From the NCBI GenBank assembly GCA_027492795.1, contig JAPUEB010000018.1:1-64000 (forward strand): a stretch of DNA of 64,000 nucleotides. The letters are read 5' to 3'. Below are positions 1 to 64,000 of the stretch, in pieces (positions within the stretch are counted from its first letter, which is position 1; every line of letters begins with the position of its first letter). The DNA comes from Chryseobacterium sp. (lineage in GTDB: Bacteria; Bacteroidota; Bacteroidia; Flavobacteriales; Weeksellaceae). A program made the translations under genes and the position numbers. The notes beneath the pieces are model-generated. The model was not told the DNA's origin. It saw nothing but the letters and a program-made list of their open reading frames with translations, and did not search any database.

Positions 1-658
<658 letters not shown>

Positions 659-673
659 TTAGCAAATCTGCAA

Positions 674-704
674 TTGGTAAAAAAGAAGATTTTTATCATA
701 TTTG
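674..704 (+). promoter_or_regulatory. flavobacterial promoter for the ORF6N gene
   Basis: TTG at 674-676, a 20-base spacer, then CATATTTG at 697-704, which matches the Bacteroidota -7 box TAnnTTTG at seven of eight positions. It predicts transcription starting near 710, just before the ATG at 722, and so argues against any start upstream of 722. Confidence 0.5.
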
Positions 705-721
705 CAAAACAAAAGCAAGCG

Positions 722-1240
722 ATGCAATTACAAAACATTGAAAACAAAATTTATTTTGTAAGAGGTCAAAACGTAATGTTTGATTTTGACTTGGCTCTAC
801 TTTATGAAGTTGAAACCCGAGTTCTAAATCAGGCAGTTAAGAGAAATTTGGATATTTTTCCTGAAGATTTTATGTTTAAACTAACAGAAACGGAATGGGA
901 AAGTATCTCATCACAATTTGTGATGACATCCAATTTAAACCTTGAGAAAAGACCAAAATCTTCACCACCCAATGTTTTTACCGAACACGGCGTTACAATG
1001 CTCGCCAATGTTTTGAAAAGTAAAAAGGCTCGCCAAACCAGTATTTCTATCGTTCGTGCGTTCATCAGTTTAAAGCAGTTTGTTTTAAGCTATTCTGAAA
1101 TATCAAATAAATTAAAAGAATTAGAAAATAAGTACGATAAGAATTTTAAAGATGTTTTTGAGGCAATTAATTATCTGCTCAACAAAGAGCAACAAGAGAA
1201 GGAGCAGAAAGAGAGGACTAAAATAGGTTTCAAAAAATAA
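722..1240 (+). CDS. ORF6N domain protein
   Basis: A 172-residue protein with an N-terminal ORF6N domain (residues about 2-90: NIENKIYFVRGQNVMFDFDLA then LYEVETRVLNQAVKRN), a putative DNA-binding module found in phage and mobile-element proteins. The segment FTEHGVTMLANVLKSKKA is also typical of the family. The C-terminal third (about 120-172) is charged and probably coiled coil, ending in a Glu/Lys/Gln-rich tail. The ATG at 722 is preferred over a TTG at 674 because the conserved domain begins immediately after it and a promoter lies between the two. It sits between divergent atpD and ribF; ribF begins within ten bases of its stop, so the two may be co-transcribed. Its role is unknown, and the family suggests an accessory, phage-like origin. 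Confidence 0.85.
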   Translation: MQLQNIENKIYFVRGQNVMFDFDLALLYEVETRVLNQAVKRNLDIFPEDFMFKLTETEWESISSQFVMTSNLNLEKRPKSSPPNVFTEHGVTMLANVLKSKKARQTSISIVRAFISLKQFVLSYSEISNKLKELENKYDKNFKDVFEAINYLLNKEQQEKEQKERTKIGFKK

Positions 1241-1248
1241 TTTTGACT

Positions 1249-2169
1249 TTGAAAATCTTTAAAAATTTCACCGAATATCACAATAAAAAACCACTCGCAC
1301 TTTCGCTGGGAATGTTCGACGGTGTGCATTTGGGGCATCAATCGATTATTAATGAACTTCACAAAATTGCAGCAGAAAAAAATCTGAATTCGGCAGTTTT
1401 GACATTTTGGCCACATCCACGATTGGTTTTTAATCCAAATGATAATTTGAAATTATTGAATACCATTGATGAAAAAATCCAACTTTTAGATCAATTTGAA
1501 ATTCAAAATCTTTTCATTAAAGAATTTGATGATGAATTTAGAAACTTGACGGGTGAAGAATTTGTTAGGCAAATTTTAGTTGAAAAACTCAACGTAAAAC
1601 ATCTGATTATCGGTTACGACCACGTCTTTGGAAAAAATCGCAGCGGAAATTTTGAACTTTTAGAACAGCTCGCGCCCGAACTTGGTTTTGAAGTGGAACA
1701 AATGGAAGCCGTGAACATCCACAACCATCATATTTCCTCGACAAAAATCCGTAATGCATTATTAGAAGGACAAATTTTGCAAGCCAATGAAATGTTGGGT
1801 TATGAATATCAAGTTTCGGGAAAAGTCATTCACGGAAAGAAAATTGGTAGAACAATCGGTTATCCTACCGCCAATATCGAAGTGGAAAACATCAAACTTT
1901 TACCAAAAAAAGGCGCTTACATCGTTGAAGTATTTGTGAAAAACAAATGCTACAAAGGAATGTTGAGCATCGGAACCAATCCTACGATTGGCAAAAATCC
2001 TTTAACGGTGGAAGTTTACATTCTCGATTTTGATGAAGATATTTACGGCGAGAATATTACCGTAAAATTTAGAGATTTTCTCCACGATGAAATCAAATTT
2101 GAGAGTATGGAAAAGTTGATTGAACGTTTAGATGATGATAAAAGAATTACTGAGAATTTCAATTTTTAA
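1249..2169 (+). CDS. ribF: bifunctional riboflavin kinase / FAD synthetase
   Basis: Converts riboflavin to FMN and then FAD. The N-terminal nucleotidyltransferase domain carries LSLGMFDGVHLGHQ (HxGH-type adenylyl motif) and SSTKIRNALLEGQ; the C-terminal kinase domain carries GKVIHGKKIGRTIGYPTANI and NPTIGKNPLTVEVYIL. Length is about 306 residues, normal for RibF. There is no ATG: the likely start is TTG at 1249 (MKIFKNF in the family), with another TTG at 1243. It lies 2 to 8 bases after the ORF6N stop and its stop overlaps that of the convergent YjbR-like gene. Confidence 0.95.
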   Translation: MKIFKNFTEYHNKKPLALSLGMFDGVHLGHQSIINELHKIAAEKNLNSAVLTFWPHPRLVFNPNDNLKLLNTIDEKIQLLDQFEIQNLFIKEFDDEFRNLTGEEFVRQILVEKLNVKHLIIGYDHVFGKNRSGNFELLEQLAPELGFEVEQMEAVNIHNHHISSTKIRNALLEGQILQANEMLGYEYQVSGKVIHGKKIGRTIGYPTANIEVENIKLLPKKGAYIVEVFVKNKCYKGMLSIGTNPTIGKNPLTVEVYILDFDEDIYGENITVKFRDFLHDEIKFESMEKLIERLDDDKRITENFNF

Positions 2170-2519
2170 GAATTTAAAACTTCTGACTGCATCTTTTTAG
2201 TCAAAGATTTAAAAACCAAATCATAAGAATCATCAATCATTTTTAGAATCAAATCTTTTTTCAAACCGTCGCAAACCACGGAATTCCAATGGAGTTTGTT
2301 CATATGATACGCTCCCGTAATTTGCGGAAAACGTTCCCGTAATTCCACACTGTAATCAGGTTCGGCTTTCGCTGAAAATTGCGCAGGCTGTTTTTCTAGT
2401 GGAATCAACAAAAACATCTTCCCTCCTACTTTAAACACCAACGTTTCCGCATCAAAAGGAAAACTTTCGGCGACGCCTTTTTTGGTCAAACAGTAATCTC
2501 GGATTTCTTCGGCAAGCAT
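2166..2519 (-). CDS. MmcQ/YjbR family protein
   Basis: A 117-residue protein of the MmcQ/YjbR fold (CyaY-like DNA-binding superfamily). Recognisable features are CLTKKGVAESFPF near the start, the LVFKVGGKMFLLIPL strand pair, and the YHMNKLHWNSV segment near the end. The start at 2519 (MLAEEIRDYC) fits the family better than an ATG 14 codons upstream. The biochemical function of the family is not settled. Its stop overlaps the stop of ribF on the other strand, so the two genes end tail to tail with no spacer. Confidence 0.85.
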   Translation of the reverse strand: MLAEEIRDYCLTKKGVAESFPFDAETLVFKVGGKMFLLIPLEKQPAQFSAKAEPDYSVELRERFPQITGAYHMNKLHWNSVVCDGLKKDLILKMIDDSYDLVFKSLTKKMQSEVLNS

Positions 2520-2610
2520 GAATGATGAATGATAATTAATAGTGATATTTATATCATTCAAATTTAGTAATTTTAAGAAATCATTTATCGTTTATCAACT
2601 ATTATAAATT

Positions 2611-3267
2611 ATGAAAGCTCTCGTTATCGGCGCAACAGGCGCAACCGGAAAAGATTTGGTGAATAAATTATTGGAAGATAAAGATTTTCAGGAAGTTCAC
2701 GCCTTCGTAAGGCGACCTCTAAATATTAAAAATGAAAAATTGAAAGCCCATGTTGTAGATTTCGAAAAACCTGAGGAATGGAAAGATTTGGTAAAAGGCG
2801 ACGTTGCTTTTTCCTGTCTTGGGACTACTTTGAAAGACGCCGGAAGTAAAGACGCGCAACGAAAAGTAGATTTCGATTATCAATATCAATTTGCCAAAAA
2901 CGCTAAAGAAAACGAGGTTGAAGATTACATTTTAGTTTCATCGTATGGCGCAAATCCAAATTCGAAAATTTTCTACTCCCGAATGAAAGGCGAACTGGAA
3001 AAGGAAGTGAAAAATCTTCATTTTAATAAAATGACTATTTTTCAACCCGGAATGTTGGAGCGAAAAGATTCTGAAAGAACCGGCGAAGTTTTGGGCGGAA
3101 AAATCATCAAATTTGCCAATAAATTAGGCATTTGTGAAAGCCAAAAACCTTTACCAACCGATGTTTTAGCACAAGCAATGGTGAATTCTTCCAAAATAAA
3201 ATCCAACGGCTATTCCAAAATAAAATTGGGAAGTATTTTCAGTTTTGCGGAGAAATCGAATGATTAA
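2611..3267 (+). CDS. NAD(P)H-binding short-chain reductase-like protein (TIP30/HTATIP2-like)
   Basis: A 218-residue Rossmann-fold protein. The dinucleotide-binding motif GATGATG is at residues 7-13 and the family motifs FSCLGTTLKDAGS and DYILVSSYGAN follow. The order is that of the atypical SDR group related to human TIP30. The sequence does not reveal the substrate. It is transcribed alone, divergent from the YjbR-like gene and followed by a 210-base gap that ends in a hairpin terminator. Confidence 0.85.
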   Translation: MKALVIGATGATGKDLVNKLLEDKDFQEVHAFVRRPLNIKNEKLKAHVVDFEKPEEWKDLVKGDVAFSCLGTTLKDAGSKDAQRKVDFDYQYQFAKNAKENEVEDYILVSSYGANPNSKIFYSRMKGELEKEVKNLHFNKMTIFQPGMLERKDSERTGEVLGGKIIKFANKLGICESQKPLPTDVLAQAMVNSSKIKSNGYSKIKLGSIFSFAEKSND

Positions 3268-3291
3268 TATTTTCTCGCGGATTTCGGAGAT

Positions 3292-3429
3292 GACGCAGAT
3301 TTATTTTGAAAACCTGATTCAATAAAATTTAAGTTAATGCCGCGAAATCGAAGATTATTTCCTTGTAGTCGATGAATGTTATTTCCACGAAGTCAATGCC
3401 CGAATAAATTAATTCGTGCATTTGTGGCA
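3292..3429. repeat. degenerate dispersed repeat (copy 1)
   Basis: The gap after the reductase gene contains GACGCAGAT near its start and AATTCGTGCATTTGTGGCA at 3411-3429. The same two blocks recur at 5723-5765 upstream of kdsB, so this is a dispersed non-coding repeat rather than a broken gene. No open frame was found in it. Confidence 0.5.
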
Positions 3430-3436
3430 AACAAAA

Positions 3437-3460
3437 AAACCGCAAATTTTTGCGGTTTCT
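3437..3460. terminator. bidirectional hairpin terminator
   Basis: AAACCGCAAA at 3437-3446 and TTTGCGGTTT at 3449-3458 form a perfect 10-bp inverted repeat with A and T runs on either side. It sits between the convergent reductase and glutathione peroxidase genes and can serve both. Confidence 0.75.
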
Positions 3461-3480
3461 ATCTAATCTCATTTAAATCT

Positions 3481-4056
3481 TTATTTCAAATACTTGGTAA
3501 TTGCATCATCTGTAGGCTTGGTTGTACTGATAAATGAATCAATTAGTTTTCCGTTTTCATCCACCAAAAATTTGGTAAAATTCCACATAATCGATGCATT
3601 TTTCACGCCGTTCAGTTCTTTTTCTGTTAAGTATTTAAAAATCGGAGCCTTGTCGTCGCCTTTCACAGAAACTTTTGCCGCCATTGGAAAGGTTACGCCG
3701 TAATTTTTCTGACAAAAAGTACCGATTTCTGCATTGCTTCCCGGTTCTTGTCCACCAAAATTATTGGCAGGAAATCCTACGACAACCAACTTGTCTTTAT
3801 ATTGCTGATATAGTTTTTCCAAATCCGCATATTGTGGCGTAAATCCGCATTCAGACGCCGTATTCACAAACAGAATTTTTTTGCCTTTGAAATTTGCAAA
3901 ATTTATTTCTTTGCCGTCCAAAGATTCTACTTTATAGTCGTAAATGGTTTTTCCCATAAGTTCATTGGTTTTTTGTTGGGCAATTTCTGATTTTTGGTTG
4001 GTACAACTTTTCAGGAAAGCCACGGCTGATAATAAAATGATGAATAATTTTTTCAT
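3481..4056 (-). CDS. glutathione peroxidase family thiol peroxidase, putative lipoprotein
   Basis: Reduces peroxides with a catalytic cysteine; in bacteria lacking glutathione such enzymes usually take electrons from thioredoxin. Residues 1-18 are a lipoprotein signal ending in LKSC (C18). The peroxidatic cysteine is C70 in NTASECGFTPQY, Q103 lies in NNFGGQEPG, and W158-N159 in MWNFTKFLVD complete the catalytic set. C115 is a plausible resolving cysteine. At 191 residues it is a normal GPx domain plus the signal. It is predicted to be membrane-anchored in the periplasm. Confidence 0.93.
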   Translation of the reverse strand: MKKLFIILLSAVAFLKSCTNQKSEIAQQKTNELMGKTIYDYKVESLDGKEINFANFKGKKILFVNTASECGFTPQYADLEKLYQQYKDKLVVVGFPANNFGGQEPGSNAEIGTFCQKNYGVTFPMAAKVSVKGDDKAPIFKYLTEKELNGVKNASIMWNFTKFLVDENGKLIDSFISTTKPTDDAITKYLK

Positions 4057-4065
4057 AATGTTAAG

Positions 4066-4160
4066 TTTGAAGACCGTAGTCCGAAGACCGAAGTCTTATT
4101 AAAATAAATAAAAAGGCGAATTACAAATCTTCGGACTTCCGTCTTCCGTCTACGGACTTT
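4066..4160. repeat. imperfect inverted repeat built of GACTTCGG-type words
   Basis: The spacer between the peroxidase and the next gene holds two arms with words such as GAAGACCGTAGTCCGAAGACC (read from 4070) and their near complement CTTCGGACTTCC with CTACGGACTT (to 4159). Related words occur near 20745-20765. It can fold into a long imperfect hairpin. Confidence 0.4.
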
Positions 4161-4162
4161 TC

Positions 4163-4825
4163 TTAAAATTTAAACGTATTCGCCGGAAAAACTTTGTTAG
4201 TTTCAACTTTATTCAAAAGCATCACATAATCGCTGTCTTTTTTCGGGCTTGAACTTTCAATTCTGAACGGAAACATTAACGCTCCCACTCTTTTATAATC
4301 GGAATAGACCAAAGTTTCGTCTTTTTTTTCCTCTTTCAGCAGCATATAAGTTTTTGTATCAAAATAGTAAAGTGTTTTGTTTACGTTTTTGGTAAGTTCT
4401 ACTTTATGACAATAAATATCGCCTACTTTTTCCTTTCCTAAATATTTGGCGATGAATCCTTTACTTTCAAAATCGATAAAATCGTTATCAAAACTTTCTG
4501 CTACATAATTTGGATATTCTTGCAATTTATTGGCTGCGTAATTCATTGCGTAACCTTTTTTTCCGTCGTAACCTTCAATTGCGGTTTCTTTTTTTCCGAT
4601 GGTAATTACGGTTTTGGTAAGATTAGGTCTTGCTTGAAAGATTCTGATAGGATATTCGTCATTAATCCCTAAAGTCACTTTTCCGTACAGTAAAACGGTG
4701 TTCAACAATTTCCAGTTGGTTAAACCGCCCGAAACTTCTATATTTTTATCAATAATTTCTTTTCCGGTTTGTGCTGAAATTATCGTGTAAGTTATTAGTA
4801 AAAAAACTAAAAATATTTTCTTCAT
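4163..4825 (-). CDS. LolA-like / outer-membrane lipoprotein-sorting-like secreted protein
   Basis: A 220-residue exported protein: residues 1-18 are a signal peptide ending near ISAQ. The body has the beta-rich pattern of the LolA/LolB-like lipoprotein-carrier superfamily: GYDGKKGYAMNYAA, a central KVGDIYCHKVELTK strand, and YYFDTKTYMLLKEEKKD followed by YSDYKRVGALMFPFRIE. This is the usual pattern of flavobacterial proteins named outer membrane lipoprotein-sorting protein. Start at the ATG at 4825 gives MKKIF; an ATG two codons upstream (4831) is equally possible. The ligand is unknown. Confidence 0.7.
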   Translation of the reverse strand: MKKIFLVFLLITYTIISAQTGKEIIDKNIEVSGGLTNWKLLNTVLLYGKVTLGINDEYPIRIFQARPNLTKTVITIGKKETAIEGYDGKKGYAMNYAANKLQEYPNYVAESFDNDFIDFESKGFIAKYLGKEKVGDIYCHKVELTKNVNKTLYYFDTKTYMLLKEEKKDETLVYSDYKRVGALMFPFRIESSSPKKDSDYVMLLNKVETNKVFPANTFKF

Positions 4826-4890
4826 TAACATCTTCTTTAATTTTCAAATATAAACTTTTTGAAATTAGTAGTAATATCGTATTTCATTCC

Positions 4891-4951
4891 AACTCTCCAA
4901 TTCTCCAGCGCTCCCACACTCAAACTCTCAAACGCTCCCACTCTCAAACTC
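4891..4951. repeat. 8-bp-period degenerate tandem array at the 3' end of kdsB
   Basis: Read on the plus strand, the tract is a run of about seven 8-mers (AACTCTCC, AATTCTCC, AGCGCTCC, CACACTCA, AACTCTCA, AACGCTCC, CACTCTCA). It extends into kdsB and encodes that protein's last seven residues, EFESGSV. Confidence 0.7.
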
Positions 4952-5713
4952 CTTCAAAATCGTTCTCGCTTTCTCCAAATCCTCCGGAACATCAATTCCC
5001 ACCCCCACAAAATCGGTTTCTATCATCTTGATTTTCATACCGTTTTCGAGATAGCGGATGCATTCTATTTTTTCCAGTTTTTCTAAAGGTGTCATCTCCA
5101 ATTTTGCAAATTTCAAAAGCGCTTCTTTTCTGAAAGCATAAACGCCAATATGTTTAAAATATTCTGCCCCCAACGATTTTTCACGATGATAAGGAATGAC
5201 GGAACGACTGAAATACAACGCAAAACCTTTTAAATCGGTAATGACTTTCACATTATTTGGATTCTCGATTTCTTCTTTCTCCTTCAATCTGATTTTTAAA
5301 GAAGCCAAAGAAATTTCCTTTTTTTCATCTTGATGAAAAACTTCTATCAATTGTTGTAAAGGTTCGGTTTTTAAAAAAGGTTCATCACCTTGAACATTGA
5401 TGACAATATCGCAATCTAAATTCTGAACGGCTTCTGCAATTCGGTCGCTTCCCGTTTCGTGTTGTCCGGTCATCACTGCATTTCCGCCAATTTTTTGAAT
5501 TTCATTAAAAATAATTTCGCTGTCAGTTGCTACGAAAACTTCATCAAAAAGTCCGGTTTCTACAACGTTTTGATAAGTTGTGGCAATCACAGTTTTTTCA
5601 CCTAAAATTTGCATCAATTTTCCGGGAAATCTGCTGGCTTCGTAACGTGCGGGAATTACGGCGATTATTTTGATTTGAGATTTGAAATTTGAGATTTGAA
5701 ATTTTTCGTTCAT
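4928..5713 (-). CDS. kdsB: 3-deoxy-manno-octulosonate cytidylyltransferase
   Basis: Activates Kdo to CMP-Kdo for lipopolysaccharide core synthesis in the cytoplasm. The signature [14 protein letters not shown] is at residues 20-33, followed by [34 protein letters not shown] and [17 protein letters not shown]-like [14 protein letters not shown]. Normal KdsB begins with [10 protein letters not shown]; here residues 5-13 come from a 7-bp repeat array that lies between the ATG and the conserved core, and the last seven residues come from another repeat. No ATG, GTG or TTG is present at the normal start position. The enzyme core is complete. Confidence 0.95.
5675..5702. repeat. heptamer array inside the kdsB start region
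   Basis: Four consecutive 7-mers on the plus strand: TTGAGAT, TTGAAAT, TTGAGAT, TTGAAAT. The array lies between the kdsB start codon (5711-5713) and codon 14. A change of one unit would shift the reading frame. Confidence 0.8.
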
Positions 5714-5722
5714 AAATTTTTT

Positions 5723-5765
5723 GACGCAGATGTGGATTAAAATAAAAATTCGTGCATTCGTGGCA
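5723..5765. repeat. degenerate dispersed repeat (copy 2)
   Basis: GACGCAGAT near 5723 and AATTCGTGCATTCGTGGCA at 5747-5765 repeat the blocks seen at 3292-3429. It lies between the RES toxin stop and the kdsB start. Confidence 0.5.
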
Positions 5766-6230
5766 TTACCTATATTTTTTCAAAAGTTTTTCCAAACGTT
5801 CATCTGGCTCATAATCCAAAACATCAATCAACTTTACCTTTTGAAATTCCGGATGTGTGGTATTGAAAATAATATTGTGATTTTCGGGCAGAACAGACGA
5901 TGGAACTCTTAAACATAAGCTTCTGCGTTCATCGTACCAAGTATCGCCAATTTTTTGGCAATGGTGATAACTTTCTTCTTTCCGCCAATCTTTTGGTAAA
6001 TCCAAAACATTTATTTGTTCGAAACTTTCGTCCGGATAATAGATGACCATTGTTTTATACTCCGAATTAAATCCGTTTCCCACACGATAAATCATATTTT
6101 CCAAAAGTGCACCGGCAAGATTTTCAGACGTGTACAAAACCAGTTTCCCAAACTTGTTCCATCTTCCCTCAAATCCACTTACAGAGAGGGAATAAGCATA
6201 TTTTTTGTGTACAATTCTGTAAACCAACAT
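5766..6230 (-). CDS. RES domain toxin
   Basis: A 154-residue RES-domain protein, the toxin class that depletes NAD by cleavage or phosphorolysis. The three conserved polar positions of the family are visible: Arg in [13 protein letters not shown], Glu in [10 protein letters not shown], and Ser in [14 protein letters not shown]. The ending [18 protein letters not shown] matches the family too. It lies four bases downstream of the Xre/DUF2384 antitoxin on the same strand, the standard order of RES-Xre modules (antitoxin first). Confidence 0.92.
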
Positions 6231-6234
6231 ACAA

Positions 6235-6699
6235 TTATAATGGATAACCTTGAGCCATTCTTTCTAAACGGGCAATAATTAAATCAACACCTCCCGATGT
6301 ATTTAGAAAATCGATAGGTTTATCGTTTGTATCCCACATCGGTTTTTCGAGCCAGCTATTGAACTCATCTATACTTCCCAAATACATTTTTCCTTTTTCG
6401 TAAAGAGAAATCAACTTTAAAAGATGTTCACTATAATTAGCTTCCAAAGACTTGTTTTGATCACGATAATTGCTGATTGTTCTTGGAGAAAGATTGATTA
6501 ATGACGCTAAAAATTTTTCCGGCAGTTTTATGGCATCCGCAAAAGTATAGAACACATCTGTATTGATGCCTTCTTTTGCCTTTTTTACTAATGAAAAATC
6601 ATTTTTTGGAATAAACTGCGTGTAAGCAACGCTTCCATAAGCAAAAGCTGGTTCAGAAACCGCTGCTTTTTCTTCTTTTTGTTTATAAGATTTTGCCAT
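6235..6699 (-). CDS. Xre/MbcA/ParS-type antitoxin of the RES toxin
   Basis: A 154-residue antitoxin with an N-terminal Xre-like helical region (FYTFADAIKLPEKFLASL then LSPRTISNYRDQNKSL) and a C-terminal toxin-binding MbcA/ParS/Xre domain (DUF2384; GSIDEFNSWLEKPMWDTNDK and PIDFLNTSGGVDLIIARLER). Start at 6699 (MAKSYKQ) is chosen over an ATG at 6744 because a promoter -7 box lies between them. It should bind the toxin and repress its own operon. Confidence 0.92.
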   Translation of the reverse strand: MAKSYKQKEEKAAVSEPAFAYGSVAYTQFIPKNDFSLVKKAKEGINTDVFYTFADAIKLPEKFLASLINLSPRTISNYRDQNKSLEANYSEHLLKLISLYEKGKMYLGSIDEFNSWLEKPMWDTNDKPIDFLNTSGGVDLIIARLERMAQGYPL

Positions 6700-6718
6700 G
6701 TCTTGATATTTTCTACCA

Positions 6719-6726
6719 CAAAGATA
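6719..6726 (-). promoter_or_regulatory. -7 box of the RES-Xre operon
   Basis: TATCTTTG on the minus strand, an exact TAnnTTTG match 20 bases upstream of the antitoxin ATG. No well-spaced -33 TTG was found (the nearest is 15 bases away). Confidence 0.55.
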
Positions 6727-6774
6727 GAATTTTTTCCAATACAAAAACGAATTTTTTCACTTTTTTTGAAAAAA

Positions 6775-8028
6775 TCAAGAAAGTTTGTTTAAAGCTGCTT
6801 TCAATCTTGGGAAAAGTTCAGTCACTTCTTCGGTGCTTAAACCTCCAACAGAAGCCCTAAACCAAGGTATATTTCGAGAATTTCCAAAGGCTGAAAAAGG
6901 AACTAAAGCTACTCCGGCTTCACTTATCAGGTAAAAAACCAAGTCAGAGCTGTCTGCAATTTGTTTTCCGTCGGGTTTTATTTTTCCGATATAATCCAAA
7001 GAAATAGTGAGATACATTGCTCCCATTGGTTTGATGCTCTCCACTTCGAAACCGTCATTTTTCATTTTCTGAATTCCCTCGTGAAGCACCTGTAGACTTT
7101 CTCTAATTTTTCCTTTAAAATCATCTACAAAACTGTCCACTTCGGTTGGATTATTCAAATATTGCGCAACGGCTTCCTGTTCCGGTTTTGGAGCCCAAGC
7201 TCCGATGTGACCGAGAAGCGCTTTCATTTTATCCATAATTTCTCGCGGCCCGAAACTCCATCCAACGCGAACACCCGTTGCAGCAAAACATTTTGAAATT
7301 CCATCAATATAAATGGTAAACTCTTTCATTTCCGGGAAAAGTGAAACCGGACAAAAATGTTCTTCATCAAAAGTAAGCAGCGCATAAATCTGGTCATACA
7401 TCAAATAAAGCGGCTTTTCATCTGCTCCTCTCCTTTTGTTTTCCTCCAAAACCAATTGACAAATTTCTGCCAACTGATTTTTTGTAAACATCGTTCCCGT
7501 AGGATTTAGCGGTGAACAAAGCGCCAACAAAACTGCACCTTCCAAATGTGGTTTCAGTTCATCTGCAGTTGGTAAAAAATTATTTGCCTGTGATGTTTCA
7601 ACCTCAATTTTTTGTGCAGAATTTAAATACGAATAGTGATTATTATTCCAAGAAGGAATTGGATAAATCACTTTATCATCTTCATCTACAATGGTTTTAT
7701 AAGTAGCATAAATTAGAGGTCTGGAACCTCCTGCAACCAAAATATCTTCTTCAGAATAATCCAAATTCCATCGGTTTTTCAAATCTTGAGAAACCGCTTT
7801 TCTCAAACTCAAAAGTCCGTTTGCAGGCGGATAATTGGTAAGGTTATTTTGATAGGCTTTCTGAATTCCTTCTTTTAAAGATTGTGGTATTGGATAAATA
7901 GTAGAATTGAGGTCTCCAATCGTTAAGTTGGCAATTTGTGCGCCTTTAGCTTTCAAATCGTTGACTTCATTTCCGATTTTAATAATTTCTGAACCGATGA
8001 GATTGGCGGCGAGTTTTGATACTTTCAT
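6775..8028 (-). CDS. PLP-dependent class I/II aminotransferase
   Basis: Fold-type I aminotransferase, 417 residues from the start at 8028 (MKVSKLAANLIGSEI). The PLP lysine is K246 in DGISKCFAATGVRVGW; the cofactor-contacting N175-P176 are in CSPLNPTGTM and the Asp/Tyr pair in YLMYDQIYALL. A second ATG 14 codons upstream would add a non-conserved leader. The reaction is transamination of an amino acid with a keto acid; the preferred substrate cannot be told from sequence alone. It is monocistronic and precedes the RES-Xre module. Confidence 0.9.
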   Translation of the reverse strand: MKVSKLAANLIGSEIIKIGNEVNDLKAKGAQIANLTIGDLNSTIYPIPQSLKEGIQKAYQNNLTNYPPANGLLSLRKAVSQDLKNRWNLDYSEEDILVAGGSRPLIYATYKTIVDEDDKVIYPIPSWNNNHYSYLNSAQKIEVETSQANNFLPTADELKPHLEGAVLLALCSPLNPTGTMFTKNQLAEICQLVLEENKRRGADEKPLYLMYDQIYALLTFDEEHFCPVSLFPEMKEFTIYIDGISKCFAATGVRVGWSFGPREIMDKMKALLGHIGAWAPKPEQEAVAQYLNNPTEVDSFVDDFKGKIRESLQVLHEGIQKMKNDGFEVESIKPMGAMYLTISLDYIGKIKPDGKQIADSSDLVFYLISEAGVALVPFSAFGNSRNIPWFRASVGGLSTEEVTELFPRLKAALNKLS

Positions 8029-8058
8029 TGTTACTTTTTTATATTGTCGATGGTTTTC

Positions 8059-8100
8059 AAAGGGCTTCACCCTTTGCTGTTGATTTCGCCACGTCGTGGC
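8059..8100. repeat. two short hairpins upstream of the aminotransferase
   Basis: AAAGGG CTTCA CCCTTT (8059-8075) and the palindrome GCCACGTCGTGGC (8088-8100). Both could fold in either strand; they resemble dispersed intergenic hairpins rather than an operator. Confidence 0.5.
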
Positions 8101-8119
8101 TTATTACAAACAATTCAAT

Positions 8120-8458
8120 TTAGGATGAAACCGCTTCTGGTTTTTCTTCTAAATTTTTAACTTTTTTGTCCAAAATAAAAAACCACATTCCCAAAATTCC
8201 CAAAAAGAAAATTAAAATGGAGTTATTGGTTTTAAATTTTTTATCAAATTCTTTTCTTTTCCAAATAAATAGAATAAATAATCCTCTGATAGTGAATGCA
8301 ATAGCGATAATAAGAATTTTATAAGGCAGTTCTAAACGAACATGATTGGAAAGGAATAAAACGACCAACGTCAACCCTATAATCGTCCAAAAGACCAACA
8401 GAACTTTGAGATTTCGAAGTTCTATCGGTCTTTTTATATTTTGAATTTTATTAATCAA
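8120..8458 (-). CDS. small membrane protein of unknown function
   Basis: A 112-residue protein with three predicted membrane segments: about 19-38 (LLVFWTIIGLTLVVLFLS), 47-67 (ILIIAIAFTIRGLFILFIW) and 81-97 (ILIFFLGILGMWFFIL). The N-terminus and the loop at 68-78 are basic and the tail is acidic. I do not recognise the family. It is downstream of the phosphohexomutase, separated by two hairpins. Confidence 0.6.
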   Translation of the reverse strand: MINKIQNIKRPIELRNLKVLLVFWTIIGLTLVVLFLSNHVRLELPYKILIIAIAFTIRGLFILFIWKRKEFDKKFKTNNSILIFFLGILGMWFFILDKKVKNLEEKPEAVSS

Positions 8459-8471
8459 ATAAATCTAAATT

Positions 8472-8522
8472 TTGGCTAAAGCCAATGGAATATTTTTATT
8501 TAAAAACGGGCTAAAGCCCGTT
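8472..8522. repeat. paired GGCTAAAGCC hairpins
   Basis: TTGGCTAAAGCCAA at 8472-8485 and AACGGGCTAAAGCCCGTT at 8505-8522 share the core GGCTAAAGCC. They lie just after the stop of the phosphohexomutase gene (minus strand) and may act as its terminator. Confidence 0.6.
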
Positions 8523-8535
8523 CCTATTGAATGAA

Positions 8536-10254
8536 CTAAAGTTTCAAATCCTCTTTCACTCGGTCGATTTTTGCACTCAAAGAAACCAATTTATCTTTAA
8601 AATCTTGCTCGGAAGCAATTTTATCTTTTACAGAAACGTAAAATTTAATTTTCGGTTCTGTTCCGGAAGGTCGCACGCAAACTTTGGTTCCGTCTTGTGT
8701 ATAATAAATTAAAACGTTGGATTTTGGAATATCGTCCATTACTTTTTTCTCGTTTTTGGACAGTACCAAACAGGTTTGTTCCTTAAAATCTTTCACTTCC
8801 TCTACCAAAGAACCTGCGATTTCTTTTGGCGGATTTTCGCGGAAATCTTTCATCATTTGATTGATTTCTTCGGCGCCGCTTCTTCCCTTTCTCACGACGT
8901 TTACAAGACCTTCGTAATACATTCCCAAGTCTTTGTAAATATCTATCATATATTGGAACATCGAACTTCCATTGGCTTTACACCAAGCCGCAATTTCGCA
9001 CGCTACCAAAATACTTCCGCAACTGTCTTTATCACGAACAAAATCTCCGGTCATAAATCCGAAACTTTCTTCGCCGCCGCAAACAAATTTTTCTTCGCCT
9101 TCAAAATCGCGTATCATTTTACCAATCCATTTGAAACCGGTTAATCCAACTTTGCAGTCCACACCGAATTTTTCAGCAACATCGAAAAAAATATCAGAAG
9201 TAACAATCGTAGAGCCGATGAATTCTTTTCCAGTAATTTTTCCGGCTTTTTTCCATTGGTCGAGAATATAATAAGTCAAAATCGTGTTGCACTGATTTCC
9301 GTTGAGCAACTGCATCTCTCCATCCAGATTTCTAACGGCAATTCCTAAACGGTCTCCATCAGGATCGGTTCCGATAACGATGTCTGCGTTTACAATTCTT
9401 GCTAAATCCAGCGCCATTTCCAAAGCAGCCGGTTCTTCAGGATTTGGACTTTCAACGGTTGGAAAATTTCCGCTCGGAATCATCTGTTCGGTTACCAAAT
9501 CTATTTTTTTGAAACCTGCTTTTCTCAATGCTTGAGGAACCGTCGTGTAAGTCGTTCCGTGAATCGATGTGAAAACGATATTCAAATTTTCATAACCAAT
9601 TTTGTCTTTTTGATACAATGAATTTTCAATACAGGCATCAATGTAAACATCGTCCTGTTCATCGCCAATCCACTCAATTAAATCATCATTTCCGTTGAAT
9701 TTGATGTCTTCAAATTTTACAGAATACACTTCCTTGATAATCGCATCGTCGTGTGGTGGAACAATTTGCGCTCCGTCGTTCCAATACACTTTATAACCGT
9801 TGTATTCAGGCGGATTGTGAGATGCCGTGAGAACAATTCCCGCATTACACTTTTTATCGCGAACCGTAAAGGAAAGTTCCGGCGTTGGTCTGTGATTTTT
9901 GAAAAGCAAAACCTTAATTCCGTTGGCTGTAAGAACATCGGCGCACATTTTTCCAAATTCTTTGGAATTATTTCTTACGTCATAAGCAATCGCAACTTTA
10001 ATCTCCTGATTTGGAAATTGCTGATGAAGATAATTTGCCAAACCTTGCGTTGCTTGTCCAAGCGTATATTTGTTGAGGCGATTGGTTCCAACGCCCATAA
10101 TTCCGCGCATACCGCCGGTTCCGAATTCTAATTCTCTATAAAAACTGTCTTCCAGTTCGTCGGATTCTGTATCAATCCAGTTTTGAACGGTTGTTCTGGT
10201 TTCTTCGTCAAAAGTATCTGTAAGCCAGAGTTTTGCTTTTTCTAAAGTTGTCAT
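8536..10254 (-). CDS. phosphoglucomutase/phosphomannomutase (alpha-D-phosphohexomutase)
   Basis: Interconverts hexose-1- and hexose-6-phosphates, feeding nucleotide-sugar and glycan synthesis. All four family loops are present: phosphoserine loop TASHNPPEYNGYK with Ser145, metal loop DPDGDR at 297-302, sugar loop GGEESFG at 393-399 and phosphate loop RPSGTEPK at 528-535. At 572 residues it matches the long PGM2-like subgroup common in Bacteroidota. Whether glucose-1,6-bisphosphate or mannose substrates are preferred is not visible. It is downstream of the GIN-domain operon. Confidence 0.95.
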   Translation of the reverse strand: MTTLEKAKLWLTDTFDEETRTTVQNWIDTESDELEDSFYRELEFGTGGMRGIMGVGTNRLNKYTLGQATQGLANYLHQQFPNQEIKVAIAYDVRNNSKEFGKMCADVLTANGIKVLLFKNHRPTPELSFTVRDKKCNAGIVLTASHNPPEYNGYKVYWNDGAQIVPPHDDAIIKEVYSVKFEDIKFNGNDDLIEWIGDEQDDVYIDACIENSLYQKDKIGYENLNIVFTSIHGTTYTTVPQALRKAGFKKIDLVTEQMIPSGNFPTVESPNPEEPAALEMALDLARIVNADIVIGTDPDGDRLGIAVRNLDGEMQLLNGNQCNTILTYYILDQWKKAGKITGKEFIGSTIVTSDIFFDVAEKFGVDCKVGLTGFKWIGKMIRDFEGEEKFVCGGEESFGFMTGDFVRDKDSCGSILVACEIAAWCKANGSSMFQYMIDIYKDLGMYYEGLVNVVRKGRSGAEEINQMMKDFRENPPKEIAGSLVEEVKDFKEQTCLVLSKNEKKVMDDIPKSNVLIYYTQDGTKVCVRPSGTEPKIKFYVSVKDKIASEQDFKDKLVSLSAKIDRVKEDLKL

Positions 10255-10294
10255 CTGTTATTTTGTTTGATGTTGTTTGAATTTGTTCGATTGG

Positions 10295-10360
10295 GTTTGA
10301 AGTAGTTTAAAAAGACTGAACATTATCAAACAATGTCAAACTTTTCAAACAACTTCAAAC
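10295..10360. terminator. imperfect 20-bp stem-loop after the GIN-domain gene
   Basis: Arms 10295-10314 and 10341-10360 match at 18 of 20 positions (GTTTGAAGT and its complement) around a 26-base loop. It abuts the stop codon of the GIN-domain gene, so it is probably its terminator. Confidence 0.5.
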
Positions 10361-11074
10361 TTAATCTAAAGGTTTATTATTTACTGTCGCGGTTTTATCA
10401 ATTTTAAACGCACGAATTGGGTCGTTGTAATATAAAAGTTTTGCAGTGTTTTGAATGTTTCCTTTCAAAGAATCCTTCACATTTACTTCTGCATAATTTC
10501 CGTTTTTCGACTGAATTTCCAAGTTATCCAAAATCCAATAAGGTGCAATTAAATTGGCGGTATCAGCAATTTTGATGGTTGCATCTTTTGTTTTTCCCGT
10601 AAAATTGGCGCGACTGGTGTTCAGCATTTCTACTTCTGCTCTCCTCGAGTTTACCGAGCCTATAAATTTAGCATTATTTTTCAAATTAAGACGAAAATTA
10701 TCGGTCTTAATTTCGCTGGAAATGTTCATTTCCACACTATCAGAAATCGAAACTTTTTCCAGATTGTATTTAGAATAAATGGTGATGTTGTAAAAATCTA
10801 CGCTTTGTGTTTCCCGTTTTTCTTTGATTGTTAAAATCTTGTTTGAAACATCAATTTTCAGATTATTACCAATGTTTTCATAGGTTTCAACATTCACAAA
10901 GTTCTTTGGATTTCGCACATAAAACACGCGGAACTTCCCTTCCAGATTGAGGTTTACAAATTCTGGAACTTCTTTGTCTTTGCTTTCAATTTTTCCTTTT
11001 GGAGTGATTTTTCCGCAGGAAGTGAGGATGAGGAAAAGGTTGATGGAAAGGAAAAGTTTTAGGTGGTTTTTCAT
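10361..11074 (-). CDS. GIN-domain (DUF2807-like) lipoprotein
   Basis: A 237-residue putative lipoprotein: residues 1-20 end in LTSC (C20). The body is a regular beta-helix-like pattern of short strands, seen as FRVFYVRNPKNFVNVETYEN, LKIDVSNKILTIKEKR, FRLNLKNNAKFIGSV and ANFTGKTKDATIKIADTA, typical of the putative autotransporter-head GIN domain found across Bacteroidota. It overlaps the upstream small membrane protein by four bases (ATGA), so the two are translationally coupled. Function unknown; a surface or periplasmic location is inferred. Confidence 0.75.
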   Translation of the reverse strand: MKNHLKLFLSINLFLILTSCGKITPKGKIESKDKEVPEFVNLNLEGKFRVFYVRNPKNFVNVETYENIGNNLKIDVSNKILTIKEKRETQSVDFYNITIYSKYNLEKVSISDSVEMNISSEIKTDNFRLNLKNNAKFIGSVNSRRAEVEMLNTSRANFTGKTKDATIKIADTANLIAPYWILDNLEIQSKNGNYAEVNVKDSLKGNIQNTAKLLYYNDPIRAFKIDKTATVNNKPLD

Positions 11075-11352
11075 TTTAAGAAAAAGGCTTCATTAATAGT
11101 GAAAAAAATTATTGGTGAAAGAATTAAAAAGTCTATAACTAATAAAGTTAGTGATAAAAAATAATTTTGACGCTTTAATATTTGCTTTTCGAATATAAAA
11201 TTTAAAATAATTAAAAAGATAAGAAGATAAATCCAAAATTGTTCTGACACAACTGCTTTGGGAAATGATTCTATAATTTTGAAAACCGCAAGAACTTTGT
11301 AATTAATCATAATTGCTAAAGAAATATTTAGGAAAATCCACGCTGTTTTCAT
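11071..11352 (-). CDS. small three-helix membrane protein, unknown
   Basis: A 93-residue protein from the ATG at 11352 (MKTAWIF; an ATG three codons upstream is also possible). Three hydrophobic segments are visible at about 2-23, 37-54 and 66-86. Its stop overlaps the start of the GIN-domain lipoprotein by four bases, so they form an operon. No family recognised. Confidence 0.55.
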   Translation of the reverse strand: MKTAWIFLNISLAIMINYKVLAVFKIIESFPKAVVSEQFWIYLLIFLIILNFIFEKQILKRQNYFLSLTLLVIDFLILSPIIFFTINEAFFLK

Positions 11353-11385
11353 AATTATCAAATATTCCCTTATTACATTTCCAAT

Positions 11386-12348
11386 CTAAATCACCTCCTC
11401 AATATGATAATTTTTATGCTCACGATTGGTTCGGATGATTAATTCTCCCAAAAATCCCGCGATAAAAAGCAATGTTCCCAAAATCATCATCGTTAAGGCA
11501 ATGAAAAACCAAGGATTTTCGGCAATCATATTTCCGTAAACTTTATAGATGTAAACATCAATCAATTTTGAAATTCCCAACCAAAACGCAGATAAAAACC
11601 CGAAAATAAACATCAAAGTTCCAACTGCGCCGAAAAAATGCATCGGTCTTCCACCAAATCTACTGACAAACCAAAGGGTTACCAAATCTAAAAAACCGCG
11701 GACAAATCTCTCTGTTCCGAATTTTGAAGTTCCGTAAGGTCTTGCCTGATGTTGCACCGGTTTTTCGGTAATTCTCCTAAAACCTGCATTTGCCGCCAAA
11801 ACTGGAATGTATCGGTGCATATCTCCGTAAACATCAATGGATTTTACGACTTGTTTTTTGTAGGCTTTTAAACCGCAATTAAAATCATGAAGTGAAACAC
11901 CAGAAACTTTTCTCGCTGCTGAATTGAAGAGTTTTGAAGGGAGATTTTTCGTCATTACATTATCAAAACGCTTTTTCTTCCAGCCTGAAACGATGTCGTA
12001 GTTATCGTTTTTCACCATATCATACAATTCCGGAATTTCTTCGGGAAAGTCCTGCAAATCAGCATCCATTGTGATGACAACTTCTCCGTTTGCACGTTCA
12101 AAAGCGGCGTGTAAAGCCTGCGATTTTCCGTAATTTCTGGAGAATTTTATCCCATGAACTTGTGGATGTTGTACTTTTAAATTTTCAATGATGCTCCACG
12201 AAAGGTCGGTGCTGCCGTCGTCCACAAACCAAACTTCATAAGAAAGTTGGTTGGTTTTGCAAACGCTGTCAATTCTTGAAAAAAGTTCTTCAAGCGAGGC
12301 TTCTTCGTTCAGAAGCGGGATGATTATAGAGAGATTGAGGTTGTTCAA
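11386..12348 (-). CDS. family 2 glycosyltransferase, polyprenyl-phosphate type
   Basis: A 320-residue GT2 enzyme of the dolichol/undecaprenyl-phosphate sugar transferase type. The nucleotide-sugar motifs are DDGS at 43-46 and DADLQD at 95-100, and the domain continues through RKVSGVSLHDFNCGLKAYKK. Two C-terminal membrane spans (about 233-256 and 277-303) anchor it, as in DPM1/GtrB-like enzymes. It probably loads a sugar onto a lipid carrier for cell-envelope glycans. It lies three bases downstream of the VapC gene and, beyond the toxin-antitoxin pair, the DUF4199 gene. Confidence 0.92.
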   Translation of the reverse strand: MNNLNLSIIIPLLNEEASLEELFSRIDSVCKTNQLSYEVWFVDDGSTDLSWSIIENLKVQHPQVHGIKFSRNYGKSQALHAAFERANGEVVITMDADLQDFPEEIPELYDMVKNDNYDIVSGWKKKRFDNVMTKNLPSKLFNSAARKVSGVSLHDFNCGLKAYKKQVVKSIDVYGDMHRYIPVLAANAGFRRITEKPVQHQARPYGTSKFGTERFVRGFLDLVTLWFVSRFGGRPMHFFGAVGTLMFIFGFLSAFWLGISKLIDVYIYKVYGNMIAENPWFFIALTMMILGTLLFIAGFLGELIIRTNREHKNYHIEEVI

Positions 12349-12351
12349 AGT

Positions 12352-12774
12352 TTAAATATTATTTTGCAAATTTAAGAATTCATCGGGTGCAAAAACAGTT
12401 ATTTCTGAAGTGGAAAAATCTTTCAGATTTCTCGTGATTATGGCATCGATATTTTTGATTTGATGTGCACAGAAAATTTGAATTGCATCCTCAAAATCTT
12501 TATGTTGAGATTTTAATGATTTTTGAATAATTTCCGCGTCAACAGCAACTAAATTCATATAGTTTAATAATGCAGAAATTTTTTCTCTTACCAAATCTTC
12601 GGTATAAATTTTCTTCAAGACATAATGAGCAGTTGCCAATGAATGTGTGTTGCAAAAAATTTCGAGATTTCCATTTTCGGCAAGTTTGAAGATTTTTCTG
12701 GATAGTTCACAAAAAGGTTGACGGTTAGCAAAAAAATCAATGATGATATTTGCATCAATGTATATCTTTTTCAA
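12352..12774 (-). CDS. PIN-domain ribonuclease toxin (VapC-like)
   Basis: A 140-residue PIN-domain protein. The acidic metal-binding set is visible: D7 in IYIDANIIIDFF, D96 in HKDFEDAIQ and D119 in ITRNLKDF, with T114-R115-N116 preceding. VapC enzymes cleave RNA, often tRNA. It overlaps the upstream antitoxin by four bases and is cotranscribed with it. Confidence 0.92.
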   Translation of the reverse strand: MKKIYIDANIIIDFFANRQPFCELSRKIFKLAENGNLEIFCNTHSLATAHYVLKKIYTEDLVREKISALLNYMNLVAVDAEIIQKSLKSQHKDFEDAIQIFCAHQIKNIDAIITRNLKDFSTSEITVFAPDEFLNLQNNI

Positions 12775-13016
12775 AGCCCGTATTTTTTTGTATAATATTC
12801 ATCTAAGGCTTTATCATAATCAAAATCTTGAGGAAGAGGAAGACTTCCTGCAAGTTTATCAATTACAGATGTTTTGCTTTCTTCCTTTTCTTTTTTAATA
12901 AGATTTTCCAAAAATTTCTGAACCAATTCAGAAAGACTTCTTTGAGTACTTTTAGCATAAACCTTTGCCCCCTCAATTACCTCTTTATCAATCGTTAATG
13001 TAAGTTTCGTTGTCAT
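12771..13016 (-). CDS. DUF6364/ribbon-helix-helix-type antitoxin
   Basis: An 81-residue antitoxin. The N-terminus KLTLTIDKEVIEGAKVYAK followed by RSLSELVQKFLENLI is the ribbon-helix-helix pattern of DUF6364-type antitoxins; the C-terminal part (PLPQDFDYDKALDEYYTKKY) is the expected toxin-wrapping tail. A good promoter lies upstream. Confidence 0.85.
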   Translation of the reverse strand: MTTKLTLTIDKEVIEGAKVYAKSTQRSLSELVQKFLENLIKKEKEESKTSVIDKLAGSLPLPQDFDYDKALDEYYTKKYGL

Positions 13017-13033
13017 TGCACGTGTATTTTAAA

Positions 13034-13062
13034 CAAAGATACGTATTAAAGTTTTATGCCAA
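13034..13062 (-). promoter_or_regulatory. promoter of the VapBC-type operon
   Basis: On the minus strand: TTG (13060-13062), an 18-base spacer, then TATCTTTG (13034-13041), the flavobacterial consensus with ideal spacing, 18 bases before the antitoxin ATG. Confidence 0.7.
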
Positions 13063-13081
13063 ATATTTTTTTGAAAAAAAA

Positions 13082-13669
13082 TTAAAGCGCATCCACTCTT
13101 CTGGAACGGAAAAAACTACCAAAAAATAAGGACAAAATCAAGAAATAAGCACAATATCCCGCAAAAATGTATCCGAAATATTTCAATGAAAACATGTCCT
13201 CATTTTTTTTGGCTTTCTCCTCAATTCTGATTTTTCCTTCGGCGTATTTTTTTTCTACATCCTTCATTTCTTCACTCTCCGGCTTGAAAACGCCTTTTGC
13301 ACGGTTATATTCGTCATTCAATGAAGTTCGGTAACTTTCGATGTATTGATAATTCAACAAATCTTTTGTGTCTTTATCCACAAAATTAATATAAGCAAAA
13401 ATGGAAAAAATTGATAGAAAACCACCTACAAACATCGGGATAAACGCTCTTCCATACACTTCCTTGAAACTCATCGCGCCTTTAATTTTTTTATAGGCAA
13501 AAACCGAAAGGTAGGCCCCAACAGCGAAGATAAAGGGCAGCAAAAACGCACTCAAACTAATGGAAGTACGGTAATAATTGATGTCGCGAAAAAAAATATT
13601 GGTAATAAAAAACGCTGCCATTATTGCAGCAAATATCATCAAACCAACAGCATACACATTTTTTGTCAT
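13082..13669 (-). CDS. DUF4199 membrane protein
   Basis: A 195-residue protein with four predicted membrane segments (about 5-25, 38-58, 76-96 and 164-186) and a charged loop from about 97 to 160, the arrangement of DUF4199 proteins. SFKEVYGRAFIPMFVGGFL is the conserved centre. The family is usually found beside a GT2 gene in flavobacteria (from memory); here the VapBC-type pair separates them. Function unknown. Confidence 0.85.
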   Translation of the reverse strand: MTKNVYAVGLMIFAAIMAAFFITNIFFRDINYYRTSISLSAFLLPFIFAVGAYLSVFAYKKIKGAMSFKEVYGRAFIPMFVGGFLSIFSIFAYINFVDKDTKDLLNYQYIESYRTSLNDEYNRAKGVFKPESEEMKDVEKKYAEGKIRIEEKAKKNEDMFSLKYFGYIFAGYCAYFLILSLFFGSFFRSRRVDAL

Positions 13670-13694
13670 TATAAAATTTTATCGTTGTTAAAAA

Positions 13695-13722
13695 TTTTGA
13701 ATTTTGAATTTTGAATTTTGAA
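13695..13722. repeat. heptamer array (TTTTGAA x4)
   Basis: Four perfect consecutive copies of TTTTGAA. The third copy provides the TTG -33 element of the SRP RNA promoter. Confidence 0.9.
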
Positions 13723-13739
13723 TTAATCCCGTATCTTTG
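13711..13739 (+). promoter_or_regulatory. promoter of the SRP RNA gene
   Basis: TTG at 13711-13713, an 18-base spacer, TATCTTTG at 13732-13739. Predicted start near 13744, where the RNA's terminal stem begins. Confidence 0.75.
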
Positions 13740-13743
13740 CACC

Positions 13744-13836
13744 GGCAAGTCCTACACAACCAGCTCCTGTGAATCCTCCAGGGTGGGAACGCAGCAAAGG
13801 TAAACGGTTGTAGCGGTGTGATGTAGATCGCTTGCC
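13744..13836 (+). ncRNA. ffs: signal recognition particle RNA, small bacterial type
   Basis: About 93 nt. GGCAAG at 13744-13749 pairs with CTTGCC at 13831-13836 to close the molecule. The conserved domain IV hairpin that binds Ffh is visible: CCTCCAGGGTGGGAACGCAG followed by CAAAGG (about 13775-13800), with the internal-loop CAGG and GCAGCA strands and a GGGA tetraloop. It is followed by a T run (13838-13844) that ends the transcript and overlaps the stop of the opposing gene. Confidence 0.9.
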
Positions 13837-13842
13837 ATTTTT

Positions 13843-14658
13843 TTATTTCTTCATTTCGGCATATTCTGCCTTTAGTTCACTCACCGTTTTTACGTGGCTC
13901 CAATTTTCTCCGGTTTTTATACGGTGAATCTGCATGTCTGAAACACCAAATTGATGCGCTAATTTTTTGATGGTAATTCCGCCTTTTTCCAGTTTATTTT
14001 TGATGAAAAGAACATCATATTCATTCAATTTTGAACCTTTCACATTCGGTTTCTGTTCTGTGAACTGCTTTTTAAACTCGTTCAAAATAACTTTTGGGTG
14101 CTTCATTTGGCGGTTGGTAAGTTCCGCCTGATTTGCCCAAGCCAAATTTTCTATATTATTATTTTCTTTATCAAAATCGAGATGGATGATGAATTTTTTG
14201 GATTTGTCCGCTGGTTTTTCCAAGAAAAGTTCCGCAACCGCCTTGTGAACTAAAATTGCGACGTATTTTGATACTTTTTTGCGGAATTTGCTGTTCATTT
14301 GCGAACGTTTTTTCACTAAGGCATCTCTATTTTTCCTTAAATCTTGAAGTTTGGTTTTATACTCTTCCGATTTCTTACTCAATTCTGTAGTGGACTGAAA
14401 ATCTTTAATATTTGAGTTTAATTCCAAGATTTCCCCATCAATTTCCTCCAATTTCTTTGCATCATTCGGTTTTAAAGCATCGGTAAAAGTCGCCCTAAAT
14501 ATCGGGAAACCGCTTTGTAGAGAACCTTTGATGATGTTTCCTTCGGGAGCGAGTTGAGAATAGGTTTTTATTCTGCCCAAGTTTGAAAATTCAATTTTAA
14601 AATCGGTTGGAAAGCCCAAATCTAAAGGATATTCTTTCCAAATTTCCTTATTTTTCAT
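13843..14658 (-). CDS. NUMOD4/HNH-like DNA-binding protein with C-terminal HTH
   Basis: A protein of about 271 residues. The N-terminus (EIWKEYPLDLGF, then FKIEFSNLGRIKTY) is a NUMOD4 motif; a Lys/Glu-rich coiled coil occupies about 68-122; VHKAVAELFLEKP then IIHLDFDKENNNIENLAWAN is the pattern of HNH_3 homing-type nucleases, where the usual NH-D is replaced by IH-LD; and a helix-turn-helix at about 228-256 (TIKKLAHQFGVSDMQIHRIK) follows. The substituted HNH centre suggests either loss of cleavage activity or a DNA-binding role. It ends exactly against the SRP RNA. An ATG two codons upstream (14664) is also possible. Confidence 0.7.
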   Translation of the reverse strand: MKNKEIWKEYPLDLGFPTDFKIEFSNLGRIKTYSQLAPEGNIIKGSLQSGFPIFRATFTDALKPNDAKKLEEIDGEILELNSNIKDFQSTTELSKKSEEYKTKLQDLRKNRDALVKKRSQMNSKFRKKVSKYVAILVHKAVAELFLEKPADKSKKFIIHLDFDKENNNIENLAWANQAELTNRQMKHPKVILNEFKKQFTEQKPNVKGSKLNEYDVLFIKNKLEKGGITIKKLAHQFGVSDMQIHRIKTGENWSHVKTVSELKAEYAEMKK

Positions 14659-14755
14659 TAACATACTTTCTAATTTTCCACAAATTTACAAAAAAATAAC
14701 GGGTGGGTATTTGTGAAGCGTTACATTATGTGTTAAAAAATATTTATTACTCCAT

Positions 14756-14820
14756 TTTGTCATTCCGAAGGAATCTCAACACAAAAAATTCAAGCATTTA
14801 GATTCCTTCGGAATGACAAA
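14756..14820. terminator. perfect 21-bp inverted repeat (TCATTCCGAAGGAATCT family)
   Basis: Arms at 14756-14776 and 14800-14820 are exact complements (core GTCATTCCGAAGGAATCT) around a 23-base loop. It lies just downstream of the metal-dependent hydrolase, so it probably ends that transcript, but its sequence is of the dispersed-repeat kind. Confidence 0.75.
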
Positions 14821-14832
14821 CTACATGCAAAT

Positions 14833-15513
14833 TTATATTTCAAATTCCTCCCCTAATTCCGGCAAAGAAAAATCAATATTTCGTTCTAAAAAATGTTTTC
14901 TCGCTTCATCGTGATTGATGGTTATTGGCGGAAAAGTATCGAAATGACAACCAATGACTTTTTTAGTTTTCAATAATTCCGATGCCGCGAAACTCGCTTT
15001 TCTGGCGCACATCGTGTAATGCGAACCTACCGGTAAAATCGCCAAATTAATTTCCCCAAAAAGTTGCGGAAAATACGCCATATCTGCCATAACTCCAGTA
15101 TCTCCAGCGAAATACACATTTTTTCCTTGAAATCTAAAGATATATCCACAAGCCAAACCTCCGTAAGTCCCATCGGGAAAGGAACTCGTGTGAGAAGCCG
15201 GAACCATTGAGATTTTCATATCATCAAACTTCGCAGAACCACCAAAATTAATGTCAATAGAGTTCGGATGCTTAAAATATCCACAAATTTCAGGTTGTCC
15301 GATGACGGTTGCTTCTGGATGCTTTTTCAAAACTTCTTCCACATCTCCAACGTGGTCGCCATGAGCGTGCGTAATCAACACATAATCAATTTTTTGTGCA
15401 TCAATATCAAATCCAGATTGGTCCTTCTGAAAATTATAAAAAGGATCCGAAAGTATATTTTTACCGTTGTAAGTGAACAAAAAACAGTTTTGTCCGAGGA
15501 ATTTTATTTTCAT
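14833..15513 (-). CDS. metallo-beta-lactamase-fold metal-dependent hydrolase (UPF0173 type)
   Basis: A 226-residue MBL-fold hydrolase. The metal ligands are H49-x-H51-x-D53-H54 in LITHAHGDHVGD, H108 in PASHTSSFPDG, D138 in YFAGDTGVM and H190 in GCHFDTFPP. The short length and motif spacing match the UPF0173/YtkL-like group. The natural substrate is unknown. It is preceded on the same strand by a GNAT gene 49 bases upstream. Confidence 0.9.
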   Translation of the reverse strand: MKIKFLGQNCFLFTYNGKNILSDPFYNFQKDQSGFDIDAQKIDYVLITHAHGDHVGDVEEVLKKHPEATVIGQPEICGYFKHPNSIDINFGGSAKFDDMKISMVPASHTSSFPDGTYGGLACGYIFRFQGKNVYFAGDTGVMADMAYFPQLFGEINLAILPVGSHYTMCARKASFAASELLKTKKVIGCHFDTFPPITINHDEARKHFLERNIDFSLPELGEEFEI

Positions 15514-15562
15514 AATATTTTTAGTTGCTGGTTGCTGGTTTACTTGTTGCTTGATTCAAGTT

Positions 15563-16018
15563 TTAGGGTTTCAAGTTTTTTATCATTACGGGCAAAAATC
15601 TTCCTTCGATTTTTGTAGGCTCTAACATTAAAGTTCCAAAGCCGAATTTCTCATAAAACGAAACAGCGTTTGGGTCGGAATTGAGTACTACTCTTTCAAA
15701 ATCCAAATTTTTTATTTTTTTGAAAAAATCTTCCATTAATATTCTTCCAAAGCCTTTTCCAATGTAGTCGGGTTTGATGAAAACGTTGTCTAAACATACC
15801 ACTTTTAGTTCTTTTTCAAAAAAACTGTAAAAACCAATGATGGTGTCGTCTGTTTCAATATGATAGGTTTTGTTTTCTTTGATGTATTTTTCGGTAATCG
15901 TCAAATCATTTTCCCAAAGTTTTATCAATTCTTCGGAATATCCCCAATGTGCTTTTGCCTTTTTTGCAATTTCCGTTAATTTTTCGGAGTCTATTTTCTT
16001 AGACCTTACGATTTTCAT
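15563..16018 (-). CDS. GNAT family N-acetyltransferase
   Basis: A 151-residue acetyltransferase. The acetyl-CoA pyrophosphate-binding stretch is YIGKGFGRILMEDFFKK at about 92-108 and the later VVLNSDPNAVSFYEKFGF is the GNAT motif B. The acceptor is unknown. Confidence 0.9.
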   Translation of the reverse strand: MKIVRSKKIDSEKLTEIAKKAKAHWGYSEELIKLWENDLTITEKYIKENKTYHIETDDTIIGFYSFFEKELKVVCLDNVFIKPDYIGKGFGRILMEDFFKKIKNLDFERVVLNSDPNAVSFYEKFGFGTLMLEPTKIEGRFLPVMIKNLKP

Positions 16019-16111
16019 TAAATTTTAATTTTAATTTTTTAAAATGCAAAAATTTCAAATATCCATAAATTTAATAACCCTTAGAATAATTTTCTTTAAT
16101 TTCCCTCAAAG

Positions 16112-16387
16112 TTAAATTATTCCGTATGCGAATAAAATTGACATAACATAGATAATAAAAATGAAAGAATTAACCGCTAATGAATAATGAAGTTTATGCT
16201 TTTTAAAAAATGTCAGAATAGAAGGTATCACTAGTGTTGCTAAAAATAGCAAGAACGGTAAAATCAAATAGCCAATTCCTTCATTTCCACCATCTTCAAT
16301 AATAATCTTGATAGAGAGAAATAAAAAAGCAGCACTAATAAGAATATTAATTAATGCGATAATTCTATCTAACAAATTCATATTCAA
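16112..16387 (-). CDS. small three-helix membrane protein, unknown
   Basis: A 91-residue hydrophobic protein with three predicted spans (about 9-28, 39-61 and 72-90) separated by an acidic and a basic loop (KKHKLHY). Possible starts at 16387 and 16381. No family recognised; it sits between menA and the GNAT gene. Confidence 0.5.
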   Translation of the reverse strand: MNMNLLDRIIALINILISAAFLFLSIKIIIEDGGNEGIGYLILPFLLFLATLVIPSILTFFKKHKLHYSLAVNSFIFIIYVMSILFAYGII

Positions 16388-16446
16388 AACTATTTATCGT
16401 TCCTACCGAAAAAAAAACTTCCATCTTCCATCACCCATCTTCCAAC

Positions 16447-17376
16447 TTATGAAAAATAATTCAATCCAAAAGCCAACAAAACTGCCATCATAAAGGTAAT
16501 AATGCCAATTTGTTTTAAAAATGGGTCTAATTCTCGTGGTTCTTTAGTTTGTAGAATTCTTCTTCGCAAAGCCGCCGTTGGAAAGAGCATAATCATCACG
16601 ATAAATGCGTAATATTTTCCTTGGGTATGCAATCCGTTCATCATTAAAAATACTAAAATTAAAATGATTGGCAATTGCAGCAAAACCATTTCGTAAATCA
16701 TTGCATTTCTGTAACCAAATCGTAAAGCAAGGGTTTTCTTTTCAGAAAGTCGGTCGCTTTCAATGTCACGCATATTGTTGAGATTGAGAACTGCCGCACT
16801 CATCATTCCAATGGCGGTTGCAGGAAGTAAAATATCCCAATCAAACGATTTTGTAAAAAGAAAATAACTTCCGCCAACGGAAACCAATCCGAAGAAAATG
16901 AACACCATAATATCTCCCAAACCTAAGTATCCATAAGGTTTTTTACCCACAGTATAACCAATTGCCGCCAAAATACAGGCAACACCAAGACCAACAAAAA
17001 CCCAAAATTCTTTCACAAAATCAGGGAAAAATGCTTTGTAAAGTAAAACTACGGTTGCGACCAAAGATAAAATCGCAAACAAAATAACGGCGTTTCTCAT
17101 TTGGGTTGCAGAAATTTTTCCGGAAGCAACGGCTCTTTGTTCGGCTTCTACTGCCCTGTTTTTATCAGTTCCTTTAATGCCGTCGCCGTAATCATTGGCA
17201 AAATTTGATAAAATTTGGTACAACAAAGTCACCAAAATTGCGAGTGCAAAAATTGTCCAGTCCCAAGTTCCGCCGTTTTCCAAAATCCTCCATCGTGCGA
17301 TGAAAGAACCTGTGATAATTCCGCTTATTGATAGCGGTAATGTGCGTAATCGTGCTGCTTTAATCCAATCTGTCAT
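16447..17376 (-). CDS. menA: 1,4-dihydroxy-2-naphthoate polyprenyltransferase
   Basis: Attaches the polyprenyl chain to DHNA in menaquinone synthesis, in the inner membrane. The first Asp-rich prenyl-diphosphate motif is NDYGDGIKGTD (61-71) and the second is NNMRDIESD. Eight or nine hydrophobic segments fill the 309 residues. It lies downstream of menB on the same strand, an arrangement that fits menaquinone as the respiratory quinone. Confidence 0.95.
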   Translation of the reverse strand: MTDWIKAARLRTLPLSISGIITGSFIARWRILENGGTWDWTIFALAILVTLLYQILSNFANDYGDGIKGTDKNRAVEAEQRAVASGKISATQMRNAVILFAILSLVATVVLLYKAFFPDFVKEFWVFVGLGVACILAAIGYTVGKKPYGYLGLGDIMVFIFFGLVSVGGSYFLFTKSFDWDILLPATAIGMMSAAVLNLNNMRDIESDRLSEKKTLALRFGYRNAMIYEMVLLQLPIILILVFLMMNGLHTQGKYYAFIVMIMLFPTAALRRRILQTKEPRELDPFLKQIGIITFMMAVLLAFGLNYFS

Positions 17377-17382
17377 TTTATA

Positions 17383-17410
17383 AGATTTCAGATTTCAGAT
17401 TTCAGATTTC
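17383..17410. repeat. heptamer array (AGATTTC x4)
   Basis: Four perfect consecutive copies of AGATTTC between menA and menB. Confidence 0.9.
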
Positions 17411-17448
17411 AGACAAATTTAAAAATCTATTGTCTGATGTCTGAAATC
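17398..17448. terminator. stem-loop between menB and menA
   Basis: Arms 17398-17416 and 17430-17448 match at 17 of 19 positions. The left arm is part of the heptamer array. It may end part of the menB transcript. Confidence 0.4.
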
Positions 17449-17458
17449 TATAATCTAT

Positions 17459-18295
17459 TTAAGATATCCACTTGTTTTCTCCAAAATTCGGTTTACGTTT
17501 TTCCAAAAATGCGTTCCTGCCTTCTTTCGCTTCGTCCGTCATGTACGCCAAACGTGTGGCTTCGCCTGCGAAAACCTGTTGACCAACCATTCCGTCGTCG
17601 GTTAAATTCATAGCGAATTTTAACATTCTGATAGACATTGGAGATTTTCCTAAAATTTCCTGCGCCCATTCGTAAGCGGTATCTTCCAATTCTGCGTGCG
17701 GAATTACGGCATTTACCATTCCCATTGCTTCGGCTTCTTTCGCGGAATAATTTCTGCCTAAAAAGAAAATTTCTCGTGCTTTTTTCTGTCCAACCATTTT
17801 TGCTAAATATGCTGAACCATAACCACCGTCAAAACTCGTTACATCAGCATCAGTTTGTTTGAAAATTGCGTGTTCTTCACTTGCCAAAGTCAAATCACAA
17901 ACCACGTGCAACGAATGTCCGCCACCAACAGCCCAACCGTTTACTACAGCAATCACCACTTTTGGCATAAAACGAATCAATCTTTGAACTTCTAAAATAT
18001 TTAAACGGTGACGACCGTCGTCTCCAACATAACCTTGATGTCCGCGTGCTTTTTGGTCGCCGCCGCTGCAAAACGCGTGACCGCCATCTTTCGGACTTGG
18101 ACCTTCTCCAGTCAACAAAACAACGCCAACCGAAGAATCTTCGGAAACGTGATAAAAAGCGTCGTACAATTCGGAAGTGGTTTTCGGACGGAACGCATTG
18201 CGAACTTCCGGTCTGTTGAAGGCAATTCTTGCAACGCTGCCACATTTTTTATAGGTAATATCTTCGTATTCTTTTACGGTTTTCCAATCTGCCAT
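17459..18295 (-). CDS. menB: 1,4-dihydroxy-2-naphthoyl-CoA synthase
   Basis: Closes the second ring in menaquinone synthesis (o-succinylbenzoyl-CoA to DHNA-CoA). Crotonase fold: HAFCSGGDQ at 73-81 forms the oxyanion hole and QTDADVTSFDGGYGS at 147-161 the active site. The Asp in QTDAD suggests the class that supplies its own carboxylate instead of bound bicarbonate (inference). Start is the ATG at 18295 (MADWKTVKEYEDI), giving 278 residues; a longer frame to 18436 would translate through the tRNA gene and is rejected. Confidence 0.95.
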   Translation of the reverse strand: MADWKTVKEYEDITYKKCGSVARIAFNRPEVRNAFRPKTTSELYDAFYHVSEDSSVGVVLLTGEGPSPKDGGHAFCSGGDQKARGHQGYVGDDGRHRLNILEVQRLIRFMPKVVIAVVNGWAVGGGHSLHVVCDLTLASEEHAIFKQTDADVTSFDGGYGSAYLAKMVGQKKAREIFFLGRNYSAKEAEAMGMVNAVIPHAELEDTAYEWAQEILGKSPMSIRMLKFAMNLTDDGMVGQQVFAGEATRLAYMTDEAKEGRNAFLEKRKPNFGENKWIS

Positions 18296-18334
18296 AATTC
18301 TAAAAATTTTGTGTAAAAATAGGGAAAAAAGATG

Positions 18335-18358
18335 CAAGACACAAGGCAAAAGACACAA
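18335..18358. repeat. copy of the CAAGAtACAAGGCAAAAG repeat
   Basis: CAAGACACAAGGCAAAAGAC and following bases resemble the 32-bp inverted repeats that bracket the four-helix-bundle gene at 37298-37754. It lies in the menB leader. Confidence 0.5.
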
Positions 18359-18370
18359 CTTGAAGAGCTT

Positions 18371-18407
18371 CAAAAAACAAAAAAAACCACCCTTAATTGG
18401 ATGGTTT
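18371..18407 (-). terminator. terminator of tRNA-Ala
   Basis: On the minus strand AAACCATCC (complement of 18399-18407) pairs with GGGTGGTTT (complement of 18384-18392) across a 6-base loop with one mismatch, followed by a T run. It follows the tRNA directly. Confidence 0.75.
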
Positions 18408-18408
18408 G

Positions 18409-18482
18409 TGGAGGATATCGGGATCGAACCGACCACCTTTAGACTGCCAGTCTAACGCTCTAGCCAGATGAGCTAATCCCCC
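18409..18482 (-). tRNA. tRNA-Ala(GGC)
   Basis: 74 nt, cloverleaf complete: acceptor GGGGGAT/ATCCTCC with the G3:U70 wobble that identifies tRNA-Ala, D arm GCTC/GAGC, anticodon stem TTAGA/TCTAA with loop CTGGCAG (anticodon GGC, 34-36), T arm GTCGG/CCGAT with loop TTCGATC, discriminator A. CCA is not encoded. Confidence 0.96.
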
Positions 18483-18519
18483 GAAAAGTTTTGCAATGAT
18501 AAGAATTTTTTTGAAAATT

Positions 18520-18897
18520 TTAAACTAAATCCAAAGAAATACTTTGATGCGATGCATTGTGAACCGCTTTTCCGTTTTCTAAGACGATTAATTGAGGGCT
18601 TTGGTGAGTGATACCGAAATCCTCCGCTATCTTATTCGATAAATCTCTGTGCGCCAATAAATCCAGAAAATAAAAATCCATTTTTTTGTCTGAATTTATT
18701 ACTTGATTTTCAAAATTTTTCAAAACCGTTTTGCTAATGTGGCAACGTGTAGAATGTTTAAAAATAGCTACTTTCTGTTCAAACGAACTTTCTAAAGCTA
18801 CTTTCAGATCATTCTCAGTTTCGATGTTTTTCCAAAAGCTTTTGTCTTGTGAATGTTCTAATTGATTACTTCCAAATATTTTGTCTAAAAAGCTCAT
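18520..18897 (-). CDS. ytxJ: monothiol bacilliredoxin-like protein YtxJ
   Basis: A 125-residue thioredoxin-fold protein of the YtxJ group (DUF2847). The single active cysteine is C52 in KHSTRCHISKTVL; SPQLIVLENGKAVHNASH is the family's cis-Pro loop. Such proteins are proposed to remove bacillithiol from oxidised cysteines. It overlaps the upstream DUF1569 gene by four bases and forms an operon with it and the YfiT-like gene. Confidence 0.85.
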   Translation of the reverse strand: MSFLDKIFGSNQLEHSQDKSFWKNIETENDLKVALESSFEQKVAIFKHSTRCHISKTVLKNFENQVINSDKKMDFYFLDLLAHRDLSNKIAEDFGITHQSPQLIVLENGKAVHNASHQSISLDLV

Positions 18898-19352
18898 ACT
18901 CCAAATTGTTTTAAATGATGATGCAAATGTTTATACTCCAAAAATCCCCAATCCTTGGGCTCCATTTTTCCAAAAAGCTCGTGGTTTTCTGGTAATTTTC
19001 CGCTGTCTGCTAAATTCAAATACTCTTTCATGGCGAACAAAAGCTCTTCTTTCGCATCTTGAAAATGATATTGATTTTCTGCTCTCAGCACTTCAAAAGT
19101 AGGCATATTTGGCGGAATTCCGTTTTTGAAAAGTTTCATTTCTTTTTTGGTGAGGATTCCGATGGTTTTTATCAGAAAGTTTTTTTTGGGAAGAATAGTT
19201 TTTTGCAATGGCACTTCCAAAACTAAAGTGCAGTGTTTCAACATTTGCGGAACGTTCATTTTTCCCCATTTTGCAGAAGAATTTTCAGATAGTTTATCAA
19301 TCCTGCCACATATTTCCTCAAAATCTTTCAACCGATGTAAACTTCGCAGCAT
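18894..19352 (-). CDS. DUF1569 (DinB-like) protein
   Basis: A 152-residue four-helix DinB-like protein. Candidate metal ligands are H40 in MNVPQMLKHCTLVLEVP and the C-terminal cluster KHLHHHLKQFGV. The middle includes PPNMPTFEVLRAENQ. Likely a thiol transferase relative (inference from the fold). Coupled by single-base or four-base overlaps to both neighbours. Confidence 0.8.
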   Translation of the reverse strand: MLRSLHRLKDFEEICGRIDKLSENSSAKWGKMNVPQMLKHCTLVLEVPLQKTILPKKNFLIKTIGILTKKEMKLFKNGIPPNMPTFEVLRAENQYHFQDAKEELLFAMKEYLNLADSGKLPENHELFGKMEPKDWGFLEYKHLHHHLKQFGV

Positions 19353-19888
19353 TACCAGTTTTTTTCTTTTTTCAGATTTTCAATATGGGCATAATGATGG
19401 TCGCAATGCCATGCGTAAAATGCCAAACTTTCCCGTAAAGTGATGCTTCTGTTTTGTTCGGGATGAAAAAAAGTGCTTTCAAATTCCTTGTTGGTAAGGG
19501 ATTTCAGTTCGTAAACCCATCTTTTATGAAGTCCTCTTAAAATTTGTAGAGCAGGTTTTATTTCGATGTTAAAACTGTCCTGCAATTCTGCCCATTTTGC
19601 TTCATCGTAAGGTTTTACGGTAGGGTTTTCTTCCGTTAAAGCCAGTTTGAAACGAATATAGCTGTTCATGTGGCTGTCTGCAATATGGTTCACCAACTGT
19701 CGAACTGTCCATCCTCCTTCTCGATACTGTGTGTCGAGTTGTTCATCCGTCCAGTTTTCGATTAAATTTTTTAGTCTTGCTGGAAAATTCTTTAAAATTT
19801 TGATGTGCTGGTCGAGTTCTACATCAGAATTTTCTGTGATGGGTTGAAATTCACCGATTGGATATTTTTTTTGCTCTATATTGTCCAT
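19352..19888 (-). CDS. YfiT-like putative bacillithiol transferase (DinB superfamily)
   Basis: A 178-residue metal-dependent protein of the YfiT/DinB type. H68 in RQLVNHIADSH and H161/H165 in AWHCDHHYAHIE form the expected three-histidine site. GGWTVRQLVNHIADSHMN and LALTEENPTVKPYDE are typical. YfiT-type proteins are thought to conjugate bacillithiol to electrophiles. First gene of a three-gene operon with DUF1569 and YtxJ. Confidence 0.88.
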   Translation of the reverse strand: MDNIEQKKYPIGEFQPITENSDVELDQHIKILKNFPARLKNLIENWTDEQLDTQYREGGWTVRQLVNHIADSHMNSYIRFKLALTEENPTVKPYDEAKWAELQDSFNIEIKPALQILRGLHKRWVYELKSLTNKEFESTFFHPEQNRSITLRESLAFYAWHCDHHYAHIENLKKEKNW

Positions 19889-19955
19889 TTTCTTTCTGTT
19901 TTTTAGACTTTTTGACTGATTACTGTTTTTTGGTTGAAGTTTTGAGATTTCATTT

Positions 19956-19967
19956 CGTAAATTTACG
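19956..19967. promoter_or_regulatory. perfect 12-bp palindrome upstream of pncA
   Basis: CGTAAATTTACG, a perfect palindrome between the divergent yfiT-like and pncA genes. It could be an operator, but it is AT-rich and could be chance. Confidence 0.3.
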
Positions 19968-20023
19968 CTTTCTGTGTGTAAATTTTGGTTACATAATATA
20001 ACAAAATCATTATAAATAAAAAA

Positions 20024-20629
20024 ATGAAAAAAGCATTAATAGTAGTTGACGTACAAAATGATTTTTGCGAAGGCGGCGCATTAGCTGTTCCCAAAGCGAA
20101 TGAAATAATTCCTTACATCAATGCGCTGATGAAAGAAAATGAGTACGACCAAATTGTTTTTACCCAAGATTGGCATCCTGCAGATCATAAAAGTTTCGCC
20201 TCGAACAACGGAAAAAAAGTAGGCGAAACCATCAGTTTAAATGGAATTCCACAGTTTATGTGGCCCGATCATTGTGTGCAGGGAACTTTCGGGGCAGAAT
20301 TTCATAAAGATTTAATCGTTCCAGAAAATGTTCATATTGTTCAAAAAGGTAAAAACCCTGATTTCGACAGTTATAGCGGTTTTCAGGATAACAATCATTT
20401 TATGAAAACAGGTTTGGATGATTTTCTGAAATACCACGATATTCAGTTGGTGGAAATTGTAGGTTTAGCTTTGGATTATTGCGTAAAATTTACGGCTTTG
20501 GATGCGGCGCAAAACGGCTATATTACTTGCGTACATTTCAATGGAACCCGCGCTGTAAATGTGAAACCGGAAAACGGAAAAGACGCGATTTATCAAATGT
20601 TGGAAAATAGTGTGACAGTTTTAGGATAG
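20024..20629 (+). CDS. pncA: nicotinamidase/pyrazinamidase
   Basis: Hydrolyses nicotinamide to nicotinate in NAD salvage. The isochorismatase-fold active site is complete: Asp9 in VVDVQNDF, metal ligands D49/H51 in QDWHP and H83 in WPDHCVQGT, Lys in VQKGKNPD, and the nucleophile C153 in ALDYCVKFTA. 201 residues is normal. Divergent from the yfiT-like operon. Confidence 0.95.
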   Translation: MKKALIVVDVQNDFCEGGALAVPKANEIIPYINALMKENEYDQIVFTQDWHPADHKSFASNNGKKVGETISLNGIPQFMWPDHCVQGTFGAEFHKDLIVPENVHIVQKGKNPDFDSYSGFQDNNHFMKTGLDDFLKYHDIQLVEIVGLALDYCVKFTALDAAQNGYITCVHFNGTRAVNVKPENGKDAIYQMLENSVTVLG

Positions 20630-20671
20630 GAGAAATTACGAAATTAGAAGTGCGAATTACGAATTTTTAAA

Positions 20672-20692
20672 TTTTGAATTTCAAATTTTGAA
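20672..20692. repeat. heptamer run (TTTTGAA, TTTCAAA, TTTTGAA)
   Basis: Three consecutive 7-mers, the central one inverted, in the tail of the pncA transcript. Confidence 0.6.
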
Positions 20693-20697
20693 TTAAA

Positions 20698-20740
20698 AAT
20701 CCGAAGAAAATTGTGATAAACAACCTTTCTTCGGATTTCT
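20698..20740. terminator. hairpin terminator between pncA and the pseudouridine synthase
   Basis: AATCCGAAGAAA (20698-20709) pairs perfectly with TTTCTTCGGATT (20726-20737), 12 bp with a 16-base loop. It separates two convergent genes. Confidence 0.75.
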
Positions 20741-20776
20741 ATTTTTCTTCGGACCTCGGACTTCCGCCTTCTAACT

Positions 20777-21805
20777 TTAAAGCATTTTCAAGTTATTCAC
20801 TTCCAGTTCGGTAAGGATTCTCCAGTGTCCGCGTTTGATGTTTTTCTTGGTAAGTCCACCAAACATTACCCTGTCCAAAGCTTCTACTTCGTAGCCCAAT
20901 CTTTGGAAAATTCTGCGAATCACTCGGTTCCAGCCAATATGGATTTCAATTCCGATTTCATTTTTCGGTTTTCCTTCAATGAAGGAAATGTGATCAACCT
21001 GCGCTACACCTTCATCCAAACGGATTCCGTCCATAATTGCCTGCATATCTTCTGAAGAAATTTTTCTGTCTAAAGTAACATGATAAATTTTCTTGATGTC
21101 AAAAGAAGGATGCGTTAATTTTTTGGTTAAATGTCCATCATTGGTCAATAAAATAACTCCGGTTGTGCTTCTATCAAGTCTTCCAACAGGAAAAACTCGG
21201 TACGGAGAGGCGTTTGCAACCAAATCCATCACAGTTTTTCTGGCTTTTTCGTCTTTCGTGGTAGAAATATAACCTTTTGGCTTGTTCAAAAGTACATAAA
21301 CAGGCTTTTCCGGCGTAATTCCTTGTCCATCGAAAACTACTCTGTCGGTTTTCTGAACTTGATAACCCATTTCATTCACCACTTTTCCGTTTACTTCTAC
21401 TAAACCTTGTTTGATGAGTTCATCGGCTTCTCTACGGCTGCAAATTCCAGAATTAGCGATGTATTTATTGAGACGAATAGTGTCTTTGTGAATATCTTTT
21501 TCTATTTTTTCCAGACGGCGTTTTTGTACGAAACTTTTTGCGCGGTCTTCCGTTTTATCATCGTATTTTTTGAAAGGTTTTGACCCATGTTTTAGGTTTC
21601 CTTTCTCGTATTTATCGCGGCTGTCGAAGGTATTTCTTTTTTTCTCGTAAGGTTTGTCGAAAGATTTTGCTTCACCTTTGGTATAAAGTCTTGGTTCTCC
21701 TTTAGGATGATCGTCTGCTGAGCGAGATCTTCCGCTTCCGGTGTTTCCTCCGGTTTTAGGAATTCTTGGTCTTTTTGGTCTTTCTGGCTTTTGCTCTCGG
21801 CTCAT
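20777..21805 (-). CDS. RluB/RsuA-type pseudouridine synthase with basic N-terminal extension
   Basis: Modifies rRNA uridine to pseudouridine. An S4 RNA-binding domain at about 110-157 (LNKYIANSGICSRREADELI) precedes the catalytic domain; the catalytic Asp is D211 in VGRLDRSTTGVILL. VRVNKPKG is replaced by VLLNKPKGYI, normal for the family. Residues 1-105 are a Lys/Arg/Pro-rich low-complexity extension of the kind flavobacterial enzymes often carry. The exact rRNA target is not visible. Confidence 0.92.
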   Translation of the reverse strand: MSREQKPERPKRPRIPKTGGNTGSGRSRSADDHPKGEPRLYTKGEAKSFDKPYEKKRNTFDSRDKYEKGNLKHGSKPFKKYDDKTEDRAKSFVQKRRLEKIEKDIHKDTIRLNKYIANSGICSRREADELIKQGLVEVNGKVVNEMGYQVQKTDRVVFDGQGITPEKPVYVLLNKPKGYISTTKDEKARKTVMDLVANASPYRVFPVGRLDRSTTGVILLTNDGHLTKKLTHPSFDIKKIYHVTLDRKISSEDMQAIMDGIRLDEGVAQVDHISFIEGKPKNEIGIEIHIGWNRVIRRIFQRLGYEVEALDRVMFGGLTKKNIKRGHWRILTELEVNNLKML

Positions 21806-21819
21806 ATTCTATTTTTTTG

Positions 21820-21827
21820 CAAAGATA
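21820..21827 (-). promoter_or_regulatory. -7 box of the pseudouridine synthase gene
   Basis: TATCTTTG on the minus strand, exact consensus, about 15 bases from the ATG. A -33 TTG is only 13 bases away, so the promoter is partial. Confidence 0.5.
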
Positions 21828-21885
21828 TGCTTTTTGAAGGCAAGTAGAATGCGCTGAATAGAAAGTTTTTCACTGTAAAAAAACT

Positions 21886-21893
21886 TATTTTTG
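21886..21893 (+). promoter_or_regulatory. -7 box of aroB
   Basis: TATTTTTG, exact TAnnTTTG, 15 bases before the aroB ATG. No clear -33 element. Confidence 0.45.
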
Positions 21894-21907
21894 TAAAAAC
21901 ATTTTTT

Positions 21908-22951
21908 ATGATTTCTATTTTGGATGAGGATTTTTCGCAACTCAATGTTTTTTTAGAACAGCTAAAACCCAGCAAAATTTTTATTTTGGTGGATGAAAAC
22001 ACGCATCAGTATTGCTTGCCGAAGTTATTGGGAAATTTAGAAAGCGAAATTCCTTTTGAAATTATAGAAATTGAAGCCGGCGAAGAACTGAAAACCGTAG
22101 AAACGGCTGCCCAATTATGGCAGATTTTGGCAGAATTTGAAGCCGACAGAAAATGTTTAATCATCAATTTAGGAGGCGGCGTCATTACAGATTTGGGAGG
22201 ATTTGTGGCTTCCACATATAAAAGAGGTGTAAAATTCATTAATATTCCAACTACACTTTTAGGAATGTGTGATGCTTCTATTGGTGGAAAAACTGGAGTT
22301 GATTTATCTTTTTTAAAAAACATGGTGGGAACTTTTTCCTTACCCGAAAAAATATTCCTGTATCCTAAATTTTTAGAAACATTGCCGTTTGTAGAGCTTC
22401 GCAGTGGTTTTGCAGAAATGTTGAAACACGGTTTAATAGCAGATTCCAAACATTGGGAAGATTTGATTTCTATTAATGATTTGACTTTTGAAAACATTAC
22501 TCCTTATATAGAACGTTCGATGCAGATAAAACAGGAAGTTGTAGAAAAAGATTTCCGTGAAGAAAACATTAGAAAAACGCTCAATTTTGGTCATACGATT
22601 GGACATGCTGTAGAAAGTCTTTTTCTTGAATCCGGAAAAGCAATTCCTCATGGTGAAGCAGTAGCAATGGGAATGATTTGTGAAACCAAGCTATCCGAAC
22701 TGGAAGGATTAATTGATGAAAAAATTTCTTCCCAAATCATTTCTACAATAAATCATTACTTCCCTACTTTAATAATTGAAAATTTTTCAGAAAATGAAAT
22801 TATGAATTTAATGAAAAATGACAAGAAAAATTCTTTACAAAATATTCACTTTTCTTTAATAACCAACATTGGAAGTTGCGTTTTTTACCATTCTGCAAGT
22901 GACAAAAATATCAAATTTTGCCTTGAATATTACAAAAATCAGCAAAATTGA
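21908..22951 (+). CDS. aroB: 3-dehydroquinate synthase
   Basis: Second step of the shikimate pathway (DAHP to 3-dehydroquinate), NAD- and metal-dependent. NAD motif GGGVITDLGG at 89-98, PTTLLGMCDASIGGKTG (114-130) for substrate phosphate, and metal ligands E170, H229 and H248 in GFAEMLKHG, NFGHTIGHAVE and IPHGEAVAMG. 347 residues is typical. Divergent from the pseudouridine synthase. Confidence 0.96.
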   Translation: MISILDEDFSQLNVFLEQLKPSKIFILVDENTHQYCLPKLLGNLESEIPFEIIEIEAGEELKTVETAAQLWQILAEFEADRKCLIINLGGGVITDLGGFVASTYKRGVKFINIPTTLLGMCDASIGGKTGVDLSFLKNMVGTFSLPEKIFLYPKFLETLPFVELRSGFAEMLKHGLIADSKHWEDLISINDLTFENITPYIERSMQIKQEVVEKDFREENIRKTLNFGHTIGHAVESLFLESGKAIPHGEAVAMGMICETKLSELEGLIDEKISSQIISTINHYFPTLIIENFSENEIMNLMKNDKKNSLQNIHFSLITNIGSCVFYHSASDKNIKFCLEYYKNQQN

Positions 22952-23252
22952 GGTGACAAAACTACTATTGTGTTCATTATTTTTTTTCAGATAACCCATT
23001 ACGATTTATAAAATTCCCATATTTGTATTTTAGAATAATTCTAAATAATAATTAAAAATTTTATCTAAATACTTGATTCTCAATTTCATTACAAACATCT
23101 AAAAATTAATTAAACGTTTGTTTTAATTTTACTATGCTAATCTTTCCATTTTTTTGGCAAACAAATTGAAAGTATGGTACACAACGAACCGAAACATGGT
23201 TCAGAAAATCAATTAAGAAATTAAAATTAAGTAAAATTAAAATTTAGAAATT
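22952..23252. other. AT-rich leader of the beta-barrel gene
   Basis: No gene seen. It contains a sigma-54-like site (23154-23169), a small hairpin GAACC-GAAACAT-GGTTC at 23186-23202 and a weak CATATTTG box at 23018-23025. The last 50 bases before the ATG are almost pure A and T, as in strongly translated Bacteroidota leaders. Confidence 0.5.
23154..23169 (+). promoter_or_regulatory. sigma-54-like -24/-12 element
   Basis: TTGGCAAACAAATTGA matches the TGGCAcg-N4-TTGCa pattern except for two positions and keeps the GG-N10-G spacing. It would start transcription near 23180, 70 bases before the gene. Confidence 0.35.
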
Positions 23253-23888
23253 ATGAAAAAGTTATTTTTAGGTGCAGCAATCGCAATGAGTTCATTGACA
23301 TTCGCACAGCAGTTTGGTGCTAAAGCAGGTTTAAATGTATCTTCTACATCGAAAGATGCAAACTTGGAAGATCAAAAAGCTAAAGTTGGATTCCATGCAG
23401 GAGTTTTTGCAAATATTCCATTAGCAGCAAGCTTTTCAGTTCAACCAGAAGTTTTATACAGCCAATATGGTAACAAAACTGTAGATCAGTACAGTACTAC
23501 AATTGCTGGTGTAACTACAGGTTACAAAGATACTTATACAACATCTTTGGACTATGTAACTGTTCCTGTAATGTTCCAATATAAGCCAATTCCTGCGCTT
23601 TATCTTGAAGCTGGTCCAGAATTCGGATTCTTGGTTTCTGCAAAAAATAAAGGAGAAGAAGTAAAAACTTTAAACAATGCTTCTACTACTACTTCCTTTA
23701 ATAATGATATTAAGAAAAACCTTAACACATTTAACGCTGGTTTAGGTATTGGTGCTGGTTATTATTTTACTGAAAACATTGGTGTATCTGCAAGATATGT
23801 TGCTGGTCTAACTGATGTAGTAAAAGATAACAATGGAGACGCTATTAAAAACAATGTTTTCCAAGCAGGTATAAACTTCAAATTCTAA
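23253..23888 (+). CDS. outer membrane beta-barrel (porin family/PorT-like) protein
   Basis: A 211-residue exported protein. Signal peptide 1-18 ends in TFAQ. The body is regular beta strands: FGAKAGLNVSSTS, KVGFHAGVFANIPLA, SFSVQPEVLYSQYG, TVPVMFQYKPIPALYLEAGP, FNAGLGIGAGYYF, IGVSARYVAGLTDVV and ends in the barrel terminus AGINFKF (Phe last). Small eight-stranded barrel of the outer membrane; no known ligand. Confidence 0.9.
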   Translation: MKKLFLGAAIAMSSLTFAQQFGAKAGLNVSSTSKDANLEDQKAKVGFHAGVFANIPLAASFSVQPEVLYSQYGNKTVDQYSTTIAGVTTGYKDTYTTSLDYVTVPVMFQYKPIPALYLEAGPEFGFLVSAKNKGEEVKTLNNASTTTSFNNDIKKNLNTFNAGLGIGAGYYFTENIGVSARYVAGLTDVVKDNNGDAIKNNVFQAGINFKF

Positions 23889-23916
23889 TCAGAAGTCAAT
23901 TATTTAACCTATAAAA

Positions 23917-23954
23917 AAAACCGGTTGGAAATAATTTCCAGCCGGTTTTTTTTT
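23917..23954. terminator. strong bidirectional terminator
   Basis: AAAACCGGTTGGAAA and TTTCCAGCCGGTTTT form a 15-bp stem with one G-T pair, flanked by A and T runs. It separates the convergent barrel and purF genes. Confidence 0.85.
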
Positions 23955-23965
23955 AGGTTTAATTC

Positions 23966-25459
23966 CTAAAAAAGTTCGTTCCCTTCTCCTTTTTCTACAG
24001 GATAATTTTCTGTAAAGCAGCCAAAACAATGTTTGGATGAACCTAAAATATCCTTCAAATTATTCAAGCTTAAAAACTCCAAAGAATCTACACCGAGGTA
24101 TTTTCTTAATTCTTCAACTGACATATTTGCAGAAATTAAATCATCTTTTGAAGGCGTATCAATTCCTAAAAAACACGGCGCAATAATGGGTGGAGAAACA
24201 CTTCGGAAGTGAATTTCCTTTACACCAGCATCTTTTAGAATTTTCACCAAACGCTTTGAAGTAGTTCCACGAACAATGGAATCGTCGATAATCACCACTC
24301 TTTTACCTTTTATTTCCGAGATGATGGGATTCAATTTTAAATTTACAATTCGTTCGCGCATTTCCTGAGTTGGTACGATGAATGAACGACCGATATATCT
24401 ATTTTTCACCAAAACTGGTCTGAAAGGAATTCCCGATGCTCTAGAATAACCAATTGCTGCAGGAACTCCCGAATCTGGAACTCCAATAACAACATCAGCT
24501 TCTACAGGAGCCTGCTCCCAAATTTTTTCGCCAGATTTTTCCCGAACTTCATAAACACTAATATCTTCAAGAGCGGAATCTGGACGTGCAAAATAAATGT
24601 ATTCAAAAGCGCAAATATGTCTTTCGCAATCTTCTTTCACCATAAAACTTTGCAATCCTTTTTCGTGATCGCTGGTGTAAACAATTTCTCCGGGTTTTAT
24701 ATCGCGAAGATATTTTGCTCCCACTGCGTCCAAAGCTACTGTTTCGGAAGCTGTAGCAAAGGTTTTATCATCTATTTGCCCTAAAACTAAAGGACGAATC
24801 CCGTGAAAATCTCGAAACGCAAAAAATTTGTTTCGGGTAATTCCTACTACCGAATAAGCGCCCTCAATTTTTTCCATCGTTGCCTTTATCGCTCCGCGCA
24901 AACCTAAATCAAGATTTTTTTGAATTAATCTTAAAATTACCTCAGAATCAGATGTTGCTTTAAAAACTACGCCTTCTGCTTCCAACTCTGCTTTTAGTTT
25001 TCCGGCATTGGTTAAATTACCGTTATGCGCGATGGATAAGATGATTTGGTCGTACTCATTTTTGGCAAAAAATGGCTGAAAATTGTATTTCTTTTTGTCT
25101 CCCGCAGTTGTATATCTTGTATGCCCAATCGCTGCGTTGCCCATGAAAGCTTCAGGATTTGTGATTTCTTTAAAAACATCCAAAACCAATCCCTCATCTT
25201 TGATGTTGAAAATCTTTCCTTTTGCAGCTACCGAAATTCCACAGGCTTCCTGACCACGGTGTTGCAACGCGAACAGACCAAACTGCGACAGCGAAAAAGT
25301 ATCCACATCATTTTCGGAATACATTCCGAAAATCCCGCATTCTTCGGAAGGAGCATCCAGTTTTTCTTCTTCTTTGGTACGAAGAAGATTTCTTCCATAG
25401 TTGCGGGTTTCAAACTGCTTTAAATACGAAGATTTTTCTACTTCTTTAAAATTTTTCAT
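23966..25459 (-). CDS. purF: amidophosphoribosyltransferase
   Basis: First committed step of purine synthesis: PRPP plus glutamine to phosphoribosylamine. A 40-residue propeptide precedes the N-terminal nucleophile C41 (SEECGIFGMY), and the PRPP loop is VVIIDDSIVRGTTS. Four cysteines in the positions of the Fe-S cluster of the Bacillus-type enzyme are visible (ERHICAFEYIYF, IIAPCFLGI, and KHCFGCFTENYP), so it is probably an iron-sulfur, self-processing type. Located 20 bases downstream of purC on the same strand. Confidence 0.96.
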   Translation of the reverse strand: MKNFKEVEKSSYLKQFETRNYGRNLLRTKEEEKLDAPSEECGIFGMYSENDVDTFSLSQFGLFALQHRGQEACGISVAAKGKIFNIKDEGLVLDVFKEITNPEAFMGNAAIGHTRYTTAGDKKKYNFQPFFAKNEYDQIILSIAHNGNLTNAGKLKAELEAEGVVFKATSDSEVILRLIQKNLDLGLRGAIKATMEKIEGAYSVVGITRNKFFAFRDFHGIRPLVLGQIDDKTFATASETVALDAVGAKYLRDIKPGEIVYTSDHEKGLQSFMVKEDCERHICAFEYIYFARPDSALEDISVYEVREKSGEKIWEQAPVEADVVIGVPDSGVPAAIGYSRASGIPFRPVLVKNRYIGRSFIVPTQEMRERIVNLKLNPIISEIKGKRVVIIDDSIVRGTTSKRLVKILKDAGVKEIHFRSVSPPIIAPCFLGIDTPSKDDLISANMSVEELRKYLGVDSLEFLSLNNLKDILGSSKHCFGCFTENYPVEKGEGNELF

Positions 25460-25479
25460 TTTTACAATTCTATCAAGAA

Positions 25480-26202
25480 TTATTTGTTTAGAACTTTTTT
25501 CAAACGTTCATAAATTTCCACATAAGCTTCGGTTACTTCGCCCAAATCTCTGCGGAAACGGTCTTTATCGAGTTTTTTCATCGTGTCTTTGTCCCAAAGT
25601 CTGCACGTATCCGGTGAAATTTCGTCGGCGAGAATAATTTCTCCGTCGGAAGTTTTGCCCAATTCTATTTTGAAATCCACCAAAATAATGTTCATTTTAT
25701 CGAAAAGTTCAATCAAAATTTCGTTGATTTTACCTGTTAACGAATACATTTCGTCCAAATCTTCTTTGGTTGCTGCACCAAGAAAAATTGCGTGATAATC
25801 GTTGATGAGCGGATCTCCCAATTCATCTTTTTTGTAGCAGATGTCGAAAATGGTAACGGGAGATTTAATGCCTTCTTCCACGCCTAATCTTTGCGCCATA
25901 CTTCCCGCGGAATAGTTGCGAACTACCATTTCCAAAGGAATTATTGAAACTTTTTTCACCAATTGTTCTCTTTCGTCGATTTTTTTGATGAAATGGGTTG
26001 GAATTCCTTTATCGTTCAGATATTCAAAAATTAAGGTGGTAATGGCGTTGTTCATTTCGCCCTTCAAATCTACACTTCCACGTTTTTGGGCATTGAAAGC
26101 GGTTGCATCATCCTTGAAACGAACGATTACCTCATCTGGATTTTCGGTTTCGTAAACCTGTTTTGCTTTCCCTTCGTAAAGCATTGCTCCTTTCTGATTC
26201 AT
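25480..26202 (-). CDS. purC: SAICAR synthetase
   Basis: Ligates aspartate to CAIR in purine synthesis. Recognisable motifs: [15 protein letters not shown] at the start (ATP phosphate loop), [19 protein letters not shown], and [18 protein letters not shown] near the C-terminus. 240 residues, normal. Upstream of purF and probably cotranscribed. Confidence 0.96.
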
Positions 26203-26248
26203 TTTTACTTTTTACTTTATTTATTTTCTGTTTTTTAAACTTCAAAAT

Positions 26249-26283
26249 CTCAAATTTCAAACTTCAAATTTCAAACTTCAAAC
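26249..26283. repeat. heptamer array (YTCAAAY x5)
   Basis: Five consecutive 7-mers: CTCAAAT, TTCAAAC, TTCAAAT, TTCAAAC, TTCAAAC, in the purC leader right up to the DUF3307 stop. Confidence 0.85.
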
Positions 26284-26284
26284 A

Positions 26285-26983
26285 TTAAACCTTCATTAAA
26301 ATTCCGGCAAAAACCGCCATTCCGAAACTCAGTAAAGTCCCTATCAAAACATATTCGGTGAGTTTTCGCTGTTTTGCTTCCGCCAAATCGCTGAATCGGA
26401 AAACCGATTTCGCTGCAATCATAAATCCTACTCCTTCCCAATGATTGACCACGATAAAGGTGAAAACCAAAAGTCTTTCCAGAATTCCGATGTATTTTCC
26501 TGCGTTGGTGAGCGATTCCGTCTGTATTTTGCTGTGTTCTACCGTTACCGGACTCCATTCTGAAAGTAAAATTTTTATCAGCATTGAAGCGGGTGTTGTA
26601 AGAAAAACGGCGGCGGCAACAATTTTTAGGAAATCTGGATTTCTTAAAAATTCTATGGAATAATTATTTATAAAAAACGAAACGCTTAAAATAACCAGAA
26701 TATGCAAAAACTGGTCGATAAAAAACCATAATCTTTTGGTTTTCGGTTTCTGGAAGTAGAGTTTGGAAACATCAATAAGATAATGTGAAAAACCTATAAC
26801 TAACGCAACCCACCATAATTCCAAATTCCACAAAAACACAAATGCTAAAACGGTGTGAATAATGATGTGAAGGTATAAATAGAGGCTTTTTGCTTTCCGC
26901 TGTTCTTTGTCGGCAACCCATTTGTTCGGCTGTAAAATAAAATCTCCGAGAAGATGCGCCAATATGAGTTGAGGTATAATCAT
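26285..26983 (-). CDS. DUF3307 membrane protein
   Basis: A 232-residue protein with hydrophobic spans at about 3-20, 38-60, 92-112 and 121-140 and more toward the end. The N-terminus LILAHLLGDFILQPNKWVADK is the DUF3307 signature; SHYLIDVSKLYFQKPK and FIDQFLHILVIL follow. Function unknown. It follows the SatD gene by one base, on the same strand, and the pair is a recurrent flavobacterial module (from memory). Confidence 0.85.
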   Translation of the reverse strand: MIIPQLILAHLLGDFILQPNKWVADKEQRKAKSLYLYLHIIIHTVLAFVFLWNLELWWVALVIGFSHYLIDVSKLYFQKPKTKRLWFFIDQFLHILVILSVSFFINNYSIEFLRNPDFLKIVAAAVFLTTPASMLIKILLSEWSPVTVEHSKIQTESLTNAGKYIGILERLLVFTFIVVNHWEGVGFMIAAKSVFRFSDLAEAKQRKLTEYVLIGTLLSFGMAVFAGILMKV

Positions 26984-26984
26984 T

Positions 26985-27590
26985 TTAGAGTTGAGCGATT
27001 TTTTTTCTGAAATATTTGTCGGTTTCTAAAATCAGGTCGTAGTTTGCGCGTTTCAAGCGCTGACTTACAGAAGATTGCGAAATATTGAGTTTTTGCGCAG
27101 CCTGCTCCTGATTGAGATGTGGTTCGTGCGCCAAAATCTGAATAATTTCTGCGGAAACAGCCGACCAATTATCAAAATCAAGCGAAGTCCATTTGAAAAG
27201 AATGTTGAGGTCTTTGTCGATGCTTTCGTTGGGTGTTTTTATGGCTAAAGTTCGTCCTTCGGTCTTCAAATCATTCAGCAAACGACCAGAATTTACATAA
27301 GCAGTTCCATTGGATTCTGTAATTTTTTCTGAGGTAAAAACTTCGTCTCCAATACCAATTGCGATGCGGACATCAAGGTTTTCAAACGTTTTTATCAAAG
27401 ATTTTATAGAAATTACTTTCCAAAAAACATCATCTACACTGCATTTGTACTGAAATTCATCACCACGATAAACTTCCCAATTTTCAGGTGTTTTGGACCA
27501 TCCGCCTAACAGCGTTTTCAGTTTCTGAAGCCAAAGTTCGGCATCAGTATTCTGGGAATTAATAATATCACCGGTAATCACAGCAATCAT
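26985..27590 (-). CDS. SatD family transcriptional regulator-like protein
   Basis: A 201-residue protein of the SatD family. The N-terminal domain (AVITGDIINSQN; VYRGDEFQYKC; IAIGIGDE) resembles a cyclase/GGDEF-like fold seen in SatD proteins. A helix-turn-helix at about 155-185 (LNQEQAAQKLNISQSSVSQR) is typical of a DNA-binding regulator. Three palindromes lie immediately upstream of the gene, so it may control itself and the DUF3307 gene. Confidence 0.85.
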   Translation of the reverse strand: MIAVITGDIINSQNTDAELWLQKLKTLLGGWSKTPENWEVYRGDEFQYKCSVDDVFWKVISIKSLIKTFENLDVRIAIGIGDEVFTSEKITESNGTAYVNSGRLLNDLKTEGRTLAIKTPNESIDKDLNILFKWTSLDFDNWSAVSAEIIQILAHEPHLNQEQAAQKLNISQSSVSQRLKRANYDLILETDKYFRKKIAQL

Positions 27591-27599
27591 TGTGCGAAT

Positions 27600-27675
27600 A
27601 TAAGTAAAAATACTTATTATTCCAAAATATAAGTGAATTGGCTTATTTTATTGAAATATAAGTGAAAATGCTTAT
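27600..27675. promoter_or_regulatory. three 18-bp palindromic operators at 29-bp spacing
   Basis: Palindromes of the form ATAAGT-N6-RCTTAT start at 27600, 27629 and 27658: ATAAGTAAAAATACTTAT, ATAAGTGAATTGGCTTAT and ATAAGTGAAAATGCTTAT. The 11-base spacers are also similar (TATTCCAAAAT, TTTATTGAAAT), so this is a 29-bp tandem repeat. The innermost copy is 10 bases from the SatD start. Likely the binding sites of SatD. Confidence 0.75.
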
Positions 27676-27747
27676 AATTGTTATTTAACAGTAAAATCAC
27701 TAATAATTCTGAAAAATCCTATAAATACATCTATAATAACAAAGCAA

Positions 27748-27772
27748 AATTCCGGTAAAAAAAACCGGAATT
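27748..27772. terminator. hairpin between the S9 peptidase and satD
   Basis: AATTCCGGT (27748-27756) and ACCGGAATT (27764-27772), a perfect 9-bp stem with an A7 loop. It insulates satD from the upstream peptidase transcript. Confidence 0.7.
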
Positions 27773-27783
27773 CATTAAAAAAA

Positions 27784-30189
27784 CTATTTTTTCAAGCATT
27801 TTTCCAAAAACTGGTCTTGCTCCCACAATGTGTGCAAAATATTCTCCTTTGCAGCGTAACCATGAGATTCTTTTGGCAAGAGCACCATTCTTACAGGAGC
27901 TCCAAGGTTTTTCAAAGCTTGAAAATAACGTTCGGTTTGCAAGGTGAAAGTTCCTGGATTATTGTCTGCATCACCGTGAATTAATAGCAACGGTTTCTTC
28001 ATTTTATCGGCATTCATAAAAGGAGACATTGTATTGTAAATTTGGGGAACATCCCAATAATTCCTTTGCTCGCTTTGGAATCCAAAAGGCGTTAAAGTTC
28101 TGTTATAAGCTCCACTTCTTGCAATTCCACAAGCAAAATCGTTGGAATGCGTCAAAAGATTTGCCGTCATAAAGGCACCGTAAGAATGTCCTCCTACTGC
28201 AACGCGATTTCTATCAATGTAACCTAATTTGTCCAATGCATCAATTGCGGCTTTTCCGTTGGCAACCAATTGTGGGATGAAGGTATCGTTCGGTTCGGTT
28301 TTTCCTTCACCAATAATTGGAAACGCAGCATCATCCAAAACTGCATAACCTTTCGTAACCCAATAAATAAAGGAACCATAGCTTGGATACGTGAAATCGT
28401 TTGGATTTTGCGTGTTTTGTCCTGCCGTATTTTTGTCTTTATATTCCGTAGGATAAGCCCAAATGAGAAGCGGAAGTTTTTCGCTTTTTGTCTTTCTGTC
28501 GTAGTTTGCAGGTAAATAAAGAGTTCCTGTGAGTTCTACCCCATCGTTTCGTTTGTATTTAATGACTTCTTTATAAACATTTCCAAGGCTTGCAAACGGA
28601 TTTGCAAAGTTGGTAACCGCAGTAGCCTTTCCGTTTTTAATATTTCTTTTAAAATAATTCGGGAATTGCGTTGCAGATTGCTGCGTTACCAAAATTTCAC
28701 CTTTTTTAGCATCCAAAATATCCAAAATACTTTCTTTGGAACCCTTCAAATTGGAGGTATAAAGTCTTTTTTTGGCTAAAGATTTCATATCCAACTCATC
28801 AATAAAAGGTTTTTGTCCTTCTTTGGTAAAACCTTCACCAATTAAGTAAGTTTTTCCGGTTGAAGCATCGATTACACTTCTTCCGTAAGCATTTCTGGTT
28901 CTGTTGAAACTTCCAGGGTCGCTATAAACGTCCTGATAGTTTCGGTCGTCTAAAATTCTGGAGTTTCCGGATTTTAAATCTACCAAATAAGATTTTGTAT
29001 TTCTCGTATCATACCAACTGTCTGAAACCACCGCGAAATCAGCATTCGACCAATCAATTCCGCCGTAACGCTGTTTTGTTTTGAAAAAAGATTTTGGATT
29101 TCCATTAAATGGCGCTTCCCAAAGGAAAATTTCGTCCCTAAAATCCACTGATTTCGATTGATCGCCACCGTCTAAAGCTTCAGCAAAAACCAAAGTTGCT
29201 GGTGCATCATCGCGCCAAGTCATACTTCTTTTTCCGGTTCTTACGGATGAAAAACCTTTTGGCATCACTTCATTTAATGGAACTTCATTCACCGTTTTTA
29301 CCAAATTTCCGTAGCTATCGTAAACTGTGGAAGTCATTGGAAATCTGCTTAATGGAACAATGTACGAAAATGGTTTTTTTATGGTTGTAAGCATCAAATA
29401 ATTGCCGTCAGGAGAAAAACTGTTGCCTGCAAACAAATCCGCATCTTTCAATTTTGTTTTAGAACCATCGGTTTTTACGCGATACAGCTCAGATTTTACC
29501 AAATTTTCAAAATTTTGTTCATCTTGTGGATTTTTCAACAAATCTTGATAGGTTCTGTTTTGAGAAACTTTTCCGTCCGAAGTAGAAACAATTGGTCCGG
29601 TTGGTAAATCCTTGTTGCTGTCCAATAATGCCGCACGATTTTCTGGAAGGACTTTTACCAGCAATTCATTGGAATTTCGATACCAAACATAAGGCATTCC
29701 GAAATTGGCGTTCAAGTTATCTGAAGTGATTTTTTTCGCGGTTGCGGTTGCCAAATCAATTGTCCATAGTTCAACACCTTTTGCAGTAGTATTGGTAAAA
29801 GCCAAGGTTTTTTCATCGGGAGAAAAAGAAGTATAGGCAATTTTTGGATTTGCAGGAAGATTTTTAACCTGAACTTCAGTTTTGTCGTTTATTTTTCTGA
29901 TTTTCAAATTGTTAATATAAGTCATCGTGCTCGAAATATTGGTCACAGGATTTATTCTTAAACCTCCTAATTTCATTTCGGGTTGATTGAGGTCGTCCAA
30001 AGATTTGTAGGTATTTCGATAAGAAAAAATCAGCCAATCTCTTTTGCTGTCCATAAAAACAGAAGGAGGTCTTTCAAAATCTGCCAACTGCAATATTTCG
30101 GCAGAAGGTTTTTGATAAGTAATGTTTTCCTGCGCATTCAAATGAAAAGAAATCGCAAGAAAAAGAGCGGAAATTTTTAGAATTTTCAT
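27784..30189 (-). CDS. prolyl-oligopeptidase-family serine peptidase (S9, glutamyl-endopeptidase-like)
   Basis: An exported 801-residue peptidase. Signal peptide 1-20 (NAQ). A beta-propeller of WD/BNR-like blades covers roughly 100-540 and the alpha/beta-hydrolase domain follows. The catalytic triad is S669 in GGHSYGAFM, D740 in HGDADNN and H776 in ESHGYAA. The GGHSYGAFM nucleophile elbow is typical of the S9 glutamyl-endopeptidase type. Likely degrades peptides in the periplasm or outside. Confidence 0.93.
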   Translation of the reverse strand: MKILKISALFLAISFHLNAQENITYQKPSAEILQLADFERPPSVFMDSKRDWLIFSYRNTYKSLDDLNQPEMKLGGLRINPVTNISSTMTYINNLKIRKINDKTEVQVKNLPANPKIAYTSFSPDEKTLAFTNTTAKGVELWTIDLATATAKKITSDNLNANFGMPYVWYRNSNELLVKVLPENRAALLDSNKDLPTGPIVSTSDGKVSQNRTYQDLLKNPQDEQNFENLVKSELYRVKTDGSKTKLKDADLFAGNSFSPDGNYLMLTTIKKPFSYIVPLSRFPMTSTVYDSYGNLVKTVNEVPLNEVMPKGFSSVRTGKRSMTWRDDAPATLVFAEALDGGDQSKSVDFRDEIFLWEAPFNGNPKSFFKTKQRYGGIDWSNADFAVVSDSWYDTRNTKSYLVDLKSGNSRILDDRNYQDVYSDPGSFNRTRNAYGRSVIDASTGKTYLIGEGFTKEGQKPFIDELDMKSLAKKRLYTSNLKGSKESILDILDAKKGEILVTQQSATQFPNYFKRNIKNGKATAVTNFANPFASLGNVYKEVIKYKRNDGVELTGTLYLPANYDRKTKSEKLPLLIWAYPTEYKDKNTAGQNTQNPNDFTYPSYGSFIYWVTKGYAVLDDAAFPIIGEGKTEPNDTFIPQLVANGKAAIDALDKLGYIDRNRVAVGGHSYGAFMTANLLTHSNDFACGIARSGAYNRTLTPFGFQSEQRNYWDVPQIYNTMSPFMNADKMKKPLLLIHGDADNNPGTFTLQTERYFQALKNLGAPVRMVLLPKESHGYAAKENILHTLWEQDQFLEKCLKK

Positions 30190-30264
30190 AAAAAAATCAA
30201 TTTTTACGAAAATAGGGAATTTAAAATAAAATATAGCTAATCAAAAAAAACAAAAAATGTAATT

Positions 30265-30333
30265 TTAATCGCAAGGAACGCAAAATCTCTTCCTATCCTT
30301 CTGCTTTTTTGTTCGCAAAGGCGTTTCACTCAG
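30265..30333. repeat. degenerate dispersed repeat (TTAATCGCAAgGAACGCAAA)
   Basis: TTAATCGCAAGGAACGCAAA at 30265-30284 and GTTCGCAAAGGCG following match the sequence at 31964-32040. Non-coding filler of the 285-base gap between the S9 peptidase and doxX; nothing else was found there. Confidence 0.5.
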
Positions 30334-30430
30334 CTACAGTTGAATTATTTTAGAAAATCTCTTTAATTTTAACACTACATTTCTCAATTGCTAAAAAAAG
30401 TGGATTTTCGACCGAAAAAGTGAAGCATAA

Positions 30431-30452
30431 AAAAAGCAGCAAAATTGCTGCT
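30431..30452 (-). terminator. terminator of doxX
   Basis: AGCAGCAA and TTGCTGCT (30435-30452) form an 8-bp stem; on the minus strand it is followed by T7. Confidence 0.75.
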
Positions 30453-30474
30453 CAATATTTTACGGTGGATAATT

Positions 30475-30903
30475 CTACCAAGAAGATTCCCTTTTCTTAC
30501 CAATCATCGCATCAATAGAAAATTTTCCGGGTCCAAATGCGAAAAGAAGCAGGTAAATTGAAAGATAGAGCAAGCTCATTTCACGGTCTGAAAAAGGGTC
30601 GGCTCCGTGAACGTAAAATCCAGCTACAGCCATCGTAATTATTAAAAAGAACAAGGCCCATCTTGTGAAAAGCCCCAAAATAATAAATATAGAGCAAACA
30701 AATTCCGCAAACACCGCCAATCCTAAAGAAATTCTTGTTCCCAATCCAAGAAAATCCATAAATTTAATTTCTCCGCCGTCAATAAGCTGCTGAAGTTTTG
30801 GATAACCATGCGAAATCATTGCAAAACCAATAAAAATACGAACCACCAAAAGAACAATGTTGATAACAACAGGGTTGGTTTTCGTAGAAGTAAAATAATT
30901 CAT
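30475..30903 (-). CDS. DoxX family membrane protein
   Basis: A 142-residue protein with four hydrophobic spans. The DoxX signature appears as RIFIGFAMISHGYPKLQQ, LGLAVFAEFVCSIFIILGLFT and FFLIITMAVAGFYVHG. Members are subunits or partners of quinone-linked oxidoreductases; the partner here is not visible. Confidence 0.88.
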   Translation of the reverse strand: MNYFTSTKTNPVVINIVLLVVRIFIGFAMISHGYPKLQQLIDGGEIKFMDFLGLGTRISLGLAVFAEFVCSIFIILGLFTRWALFFLIITMAVAGFYVHGADPFSDREMSLLYLSIYLLLFAFGPGKFSIDAMIGKKRESSW

Positions 30904-30919
30904 CTTTGTAATTTTTACA

Positions 30920-30946
30920 CAAAACTATTAAAAATCCTATAAACAA
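30920..30946 (-). promoter_or_regulatory. promoter of doxX
   Basis: TTG (30944-30946), 16-base spacer, TAGTTTTG (30920-30927), a near-ideal flavobacterial promoter 17 bases from the ATG. Confidence 0.6.
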
Positions 30947-30967
30947 AAGAAAATCCGTAAAAATTCG

Positions 30968-31849
30968 CTATCGGTAGCCGAAATTTTTTAAATCTCTATC
31001 GTTCTTTCGCCAGTCTTTTTTTACCTTAACAAAGAGATTTAGGTGAATTTTTTTCGCGAAAAACTTTTCCAAATCTATTCTGGCTTCGGTTCCCACTTTT
31101 TTTATCGCTTCGCCTTTATGGCCAATGATGATGCCTTTTTGCGTGTCTCTTTCCACATAAATAATGGAATCGATGAAGATAATTCCTTCTTTTTCCTTGA
31201 ATTGTTCGGTAACAACTTCCACGGAATACGGAATTTCCTTCTCATAATTCAGCAGAATTTTTTCGCGAATGGCCTCGTTTACAAAAAAACGTTCGGGTTT
31301 ATCGGTATATTGGTCTTTGTCGTAATAAGGAGGATTTTCAGGGAGAAGAGATTTTAATTTTGGTAAAATAACTTCCGTATTGAAACCTTCCAACGCCGAA
31401 ATCGGCAAAATTTCGGCTTTCGGGATGCGTTCGTGCCACATTTCCATCGCTTTTTCCAAATCTTCTTGGTTGGATTTGTCGATTTTATTGATGAGGATTA
31501 AAACCGGTACCGGAATTTTGTTTAGTTTTTCTACCAAAAATTCAAAAGGTTCCGTTTTATCGAGAATATCGACGATGAATAGGAAAACATCCGCATCCTG
31601 TAAAGAATCCTTCACAAAATCCATCATTTTTTCCTGAAGACCATATTTCGGGTCCAAAACTCCAGGTGTATCGCTGAAAACAATCTGCAAATCGTCCTCG
31701 TTGTAAATTCCGAAAATTCTGTGACGGGTTGTTTGCGCTTTTTGGGTGACGATCGCGAGTTTTTCGCCCATCAACTGGTTCAAAAGCGTTGATTTTCCGG
31801 CGTTTGGTTTTCCTACAATGTTTACAAATCCGGCTTTATGTTTTTCCAA
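30968..31849 (-). CDS. era: GTPase Era
   Basis: Ribosome-associated GTPase needed for 30S assembly. G1 is GKPNAGKST (13-21), G3 DTPG (60-63) and G4 NKID (121-124). The C-terminal KH domain (GIIIGHKGEAIKKVG, ...) binds the 16S 3' end. 293 residues, normal. There is no ATG; TTG at 31847-31849 is the start (MEKHKAGF). Confidence 0.97.
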   Translation of the reverse strand: MEKHKAGFVNIVGKPNAGKSTLLNQLMGEKLAIVTQKAQTTRHRIFGIYNEDDLQIVFSDTPGVLDPKYGLQEKMMDFVKDSLQDADVFLFIVDILDKTEPFEFLVEKLNKIPVPVLILINKIDKSNQEDLEKAMEMWHERIPKAEILPISALEGFNTEVILPKLKSLLPENPPYYDKDQYTDKPERFFVNEAIREKILLNYEKEIPYSVEVVTEQFKEKEGIIFIDSIIYVERDTQKGIIIGHKGEAIKKVGTEARIDLEKFFAKKIHLNLFVKVKKDWRKNDRDLKNFGYR

Positions 31850-31878
31850 TTTTTTTTAGTTTAAAATTAAAGGTTTTG

Positions 31879-31886
31879 CAAAGGTA
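31879..31886 (-). promoter_or_regulatory. -7 box of era
   Basis: TACCTTTG on the minus strand, exact consensus, 29 bases upstream of the TTG start. No clear -33 TTG. Confidence 0.45.
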
Positions 31887-31963
31887 GGGAATAAATTTCT
31901 TTAGTTTTAACGGGATTAATGCGCGAATTTTTTTTTATTTAAACCTATTCATTAGCATTATTC

Positions 31964-32040
31964 TTAATCGCAAAGAACGCAAAGTTTTTTTATTTACTAA
32001 TTGTTAAGTTTTTACGGTCGCAAAGGCACTTCGTTTAGCA
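31964..32040. repeat. degenerate dispersed repeat (second copy)
   Basis: TTAATCGCAAAGAACGCAAAG and GGTCGCAAAGGCACTTCG match the copy at 30265-30333. The 277-base gap between the methyltransferase and era holds only this. Confidence 0.5.
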
Positions 32041-32126
32041 AAAAAAAATGAATACTTTAAAAAACCTTTCTATAAAGTTTGAAAACGGTAAAACTAAAAA
32101 AGAATTTCTGTGTTGGTTGAAAAAAA

Positions 32127-32894
32127 TCATTTTTTAAAAACCACCGGTAAAATTTCGTTTTCCATCAAGCCAAACTTTTTGATGTCTTCTTTTGAGAATT
32201 TTTGGGAATAAAAAAGTGGTTCAGTGGCAAATCCGACGCTTCTTAATCGGTCGAAATAGTCCATTCCGTACCAACGAACGTGGTCGTATTGCCCGAAATG
32301 TTTTTGGCGTTCTTTAGGGTCTTTTATGCTGAAATCTTCGTAAGTCTTTTCCAAAGAATTCTTCATCGGAACCTGAAAAATTCCCCAACCTCCTTTTTTC
32401 ATCACGCGGTAAAGTTCGCTCATCGCTTTTCGGTCGTCCTCAATATGCTCTAAAACGTGGTTGCAAAAAACGACATCGAAACTTTCATTTTCAAAAGGTA
32501 AATCCAAAATATCGGCTTTCACATCTACAATCGGCGAAAAAAGGTCTGCTGAAGTGTAATCCAAATTTTTCATTTTTTTGAATTTCCTTAAAAATTCCTG
32601 TTCCGGAGCGATGTGCAGAACTTTGTAGTTTTTTTTAAAAAAATCAGTTTCGTTTTGCAGATAAAGCCACATTTGTCGATGACGTTCCAAACTTAAAGTT
32701 CCTGGCGAAAGTGCATTTTCGCGTTGTTTTCCATAACCGTAGGGAAGAAATTTGCGATAAGATTTTCCGTCGATTGGGTCGTAGAATTTATCTCCTTTGA
32801 AAAACTGATAAATCAGCGGACGCGCCAAAATACTCATCTGAATAAGCATCGGGCGAGGAATTTTGTTGAGGAGAAGTTTGGTGAGGTTTTTCAT
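32127..32894 (-). CDS. class I SAM-dependent methyltransferase
   Basis: A 255-residue methyltransferase with the Rossmann-type core: VLHIAPEQEFLRKFKKM (motif I variant), YTSADLFSPIVDVKADI, VFCNHVLEHIEDDRKA (motif IV) and RVMKKGGWGIFQVPM. The acceptor is unknown. It lies between two spacer regions rich in repeats. Confidence 0.85.
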   Translation of the reverse strand: MKNLTKLLLNKIPRPMLIQMSILARPLIYQFFKGDKFYDPIDGKSYRKFLPYGYGKQRENALSPGTLSLERHRQMWLYLQNETDFFKKNYKVLHIAPEQEFLRKFKKMKNLDYTSADLFSPIVDVKADILDLPFENESFDVVFCNHVLEHIEDDRKAMSELYRVMKKGGWGIFQVPMKNSLEKTYEDFSIKDPKERQKHFGQYDHVRWYGMDYFDRLRSVGFATEPLFYSQKFSKEDIKKFGLMENEILPVVFKK

Positions 32895-32948
32895 TTTTCA
32901 GGTGCGAAAATACGGAATATTAGCATTCCTATCAATTTCATTTTGAAG

Positions 32949-33011
32949 GAAATTTTCCACCCATGTCATCCTGAGCCAAGTCGAAGGAAGGGTTGGGGAA
33001 AAGAAAATTTC
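32949..33011. repeat. composite dispersed hairpin with TCATCCTGAGCC and GGGTTGGGGAAAAG words
   Basis: Arms GAAATTTTC (32949-32957) and GAAAATTTC (33003-33011) enclose GTCATCCTGAGCCAAGTCGA and AGGGTTGGGGAAAAG. The latter word links it to the CCCCAACCCTAAAGGG family found elsewhere in the window. Confidence 0.5.
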
Positions 33012-33043
33012 TGATATTGTAATTTAAAAATAAGAAATATAAA

Positions 33044-33425
33044 CAGGTTCAAAACAGACCAAACGCATTAAAAATAGGTTAGATACCATGAATTCTTTAT
33101 TCCTTTCAAGAAAACAAGATTGTAAATACTTTATTCTGATAGGCGATCTACTTTTTTTAGCCGCTGAATTAAGGGTGACTCAAAAGGCAGCAGAGAATAA
33201 AAAAACCTTATTCCATTAGTAACTTTTTACATGAGCATGAAGCTCACCCTTATTCCATATATCAGGAAAATTTCTTTTTTTAATAAAGGAATAAGGTTTT
33301 TGTAGTTCCTTAATCGAAATTTTACTAATGGAATAAGGTCTTTTGTATAAAAATTTCGTTGTATAAAGAACAACTCAATATTTAATTTGAGATAAAATTT
33401 TAATGCGTTTAACCCAGGTTCAAAA
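33044..33425. mobile_element. candidate MITE-like non-coding element with nested inverted repeats
   Basis: CAGGTTCAAAA is a perfect 11-bp direct repeat at 33044-33054 and 33415-33425. Inside are nested inverted repeats: AAACGCATTAAAA (33061-33073) with its complement at 33398-33410; an 18-bp perfect pair at 33205-33222 and 33322-33339 (ACCTTATTCCATTAGTAA); and CCTTATTCC at 33248-33256 with GGAATAAGG at 33288-33296. No convincing coding frame. Together this fits a miniature inverted-repeat element with a target-site duplication. Confidence 0.4.
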
Positions 33426-33431
33426 AAATTA

Positions 33432-33464
33432 TTTGTAAAATCCAAAAAATAGTCTTTATATTTG
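33432..33464 (+). promoter_or_regulatory. promoter of the rtcB leader
   Basis: TTG at 33433-33435, a 21-base spacer, TATATTTG at 33457-33464. Predicted transcription start near 33470. Confidence 0.65.
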
Positions 33465-33502
33465 CGCCAAGAAAATTTTAACCCTTTAAAAACAACGAAG
33501 CA

Positions 33503-33580
33503 ATGTTCAAATTTAGCGAATACCATTCTACTGCGACACCACTTTCTGTGGTTTGCTTCGGGCTGTTTACTTTTCAATAG
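33503..33580 (+). CDS. putative leader peptide upstream of rtcB
   Basis: A 25-codon ORF, MFKFSEYHS...SVVCFGLFTFQ, that starts 33 bases after the predicted transcription start and stops 25 bases before the terminator stem. There is no run of one amino acid, so it is not a classical biosynthetic attenuator peptide. Its codons lie within mutually exclusive RNA segments, which suggests that translation of this ORF controls the structure. Confidence 0.45.
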   Translation: MFKFSEYHSTATPLSVVCFGLFTFQ

Positions 33581-33602
33581 AAATTTTTTACAATGAAAAT
33601 AC

Positions 33603-33636
33603 AAACCCGAAGTTGCAAGATTTCGGGTTTTTTTTG
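33603..33636 (+). terminator. leader terminator
   Basis: AAACCCGAA and TTCGGGTTT form a 9-bp stem with a 10-base loop and are followed by T5. It would end transcription 180 bases before rtcB unless the antiterminator forms. Confidence 0.75.
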
Positions 33637-33814
33637 TGAAAATTTTTCAAAATATTTTTTCTAAAAACATTCCCGAAATTTTAAAAGATTAGCCTTTAAA
33701 CCGTCAAATTTCTGCCGGAATATTCTTGATGATTTTGTTAAAAATCTTATCTGGAATCTTAAAATGATGAATACAAATGGTATTCATCCAAAGTCTATTA
33801 TCAATATTAAAATT

Positions 33815-35206
33815 ATGGGAAATTTAAAAATAAGAGGTAAAGATTTGCTGCAAATCGGTTATCCGAACGACAAATCCGTTACCGTTGCTTTGGAAGTGGT
33901 AAAGAAAAACTTTCAAGACAAAAATGTGGCTTTCGTGAAAAGCCAGTTAGAAAAAATTTTACAAAATCCTGCTGAATTTTCTGCGCACCTTACTTTCGGG
34001 CAAATTGCGGAAGAACTTTTATCAGGCAAAAAAACAGAAAAGCAAATGTTATTAAAAAATAGGGTTCCGCATCAAATTTTTGGGAACGAAATATCAAATG
34101 ATGCCATCAACCAGTTTTATACCTCGCTAAAATTGCCAATTTCGGTAAAAGGCGCATTAATGCCGGATTCGCATTACGGTTACGGATTGCCGATTGGTGG
34201 TGTTTTGGGTGTAAAAAACGCCGTAATCCCTTTCGGAGTGGGTGTGGATATTGGTTGCAGAATGTGTTTAAGCATTTTGGACATTCCGATTTCGTACTTA
34301 GATGGCGCGAAAGAAAAATTTAAAAACGCACTGATGGAACACACCAAATTTGGGATGAAAGAAGTGCACAAATCCCATATTGAACACGAAATTTTCGATA
34401 GGGAAACTTTTGATCTAATTCCAATTTTAAGAAGATTAAAGGAAAAAGCGATTAAACAAATGGGAAGTTCGGGTGGTGGAAATCATTTCGTGGAATTTGG
34501 TGAGGTGGAGATTTTGGAAGAAAACAACCAAATTAATCTCCCGAAAGGCAAATATGTTGGAATACTTTCACACAGCGGTTCTCGTGGATTTGGGGCGGAA
34601 ATTGCGCAATATTACACGCGAGTTGCCATAGAAAATTGTCCGCTGCCAAAAGAGGCGCAACATTTAGCTTGGCTGGATTTGGATACGCATCTTGGACAGG
34701 AATATTGGATTTCGATGAATTTAGCGGGAGATTATGCATCAGCTTGTCACCACGACATTCACAGGAGATTGTTGAAGGAAATTGGAGGAAAAATGAAGAC
34801 ACGAATCGAGAATCACCACAATTTTGCATGGAAGGAAATTCACGACGGCGAAGAACTCATTGTTCACCGAAAAGGCGCAACTCCCGCATCTGAAAACGAA
34901 TTGGGAATTATTCCTGGTTCTATGACGAGCAAAGGGTTTATCGTTCGAGGTTTGGGAAATCCAAATTCACTAAACTCGGCTTCGCATGGAGCCGGAAGAG
35001 CCTTCTCCCGAAGTTCGGCAAAAAGCACTTTCACCATGAATGAAATGAAAAATGAGCTAAAAAATCATAAAGTTTCACTTATTGGCGGAGGTTTGGAAGA
35101 AGCACCGATGGTTTACAAAAACATCAACGATGTGATGAATGCGCAGCAGGATTTGGTGGATATTTTGGGAACTTTTCAACCGAGAATTGTAAGAATGGAT
35201 AAATAG
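33815..35206 (+). CDS. rtcB: RNA-splicing ligase RtcB-like protein
   Basis: Joins RNA 2',3'-cyclic phosphate or 3'-phosphate ends to 5'-OH ends via a GMP-histidine intermediate. The guanylylated histidine is H391 in SASHGAGRAFSR; metal residues include C148 in DIGCRM, the GGGNH block at 220-224 and H253 in LSHSGSRGFG. Start at 33815 (MGNLKIRGKDLLQIGYP) fits the family; a longer frame to 33764 adds an unrelated leader. 463 residues. It lies 11 bases before prfH, as in RtcB2-PrfH rescue modules. Confidence 0.92.
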   Translation: MGNLKIRGKDLLQIGYPNDKSVTVALEVVKKNFQDKNVAFVKSQLEKILQNPAEFSAHLTFGQIAEELLSGKKTEKQMLLKNRVPHQIFGNEISNDAINQFYTSLKLPISVKGALMPDSHYGYGLPIGGVLGVKNAVIPFGVGVDIGCRMCLSILDIPISYLDGAKEKFKNALMEHTKFGMKEVHKSHIEHEIFDRETFDLIPILRRLKEKAIKQMGSSGGGNHFVEFGEVEILEENNQINLPKGKYVGILSHSGSRGFGAEIAQYYTRVAIENCPLPKEAQHLAWLDLDTHLGQEYWISMNLAGDYASACHHDIHRRLLKEIGGKMKTRIENHHNFAWKEIHDGEELIVHRKGATPASENELGIIPGSMTSKGFIVRGLGNPNSLNSASHGAGRAFSRSSAKSTFTMNEMKNELKNHKVSLIGGGLEEAPMVYKNINDVMNAQQDLVDILGTFQPRIVRMDK

Positions 35207-35217
35207 TTTTTAAAAAA

Positions 35218-35814
35218 ATGAAACAGATTATACAGATTACCTCCGGAAAAGGACCGATTGAATGCGAGTTTTACACCGAAAAAGTTTTTGAAATGATAAA
35301 AAAAGAAATGCGCGAAAAGCAGATTCAGTTTGAAGTTTTAGAAACCATTGAAGGTGAAAAAATTGGATTTCAGTCGATAACAATTGAGCTGGATAAGAAC
35401 GATGAATTTTTAAAATCTTGGAAAGGCAGCATTCAGTTTGTGGCGAAAAGCAAATTCAGACCAAATCATCAACGAAAAAATTGGTTTGTAGGTGTTTTCG
35501 AAATTGAAAACTTACAGGAATTGATTTTAAATGAAAGTGATTTGCAATTTCAAACGATGAGAAGTTCCGGAGCGGGCGGACAAAACGTAAACAAAGTAAA
35601 TTCTGCGGTTCGCGTTACGCATTTGCCAACGAAAATACAAGTGGTCGCAATGGATTCCCGCTCTCAACTGGAAAATAAAAAATTAGCAATTACCCGATTG
35701 AAACTAAAAATCATCGAACAAAATGCAAAACAAAAATCGGTTCTAAAAGAGAACCAATGGATGAACCACGTTCAGCTGGAGCGCGGAAATCCGATAAAAA
35801 TTTTTAAAATGTAG
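35218..35814 (+). CDS. prfH: peptide chain release factor H (PrfH-like)
   Basis: A 198-residue release-factor-like protein. The peptidyl-hydrolysis motif GGQ is at 120-122 in SSGAGGQNVNKVNSAVRVTH. It is too short for the stop-codon-recognising domain of RF1/RF2, the hallmark of PrfH. PrfH and RtcB have been described as a module acting on ribosomes cut in the decoding site; the gene order here matches. Confidence 0.9.
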   Translation: MKQIIQITSGKGPIECEFYTEKVFEMIKKEMREKQIQFEVLETIEGEKIGFQSITIELDKNDEFLKSWKGSIQFVAKSKFRPNHQRKNWFVGVFEIENLQELILNESDLQFQTMRSSGAGGQNVNKVNSAVRVTHLPTKIQVVAMDSRSQLENKKLAITRLKLKIIEQNAKQKSVLKENQWMNHVQLERGNPIKIFKM

Positions 35815-35853
35815 AAAGAATTTCGACTTCTTTCGTAAATATCAATTACAAAA

Positions 35854-36417
35854 ATGACGCAAAATAAATACTACTTTCAGGCTTTAGACAATTTCCCCTA
35901 CAACTTGGAGGAAACTGTGGAAGCCTTGAATTACGCTATTTCTTTCGACGGACAAAACCCGGAAACGCTTTGCCTTTTGGCGAGGGTTTATTCCGAAGTG
36001 TTGAAAGATTATGAAACCGCGAAAGCCTACTTTGCAGAAGGTTTTCAGGAAAAAATGGATTCCACAACGCTCCCAATTCCTTATATTTCATGCTTAATTA
36101 ACAATGAAGATTATGCCGAAGCAGAAAAATTAATTGATTACGCAATAGGAATAAAAGGTATCGACAAAGCGACACTTTACTATCAAAAAGCGTTGATTTT
36201 GGAACGAAAAGATGAGTTAAAATTATCTTTAAAGGAATTGAAGATTGCCAAAAAATTCGCTTTTAACCAAAATTTTATGAGTTGTATTGAGGAAAGATGC
36301 GATTTTATCAAAAAGAAAATCAAGGATTTGAAGTCTAAAAAATCGAAAAAGAAATCTTCGAAAAAACTTAAGGATAAAAAGGAATCGGCAAAAGCAGCTT
36401 CAAAAAAGAAGAAATAA
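35854..36417 (+). CDS. TPR-like protein with lysine-rich tail, unknown
   Basis: A 187-residue protein of helical repeats: NLEETVEALNYAISFDGQNP, ARVYSEVLKDYETAKAYFAE, NNEDYAEAEKLIDYAIGIKG and ATLYYQKALILERKDELKLS look like TPR units. Residues about 152-187 are almost all Lys and Ser. It lies 39 bases after prfH, with a terminator after it, so it may be the third gene of the operon; the basic tail could bind RNA or ribosomes (inference). Confidence 0.75.
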   Translation: MTQNKYYFQALDNFPYNLEETVEALNYAISFDGQNPETLCLLARVYSEVLKDYETAKAYFAEGFQEKMDSTTLPIPYISCLINNEDYAEAEKLIDYAIGIKGIDKATLYYQKALILERKDELKLSLKELKIAKKFAFNQNFMSCIEERCDFIKKKIKDLKSKKSKKKSSKKLKDKKESAKAASKKKK

Positions 36418-36418
36418 A

Positions 36419-36455
36419 AATTCCGCTCATTTGTTTTGGGCGGAATTCTATTTTT
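36419..36455. terminator. bidirectional terminator
   Basis: AATTCCGC (36419-36426) pairs with GCGGAATT (36440-36447), followed by a T-rich run. It separates the convergent TPR and map genes. Confidence 0.75.
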
Positions 36456-36479
36456 TTATTTGTGAATAAAATATTAATT

Positions 36480-37289
36480 CTAAAAATCCAGCGTAAAAGG
36501 CGCTTCCTCATCGCTCACAATTCCCAAAGCTTCGTGAACATATTTAAAAGTAGAAAGCAAAACCGGCTTTCCACCAATAATCGTAACATCATGCTCAAAA
36601 TGTGCGGAAGGAGATTTGTCTTTGGAAGTCACTGTCCAACCGTCTTTATGCCATTTCACTTCGTGAGTTCCCATATTGATCATGGGTTCTATGGCGAGAA
36701 CAATTCCGTCTTTTAGTACTTTTCCGCTGCCTTTTCTCCCATAGTTGGGAACTTGCGGATCTTCGTGCATTTTTCTACCAACACCATGACCAACCAATTC
36801 GCGAACAACACCGTAACCATGGGCTTCACAATAGGTTTGGATAGCATTTGAAATATCTCCTACCCTTTTTCCGCGAACACACTGTTCAATGCCTTTGTAA
36901 AGTGATTCTTTGGTAATTTTCAACAGCTTCTTAATTTCGGGAGAAACTTCGCCAACTTCAAAAGAATAAGCGTGGTCGCCATAAAAACCGTTCATATAAA
37001 CGCCGCAATCTACAGAAATAATATCTCCTTCCTGCAAAGGTTTATCATTGGGAATTCCATGTACAACTTGCTCATTTGGCGAAATACACAAAGAATTTGG
37101 AAAATTATAAAGTCCTAAAAAACCAGGTTCGCCGCCGTGATCTTTTATGAAATCATAAGCTAATTTATCGAGATGTAAAGTGGTAACTCCAGGCTGAATT
37201 TCTTTCGCAAGCATTCCCAAAGTTTTGGAAACCAATTGCGCACTTTCTCGCATAATGCGGAGTTCGTCGAGTGATTTTAAATGAATCAT
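36480..37289 (-). CDS. map: methionine aminopeptidase
   Basis: Removes the initiator methionine. Metal ligands of the pita-bread fold are visible: Asp in DIISVDCGVYMNGFYGDHAY, His in ELVGHGVGRKMHE and the final Glu residues (VLAIEPMIN and FEHDVTIIGGKPVLL). Type I enzyme of 269 residues. It is transcribed from the left of the four-helix-bundle element. Confidence 0.95.
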   Translation of the reverse strand: MIHLKSLDELRIMRESAQLVSKTLGMLAKEIQPGVTTLHLDKLAYDFIKDHGGEPGFLGLYNFPNSLCISPNEQVVHGIPNDKPLQEGDIISVDCGVYMNGFYGDHAYSFEVGEVSPEIKKLLKITKESLYKGIEQCVRGKRVGDISNAIQTYCEAHGYGVVRELVGHGVGRKMHEDPQVPNYGRKGSGKVLKDGIVLAIEPMINMGTHEVKWHKDGWTVTSKDKSPSAHFEHDVTIIGGKPVLLSTFKYVHEALGIVSDEEAPFTLDF

Positions 37290-37297
37290 CTTTTATT

Positions 37298-37329
37298 AAG
37301 AAACAAGATACAAGGCAAAAGAATCAAGT
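37298..37329. repeat. left 32-bp inverted repeat of the four-helix-bundle element
   Basis: Matches the complement of 37723-37754 at 31 of 32 positions (begins AAGAAACAAGATACAAGGCA). It lies between the stop of the four-helix-bundle gene and the start of map. Confidence 0.9.
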
Positions 37330-37353
37330 GTTTTGCGATATTCCTGTCTGTTT

Positions 37354-37722
37354 TTAATTAATATTTTTATTATCGTCGTCTTTGGAATTGTTTAGGATTG
37401 CGCCCAAAATGTTTTTTAGTTCAAAACTTTCTTGTAAAAGCCTGTCCAATTCTTCGGATTTTATATCATCTAATGCTTTTATAATGCGCAACCAATAATT
37501 GGTTTCTCTTGTTTCCCTCAAAGAAATCCTAACCTTATTTCTAAAATCTTTTTTTGAGGAACCAGCTTGAGATTCTTCATAATTTGCACCTAGCGAAGTT
37601 GCAGATTTGCAAATTTGAAATCTCAGCATTCTGTACTCAGGATAGTTTGGCAAAGTTCTTAAAAACTTGATGGTGTCAACTCCAAACTTGAAAGCTCTTT
37701 CAAGCAAATCATTCTTTCTCAT
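37354..37722 (-). CDS. four-helix-bundle protein (S23/Avd-like)
   Basis: A 122-residue four-helix-bundle protein related to the S23 proteins of 23S rRNA intervening sequences and to Avd of diversity-generating retroelements. The family pattern is visible: LLERAFKFGVDTIKFLRTLP, RFQICKSATSLGANYEESQA, DFRNKVRISLRETRETNYWL and LQESFELKNILGAILN. Some relatives bind nucleic acid. It is enclosed by 32-bp inverted repeats, one of which ends immediately before the ATG, so the gene is part of a discrete element. Confidence 0.9.
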   Translation of the reverse strand: MRKNDLLERAFKFGVDTIKFLRTLPNYPEYRMLRFQICKSATSLGANYEESQAGSSKKDFRNKVRISLRETRETNYWLRIIKALDDIKSEELDRLLQESFELKNILGAILNNSKDDDNKNIN

Positions 37723-37754
37723 ACTTGTTTCTTTTGCCTTGTATCTTGTTTCTT
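37723..37754. repeat. right 32-bp inverted repeat of the four-helix-bundle element
   Basis: Begins ACTTGTTTCTTTTGCCTTGT, directly upstream of the four-helix-bundle ATG, and its last base is the first base of the stop codon of the neighbouring HAD-type gene. Confidence 0.9.
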
Positions 37755-38185
37755 TACCAAAATAAGCCTTTCTTCTTATCTTTTTTCATTTTAGAATACG
37801 CCAAAACTTCGCCGCCTTCTACACGAAACTCTATTCTTTCGTTGATGATGTTGTAGATTTCGCCCCAACCCGGAAATCCTCCCAAATTGCGGTCGTCTAT
37901 GAATAAATCGGCATCTATTTTTCGGGAAGCATCCGCAGAATCGAATATTTCACCCTCGAAACTTGAGTTTACGGCGTAAAATTCTATTCCATTTTTTTTG
38001 CAGAATTCTACAGCTTCATCAAGCGTTTTTCCATGTCGGTAAGTCCATAAAATAAGACGATAACCTTCGCTTTGAAGTTTTTTTAAAGTCTCAAAAACAA
38101 AGGTTTTTGGTTTTCCAATTCCAGGATAAGCATCATCCACAATGGTTCCGTCGAAATCTATAGCGAGTTTTTTGTTGCTTCTCAT
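37754..38185 (-). CDS. HAD-like hydrolase (BT0820 type)
   Basis: A 143-residue small HAD-superfamily protein. The catalytic Asp pair is D10 and D12 in KLAIDFDGTIVDD, and the later ADLFIDDRNLGGFPGW gives the metal-binding Asp pair. Start 38185 (MRSNKKLAIDF) is preferred over an ATG six codons upstream. The match is to the compact BT0820-like enzymes; substrate unknown. Confidence 0.85.
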   Translation of the reverse strand: MRSNKKLAIDFDGTIVDDAYPGIGKPKTFVFETLKKLQSEGYRLILWTYRHGKTLDEAVEFCKKNGIEFYAVNSSFEGEIFDSADASRKIDADLFIDDRNLGGFPGWGEIYNIINERIEFRVEGGEVLAYSKMKKDKKKGLFW

Positions 38186-38280
38186 TTTTTGTATTTTTTT
38201 CAATTTTGCAAAGATACGAAAATATAAAAGCGACCGAAATACAGCCGCTCTTAAATTATAATCTATGAATTAGGAGGTTT

Positions 38281-39258
38281 CTAGCTTTTTACCCATTTAA
38301 ACTGATATTGAAGATCCGGAGTTGAAATTCTGTCGGTAACTCGCTGCAGTCTTGAAGGCAGTTTCATCAAGTATTCCTGCGCTTTTTGGGCTTTTTCGTT
38401 CAGTCCGTCGATGTGTTCAATTTTCCAGTCGTCTAAAAGTTCCTTTAAAATATCGATGTAATCTTGCGCCGTGTAAACCATACATCTTTGTGCTGCATCA
38501 GAAAAATGCGACCACAATTCGCCCGCTTTTTGTCCGCTCTCGCGCATTAAATGTGCAGGCATAACTATTTTTTTCTTCATCATATCTTCAAAAGCAAGCA
38601 TCATTTCCGAAGGATCGAGCTCGAAAATTCTTTCCACAAAATTTTTGTAGGCTTTGGCGTGTCTTGCTTCATCTGCCGCAATTACGGCGCACATTTTTGC
38701 CAATTTTTTGTTACCGCTTTGTTTTGCAAAAGTTCCCACTCTTCTGTGAGAAATATTGGTTGCGGTTTCCTGAAAACTGGTATAAACGAAGTTTCTGTAA
38801 GGATCCATCGAAGTTCCGAGGTCAAAACCATCCTGAATTAAATATTGTGTGGTGATTTCTACTTCGCGCATATTTACACGACCGCACAAATACAAATATT
38901 TGTTTAAAAGATCGCCGTGTCTGTTTTCTTCGGCAGTCCATTGTCGCACCCATTTTGCCCAACCGTTTCCGTTTTCCTGATCGATTCCATCAATTCCCAT
39001 AATCCAGCTTTCGTAGCTTGGAAGGGCTTCTTCGGTGATGCAGTCGCCAATTAAGGTAACGAAAACATCGTATTCCATTTCGTGTGCAAAAGTCTGAAGC
39101 TCGTCTATCTGATGTTTAAAATCAGAACTGCTCGAATCCGGTAAAAAATCGGCAGGCTGCCATATTTTTTCAACGGGAGTAAGGTATTTTTGAATAAAAC
39201 TTTCTACTTCCCTGCCAATATTTTGCATCACTTCCAGACGCACCAGTTTATTATACAT
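38281..39258 (-). CDS. acyl-ACP desaturase (plant type, ferritin-like di-iron)
   Basis: Soluble di-iron enzyme that puts a double bond into acyl-ACP. Iron ligands are E75/E76, the EENRH block (110-114), E164 and the DEARH block (196-200). 325 residues, normal for the family. It would supply unsaturated fatty acids. The start is the ATG at 39258. Confidence 0.9.
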   Translation of the reverse strand: MYNKLVRLEVMQNIGREVESFIQKYLTPVEKIWQPADFLPDSSSSDFKHQIDELQTFAHEMEYDVFVTLIGDCITEEALPSYESWIMGIDGIDQENGNGWAKWVRQWTAEENRHGDLLNKYLYLCGRVNMREVEITTQYLIQDGFDLGTSMDPYRNFVYTSFQETATNISHRRVGTFAKQSGNKKLAKMCAVIAADEARHAKAYKNFVERIFELDPSEMMLAFEDMMKKKIVMPAHLMRESGQKAGELWSHFSDAAQRCMVYTAQDYIDILKELLDDWKIEHIDGLNEKAQKAQEYLMKLPSRLQRVTDRISTPDLQYQFKWVKS

Positions 39259-39278
39259 TCCTATTTTTTATAGATTGA

Positions 39279-39286
39279 CAAAGATA
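39279..39286 (-). promoter_or_regulatory. -7 box of the desaturase gene
   Basis: TATCTTTG on the minus strand, exact, 20 bases before the ATG. The -33 element is weak (TTA). Confidence 0.5.
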
Positions 39287-39391
39287 AACTTATTGGAACT
39301 ATTTAAGGCATAATATTTTGTTAAATTTTAAAAAAAAATTGCCGACAAACACACGTTAGCCAGCAATTTATAGGTTTAAAAAATAAAAAAA

Positions 39392-40921
39392 TTAACTTAC
39401 CAAAACATCTCCCTTCATCAATTTTGGAATTTCTACGCCCATCACTTTAAGGATTGAAGGCGCAACATCGCCCAATTTTCCTGATTTTAAATTCCAAGTT
39501 CTGTCTTTATCCATCACGATTAGCGGAACCAAATTTGTCGAATGTTGTGTGTTTGGTGATCCATCCGGATTAATCATCACATCAGAATTTCCATGGTCTG
39601 CCAAAATGAAAACTGCGTAACCGTGTTCGTAAGCTGCCGTTGCTACTTTTTCAATGCATTTATCAACCGTTTCTGCGGCTTTTACTGCTGCGGAAAAAAC
39701 GCCGGTGTGACCCACCATATCTGTATTTGCAAAATTTAAACAAATAAAATCAGCCGTTTCCCCTTCAATTTCTGGAAGAATTTTTTCGGTAATATCATAA
39801 GCGGACATTTCTGGTTTGAAATCGTAAGTTGGAACGTCTTTCGGGCTTGGACAAAGGATTCTGCGCTCTTTCAAAAACATATCTTCGCGACCTCCGGAAA
39901 AGAAAAAAGTAACGTGAGGGTATTTTTCAGTTTCGGCAACACGAATTTGAGATTTCCCATTTCTTTCTAAAATTTCGCCCAAAGTTTCGGTTAAAACTTC
40001 TTCATCAAAAACCACTTTTACATTGTTGAAATCTTTATCATAATTCGTCATCGTTACATAATAAAGATTGAGTTTTTTCATCCCAAAATCTGGAAAATCC
40101 TTTTGTGAAAGGACTTCCGTAATTTCGCGACCACGATCGGTTCTAAAATTAAAACAAAAAACAACGTCGCCTTCCTCAATTTTCACCATCGGAAGATTAT
40201 TTTCCTTCAAATTGATAATTGGTTTCAAAAATTCATCAGAAATTCCTTCGTTATATGAATTTTGAATAGCTTCCAAAACATTGTGAGTCGGTTCGCCAAT
40301 TCCATTTACCATCGCATCGTAAGCCAACTTTACACGTTCCCAACGTTTATCGCGATCCATTGCGTAATATCTTCCGACAACAGTAGCCAATTTTCCTCCT
40401 GTAATTTTCATGTGGTTTAAAAGGTCTTCAATAAAGCCTTTTCCGGAGTGTGGATCGCAGTCGCGACCGTCTGTAAAAGCGTGAACGTAGGTTTTTTCGG
40501 AAATTTCGTTTTCGTGGGCGGCAGTTAATAAACCTTTTAAATGATTGATGTGCGAATGCACTCCTCCATCCGAACAAAGCCCAATGAAATGGACATTTTT
40601 GTTATTTTTTTTAGCATATTCAAAAGCGTCTGTAATTTTATTTTCTTTGCCGAGTGTGGCGTTTTCAACCGCCATATTTAGTTTTACCAAATTTTGATAA
40701 ACCACTCTTCCTGCTCCTAAATTCATATGTCCCACTTCGGAATTTCCCATTTGTCCGAAAGGAAGTCCAACTGCAATTCCGCTGGCTTCAAGCGTTGTAT
40801 GCGGAAATTTTTCGTAACAGGAATCAATGAAAGGCGTATTTGCTTGGTCTATCGCAGAAACTTTTGGGTCGGTTCCCAAACCCCAACCGTCGAGAATGGC
40901 GAGTAATGCTTTTTTTGACAT
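39392..40921 (-). CDS. gpmI: 2,3-bisphosphoglycerate-independent phosphoglycerate mutase
   Basis: Interconverts 3- and 2-phosphoglycerate in glycolysis. Catalytic Ser S61 in GQMGNSEVGHMNLGAG, D11 in ILDGWG, and the metal ligands near the end (NFANTDMVGHTG; ILADHGNSDVMINPDG). The start at 40921 (MSKKALLAILDGWG) fits; an ATG 14 codons upstream does not. 509 residues. Confidence 0.95.
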   Translation of the reverse strand: MSKKALLAILDGWGLGTDPKVSAIDQANTPFIDSCYEKFPHTTLEASGIAVGLPFGQMGNSEVGHMNLGAGRVVYQNLVKLNMAVENATLGKENKITDAFEYAKKNNKNVHFIGLCSDGGVHSHINHLKGLLTAAHENEISEKTYVHAFTDGRDCDPHSGKGFIEDLLNHMKITGGKLATVVGRYYAMDRDKRWERVKLAYDAMVNGIGEPTHNVLEAIQNSYNEGISDEFLKPIINLKENNLPMVKIEEGDVVFCFNFRTDRGREITEVLSQKDFPDFGMKKLNLYYVTMTNYDKDFNNVKVVFDEEVLTETLGEILERNGKSQIRVAETEKYPHVTFFFSGGREDMFLKERRILCPSPKDVPTYDFKPEMSAYDITEKILPEIEGETADFICLNFANTDMVGHTGVFSAAVKAAETVDKCIEKVATAAYEHGYAVFILADHGNSDVMINPDGSPNTQHSTNLVPLIVMDKDRTWNLKSGKLGDVAPSILKVMGVEIPKLMKGDVLVS

Positions 40922-41037
40922 TTTTTTTGAAAATTTAATTCCTACAAATTTACGAAATATCAAAGATTATCAATTCTTCGGCTGCAGGTAAAAAATAAAA
41001 TTAATTTTGTAATTTTACCTTTCCAATTTTTTGAAAA

Positions 41038-41361
41038 ATGGATTTGCGAGATCAACTAAAAAACCTTTTCCCCGAACACGAAGAGCAGGATTTTGAAATG
41101 CCCGAAGAAAAATTCGTGCAAAAAGAACCACTCGTTTGTAAATACGAAAAAAAGGGACGAAACGGAAAACCTGTCACTTTAATAGAAGGTTTTGAGGGAA
41201 CAGAAGACGAACTGAAACAAATTTCTAAAAAAATAAAAACAACTCTTGGAATTGGTGGTTCAGAAAAAGATGGAATCATCATTATACAAGGCGATAACCG
41301 CGATAAAATAATGACGATTTTGAAGGAAATGGGTTATAAAACAAAAAGAGTTGGTGGATAA
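41038..41361 (+). CDS. SUI1/YciH-type translation initiation factor
   Basis: A 107-residue SUI1-domain protein, like eukaryotic eIF1 and E. coli YciH. The domain is visible as GRNGKPVTLIEGFEG, ELKQISKKIKTTLGIGGSEK and GIIIIQGDNRDKI with the end MGYKTKRVGG. Probably binds near the ribosomal P site. Small acidic N-terminus. Confidence 0.92.
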   Translation: MDLRDQLKNLFPEHEEQDFEMPEEKFVQKEPLVCKYEKKGRNGKPVTLIEGFEGTEDELKQISKKIKTTLGIGGSEKDGIIIIQGDNRDKIMTILKEMGYKTKRVGG

Positions 41362-41364
41362 AAT

Positions 41365-41442
41365 GCTTTCAGCAATCGGCAATTTGCTTTCTGCAAAAAA
41401 ATAGAACTTAACACATTTAGCTGAAAGCAAATTGCTGAAAGC
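41365..41442. repeat. imperfect hairpin after the SUI1 gene
   Basis: GCTTTCAGCAAT (41365-41376) is the exact complement of 41431-41442; CAATTTGCTTTC (41380-41391) also complements 41423-41434, so two alternative stems compete. It may end the SUI1 transcript. Confidence 0.5.
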
Positions 41443-41463
41443 TTAAAGCAAAAAATAAATATT

Positions 41464-42318
41464 ATGCTCAATAAACTAGCTTCTTCCGAATTGGTACTTA
41501 ATGCTGACGGAAGCGTATATCACTTGAATCTTTTACCTGCAGAAATTGCCGAAAAAATAATTTTGGTAGGCGATCCCGATCGTGTTCCGAAGGTTTCCCA
41601 ATATTTCGACAAAGTTGAAGTAAAGAAAAACAAGCGCGAATTTTATACTCACACCGGAATTTTGCGCGGCGAACGAATCACAGTAATGTCCACAGGAATT
41701 GGAACAGAAAACATCGATATCGTGATGAACGAACTGGATGCCTTGGTGAATATTGATTTAAAAGAAAAAGAATTTAAAACCGAACATAAAGCTCTGCAAC
41801 TGTTCAGATTGGGAACTTGTGGCTCTGTAAATCCCGATATTCAGGTGGATAATATGTTGGTTACACAAAACGTTGTAGGTTTGGATGGTCTCCTCCACTT
41901 CTACTCCGATTATGCATTTGAAAACGAATTTTCCAAAAATTTCCTTGAAAAATTTCCTTACGAAAAGATAAAGTCAATGCTCTATTTTTCTGATTGGGCA
42001 GAAGATATTTCGGATTATTACAAAGACGCAAAATACCACGGAAACACCGCAACTTTCCCAGGATTTTACGCTCCACAAGGACGACAGCTGCGTTTAAAAG
42101 CGATTGACGACCAATTTTTGGAAACTTTAAACGATTTAGGCGTTTCCAATTTTGAAATGGAAACTTCCGCGATTTATGGACTTTCCAAATTATTGGGACA
42201 CAAAGCATTAACCGTAAATTGTGTTATTGCAAACCGTCGTCGCGGCGAATTTGCAGCCGATCATCACGCTTCCGAAAAAATGATGATTGAGTGGGTTTTG
42301 GAGAGAATAATTAAGTAA
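41464..42318 (+). CDS. nucleoside phosphorylase (uridine phosphorylase-like)
   Basis: Phosphorolysis of a nucleoside to base and ribose-1-phosphate. The purine/uridine phosphorylase fold shows in GDPDRVPKVSQYF, RLGTCGSVNPDIQVDNMLV, and FEMETSAIYGLSKLLGH; the segment VNCVIANRRRGEF is typical. 284 residues. Best match by memory is the uridine phosphorylase branch, but purine specificity cannot be excluded. Confidence 0.85.
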   Translation: MLNKLASSELVLNADGSVYHLNLLPAEIAEKIILVGDPDRVPKVSQYFDKVEVKKNKREFYTHTGILRGERITVMSTGIGTENIDIVMNELDALVNIDLKEKEFKTEHKALQLFRLGTCGSVNPDIQVDNMLVTQNVVGLDGLLHFYSDYAFENEFSKNFLEKFPYEKIKSMLYFSDWAEDISDYYKDAKYHGNTATFPGFYAPQGRQLRLKAIDDQFLETLNDLGVSNFEMETSAIYGLSKLLGHKALTVNCVIANRRRGEFAADHHASEKMMIEWVLERIIK

Positions 42319-42344
42319 ATGTAAAAATGTAGCAATTTAAAAAT

Positions 42345-42379
42345 GTAGCAATCCTATTTTAGAATTGCTACTTTTTTTT
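42345..42379. terminator. terminator between nucleoside phosphorylase and the next gene
   Basis: GTAGCAAT (42345-42352) and ATTGCTAC (42364-42371) followed by T7. The word AAAAATGTAGCAAT is repeated just upstream, so it is partly a duplicated unit. Confidence 0.75.
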
Positions 42380-43196
42380 ATGGACAACTTTTTTCATATT
42401 CCGAAATAATTCCCATAAATATTTCTGCTTGATGCTCCTGAACTCTTTCAGCGACAGCATCAAATAATACGTGACTGGCGATTTTCTTTTGTTGGACGTC
42501 CTTCACAGTATTTTTATAGATTTCCTGATAATCTTTTTGCAGTTTTTTGTCCAACTGTTCTTCCTTCATCATTTTCTTGTCGAAAAAATCAAGATATTTA
42601 CTGAATTCTGGGCATTTTCCACCTACTTCTCTGAAAGCTTCCACTATATTTTCAATGGATGATCCCATCTTAAAATTGAATTGTCCTTTTGGTTTTACGG
42701 CAAGAACGGCGTAAGGATCATCACTTTTTTTGATATAGAAATTAGAGTGTGTATAATAGCAACCTCCATTTTGGCACATGAAGGAGTTGTAGCCGTACAA
42801 TTTTATTTTGCCGTCGTGCAGCAAATACGCAAATTCAGTTCCTGTTTTGTCGCTTAATTTTCCGCTTCTTTCAATGATTTTCACAGCTATTTTCTCCTGA
42901 ATTTTCGCAACTTCGTCTCCATCATAATAAACAATTTTCTTTACATCCTTTGCATCCACTTTTTTCTTTTTTTCATCGTCCAAAGTGGCATATTGAAATG
43001 CTGAGATACGGCTACTCAAAATTAATTCTCCTATAGTGTGAGTATTGGTTACCTCACCAAGAAAGTATCCTTTTATGGAAGTGCCGTTTTCAAGAAAAAA
43101 TTCGGCGATATAATTGTTTCCAAATTTGCTCGTTTTTTGAGCATTCAAGCCTATAGCAAAACACAGCATGAAAAGAAATAATAGTTTATTTTTCAT
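42378..43196 (-). CDS. exported protein of unknown function
   Basis: A 272-residue protein with a signal peptide (1-19, ending LNAQ). The mature part is mixed alpha and beta, with ENGTSIKGYFLGEVTNTH, KIVYYDGDEVAKIQEKIAVK and an acidic-basic C-terminal helix (MKEEQLDKKLQKDYQEIYKN), and two Cys near MCQNGGCYYTH. I do not recognise a family. Confidence 0.65.
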   Translation of the reverse strand: MKNKLLFLFMLCFAIGLNAQKTSKFGNNYIAEFFLENGTSIKGYFLGEVTNTHTIGELILSSRISAFQYATLDDEKKKKVDAKDVKKIVYYDGDEVAKIQEKIAVKIIERSGKLSDKTGTEFAYLLHDGKIKLYGYNSFMCQNGGCYYTHSNFYIKKSDDPYAVLAVKPKGQFNFKMGSSIENIVEAFREVGGKCPEFSKYLDFFDKKMMKEEQLDKKLQKDYQEIYKNTVKDVQQKKIASHVLFDAVAERVQEHQAEIFMGIISEYEKSCP

Positions 43197-43237
43197 ATTT
43201 TAAATTTTGGATAAATCTAATAAAAAAGTTCTACAAA

Positions 43238-43795
43238 TTATTTTTTACAATGACAATCCACCAAATGGTCACAAACCATTCCCGTAGCCTGCATATGAGC
43301 GTAAACAACCGTAGAACCAAGAAATTTAAAACCTCTTTTCTTTAAATCTTTGGCTAAAGCATCCGAAATTTCTGTTGTCGCAGGAACGTCTTTCAAGCTT
43401 TTTGGTTGATTGATAATAGGTTTTCCATCCACAAAATTCCAGATATATTTTGAAAAACTTCCAAATTCATTTTGTACTTGCTGAAATTTTTGGGCATTGT
43501 TGATTGTTGCCAATATTTTCAAACGGTTTCGAATGATTCCTTCGTTTTGCATCAACTCCGCTACTTTCTCACCGGAATATTTTGCAATTTTTTTATATTT
43601 AAAATCATCAAAGGCTTTTCTAAAATTTTCACGTTTTTTCAATATCGTGTACCAACTCAACCCCGCCTGAAAACTTTCCAAAACCAAAAATTCAAAAATG
43701 GTTTCATCATCGTAAACCGGTTTTCCCCATTCTTCATCGTGATATTTTCTGTATAAATCATCTTTTTCACACCATTGACAGCGAATTTTTTGCAT
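43238..43795 (-). CDS. tag: DNA-3-methyladenine glycosylase I
   Basis: Excises 3-methyladenine from alkylated DNA. The zinc ligands C6, H19, H177 and C181 are in the expected places (RCQWCEKDDLYRKYHDEEWG and VCDHLVDCHC), and VLESFQAGLSWYTILKKREN holds the binding pocket. 185 residues. Monocistronic. Confidence 0.95.
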   Translation of the reverse strand: MQKIRCQWCEKDDLYRKYHDEEWGKPVYDDETIFEFLVLESFQAGLSWYTILKKRENFRKAFDDFKYKKIAKYSGEKVAELMQNEGIIRNRLKILATINNAQKFQQVQNEFGSFSKYIWNFVDGKPIINQPKSLKDVPATTEISDALAKDLKKRGFKFLGSTVVYAHMQATGMVCDHLVDCHCKK

Positions 43796-43865
43796 TTTTT
43801 TCAGAATTTAAGACGGCAATTTACATAATTTCCATGTTTGTTGAGTTTAACATAATATTAACGAT

Positions 43866-43894
43866 TTGGGGAATATTTCTTGTTACAATCTTTG
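43866..43894 (+). promoter_or_regulatory. promoter of the LEA-like gene
   Basis: TTG (43866-43868), 18-base spacer, AATCTTTG (43887-43894), seven of eight to TAnnTTTG. It starts transcription about 38 bases before the ATG. Confidence 0.6.
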
Positions 43895-43938
43895 CACAAA
43901 AACAAATCTCAAAATATTAACTTTAAAACATTACAATT

Positions 43939-44238
43939 ATGGACAATCAGGATTACAACAGAGCAGAAAATGCCGTTGACAAAGTAAAGTGGACCGTACA
44001 AGACTACGCCGAAAGAGCAAAAGACTACATCCGCGAACAAAGAGATAGAAACCAAGAACCAACAGCAGATGGTTGGATGGAACGTGCAAAAGATAATGTT
44101 TCTGATGCATGGGAAGACACAAAAGATGCCGTTTCTGACGCTTGGGAAAAAACAAAAAATTGGGCAGACGACGCTTGGGATGCAACCAAAGACGCTGCTC
44201 ATGATGCAAAAAATGAAATTGATAAAGCCACCAACTAA
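43939..44238 (+). CDS. small acidic, Trp/Ala/Lys repeat protein (LEA/YtxH-like)
   Basis: A 99-residue, highly charged helical protein without Cys or Pro-rich core. Near-11-residue repeats of the type AWEDTKDAVSD, AWEKTKNWADD and AWDATKDAAHD form a long amphipathic helix, reminiscent of LEA/stress proteins. Likely cytoplasmic and induced by stress (inference). A strong terminator follows, so it is a single-gene unit. Confidence 0.7.
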   Translation: MDNQDYNRAENAVDKVKWTVQDYAERAKDYIREQRDRNQEPTADGWMERAKDNVSDAWEDTKDAVSDAWEKTKNWADDAWDATKDAAHDAKNEIDKATN

Positions 44239-44258
44239 TCATAATTTATTCATAGGAG

Positions 44259-44291
44259 GAAGCCCGGAAATTATTTTTCGGGCTTCTTTTT
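44259..44291 (+). terminator. terminator of the LEA-like gene
   Basis: GAAGCCCG (44259-44266) and CGGGCTTC (44279-44286) followed by T5, 8-bp stem with a 12-base loop. Confidence 0.85.
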
Positions 44292-44313
44292 ATGCTTTAA
44301 ACAAGAAAATCCT

Positions 44314-44321
44314 TACTTTTG
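44314..44321 (+). promoter_or_regulatory. -7 box of fabI
   Basis: TACTTTTG, exact TAnnTTTG, 17 bases before the ATG. The -33 element is not clear. Confidence 0.5.
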
Positions 44322-44337
44322 TTTAAAATAAAATAAT

Positions 44338-45147
44338 ATGTCATACGGATTACTCAAAGGAAAAAAAGGAATTATTTTCGGAGCACTCAATAATCAGTCT
44401 ATTGCCTGGAAAGTTGCAGAAAAATGCCATGAAGAAGGTGCAGAATTTATACTTTCAAACGCGCCAATTGCAATGAGAATGGGCGAACTGAACGGACTTG
44501 CAGAAAAAACAGGTTCCGAAGTTATCGGCGCAGATGCAACTTCCGTTGAAGATTTAGAAAAACTTTTTGATGCAGCCATCACAAAATTCGGCAAAATTGA
44601 CTTCATCCTCCACTCCATCGGTATGTCCGTAAATGTTCGTAAAGGAAAACACTACACCGAAATGAACTACGACTGGTTGGAAAAAGGTTGGGATGTTTCG
44701 GCAGTTTCCTTCCATAAAGTAATGCGAGTTGCGTGGGAAAAAGACTGCATGAACGATTGGGGTTCTATTTTGGCGCTGAGTTACATCGCTGCACAAAGAA
44801 CTTTCCCTGATTATAATGATATGGCAGACAATAAATCTTATTTGGAAAGCATTGCAAGAACTTTCGGATATTATTGGGGCGAAAAAGCAAAAGTGCGTGT
44901 AAACACCATTTCGCAATCTCCTACCATGACGACTGCAGGAAGCGGTGTAAAAGGTTTTGGCGGATTTTTCGGTTATGCGGATGATATGTCGCCGCTTGGA
45001 AATGCTTCGGCGGAAGACTGCGCAAATTACTGTGTTGCCATGTTCAGCGACCTTACCAAAATGGTTACAATGCAAAACCTCTTCCACGACGGCGGTTTCA
45101 GCAATACCGGTGTTTCGGATAAGGTGATGAAAAAATATGAAGAATAG
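44338..45147 (+). CDS. fabI: enoyl-ACP reductase (FabI)
   Basis: Last reduction of the fatty-acid elongation cycle, NADH-dependent. SDR fold with the N-terminal LLKGKKGIIFGALNNQSIAW dinucleotide loop, Y149 and the catalytic Y159-x6-K166 (PDYNDMADNK), and IDFILHSIGMS. 269 residues. It is preceded by a promoter and followed by two terminator-like hairpins around a REP-like element. Confidence 0.92.
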   Translation: MSYGLLKGKKGIIFGALNNQSIAWKVAEKCHEEGAEFILSNAPIAMRMGELNGLAEKTGSEVIGADATSVEDLEKLFDAAITKFGKIDFILHSIGMSVNVRKGKHYTEMNYDWLEKGWDVSAVSFHKVMRVAWEKDCMNDWGSILALSYIAAQRTFPDYNDMADNKSYLESIARTFGYYWGEKAKVRVNTISQSPTMTTAGSGVKGFGGFFGYADDMSPLGNASAEDCANYCVAMFSDLTKMVTMQNLFHDGGFSNTGVSDKVMKKYEE

Positions 45148-45171
45148 TTTTCTGAAAAAATAAAGTTTTAC

Positions 45172-45202
45172 ATCCGTTCATTTTGTGAGCGGATTTTTTT
45201 TT
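45172..45202 (+). terminator. terminator of fabI (copy 1)
   Basis: ATCCGTTCA (45172-45180) and TGAGCGGAT (45186-45194) form a 9-bp stem with one G-T pair and a 5-base loop, followed by a T run. Confidence 0.85.
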
Positions 45203-45239
45203 GAACATTATTTAAATTGCAGTTTTAAAATCTAATCAA

Positions 45240-45327
45240 AAATTGATTTCTTCGTTTTCCCCAACCCTAAAGGGAGCGAAGAAAATCAATTTCCTCCCTT
45301 TAGGGTTGGGGAAAAGAAATTGATTTT
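45240..45327. repeat. REP-like palindromic element, copy A
   Basis: A 22-bp perfect inverted repeat (45255-45276 and 45294-45315; core CCCCAACCCTAAAGGG) with a 17-base loop. The flanks contain AATTGATTTC and GAAATTGATTTTC. It is nearly identical to the inverted copy at 52364-52456. Confidence 0.85.
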
Positions 45328-45388
45328 CAGTACATTAAATTTACAATATTCAGAATGTTGATTAGTAATATTTTTACAAAAACTTTAC

Positions 45389-45417
45389 ATCCGTTCATAT
45401 TATGAACGGATTTTTTT
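45389..45417 (+). terminator. hairpin (terminator copy 2)
   Basis: ATCCGTTCATA and TATGAACGGAT (45389-45399, 45401-45411) followed by T6. The 16-base word TTACATCCGTTCAT with its context repeats that of copy 1, so the terminator was probably duplicated. Confidence 0.75.
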
Positions 45418-45462
45418 AATTCTTTTCTAAAAACTTTCCTTAATTTTAGACAAATTTCCTCC

Positions 45463-48417
45463 ATGAAAATATCCACGTTATCTCTCGGTTTACTTCTTTT
45501 AACTTCAGGAGTTTATGCCCAGAAAAAAAATTCGGTTCAAATAACGCCTACTTCAGCAGAAATGCGTTGGAAAGGTTTTGAACAAAGAAAAAAACTATCG
45601 GAAAATTCTTTTTTTAAAAACTTGGAATTTCGAAATATCGGTCCGGTTTCTATGAGCGGAAGAATAACCGATTTGGATGTAAATCCCGAAAATCCCAACG
45701 AATTTTATGCAGCCTATGCTTCCGGCGGACTTTGGTACACGAACAATTCAGGAACAACTTTTACTCCTGTTTTCGACAGAGAAGCGGTAATGACGATCGG
45801 GGATATCGCGGTAGATTGGAAGAAAAAAACCATTTGGATAGGAACCGGTGAAAGCAATTCCTCACGCTCATCCTACTCCGGAATGGGAATTTATAAAAGT
45901 AGTGATGCAGGAAAAACGTGGCAAAATGTAGGTTTGATGGACAGTCACCACATTGGAAAAATCATCATTAATCCGGATAATCCTGATGAATTGTGGGTTG
46001 CAGCGGTTGGTCACCTCTACTCTTCCAACAACGAACGCGGAATTTTCAAAACAAAAGACGGAGGAAAAACTTGGAAAAAAACACTTTTTTTGAATGATGT
46101 TTCCGGCGCGATTGATGTTCAGATCAATCCGAAAAAACCTCACGAACTTTTTGCGGCAATTTGGCATCGAGAAAGAAAAGCTTCCGATTTTAAAGAAAGC
46201 GGCAAAGAAAGCGGTATCTATAAATCTGAAGACGGCGGAGAAACGTGGAAACTTTTAACCGCACAAAACAGCGGATTCCCTTTTGGTGAAACCAACGGCA
46301 GAATTGGACTTGCCATTTTTCCACAAAATCCAGAAATAATGTATGCCGTTCTCGACAATCAGGCGAAAAGACCAAGAACTGAGAAAGAAGAAACCGTGAA
46401 AAAAGTTTTGGATAAAGCAAAAATCAAAAATATTTCTCGAGAAGAATTTATCGATTTGGACGAGAAAGATATCAATGCTTATTTGGATGAAGAAGGTTTT
46501 CCCGATAAATACACTGCAAAAAAGCTGAAACAGCTTCTGAAGGACAATAAAATTAAAATTCAGGATATTTATAATTATACCCACAATGGAAACGATGACC
46601 TTTTTGACATCGAAATTCAAGGTGCAGAAGTGTATAGAAGCGATAACGGTGGAAAATCTTGGAAAAAAACCAACGAAAAAAATCTCGACGGACTTTACTA
46701 CACTTATGGATATTATTTTGGAAATATTTATGTATCGCCCTCAAATCCTGAAAAAGTGATTATTGGCGGTGTTCCTTTGCTGATGTCGGAAAACGGAGGA
46801 AAAAACTTCAAAAAAATTGATAAAGACAATGTTCACGCCGATCATCACGCAATTTGGATCAATCCGAATGACGATAAAATGATGATCAACGGTAATGATG
46901 GCGGTATTAATATGACCTACGACAACGGAAAATCTTGGAAAAAAGTCAATCCAATTCCAGTAAGCCAGTTTTACAGTATTGATTACGATATGGCAATACC
47001 TTACCGCGTTTACGGCGGAATGCAGGATAACGGTGTTTGGTATGGTTCCTCCACAAATAAATTTGATTACGAAGAAGGTCAGTTTTACGATGGCGACGGT
47101 TTCAAATTTTTGATGGGCGGCGACGGAATGCAGGCAAGAGTGGATTGGCGCGACAACGAGACGGTTTACACAGGTTTTCAGTTTGGAAATTATTTCAGAA
47201 TAAACACCAAAACGGGCGACCGAAAATACCTGGAAATGCCCCGCGAAATTGGTGAAGATGCGCTACGATTCAATTGGGAATCGCCTATTCAAATCAGCCG
47301 TCATAGTCAGGATATTATTTATTTTGCTTCGCAGAATGTTTACCGTTCGATGGATAAAGGCGAAAATTGGACAAAAATCTCACAGGATTTAACCCGAAAT
47401 CAACCACAGGGAAATGTACCTTTCAATACGATTACCAACATTGAAGAAAGTCCGGAAAAATTCGGGTTGCTTTACGCAGGAACAGACGATGGACTTGTTT
47501 GGATCTCTAAAGACGGCGGAAATTCTTGGACAAAAATAATGGATAAAGTGGGTTTGTGGGTTTCGCAGTTGGAACCTTCTACACATTCAGAAAGCCGAAT
47601 TTATGCGAGTTTAAACGGTTATCGCGAAGATCATTTTGAGCCTTATCTTTTTGTTTCGGAAGATTTTGGAAAAACCTGGACTTCTATTTCGGCACAACTT
47701 CCTTTGGAACCGATTAATGTCATTCGTGAAGATCCAAAAAACGAAAATCTGCTGTATGTAGGAACAGATAATGGTCTTTACATCTCCATCGACAGAGGAA
47801 AATCTTGGATGAATGCAAACAATTCTAAGCTTCCGAATGTTGCGGTTCATGACTTAAAAATCCATCATCGCGACGGCGACCTGATTGTAGGAACTCATGG
47901 AAGATCCATCTATATTGCCGATATCAAACTTTTTCAAAAACTCACCTCTGAAAATGCTTCCAAAAATTTGATTATTAAAGATTTAAACGAAGTTCGCTAC
48001 AACAAAAACTGGGGAAAATCTTACAGCAATTATGAAGATATAAGAGCTCAAAAATATACGGTTCAGTTCATCAACAAAGAATCCGGACTTGCTATTTTAA
48101 AGATTTTAAATGAAAAAGATGAAGTTTTGAGAATTTTGGAGCAAAATATTTCTGCAGGAATCAACAGTTTTGTTTATGATTTAAGCATTGATGCAGCCAA
48201 AGCAAAATCAGAACAAAAGAAAGCCGATGACGGCAAAATCTATCTTCTTCCCAGTAAATATAAAGCTGAAATTTGCGTGAACGGAACCTGTGAAAAGAGA
48301 GATTTTGAAGTAAAAGAAACCAAACCAAAAACCAAGCGTGAAGTTCCGCAAGGTGACACTTCACCCGGAGAATTCAAAAAATGGCGAAGAGAAGCCGGCT
48401 GGAAAAAAACTTTATAG
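45463..48417 (+). CDS. exported BNR/Asp-box repeat (sortilin/VPS10-like) protein
   Basis: A 984-residue secreted protein: signal peptide 1-19 (VYAQ). At least seven Asp-box words are visible, spread along a beta-propeller: SSDAGKTW, TKDGGKTW, SEDGGETW, SDNGGKSW, SKDGGNSW, SEDFGKTW and SIDRGKSW. The overall pattern is of VPS10/WD40/YVTN-like glycosidase-related repeats (BNR). There is no obvious active site, so it may bind carbohydrate or a protein at the surface. A Lys/Glu-rich tail ends the protein. Confidence 0.88.
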   Translation: MKISTLSLGLLLLTSGVYAQKKNSVQITPTSAEMRWKGFEQRKKLSENSFFKNLEFRNIGPVSMSGRITDLDVNPENPNEFYAAYASGGLWYTNNSGTTFTPVFDREAVMTIGDIAVDWKKKTIWIGTGESNSSRSSYSGMGIYKSSDAGKTWQNVGLMDSHHIGKIIINPDNPDELWVAAVGHLYSSNNERGIFKTKDGGKTWKKTLFLNDVSGAIDVQINPKKPHELFAAIWHRERKASDFKESGKESGIYKSEDGGETWKLLTAQNSGFPFGETNGRIGLAIFPQNPEIMYAVLDNQAKRPRTEKEETVKKVLDKAKIKNISREEFIDLDEKDINAYLDEEGFPDKYTAKKLKQLLKDNKIKIQDIYNYTHNGNDDLFDIEIQGAEVYRSDNGGKSWKKTNEKNLDGLYYTYGYYFGNIYVSPSNPEKVIIGGVPLLMSENGGKNFKKIDKDNVHADHHAIWINPNDDKMMINGNDGGINMTYDNGKSWKKVNPIPVSQFYSIDYDMAIPYRVYGGMQDNGVWYGSSTNKFDYEEGQFYDGDGFKFLMGGDGMQARVDWRDNETVYTGFQFGNYFRINTKTGDRKYLEMPREIGEDALRFNWESPIQISRHSQDIIYFASQNVYRSMDKGENWTKISQDLTRNQPQGNVPFNTITNIEESPEKFGLLYAGTDDGLVWISKDGGNSWTKIMDKVGLWVSQLEPSTHSESRIYASLNGYREDHFEPYLFVSEDFGKTWTSISAQLPLEPINVIREDPKNENLLYVGTDNGLYISIDRGKSWMNANNSKLPNVAVHDLKIHHRDGDLIVGTHGRSIYIADIKLFQKLTSENASKNLIIKDLNEVRYNKNWGKSYSNYEDIRAQKYTVQFINKESGLAILKILNEKDEVLRILEQNISAGINSFVYDLSIDAAKAKSEQKKADDGKIYLLPSKYKAEICVNGTCEKRDFEVKETKPKTKREVPQGDTSPGEFKKWRREAGWKKTL

Positions 48418-48808
48418 AAAAATATCCGTTCGAAAGAGCGGATTTTTTTTAGAATTAAGAGCAACCGATCAGATAATGTTGTGGTTAAGATAAAATATAA
48501 AATTAAATAGAAGCTGTATGCTATTTAATCTTTTAATTGAAAGAAATTTCTTTAAAATCTATGTGACTATGTGGTTAAAAACTTTTCAGCAAAAATTTTT
48601 CAAAGCATGAAAATATTTATAAATGCTACAAAAAATCCACACACGAAAAATCTTACCAGAGATAAATCATATTCTAAACATTCAAAATAAGTCTTAAAAA
48701 CGTCACTTTTTGTATTAAACTTTCTTAAAAGCAAATGAACGTTAGTCTTTATTCATCGTTGTTTGCACGGGTTTTGAAATTAATTTTTTAAACAAAAGTT
48801 TAATTTTT
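48418..48808. other. gap between the BNR protein and the epimerase
   Basis: After the hairpin at 48424-48450 no gene is seen. AT-rich sequence with a word TCTATGTGACTATGTGGTTA near 48560, probably another dispersed repeat. No clear promoter box was found. Confidence 0.4.
48424..48450 (+). terminator. terminator of the BNR protein gene
   Basis: ATCCGTTC (48424-48431) and GAGCGGAT (48436-48443), 8-bp stem with a GAAA loop and a T run. Confidence 0.85.
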
Positions 48809-49816
48809 ATGAAAAAATCCGTGTTGCTTACCGGCGCTTCCGGAACGGTTGGTTTTGAAGTTCTAAAACAACTAATTGAAAAAGATGACTATCGAATTGT
48901 AGTGTTCGACGTAGATTCCAAAAAATCACGAAAAATTTTGGGTTCAATTCCTCAAAAATTTGAAATGGTTTTTGGCGATATTTCCAATGAAAAAAATATG
49001 GAACTGGTTTCACAAAATATAGATTTTGTCATTCACTTAGCTGCAATTATTCCGCCTTTGGCTGATGAGCAACCTGAACTTGCGGAAAAAGTAAATGTAA
49101 AAGGAACAGAAAATCTCATCAAAAATTTGGAAAAACATTCTCCGAACGCCTTTCTGCTCTACTCCTCCTCTATTTCTGTTTATGGCGACCGTTTGAAAAA
49201 TCCGAACATCAAAGTAGTTGATCCATTAATTCCCAGCGAAGGTGATGAATATGCGGTTACCAAAATAGAAACCGAAAAACTCATCCAAAATTCCCAATTG
49301 AACTGGTCGATTTTTCGTTTGGCTGCGATAATGGGCAACCATAAGATCTCTAAACTGATGTTTCTCATGCCTTTGGATACCTCCGTAGAAATCTGCACTC
49401 CCGAAGATACGGCGAGAGCTTTTGTAAATGCATTGCAGCATGAAAGCGAGCTTAATAAAAGAATTTTCAATTTAGGAGGTGGCGAAAACTGCAGAATTTC
49501 TTACGAAAATTTGCTTTCGGAATCTTTCAGGATTTTCGGAATGGGAAAACTCGATTTTCCGGAAAAAGCCTTTGCAGAAAAGAATTTTCACTGCGGAAAT
49601 TATACTGATGGCGACGATTTGGAAAACATTCTGCATTTCCGAAAAGACAATCTAAAATCTTACTTTCAAAAAGTAGAAAAGGGGGTAAATCCAGTGGTGA
49701 AAATAGTAACACAAATTGTAAATCCGCTGGTGAAGAAAAAGCTTCTTAAAGAGTCTGAACCCTATGAAGCCTACAAAAACAAAGACCAAAAAATGCTGGA
49801 AAGATTTTTTAATTAA
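48809..49816 (+). CDS. NAD-dependent epimerase/dehydratase family protein
   Basis: A 335-residue extended SDR. NAD motif GASGTVG (9-15), the HLAA motif in FVIHLAAIIPPLADE, and Y148-x3-K152 in EYAVTKIETEKL. The C-terminal half includes GGGENCRISYENLLSES. Sugar-nucleotide epimerase/dehydratase-like; specificity unknown. It lies 11 bases before the first DUF2141 gene. Confidence 0.88.
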   Translation: MKKSVLLTGASGTVGFEVLKQLIEKDDYRIVVFDVDSKKSRKILGSIPQKFEMVFGDISNEKNMELVSQNIDFVIHLAAIIPPLADEQPELAEKVNVKGTENLIKNLEKHSPNAFLLYSSSISVYGDRLKNPNIKVVDPLIPSEGDEYAVTKIETEKLIQNSQLNWSIFRLAAIMGNHKISKLMFLMPLDTSVEICTPEDTARAFVNALQHESELNKRIFNLGGGENCRISYENLLSESFRIFGMGKLDFPEKAFAEKNFHCGNYTDGDDLENILHFRKDNLKSYFQKVEKGVNPVVKIVTQIVNPLVKKKLLKESEPYEAYKNKDQKMLERFFN

Positions 49817-49826
49817 AGAAATTAAA

Positions 49827-50249
49827 ATGAAAAAAATAAAATATACATTCCTAATTGGAACTTTCTCAATTTTAGGAATTAAAGCACAAAACAGCCTCAC
49901 TGTAAACATCGAAAATATCCCATCCGCAAAAGGAAATGTGGAAATCGGACTTTTCAACAGTGAAAAAGGATTTCTAAAGGAAGGTTCACAATTCATCAAG
50001 AAAAAAGTGAAAGTAATTGGCAATTCTCTGAAATATACTTTTCAAAACTTACCCAAAGGAAATTATGCCGTTGCTGTTTTTCATGATGAAAATCTCAATA
50101 ATAAATGTGATACTAATTTTATCGGAATGCCGACTGAAGGTTTCGGTTTTTCAAATAACTTTCGTCCGAAACTTTCTGCGCCTAAGTTCAATCAGACCAA
50201 GGTTTTTGTGGAAAATAATAAGAATATCCATATCAATTTGATTAATTGA
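49827..50249 (+). CDS. DUF2141 exported protein (paralogue 1)
   Basis: A 140-residue exported protein with signal peptide (1-20, IKAQ). DUF2141 pattern: SLTVNIENIPSAKGNVEIGL, FHDENLNNKCDTNFIGMPTE and GFGFSNNFRPKLSAPKF. Start at 49827 rather than 49764, because the signal peptide begins there. Likely periplasmic; function unknown. A second copy follows. Confidence 0.85.
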   Translation: MKKIKYTFLIGTFSILGIKAQNSLTVNIENIPSAKGNVEIGLFNSEKGFLKEGSQFIKKKVKVIGNSLKYTFQNLPKGNYAVAVFHDENLNNKCDTNFIGMPTEGFGFSNNFRPKLSAPKFNQTKVFVENNKNIHINLIN

Positions 50250-50403
50250 TGTTTTTTCTTACATCAAGTTATTTTTCAAAAAATTCAGTCCTAAATATTT
50301 TTTTATATTAGTGCAAAGATTTTAGATGTCTATAAAAACTTTCTGCTAAAACCAACTTCCTTGAAGATGCAGAATTTGAAACAAAAAATCAGCAAGCATA
50401 ATT

Positions 50404-50823
50404 ATGAAAATATATTTGGGGCTTTTGTTTTTATTTTGGGTTTGCAGTTTAGCAGCTCAAAATAGCCTTACCATAAACGTTTCCAACATTCAAAAAATAA
50501 AGGGAAATCTGGAAATTGCTATTTTCAATTCCGATAAAAACTTTCTGAAAAAAGGAAGCAACTATCAAAAGAAATCGGTAAAAATTACTGGTAAACGCAT
50601 GTCCTACACTTTTGCTAATCTTCCTGCAGGCTTTTATGCAGTTTCGGTATATCACGATGAAAATTCCAACCAAACTTTTGATGTAAATTTCTTGGGACTT
50701 CCGGTGGAAGATTTTGGATTTTCCAAAAATTTTAAACCCAAATTATCTGCTCCCAAATTCGAGCAGGTAAAAGAATGGGTAGAAGATAAAAAAACCATTA
50801 CTATCGAACTCATTCCAAGGTAA
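50404..50823 (+). CDS. DUF2141 exported protein (paralogue 2)
   Basis: 139 residues, signal peptide 1-18 (LAAQ). The same architecture as the preceding gene: SLTINVSNIQKIKGNLEIAI, YHDENSNQTFDVNFLGLPVED and FGFSKNFKPKLSAPKFEQV. It arose by tandem duplication, with 154 bases between the copies. Confidence 0.85.
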   Translation: MKIYLGLLFLFWVCSLAAQNSLTINVSNIQKIKGNLEIAIFNSDKNFLKKGSNYQKKSVKITGKRMSYTFANLPAGFYAVSVYHDENSNQTFDVNFLGLPVEDFGFSKNFKPKLSAPKFEQVKEWVEDKKTITIELIPR

Positions 50824-50903
50824 AAGGTCGTTTTTTATCAATTTTTCCAGAATTATTTCCTCAAAATTATTAAAAGCCGTAAATTGGGGCAAACCAAAAA
50901 AAC

Positions 50904-52085
50904 ATGTCTTATTATCCTTTGAACAGCATTCCAGATTACTTCGGAATGGACTCCTTACTTACTGAAGAACACCTACTTATACGCCAATCTGTTCGAGATT
51001 GGGTAGAAAGTTTTGTGATGCCGAAAATAGATGAAGCAGCCCAACATCACACCGATTTGCCTAACTTGATGAAAGAATTGGGAAATATTGGAGCATTAGG
51101 ACCATATATTCCCGAAGAATATGGAGGAGCTGGTTTGGATCAAATTTCCTACGGAATCATTATGCAGGAACTGGAGCGTGGCGATTCTGCGGTTCGTTCT
51201 GCGGCTTCTGTTCAAAGTTCTCTCGTGATGTTCCCAATTTTTGAATTCGGTTCCGAAGAACAAAAGCAAAAATATTTGCCAAAACTGGCTTCAGGTGATA
51301 TGATTGGAGCTTTCGGTTTGACAGAACCCAACCACGGTTCGGATCCAGGTTCCATGGAAACACATTATGAAGACAAAGGCGACCATTATTTATTGAATGG
51401 TGCAAAAATGTGGATTACCAACGCTCCTCTTTGTGATATTGCCGTAGTTTGGGCAAAAGGCGAAGACGGAAAAGTTCGCGGAATGATTGTAGAACGCGGA
51501 ATGGAAGGCTTCACAACACCTGAAACGCACAACAAATGGAGTTTGCGCGCATCAAAAACGGGTGAATTAGTTTTCTCGAACGTAAAAGTTCCAAAAGAAA
51601 ATATGTTGCCAAAAGTAGAAGGATTGAAAGGACCACTTTCCTGCCTCAACTCTGCAAGATATGGAATTTCTTGGGGTGTAATTGGAGCTGCGATTGATTG
51701 TTATTGCACAGCGGTTCAATATTCTAAAGAAAGAAAACAGTTCGGAAAACCAATCGCGTCTTTCCAGCTTCAACAGAAAAAACTGGCTGAATTTTTAACC
51801 GATATTACCAAAGCTCAATTGCTTTGTTGGCAACTTGGGAATCTGAAAAATGCCCACAAAGCTACTCCAGCTCAAATTTCGATGGCAAAAAGAAACAATG
51901 TAAGAATGGCGATTGACATTGCAAGAGAAAGCCGACAAATTCTTGGCGGAATGGGAATTATGGGCGAATTCCCGATGATGCGTCATGCCGCAAATTTAGA
52001 ATCTGTAATTACCTACGAAGGAACTCACGATGTCCACTTACTGATTACAGGACTGGATATTACAGGGATAAACGCATTTTCTTAA
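50904..52085 (+). CDS. acyl-CoA dehydrogenase, glutaryl-CoA dehydrogenase-like
   Basis: FAD enzyme that oxidises an acyl-CoA; the ending TYEGTHDVHLLITG is that of glutaryl-CoA dehydrogenases, with the catalytic base E372. The FAD-binding blocks GAFGLTEPNHGSDPGSM and KMWITNAP are present. 393 residues. Substrate by analogy is glutaryl-CoA (lysine/tryptophan breakdown). Confidence 0.9.
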   Translation: MSYYPLNSIPDYFGMDSLLTEEHLLIRQSVRDWVESFVMPKIDEAAQHHTDLPNLMKELGNIGALGPYIPEEYGGAGLDQISYGIIMQELERGDSAVRSAASVQSSLVMFPIFEFGSEEQKQKYLPKLASGDMIGAFGLTEPNHGSDPGSMETHYEDKGDHYLLNGAKMWITNAPLCDIAVVWAKGEDGKVRGMIVERGMEGFTTPETHNKWSLRASKTGELVFSNVKVPKENMLPKVEGLKGPLSCLNSARYGISWGVIGAAIDCYCTAVQYSKERKQFGKPIASFQLQQKKLAEFLTDITKAQLLCWQLGNLKNAHKATPAQISMAKRNNVRMAIDIARESRQILGGMGIMGEFPMMRHAANLESVITYEGTHDVHLLITGLDITGINAFS

Positions 52086-52110
52086 GTTTTAAAAAATATT
52101 CATTAAATTG

Positions 52111-52137
52111 GTCAGGACTTTGGTTCTGACTTTTTTT
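52111..52137 (+). terminator. terminator of the acyl-CoA dehydrogenase gene
   Basis: GTCAGGAC (52111-52118) and GTTCTGAC (52123-52130), an imperfect stem with a short loop, followed by T7. Confidence 0.75.
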
Positions 52138-52189
52138 GTTTAATATTTTTTTGATTGTCCGCTTTGAGTTATAATGTGACTCTTCTCAT

Positions 52190-52292
52190 TCTGAACATAA
52201 AACGTAGTTTTACGAACGAAGTTCAGTAACGAAGTGAAGAATCTATTGATAATCAAAGAGATTCTTCACTGCTTTCGGAATGGCATTGCTAG
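52190..52292. repeat. degenerate TCATTCTGAAC/GAAGTGAAGAATCT repeat
   Basis: TCATTCTGAAC, GAAGTGAAGAATCT and AGATTCTTCACTGCTTTC can fold into an imperfect hairpin. It is one of the common dispersed TCATTCTGAA-type words. Confidence 0.45.
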
Positions 52293-52363
52293 AAAAATGT
52301 GGTTATTAAAGATTACGGACAATCGTAAATATTTTTTACATATTTTCAAGAAAATTGTTTTAT

Positions 52364-52456
52364 TGAAAATCAATTTCTTTTCCCCAACCCTAAAGGGAGG
52401 AAATTGATTTTCTTCGCGCCCTTTAGGGTTGGGGAAAACGAAGAAAATCAATTTCC
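52364..52456. repeat. REP-like palindromic element, copy B (inverted)
   Basis: The reverse complement of copy A at 45240-45327 with only a few differences. Two pairs of CCCCAACCCTAAAGGG/CCCTTTAGGGTTGGGG words and GAAAATCAATTTC flanks are visible. Confidence 0.85.
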
Positions 52457-52498
52457 GATGAGTTTGAAAGTGATTGATTATTTTTTATTTTAAAATTT

Positions 52499-52777
52499 AT
52501 GCAAAACCTATCAAAATCCGAATTAAAATTCTTCAATAATTGGATTGAAAGACGAAAAAAAGGAAAAGGAAACTTTATTCTTACGGAAGGATTGGGTTTC
52601 AGTATTTTTATGATTATTTTCATGGGAGTAAGTTCTTACTTCTTGTTAGATGAAGGTAAAACTTGGAAATATTTTTTGTTTCAATCCTTACTCTGTTTGC
52701 CATTTGGATTTCTTTACTCAACAATTATTTGGTTTATTTACGAGCGAAAAATCAAAGATTACCAATCAAAAAAATAA
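52499..52777 (+). CDS. small two-helix membrane protein, unknown
   Basis: A 92-residue protein with two predicted spans (about 34-50 and 59-81) and a basic N-terminus (NWIERRKKGKG). No family recognised. It lies five bases before the YdcF-like gene. Confidence 0.5.
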   Translation: MQNLSKSELKFFNNWIERRKKGKGNFILTEGLGFSIFMIIFMGVSSYFLLDEGKTWKYFLFQSLLCLPFGFLYSTIIWFIYERKIKDYQSKK

Positions 52778-52782
52778 TAATC

Positions 52783-53250
52783 ATGAAAATTTTCCGAATT
52801 AGTTTTGTGGCATTAATCTTTTTAACAATATTTTCCTGTAAATCAAATGTTGAAGAAAAGCGTTTACCCGGAGAAACTCTGATTGTCTTAGGATTCCCTG
52901 CTAATGACGATGGAACCGCTTCGGAGGTAATGAAAATGCGACTTGATTTGGCTCTGGAAATCTACCAAAACAAAAAAGTTTCTACTATTATTGTAACAGG
53001 TGGTGCCGTTCAGAACAGTTATCCAGAAGCTGAAGTGATGCGAAATTATTTGATAGAAAAAGGTGTGAAATCTTCTGAAATCATCATGGAAAAAGAAGCG
53101 AAAAGTACTTTTGAAAATGCCATGAAAGCTAGAAAAATCCTGAAAAAATATGGGCTGAAAAACCCTATCATTGTTACCACACCCGAACATCGTGAAAGGG
53201 CTGCAAATATTTTCAGACTATTTATTTCAGAATTTAGAATGGCTGAATAA
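52783..53250 (+). CDS. YdcF/DUF218 family lipoprotein
   Basis: A 155-residue lipoprotein: signal 1-20 with the lipobox IFSC (C20). The DUF218 signature is ETLIVLGFPANDDGT followed by STIIVTGGAVQ and EAEVMRNYLIEKGV, then NPIIVTTPEHRERAANIFRL. Related proteins (ElyC, SanA) act on envelope integrity; function not proved. Shorter than full-length YdcF, but the family motifs are all present. Confidence 0.82.
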   Translation: MKIFRISFVALIFLTIFSCKSNVEEKRLPGETLIVLGFPANDDGTASEVMKMRLDLALEIYQNKKVSTIIVTGGAVQNSYPEAEVMRNYLIEKGVKSSEIIMEKEAKSTFENAMKARKILKKYGLKNPIIVTTPEHRERAANIFRLFISEFRMAE

Positions 53251-53353
53251 TTTTTTTTCATCTTCATTTTCGAATTTTGCTATTAATAAAAATGATGATG
53301 ATCTACCAAAACTACCATTAATAAACACTAAATTTGCTATAAAATAATGTATT

Positions 53354-54517
53354 ATGCTCAATTTTGAATTTAAAAACCCTACAAAAATCATCTTTGGAAA
53401 AGGTGAAATTGCTAAAATATCTAAAGAAATTCCTGAAAACTCAAAAATCTTAATGCTTTACGGCGGCGGATCCATTAAAAGCAATGGTGTTTACGATCAG
53501 GTAATGAAGGCACTTGAAGACTTTGAGGTAACAGAATTCGGTGGAATTCCCGCAAATCCGGAATATGAGGTTTTGATGGACGCTTTGCAAGTGATTAAAG
53601 AGAAAAACATTGATTATCTTCTGGCTGTTGGTGGCGGTTCTGTAATCGACGGTACGAAATTCCTTTCCGCAGCTGCAAAATATGATGGCGAACCTTGGGG
53701 AATTTTGAAAAAACCTGTAAGAACTTTCGAAGGTGAAGGTTTACCTTTTGCAACCGTTCTCACGCTTCCTGCAACTGGTTCGGAAATGAATTCCGGCTAC
53801 GTAATTTCTCGCCGCGGAACACAGGAAAAACTGGCTTCTGGAGGACCCGGACTTTTTCCGCAATTTTCAGTTCTTGATCCTGAAGTAATTCGTTCCATTC
53901 CAAAAAAACAGGTAGCCAACGGAATTGTAGATGCCTATTCGCACGTTTTGGAGCAATATATGACCTTCCCAAGTTCCGCCACTTTACAGGAAAGAATTAT
54001 GGAAAGTATCATGATTACGCTTCAGGAAGTTGCACCAAAAGTAATGGCAGAAGATTTCGATTACGATGCAGCTGGAAATTTCATGTGGTGTTGTACAATG
54101 GCTTTGAACGGACTTATACAAAAAGGAGTCGTTACAGATTGGGCGGTTCATAGTATGGGACACGAATTGACGGCTTATTTCGGCATCGACCACGCGAGAA
54201 CTTTGGCAATTATTGCACCTTCGCATTACCGCTATAATTTTGAAACCAAGAAAGGAAAATTGGCGCAATATGCAGAACGTGTTTGGAATATTTCGGAAGG
54301 AACTTTAGAAGAAAAAGCCGAAAAAGGAATCGAAAAAATGGAAGAATTTTTCCAAAGTTTAGGCATCAAAACTAAACTTTCAGAATACACAGAAAACTAC
54401 GAAGGAACTGCAGAAAAGGTAGAAAAAACCTTTACCGATAGAAAATGGCTCGGATTGGGCGAACACAAAAAACTTTCTCCAAAAGATGCCTATAAAATTG
54501 TAGAGATGAGCTATTAG
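53354..54517 (+). CDS. iron-containing alcohol dehydrogenase (YqhD/BDH-like)
   Basis: NAD(P)H-dependent alcohol dehydrogenase of the iron/group III type. The nucleotide motif GGGSVID is at 93-99, metal ligands D193, H197, H266 and H280 (DAYSHVLEQ; VHSMGHELTAYFGIDH). 387 residues. Probably reduces aldehydes or butyraldehyde-like substrates (inference). Confidence 0.92.
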   Translation: MLNFEFKNPTKIIFGKGEIAKISKEIPENSKILMLYGGGSIKSNGVYDQVMKALEDFEVTEFGGIPANPEYEVLMDALQVIKEKNIDYLLAVGGGSVIDGTKFLSAAAKYDGEPWGILKKPVRTFEGEGLPFATVLTLPATGSEMNSGYVISRRGTQEKLASGGPGLFPQFSVLDPEVIRSIPKKQVANGIVDAYSHVLEQYMTFPSSATLQERIMESIMITLQEVAPKVMAEDFDYDAAGNFMWCCTMALNGLIQKGVVTDWAVHSMGHELTAYFGIDHARTLAIIAPSHYRYNFETKKGKLAQYAERVWNISEGTLEEKAEKGIEKMEEFFQSLGIKTKLSEYTENYEGTAEKVEKTFTDRKWLGLGEHKKLSPKDAYKIVEMSY

Positions 54518-54522
54518 AAGAC

Positions 54523-54550
54523 GGATGATGGATGATGGATGATGGATGAT
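54523..54550. repeat. heptamer array (GGATGAT x4)
   Basis: Four perfect consecutive copies of GGATGAT between the alcohol dehydrogenase and the MOCOS-like gene. Confidence 0.9.
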
Positions 54551-54673
54551 GGGAGCTAGATTATGGAAGATGGGAGTTGGAAGTTTTGCAACTCGGAAAC
54601 TATTCTTTTCATAAAATGAAACCTTTTCAAATTTTGAAGCGGTTTTTTTTATAAATTTGAAAAAAACAATTGT

Positions 54674-56044
54674 ATGATAACCGAAACTTTAGAAATCAAC
54701 ACTCTAGCGCACAACCAGTTTTTTGAAATTCTGCGAAATGTGGAATACAAAAGACTTGATAAAAACAATCACACCTACCTAGATTTTACCGGCGGAAATC
54801 TTTATGCAAAATCGCAACTGATGGAGCATCAGGAACTTTTGGTAAACAATATTTTGGGAAATCCCCACTCTACCAATCCAAGTTCGCAACTGGCTACGAA
54901 ATTGGTAGAAGAAGCTCGACAAAAAGTGATAGAGTTTTTCAATGCAGAAGATTATTTCTGCATTTTTACGCAAAACGCTTCCAATGCCCTGAAAATTGTG
55001 GGTGAAAGCTACCCTTTTTCGCAGGATTCTCATTTTATGCTTTTGGCGGACAATCATAATTCTGTAAATGGAATTCGCCAATTTTGCCTGCACAAAGGCG
55101 GAAAAGTAACCTACGCCCCTATTTATTATGAAAATCTTAGGATGGATGAAGATTTTGTTTTGGAAAAACTGAAAGAAGAAGGAAATTACAGCAACAAACT
55201 CTTCTCATTTCCAGCCCAAAGCAATGTTTCGGGAGTGAAACACGATTTGAAATGGATAGAAACCGCCCACGAAAATGGTTGGGATGTTTTGTTGGATGCA
55301 GCAGCCTTTGTTCCCACCAATAAACTGGATTTAAAACAAATAAAACCTGATTTTGTTTGCGTTTCATTCTACAAAATTTTCGGATTTCCTACAGGAATCG
55401 GCTGTCTTTTGGTAAATAAGGATAAATTTCAAAAACTTCAGAAACCTTGGTTTGCTGGCGGAACCGTTAGTTTGGTCTCGGTAAATTCGCTTCATCATTT
55501 CCTCATTAATAATCATGAAAGATTCGAGGATGGAACCTTGAATTATCTGGATATTCCTGCCGTAAAAATTGGACTCGATTATATTGACGACATCGGTATC
55601 GACAAAATAAACGAACGTGTTTCCTCCATGCGAAAATACCTTTACGAAAATCTGGAAAATTTGAAACACGACAACGGAAAACCTTTGCTACAGATTTTCG
55701 GACCAAAAACCAACGAAAATATTGGTGGAACGATGATAATGGGCTTTTACAGTGAAACAGGCGGTCGTTACCAATTTGAACAAATAGAAGCGATGGCAAA
55801 CGAAAAAAACATCTCACTGCGTTCCGGCTGTTTTTGCAATCCGGGAATAGATGAAACCAACAATTGCCTTACGGACAACGAACTCGCCCAATATTACAGC
55901 AGCCGCAGCAACGGAAACTACAAAGACATGATGTATTATCTTGGAAAAATGCGTGGCGCAACAAGGATTTCCGTAGGAATCGCTACTGTGAAAAAAGATT
56001 TGGACACGTTTATAGATTTTGCGAAAAGCCTTTTAAATAAATAA
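54674..56044 (+). CDS. class V PLP aminotransferase fold protein, MOCOS/cysteine-desulfurase-like
   Basis: Fold-type I PLP enzyme of 456 residues. The PLP lysine is K234 in VSFYKIFGFPTG and the Asp is D208 in VLLDAAAF. The Cys pair C386 and C388 in SLRSGCFCNPG matches molybdenum-cofactor sulfurase rather than IscS. It probably mobilises sulfur from cysteine. No molybdenum gene is in this window, so the partner is unknown. Confidence 0.82.
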   Translation: MITETLEINTLAHNQFFEILRNVEYKRLDKNNHTYLDFTGGNLYAKSQLMEHQELLVNNILGNPHSTNPSSQLATKLVEEARQKVIEFFNAEDYFCIFTQNASNALKIVGESYPFSQDSHFMLLADNHNSVNGIRQFCLHKGGKVTYAPIYYENLRMDEDFVLEKLKEEGNYSNKLFSFPAQSNVSGVKHDLKWIETAHENGWDVLLDAAAFVPTNKLDLKQIKPDFVCVSFYKIFGFPTGIGCLLVNKDKFQKLQKPWFAGGTVSLVSVNSLHHFLINNHERFEDGTLNYLDIPAVKIGLDYIDDIGIDKINERVSSMRKYLYENLENLKHDNGKPLLQIFGPKTNENIGGTMIMGFYSETGGRYQFEQIEAMANEKNISLRSGCFCNPGIDETNNCLTDNELAQYYSSRSNGNYKDMMYYLGKMRGATRISVGIATVKKDLDTFIDFAKSLLNK

Positions 56045-56046
56045 AA

Positions 56047-56077
56047 AAAACGGTTTTGGGATTTCCAAAACCGTTTT
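56047..56077. terminator. bidirectional terminator
   Basis: AACGGTTTTGG (56049-56059) and CCAAAACCGTT (56065-56075) with A and T runs on both sides. It separates convergent genes. Confidence 0.85.
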
Positions 56078-56080
56078 TGT

Positions 56081-59000
56081 TTATGCTGTTTTCTTATTTA
56101 ATTGCTTCCATTTGAAGTAGGAAAGTGTTGCTAAAGTTAGCATTCCCGCTGCTCCGAGATACACCCAAAGCGGAATCGGAATTGGGTCTCCTGTCGCATA
56201 AGAATGCAATCCCGTTAAATAATAATTTACGCCAAAATACGTCATAATAATTGTAGAAATTGCAAACATCGCGGCAACGTGAAACGCCCATCTTCCGCGC
56301 AAACCTGGAACTAAACGCATGTGCAGAACAAATGCATAAACCATTACCGAAACAAAAGCCCAAGTTTCCTTCGGATCCCAGCTCCAATATCTTCCCCAAG
56401 ATTCATTTGCCCAAATTCCGCCCATGAAAGTTCCGATGGTGAGAGCGTAAAGCCCAATCGTTAAAGACATTTCAGATACAATTGCCAATTCCTTCAATGT
56501 AGTATCGTTGTGCATTTTGAAAGATTTTTTTCCTGCAATAATGTAAAATAAAAGGGAAATAACCGCAATAACGAAAGACAATCCGAAGAAACCATAACTG
56601 GAAGCAATAATGGCAACGTGAATAATTAACCAATACGATTTCAGAACCGGAACAAGCGGCGTAATTTGAGGATCGAGTGCGGAACCACCGTGAGCGAAGC
56701 CCATCATAATCACCGCAACCATAAATCCTGCAGCTGGAATGAGGGCGTTTGAGTTTCTGTATAATGCTAATCCGGCAGTAATTCCTACCCAAGAAATAAA
56801 AACAATCGCTTCATAACCGTTACTCCAAGGAGCGTGACCGGAAATGTACCAACGACCAATTAATCCTAAAAATTGAAGAAAATAACCAACACAGCCAATA
56901 ATAATCAAAATTTTTATAATTTTATTCAAAACTTTGCTTGGCTTGAAAAGTTCTATTAATCCTAAAACCGTTATTAATCCACCAATAATTGTGTAAAAAA
57001 TAAGTAACCAAAAATTAATATTGATTTTGTTCATTAGAACCTCTAAATCTACTTTTGATTTATCGGGAATTACATTTTTACCCCATTTTTGTTGATAATC
57101 CGAAAGTTTTTTGAGCTCTGCATCCGCTTTCGCCCAATTTCCACTTTTTTGAGCATCTAAAACAGCTGAAAAATAAGGACCCATAACTTTTTGAGACTCT
57201 TCATCCGGCTCTAAATTTTGGTCGAGCCAAGAATGCCACGTTGAATTTGGGTCATTTTTCACAGGAACAATCCTCATGAACTGCCCTGTAAAGAACTCGT
57301 TGAAAGCTTGTACACGATCATTTAAATCAATTACTGCTAAATCGTATTTGGATTGTTCTGCAGGTTTTTTGCGGAAAGCGATATTGTAATCTTCTTCTAA
57401 AACGTAATGCAAATTTCCATTTTCATCAGCAGGAAACATATTCATTAAAGAGGTGTAACCCTGTTCATTCGCCTTTGCTTTTTTCTTCAGTGCTTCACCA
57501 CCATTAATAATCTTAATCATTGGAACCATTGTCCAACTTGGTGTATCCACATTTACAGCTAAGAACCATTGAGTTGCAGTTAAGTATTTTCCATCAGAAC
57601 CTTTAAATGTATCGCTTTTATAAAGTTTTCTTAAAACGTCCAAAGCCTGAGTACTTATTGGAACAATTCTTCCCTCATAATTCTGAACCAAAAGATATCC
57701 AAATTTATCAGCATGCTCTTTTGAAACTTTAGCTCTCGCAATCGCATCATCGGCAGAAATAGTTCTCATTTGGTTGAAAGACCTTGCTACCGAATTTTGC
57801 TGTGGTTGTGGCTGATTTTGAGTTTGAGTTTCCGCTTTATGGGCATCATCAGAATGTTCTGTACCGTCCTCATGAACGTGCGTTCCGGATTTTTGCTGAA
57901 CAATTTGAGGGTTTTCTCGGCTTCCGTCTGAAGTTCCGTGCGTTTCAATTTTTTGGGCATTCAATCCCAAAGTAAGAAATAGCGCTACAATTGCGGCAGT
58001 TTTCTTTTTGCTGATATTTTTCAACATGGAATTGAGCTTCCAGAAATGGGTTCCTTTCCAGAAAAACACCACAAACATCGCTGTAAATAGGAAAAAATAG
58101 CCAATATAAGTAATGAGGGTTCCCCAGAAATCATGGTTTACGGAAAGTACGGTTCCTTGTCTGTCCGCATCAAAACTTGCCTGAAAAAATCGGTAACCTT
58201 TATGATTCAAAACATTGTTCATGTAAATTTTATAGGGAGTTTGTTTTCCTTCATCAATAATCTGAACGTGACTTTCATAGGCACTTGTTGAAGAACTTCC
58301 GGGGTAAGTTTCCATCACGAAATCTTCTAATTTCAGCGCGAAAGGTGTGGTATAAACTTTTGGCCCGAAACCAACCATAATATTCATTCCGTCTAAAGTA
58401 ATTTGCTTAAACAAATTCGGATTCCCTTTTTCTACCACCAATTCTACATTTTGCTTCGTTTTTGGGCCTTGAACTTCTACAGTAAGCGCATCTGGAACAT
58501 TTTGGTCTTTTTTGCGATCACCTTCGTATGCTGTTAATCTTCCTTTTTTCAAACCTTCCGGAACTACGATTCTAATATTGTTGATGGTATATAAACTACG
58601 CAGAGAAAGTGGTTGAAAAACGTTTTGCTTAATGCTGTCGGTTTTTTGTGTCGCCATCACCATAAAGTTTGCATCGACGGGAGTTTTTATAAAAAGTTGT
58701 CCGTTTTCGCTTTTAAATTCTATGGCACCATCAATTGGTCGGTTGTAAGTTACCAAAGTTCCGCCCAAAGACTTGCTTTCACCAGGTTTCAGGTAATAAT
58801 TTACCCTACCTTTTTCGCCTGCTGAAACGAAATGAAGGTATTCCGCACCATTCGCATCAGCAACCAGACTGTCCTTTTTTCGCTGAACAAAATCAAGAGC
58901 TTTTACAGAGATTTTCTTTCCGTGATAATCGTAATTTGCATTGAAATCCTTGTGCAGCGGCGACATGAGGTAAGGAATTTCTTTGTAAGTAAGGACATCG

Positions 59001-59389
59001 CCTTTTTCCTCAATCTGAATTTTGAAATAATTTTTGTCGGTAACAATTTCGTTGGAAGTCTCGCCTTCGCGGATGTGCATGATACCTTCGTAACTGATAT
59101 ATCTGGTAATGGCACCACCAATAAACAGCAAAATAAACGACAGGTGAAACACCAAAACAGGCCATTTTTCTCTTCTCCAAAGGCGATAACGAGAAATATT
59201 TCCAATAAAATTAAGGATAAGAAGAAGCATTACCACTTCAAACCATTTTGCCTCATAAATCAGTGCTTTTGCGGTGGGTGTTCCATAATCGTTTTCGAGG
59301 AAAGTAGCGTAACCCATTGCTGCGGCATAAACAAGCAGCAAAACCGCCATCGTTCTAGTGGAAATAAGGATATTTTGCAGTTTTTTCAT
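56081..59389 (-). CDS. ccsBA: cytochrome c assembly protein, fused CcsB (ResB) - CcsA
   Basis: System II cytochrome c maturation: heme delivery to the periplasm and attachment to apocytochrome. The N-terminal half is ResB-like: several spans and a large periplasmic loop; the C-terminal half is CcsA, with the WWD motif at 993-1012 (WANESWGRYWSWDPKETWAF) and candidate heme ligands H1023 and H1062. The central part carries a second hydrophobic segment ending in LNAQ, followed by a His/Gln/Pro-rich low-complexity stretch. 1102 residues, a large version of the fusion. Confidence 0.93.
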   Translation of the reverse strand: MKKLQNILISTRTMAVLLLVYAAAMGYATFLENDYGTPTAKALIYEAKWFEVVMLLLILNFIGNISRYRLWRREKWPVLVFHLSFILLFIGGAITRYISYEGIMHIREGETSNEIVTDKNYFKIQIEEKGDVLTYKEIPYLMSPLHKDFNANYDYHGKKISVKALDFVQRKKDSLVADANGAEYLHFVSAGEKGRVNYYLKPGESKSLGGTLVTYNRPIDGAIEFKSENGQLFIKTPVDANFMVMATQKTDSIKQNVFQPLSLRSLYTINNIRIVVPEGLKKGRLTAYEGDRKKDQNVPDALTVEVQGPKTKQNVELVVEKGNPNLFKQITLDGMNIMVGFGPKVYTTPFALKLEDFVMETYPGSSSTSAYESHVQIIDEGKQTPYKIYMNNVLNHKGYRFFQASFDADRQGTVLSVNHDFWGTLITYIGYFFLFTAMFVVFFWKGTHFWKLNSMLKNISKKKTAAIVALFLTLGLNAQKIETHGTSDGSRENPQIVQQKSGTHVHEDGTEHSDDAHKAETQTQNQPQPQQNSVARSFNQMRTISADDAIARAKVSKEHADKFGYLLVQNYEGRIVPISTQALDVLRKLYKSDTFKGSDGKYLTATQWFLAVNVDTPSWTMVPMIKIINGGEALKKKAKANEQGYTSLMNMFPADENGNLHYVLEEDYNIAFRKKPAEQSKYDLAVIDLNDRVQAFNEFFTGQFMRIVPVKNDPNSTWHSWLDQNLEPDEESQKVMGPYFSAVLDAQKSGNWAKADAELKKLSDYQQKWGKNVIPDKSKVDLEVLMNKININFWLLIFYTIIGGLITVLGLIELFKPSKVLNKIIKILIIIGCVGYFLQFLGLIGRWYISGHAPWSNGYEAIVFISWVGITAGLALYRNSNALIPAAGFMVAVIMMGFAHGGSALDPQITPLVPVLKSYWLIIHVAIIASSYGFFGLSFVIAVISLLFYIIAGKKSFKMHNDTTLKELAIVSEMSLTIGLYALTIGTFMGGIWANESWGRYWSWDPKETWAFVSVMVYAFVLHMRLVPGLRGRWAFHVAAMFAISTIIMTYFGVNYYLTGLHSYATGDPIPIPLWVYLGAAGMLTLATLSYFKWKQLNKKTA

Positions 59390-59812
59390 AACAAGAATTT
59401 TTTAAACCACAAAAGGCACAAAAGTGTCATTGCGAGGAACGAACAATCTGAAGTTGAAACTGATTGCGTTTCATAAGTTCACAAAATAGAATTTTTGAGT
59501 TTTTTTGTGAATTTCCTTTTGCGCAGTTGCTTCTTTTGAGCGATTTTAGGTGTTAAAATTTTAAATAATTTCTTTGAAATTTCAAATACCTGCAAAAATA
59601 CACTCTATAAATTTAAAAAGCGAATTTGATGGGTGATTTTTATCAATTGATGTGATTGAAGATTTTTCTTGTTCAAAATTCAGTTGCAAAAGATAAACTT
59701 ATCGGATCATTATTCATTTTTTTCAGGAAATGGCCTTGAAATTGTCCAAAATCTCATCTATAGTCACTAAAATCTACCAAACTTTTTTCCTAAATTTGCC
59801 AACATTGATATT
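59390..59812. other. gap between ccsBA and ftsK
   Basis: No gene seen. It has a GTCATTGCGAGGAACGAACA word with AATCTG following (59426-59450), a dispersed repeat type, and the ftsK promoter at its right end. Confidence 0.5.
59791..59798 (+). promoter_or_regulatory. -7 box of ftsK
   Basis: TAAATTTG, exact TAnnTTTG, 14 bases before the ATG. No obvious -33. Confidence 0.5.
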
Positions 59813-62338
59813 ATGGAAAAGACCACAAAAAATACTCCTGCGCAAAGCGCGGAGCAAAGCAAAATACTCTCAAAACCACGTATATTTTTCGGTATTTTAC
59901 TGATTGTTTTGTCATTGGTAATGGCACTTTCATTCGCATCTTATTTGATGAACTGGAAGGCGGATCAAAGTCAGGCTGGAACGATGTTGGACAAAACCGT
60001 GAAATCCTCCAATATTTTTGGAAAAGTGGGCGATTGGTTTGGAAAAGTCTTTGTGTTCGACAGCATTGGTGTTGCCGCGTTTTTGGTGGCGTTTCTGCTT
60101 TTCGTTTTTGGAACGATTATTTTAAAGAAAAAATATTTCAAGCCTTGGAAAACGGTTGGTCATTCGCTGTTTTTTATCTGTTGGTTACCAATTTTATTGG
60201 GAGCAATTACTCGTGGTGAAGGAACTTTAAGTGGTGTTTATGGATTTCAGATTGTTGATTTTCTAAATTCTGTTATTGGAATTTTCGGACTTTGGGCGGT
60301 GATTTTGGTGAGCATCGCGCTTTATTTTATTTTGGAATTTAATATGCGTCCAAGTGCGATTAAATCTAAATTAAATGAAATTAATGAAAACACCATCGGT
60401 CGCGTAAAAGGGATGATGCCAAATTCCAGCGAAGAATTTGAAGCCGATGCGGAATTAGACGAGCTGACTTCGGATGGAAAAGATGGTTCGACTTCGCTCA
60501 GCATGACTGGACAAAAAGTTAGCGTTTCGGAAACATCAAACCTCAAATCTCCAACTTCAAACGAAATTCCAAAAGGTTTTCCAGAAGTTGCCGTCACCAA
60601 CGACCTTGAAACGATAAAAACCCCCAATAAAACTTCTTTTGAAGAAACCGTCGCAGCAACTTCACAAACGGTGAATCTCACTCCAACTGCTGCAACTGCG
60701 GTTTCGACAACACAAAACTTAAAATCTACAAACGATAACTTTGATTTTAAAGTGGAAGTTGCGCAGGAAGTGGATGAACTGGATGATTTGGATAAAAAAT
60801 CGGCAGAATTGGTAAAGGAACACGGACTTTACGACCATAAACTCGACCTTGCAAAATTCCAAATGCCGACAATAGATTTATTGAAAGATTATGGAAGTGG
60901 TGAGATATCCATTAATCAGGAAGAATTGGAGGAAAATAAAAATAAAATTGTTGGACTTCTGAAAAACTTCAATGTCGGAATTGCAGAAATTAAGGCTACG
61001 ATTGGTCCAACAGTAACGCTTTACGAAATTGTTCCTGAAGCCGGAATCCGTGTTGCGGCAATTAAAAAACTTCAGGATGATATTGCGTTAAACCTTTCTG
61101 CATTGGGAATTAGAATTATCGCACCAATGCCCGGAAAAGGAACGATTGGAATTGAAGTTCCACGCAAAAATCCAACGATGGTTTCGATGCGAAGCGTTAT
61201 TGGTTCTCAAAAATTTCAAAATACCGATATGGATTTGCCGGTGGTTTTCGGAAAAACCATTTCCAATGAAATTTTCATGGCAGATTTGGCAAAAATGCCG
61301 CATTTATTGATGGCAGGAGCAACTGGACAGGGAAAATCTGTTGGTATTAACGCTATTCTCACTTCCCTACTCTACAAAAAACATCCGAGCGAACTGAAAT
61401 TCGTGATGGTGGATCCTAAAAAAGTGGAATTGACGCTTTATTCTAAAATTGAAAGGCATTATTTGGCAAAATTACCGGATGCAGACGATGCAATTATTAC
61501 CGATACCCACAAAGTAATCAACACTTTAAATTCACTTTGTGTAGAAATGGATACCCGCTACGAATTGCTGAAAAATGCTTTCTGTAGAACCATAAAGGAG
61601 TACAACAAAAAATTTACGGAAAGAAAACTAAATCCCGAAAACGGACACCGTTATCTTCCTTACATCGTGTTGGTGGTGGATGAATTTGCAGATTTGATTA
61701 TGACCGCCGGAAAAGAAGTGGAACATCCGATTGCAAGATTGGCGCAATTGGCAAGAGCAGTTGGAATTCACCTCATCGTGGCAACGCAAAGACCGTCTGT
61801 AAACGTAATTACAGGTATGATTAAGGCAAATTTCCCTGCGAGAGCGGCTTTTAGAGTAATTTCAAGTGTGGACTCCCGAACAATTTTGGATTCTCCGGGA
61901 GCCGATCAATTGATAGGAAAAGGTGATATGCTTTATTTCAACGGAAACGAAATTCTGCGTTTGCAATGTGCGTTTGTGGATACTCCTGAAGTGGAAAAAA
62001 TTGTAGATTACATCGGTGCGCAAAAAGGTTATGCTTCTGCGTTCATTCTTCCAGAAGCTCCGAATGAAGAATCATCCAGTTCCGCCGGAAGTTTTGACCC
62101 GAACGAAAAAGATGCACTTTTTGAAGAAGCTGCAAGAATTGTGGTTTCTACGCAACAGGGTTCTACATCGATGCTTCAGCGACAGTTAAAATTAGGCTAC
62201 AACAGAGCAGGAAGAATTATGGATCAATTGGAGGCGACCGGAATTGTAGGCGGATTTAACGGTGCAAAAGCTCGTGAAGTGCAGATTTCGGATTTGAATT
62301 CTTTGGAGAGTTTCTTGGAGGGATTGAGGAATAGTTAA
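59813..62338 (+). CDS. ftsK: DNA translocase FtsK
   Basis: Moves DNA at the septum and aligns chromosome dimers for XerCD. Four or five N-terminal spans (about 25-180), a Pro/Thr/Ser-rich linker (200-330), then the motor: Walker A GATGQGKS (502-509), Walker B IVLVVDEFAD (618-627) and the gamma domain from 768 (LFEEAARIVVSTQQGSTSML). 841 residues. It is followed, after a ParDE-type pair, by lolA and lptF as in other flavobacteria. Confidence 0.96.
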   Translation: MEKTTKNTPAQSAEQSKILSKPRIFFGILLIVLSLVMALSFASYLMNWKADQSQAGTMLDKTVKSSNIFGKVGDWFGKVFVFDSIGVAAFLVAFLLFVFGTIILKKKYFKPWKTVGHSLFFICWLPILLGAITRGEGTLSGVYGFQIVDFLNSVIGIFGLWAVILVSIALYFILEFNMRPSAIKSKLNEINENTIGRVKGMMPNSSEEFEADAELDELTSDGKDGSTSLSMTGQKVSVSETSNLKSPTSNEIPKGFPEVAVTNDLETIKTPNKTSFEETVAATSQTVNLTPTAATAVSTTQNLKSTNDNFDFKVEVAQEVDELDDLDKKSAELVKEHGLYDHKLDLAKFQMPTIDLLKDYGSGEISINQEELEENKNKIVGLLKNFNVGIAEIKATIGPTVTLYEIVPEAGIRVAAIKKLQDDIALNLSALGIRIIAPMPGKGTIGIEVPRKNPTMVSMRSVIGSQKFQNTDMDLPVVFGKTISNEIFMADLAKMPHLLMAGATGQGKSVGINAILTSLLYKKHPSELKFVMVDPKKVELTLYSKIERHYLAKLPDADDAIITDTHKVINTLNSLCVEMDTRYELLKNAFCRTIKEYNKKFTERKLNPENGHRYLPYIVLVVDEFADLIMTAGKEVEHPIARLAQLARAVGIHLIVATQRPSVNVITGMIKANFPARAAFRVISSVDSRTILDSPGADQLIGKGDMLYFNGNEILRLQCAFVDTPEVEKIVDYIGAQKGYASAFILPEAPNEESSSSAGSFDPNEKDALFEEAARIVVSTQQGSTSMLQRQLKLGYNRAGRIMDQLEATGIVGGFNGAKAREVQISDLNSLESFLEGLRNS

Positions 62339-62408
62339 GATTCTATTCTAAAAATCCCGATGCGATAATTCAGAATAGGTTAACAATACTTAATCAACTA
62401 TAAACGTT

Positions 62409-62447
62409 ACTTTTAACTTATCTTAAAAACTTCTTGAAAAGTCTTTT
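62409..62447. repeat. direct repeat left of the ParDE-type pair
   Basis: TTAAAAACTTCTTGAAAAGT (from 62423) resembles TTTAAAACTTCTTGGAACGC (from 63025); the 11-base core AAAACTTCTTG is exact and ACTTTTAAC-type words precede both. Confidence 0.6.
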
Positions 62448-62482
62448 AAAAATTTGATTAATTTTGATTAAATTAAAATGTT

Positions 62483-62719
62483 ATGATAACACTCTCATTT
62501 GATATAGACCGAATGCAACTCACAAAAATCTCTGAAATGTTGAGTAAACTCGGCATAAAGAAATTTGTAGTTACAGAAAAAAACGATTCTGAGCTGGAAT
62601 TTTCTGTGGAACAGCAAACGATTCTTGAAGAAAGATTGAAACTTCACCATCTCAACCCTACAGAAGGTAAAACGTTAGAAGAAGCAAGAGATTCAATAAA
62701 CCAAAAATATGGCCTATAA
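62483..62719 (+). CDS. addiction-module antitoxin (ParD/RelB-like)
   Basis: A 78-residue protein. ISEMLSKLGIKKFVVTEKN suggests a small N-terminal domain and EGKTLEEARDSINQKYGL is the C-terminal toxin-binding segment of the addiction-module (DUF2281-like) antitoxins. It overlaps the toxin gene by 11 bases. Confidence 0.8.
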   Translation: MITLSFDIDRMQLTKISEMLSKLGIKKFVVTEKNDSELEFSVEQQTILEERLKLHHLNPTEGKTLEEARDSINQKYGL

Positions 62720-63005
62720 TATTATTATAAAGCCAAAAGCGGAAGAAGATTGGGACAATGCGGTTTGCTTTTTCAACGCAAAAAAATATGGATTAGGCTT
62801 TGAAGTCTTCGCAGAAATAGATGATTTTCTCGAAATATTAAAAGCAAATCCTCTCCATTACCAAAAAAGGTTTAGTGAAATACGTGTTATTTTCACAAAG
62901 AAATTTCACTATGGAATTTTTTATACTTTGGAGGAAACTACAATTTTCGTTCACGCAATTTTGAATGCAAAAGATGATATTGAAAAATTAACGTATCGCA
63001 TTTAA
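62709..63005 (+). CDS. ParE/RelE-type toxin
   Basis: A 98-residue protein of the RelE/ParE fold: YNIIIKPKAEEDWDNAVCFF at the start, RFSEIRVIFTKKFHYGIFYT in the centre and VHAILNAKDDIEKLTYRI at the end. The Arg/Lys residues of the last two strands are the conserved ones. ParE-type toxins act on gyrase or RelE types on mRNA; which is not clear. Confidence 0.88.
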   Translation: MAYNIIIKPKAEEDWDNAVCFFNAKKYGLGFEVFAEIDDFLEILKANPLHYQKRFSEIRVIFTKKFHYGIFYTLEETTIFVHAILNAKDDIEKLTYRI

Positions 63006-63009
63006 TAGT

Positions 63010-63049
63010 ACTTTTTTAACATCCTTTAAAACTTCTTGGAACGCTTTTT
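63010..63049. repeat. direct repeat right of the ParDE-type pair
   Basis: The second copy of the degenerate repeat described at 62409-62447. It lies next to the sigma-54-like element of lolA. Confidence 0.6.
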
Positions 63050-63051
63050 GT
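63036..63051 (+). promoter_or_regulatory. sigma-54-like element upstream of lolA
   Basis: TTGGAACGCTTTTTGT has TGG, then N10 and G, the -24/-12 arrangement, with the -12 box ending in GT instead of GC. It starts 106 bases before the lolA ATG. Matching is partial. Confidence 0.35.
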
Positions 63052-63076
63052 GAAACAGATGGAGAATTTAATTAAA

Positions 63077-63120
63077 AAGAAATTTTCTTTTCCCCAACCC
63101 TAAAGGTTGGAAAATTTCTT
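63077..63120. repeat. REP-like palindromic element, short copy C
   Basis: AAGAAATTTTC (63077-63087) and GAAAATTTCTT (63110-63120) flank the core CCCCAACCCTAAAGGTTGG. It is a truncated relative of copies A and B, in the lolA leader. Confidence 0.7.
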
Positions 63121-63141
63121 AAAAAAGTAAAAATTAAAAAA

Positions 63142-63789
63142 ATGAAGAATATTATATCAAAAATAGTTTTAGGAAGTTTCGTAATCGGAGCAATTGGTTT
63201 TGCAAGCGCACAAAAGATTGATGCAAAATCTAAACAAATTTTGGATGCCGTAACCAACAATTATAACTCCAAGCAAAATTCCTACTTCAAATTTACCTTT
63301 GGAAGTGGTACCAACGGACAGGTTACCAAAACAGAGCCTGGAATTTATTATACTGCAGGTGGAAAATACAAGTTGAAAATCATGGGAACAGAACAAATTT
63401 TCGATGGCAGTAAAATCTACAATATCAATGAAGAAGATATGGAAGTTACCATCGCAAAACCAAATAGTGGCGATACTATGTTTTCTCCTATCAATTATCT
63501 AACCTCTTACCGTAAAGACTATAATGTGAGTTATGTAGGAAGAAGAAATGTAAACGGTGTAAATGCAGATTTCATCAAGCTTACCCCTGTTAAGAACAAC
63601 GGTTTGAAACACGTTTATCTCTTCGTAGATTCCGCTAAAAAACAGATGGTAAAACTGGAACAACATGGTACGAATAAAGATGTAGCCGTAATTGCCATAA
63701 AAGAATATAAAGAAAACCAAACATTGAGTTCGGATATGTTTACCTTCAACAAGGCAAAGTTTCAAAATTATGTTGTTACCGAACTATAA
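63142..63789 (+). CDS. lolA: outer-membrane lipoprotein carrier protein LolA-like
   Basis: A 215-residue periplasmic carrier: signal peptide 1-23 (GFASAQ). LolA pattern: KQILDAVTNNYNSKQNSYFK, GIYYTAGGKYKLKIMGTEQ, then YFDGSK-like FDGSKIYNINEEDMEV and KHVYLFVDSAKKQMVKLEQH. It carries lipoproteins to the outer membrane. Between the ParDE-type pair and the lptF start, as is typical of ftsK-lolA-lptF clusters. Confidence 0.9.
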   Translation: MKNIISKIVLGSFVIGAIGFASAQKIDAKSKQILDAVTNNYNSKQNSYFKFTFGSGTNGQVTKTEPGIYYTAGGKYKLKIMGTEQIFDGSKIYNINEEDMEVTIAKPNSGDTMFSPINYLTSYRKDYNVSYVGRRNVNGVNADFIKLTPVKNNGLKHVYLFVDSAKKQMVKLEQHGTNKDVAVIAIKEYKENQTLSSDMFTFNKAKFQNYVVTEL

Positions 63790-63800
63790 TCCTCACCCAA

Positions 63801-63826
63801 CCCTCTCCAAAGGAGAGGGCTTTTTT
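63801..63826. terminator. terminator of lolA
   Basis: CCCTCTCC-AAA-GGAGAGGG followed by C and T6, a perfect 8-bp stem. It is also a typical dispersed CCCAACCCTCTCC word. Confidence 0.8.
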
Positions 63827-63869
63827 ATTTTCTTTGAAGATTGAAGGAGTTTTTTCTTAATTTTGGGGC

Positions 63870-64000
63870 ATGTTTAATATTTTAGACCGGTACATTATAA
63901 AAACTTTCTTCGGACCGTTCCTTTTTATCTTTAGCGTTTTATTCTTCATCTTCATGGTGAATATTGTTTGGATACAATTGGGGCAAATAATGGGGAAAGG
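63870..64000 (+). CDS. LptF/LptG family permease (truncated by window edge)
   Basis: Inner-membrane subunit of the lipopolysaccharide exporter. It starts at ATG 63870 with MFNILDRYIIKTFFGPFLFI and a first membrane span (FSVLFFIFMVNIVW), and runs off the right edge after 43 codons. The order ftsK-lolA-lptF supports the assignment. Confidence 0.88.
   Translation, partial: MFNILDRYIIKTFFGPFLFIFSVLFFIFMVNIVWIQLGQIMGK

Follow-up and report, generated by a model that had tools for sequence, protein, structure and literature searches.

The window, by which we mean the whole 64,000-nucleotide stretch of Chryseobacterium DNA that was analyzed, contains on its plus strand the genes for an RNA ligase (rtcB), for peptide chain release factor H (prfH), and for a TPR-repeat protein, the third gene of the unit (Table 1). 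The prfH product scores above the family cut-off, and a TPR gene lies behind prfH in most relatives as well. In E. coli, relatives of rtcB and prfH rescue and re-ligate ribosomes that have been cut by colicin E3 (PMC9223846). Just upstream of rtcB is a leader for which the initial annotation had listed a promoter, a short open reading frame (ORF), and four pairing segments. All of the elements that it named are present in the window sequence, and the promoter, the ORF, and segments 1 to 3 lie precisely where it placed them. The terminator arm that it assigned to 33622–33630 also exists but is properly TTTCGGG at 33621–33627, within a stem that spans 33603–33630. Its description in four segments likewise stands, except that it overlooked an internal hairpin (P2) and took the antiterminator to be shorter than it is.

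Table 1. Positions of features in the window and, where a locus number (L) is given, in the loci of other genomes
Feature	Position	Strand	Remarks
Promoter	33432–33464	+	σA-type; TTTG at 33432–33435, −7 box TATATTTG at 33457–33464
Segment 1 (5′ arm of P1)	33496–33503	+	CGAAGCAA; covaries with segment 2
Leader ORF	33503–33580	+	25 codons and TAG; MFKFSEYHSTATPLSVVCFGLFTFQ, then stop
P2 hairpin, within the ORF	33538–33552	+	ACCAC-TTTCT-GTGGT
Segment 2	33553–33562	+	3′ arm of P1 TTGCTTCG at 33553–33560; 5′ core of antiterminator CTTCGGG at 33556–33562
Extension of antiterminator 5′ arm	33563–33579	+	within the last ORF codons; duplex prediction
Antiterminator 3′ arm	33588–33612	+	includes segment 3, CCCGAAG at 33606–33612, doubling as the terminator 5′ arm
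Intrinsic terminator	33603–33636	+	AAACCCGAAG-TTGCAAGA-TTTCGGGTTT and U run
rtcB (RNA ligase)	33815–35206	+	ATG at 33815; Pfam PF01139, E = 1.4e-80
prfH (peptide chain release factor H)	35218–35814	+	NCBIfam TIGR03072, 207.6 bits (cut-off 166.65)
TPR-repeat gene	35854–36417	+	TPR_19 match
Accessory ORF, other genomes	L026: 1853–2575; L133: 2371–3090		also in L020, L022, L062, L070, L081, L132, L138, L142
Second leader type	L133: 2120–2260; L134: 2740–2870; L152: 4290–4400; L153: 4310–4430; L156: 3590–3700; L158: 4330–4430		
Second leader type	L230, L232, L233: near 1500	−	

Transcription is predicted to start near position 33470. The motif TAnnTTTG, which is the mapped σA motif of flavobacteria (PMC9723704), was found in 67 of 81 distinct leaders, mostly 46–51 nucleotides 5′ of the AUG, as against 10 of 405 control windows. 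No TAnnTTTG promoter is present between the terminator and rtcB (33636–33815), where a separate promoter, had there been one, would have told against control by the leader; the best candidate in this interval, a seven-of-eight match (TGATTTTG at 33730), has no TTTG 17–20 nucleotides upstream.

Immediately 5′ of the promoter (33180–33360) is a dispersed repeat with inverted arms of 28 nucleotides. Searching the genome with it gave 28 matches, and five further copies are 89–92% identical over nearly the full length; it looks like a MITE-type element.

Competing helices and their covariation

The leader folds with an energy of −37.5 kcal/mol, compared with −27.1 kcal/mol for shuffled sequences (z = −2.9). 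Three of its structures, P1, the antiterminator, and the intrinsic terminator, are mutually exclusive, and P2 is an additional hairpin inside P1. As judged by duplex prediction, the antiterminator exceeds 7 bp, joining approximately 33555–33579 to 33588–33613 and thereby covering the 3′ third of the ORF.

The initial annotation had suggested asking whether the segments covary among related leaders, and they do: P1, P2, the antiterminator, and the terminator all exhibit compensatory changes. In an alignment fitted to the structure formed by P1, P2, and the terminator, 99% of cells are paired, 12 of 20 pairs have changed on both sides, and the covariation score is 0.217, compared with 0.092 in shuffled alignments and at most 0.05 when the structure is slid along the alignment. 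P1 together with the antiterminator gave 0.235 (0.107 in shuffles). The antiterminator is not part of the covariance model described below and was aligned on its own, using 29 distinct sets of segments anchored by hand on CUUCG/CGAAG and a per-sequence bulge rule that favors pairing; under that rule it is 94% paired and the score is 0.235, shuffles giving 0.123 and sliding no more than 0.075. Covariation exceeded that of all 500 shuffles, but two of the five measures for the antiterminator, the number of pairs changed on both sides and the number of further pair types, were matched by 41 and 77 of the 500, respectively, and, the leader sequences being related, none of these counts represents independent events.

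Some of the exchanges can be read directly. Antiterminator variants include GGUUU:AAACC, GGCUU:AAGCC, GACUU:AAGUC, and GAUU:AAUC, with the terminator arm changing to match. The last pair of P1 (position 6) is C-G, A-U, U-G, or U-A, and in leaders from two genera (L141 and L143) P1 has CUGAAG:CUUCAG in place of CGAAG:CUUCG. P2 is in some relatives exchanged as a unit, ACCAC..GUGGU giving way to GCCUUU..AAAGGC (in DNA, CCTTT..AAAGG).

The leader ORF and its tie to rtcB–prfH

The ORF is intact in all 81 distinct leaders, with a length of 19–29 codons (25 codons in 54 of them), and in a global alignment the insertions and deletions that distinguish clades within it come in threes. When single-base codon differences were compared over codons 4–14 of the leaders from the same family as the window, 48% were synonymous in frame, the shares for the other two frames being 21% and 9%. 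Because the ORF thus appears to be under selection for coding, we infer that it is translated. The stop codon is TAG in 74 of the 81 leaders, and TAA predominates among the long ORFs of the window and of the loci, which served as the reference. This preference may reflect pairing around the stop or the use of RF1.

The leader is present once in its own genome, and of 320 genomes in the same family, 240 have a BLASTN match to it. In the loci that we read among these matches, the leader is followed by rtcB, in some cases with an accessory ORF of about 240 codons in between, or, in one case, by the TPR gene. A covariance model (P1, P2, and terminator) built from 16 of the own-family leaders was then run on 396 Flavobacteriales genomes, in which PrfH was searched for independently. 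The model matched leaders in Flavobacterium, a member of another family (E of 1e-6 to 6e-9), and every strong Flavobacterium locus fetched has rtcB downstream, nearly always with prfH and the TPR gene, even though RtcB is only about 56% identical between the two groups. Reciprocally, a model built solely from leaders of the Flavobacterium type recovered the leader of the window with an E-value of 7.7e-7.

Across the 396 genomes, 73 had both a model match and PrfH, three a match only, and eight PrfH only (Fisher p = 2.6e-66). By eye, a divergent leader was recognized upstream of rtcB in all eight of the last class (in one of them, L142, the displayed stretch lacks the start of the leader, whose complete ORF was obtained separately), so that all 81 PrfH-positive genomes in this sample of Flavobacteriales have a leader, 73 by the model and eight by inspection. 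In 72 of the 73, prfH shares the strand of the leader, at a distance of 1.5–3.6 kb. As for the three genomes with a match only, one match (G551) is a gene-end terminator and looks spurious; one locus (L145, in G159) has the leader, rtcB, and the TPR gene but is missing prfH; and one (L144, in G099) has the leader alone, with no rtcB, prfH, or TPR gene in the 4 kb behind it. The leader can evidently outlive its genes, and the last two loci form a decay series. Weak model matches at L080, L083–L088, and L098 were inspected and look like gene-end terminators. Outside the Flavobacteriales a search for the leader gave only weak matches (E of 1e-4 to 9e-4). The leader provides an RNA marker for rtcB–prfH operons in the Flavobacteriales. 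A literature search, incomplete for subscription journals, turned up no published description of it, and this switch ahead of ribosome-repair genes seems to be new to the literature.

In two lineages (L007 in G243, 1734–2309, and L135 in G593, 2334–2771) the leader stands directly 5′ of the TPR gene, and rtcB–prfH is absent. Because the TPR gene is kept under the leader where the other genes are missing, it probably belongs to the same damage response. The accessory ORF found between leader and rtcB in some loci (Table 1) encodes a product of about 240 residues that is rich in basic amino acids and had no match in Pfam, NCBIfam, or PADLOC; other loci have additional DNA separating rtcB from prfH. 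Both the TPR gene and this unannotated gene become candidates for partners in repair.

PrfH-positive Sphingobacterium, Mucilaginibacter, Chitinophaga, Edaphocola, and relatives, among the matches listed, have a second type of leader, with either rtcB or the accessory gene downstream. It contains an ORF of 14–15 codons, typically MTEQIHISPLSLIA and stop (variants MTERIHISPLSPAA, MKHLTSISPLSLIA, and MTEHIHISPLSMFA), and the near-invariant DNA sequence CATATCGCCCCTTTCGC. In three of its loci (L230, L232, and L233), which are short, the adjoining rtcB is the only part of the operon seen. In the leaders that were folded a hairpin lies just 5′ of the AUG, and for two of three, shuffled sequences gave similar folding energies. 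Because this type is unrelated in sequence to the Flavobacteriales leader, there is a hint that leader control of the rtcB–prfH operon evolved repeatedly. In Fulvivirga sediminis (L163, about 4260–4470) another short ORF, MMVQKIHIALLTGMLAA and stop, followed by a terminator-like CCCGGTCCCAACGATCGGGTTTTTTT, lies 5′ of rtcB.

Ribosome position and the nature of the signal

To follow the fate of the helices during translation, a ribosome footprint extending from 14 nucleotides upstream to 15 nucleotides downstream of the first P-site base was stepped over each codon in 80 leaders, and the remaining RNA was folded by partition function, at equilibrium only. With the P site at codons 1–13 the antiterminator has a probability of 0.81–0.95, which falls to 0.27 at codon 15 and to 0.06 or less from codon 17 onward; P1 is partly restored when the ribosome reaches the stop codon. 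Along the growing transcript, the predicted order is P1 (0.85–0.92), the antiterminator once segment 3 has emerged, and P1 with the terminator in the full leader. The model thus predicts that a ribosome past about codon 15 turns the genes off and that one halted early turns them on.

These results agree with the proposal of the initial annotation that a ribosome stalled early would release segment 2 to pair with segment 3 and so block the terminator. The start codon, where it had placed the stall, falls within the predicted ON window, but that window is wider, extending over roughly codons 1–13. It had also held that the terminator would form both behind a ribosome that finishes the ORF and when no ribosome is present. 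The former is predicted here as well, but the latter is doubtful: with no ribosome and segment 3 emerged, equilibrium folding gives the antiterminator a probability of 0.77 as against 0.17. Since the equilibrium without a ribosome favors the antiterminator, basal repression would need either prompt translation or a kinetic trap at P1. Perhaps P1 is conserved as such a trap or, as in trp leaders, as a pause hairpin.

The hairpins are mutually exclusive, the constrained ORF overlaps the pairing segments, rtcB–prfH lies downstream, and ribosome position is predicted to choose the hairpin. We consider it probable, and hold with some confidence, that the leader is a ribosome-mediated transcription attenuator of rtcB–prfH(–TPR), much as the initial annotation had it, and that what it examines is whether a ribosome elongates. 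An intact ribosome would traverse the ORF and, as segment 3 emerges, would shield segment 2 together with the 3′ portion of the ORF; the terminator would then form, ending the transcript at about 165 nucleotides. If instead a ribosome initiates and then stops within about 13 codons, it would hold P1 open and leave segment 2 free, allowing the antiterminator to form and the repair genes to be transcribed. Each transcript would sample one ribosome, such that output would track the damaged fraction. Because there is no conserved control codon, the signal would be a general failure of elongation, with no particular codon required.

What would most naturally throw such a switch is damage to the translation machinery of the kind that these genes mend, chiefly 16S rRNA cut at the decoding center. 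E. coli ribosomes cut by colicin E3 still initiate at about 70–75%, but amino acid incorporation drops to zero after about eight codons (PMC2615495). This halt falls inside the predicted ON window and before the OFF point, and E3-cut ribosomes would for that reason keep the switch on, no special codon being needed. Because the position of the halt fits, we favor damage as the natural signal. The leader would then be a cis-acting sensor of ribosome damage, in which ribosomes cut at the decoding center activate the genes for their own release and repair by way of codon-independent early halting and not of a peptide or an amino acid. We assign this reading a probability of about 0.45. A damage sensor was already suggested in the initial annotation and now, with the E. 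coli biochemistry, stands as a better-grounded suggestion; the link to damage draws on that biochemistry and on gene function, and specificity for damage, over elongation failure in general, may be supposed rather than asserted.

Other early stalls, whether brought about by antibiotics or by starvation, could throw the switch likewise. It is a substantial possibility, though well short of even odds, that the leader was selected as a general sensor of translation stress caused by ribosome-targeting antibiotics or starvation, in the manner of toiL or bmrB. The predicted ON window would answer whatever halts a ribosome early; at least five classes of antibiotics are sensed by toiL through stalls at different positions (PMC12121999), and bmrB relies on a small translated ORF together with alternative stem-loops (PMC4191407). 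Against this, the genes to which the leader is tied are rtcB–prfH, not those for pumps, ABC-F proteins, or methylases, and RtcB and PrfH mend and rescue cut ribosomes (PMC9223846), making damage the signal that matches the output. The stress and damage readings do not exclude each other.

We judge it unlikely that the leader senses particular tRNAs, with ribosomes stalling at early codons once one of them has been lost to an anticodon nuclease or to starvation. tRNA is another substrate of RtcB, and rtcBA operons of the RtcR type respond to broken tRNAs (PMC7790460); moreover, codon 2 is invariably Phe in the own-family leaders, its UUC showing no wobble change. But the divergent leaders begin MID, MNC, MTY, MTI, MTL, or MSL, and no amino acid occurs within codons 2–13 of all 26 representative leaders, the best being Phe (24), Leu (23), and Ser (21). 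Starvation for a specific amino acid is therefore unlikely as a general signal. The usual biosynthetic attenuator, which the initial annotation had already set aside, is rejected: the ORF has no run of codons for any operon amino acid, the downstream genes are rtcB–prfH(–TPR) and not biosynthetic or aminoacyl-tRNA synthetase genes, and among the Flavobacteriales loci examined there was no amino-acid operon with the leader, whose discovery would have weighed against a repair switch.

A switch made of RNA only, either a riboswitch or one in which a protein of the RtcB or PrfH type binds P1 or P2 and translation is incidental, is improbable. P1 and P2 are structurally conserved, and P1 closes a loop resembling that of an aptamer. 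Such a switch does not account for an ORF that is open in every distinct leader with an in-frame coding signal, and P2 has been swapped for other sequence. Nor did we find the conserved ligand-binding core of a riboswitch, the sequences of P2 and of the loop varying between clades with no loop sequence common to them. In Rfam, every family fell short of its gathering score on the leader (Leu_leader, with 23.2 of 50 bits, is one example), and permissive thresholds likewise yielded no match.

Very improbable is an arrest leader of the erm/msr type, in which an antibiotic would cause a programmed stall on the nascent peptide at the conserved VVRLRG. Arg-Leu-Arg is present in most of the own-family leader peptides, and it resembles known macrolide arrest motifs. 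It is, however, encoded by the CUUCG of segment 2, and a ribosome stalled there (codon 17 or later) would block the antiterminator. The motif is also absent from the window, which has VVCFG, and from Flavobacterium, which has LLRG. Arrest of the macrolide type at Arg-Leu-Arg is thus rejected on geometry, and the motif is not conserved either.

Finally, a plain, unregulated terminator with chance complementarity can be set aside: terminators with CCCGAA stems are common here, and the weak model matches at the loci named above look like gene-end terminators, but this reading is already contradicted by the comparative data (conservation across families, covariation of all helices, the coding signal, and fixed promoter spacing), and upstream of the leader there is no plus-strand gene that needs termination.

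Relation to known regulators

Among the closest relatives in design are attenuators of the trp/his type, which have been reported for flavobacterial amino-acid operons (PMC9723704) and which, like the leader described here, have four segments, three exclusive hairpins, a coding leader, and an intrinsic terminator before the genes. The present leader differs in having no run of control codons, in that any stall in codons 1–13 should switch it on, and in that its output is ribosome repair and not biosynthesis. In bmrB–bmrCD of Bacillus subtilis (PMC4191407), a small translated ORF with alternative stem-loops likewise sets downstream transcription, in response to translation inhibitors, but the output is a drug transporter, the phylum, sequence, and layout are different, and the terminator lies within the bmrB coding region. 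The toiL upstream ORF of topAI–yjhQ in E. coli (PMC12121999) is similarly multipurpose, sensing stalls at several positions that include the start codon; it acts, however, on translation initiation and Rho-dependent termination and has no link to ribosome repair.

With respect to the genes themselves, the rtcB2–prfH pair of E. coli is the same and is expected to repair cuts of the E3 type (PMC9223846, PMC1586002); text searches of these two papers found no mention of attenuation or of a leader for it. Control of rtcB has been well studied in one case only, that of rtcBA under RtcR (PMC7790460, PMC9650030). RtcR (PF06956) is absent from the genome of the window, a search in which the E. coli control was positive, and membership in an RtcR regulon is accordingly rejected. 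What the two arrangements would share is damage-induced control of an RtcB ligase. RtcR is a σ54 activator whose CARF domain binds tRNA fragments, whereas here control would be exerted by a leader in cis; if the damage reading is true, the damaged ribosome would itself be the sensor, read in cis on the operon for its repair.
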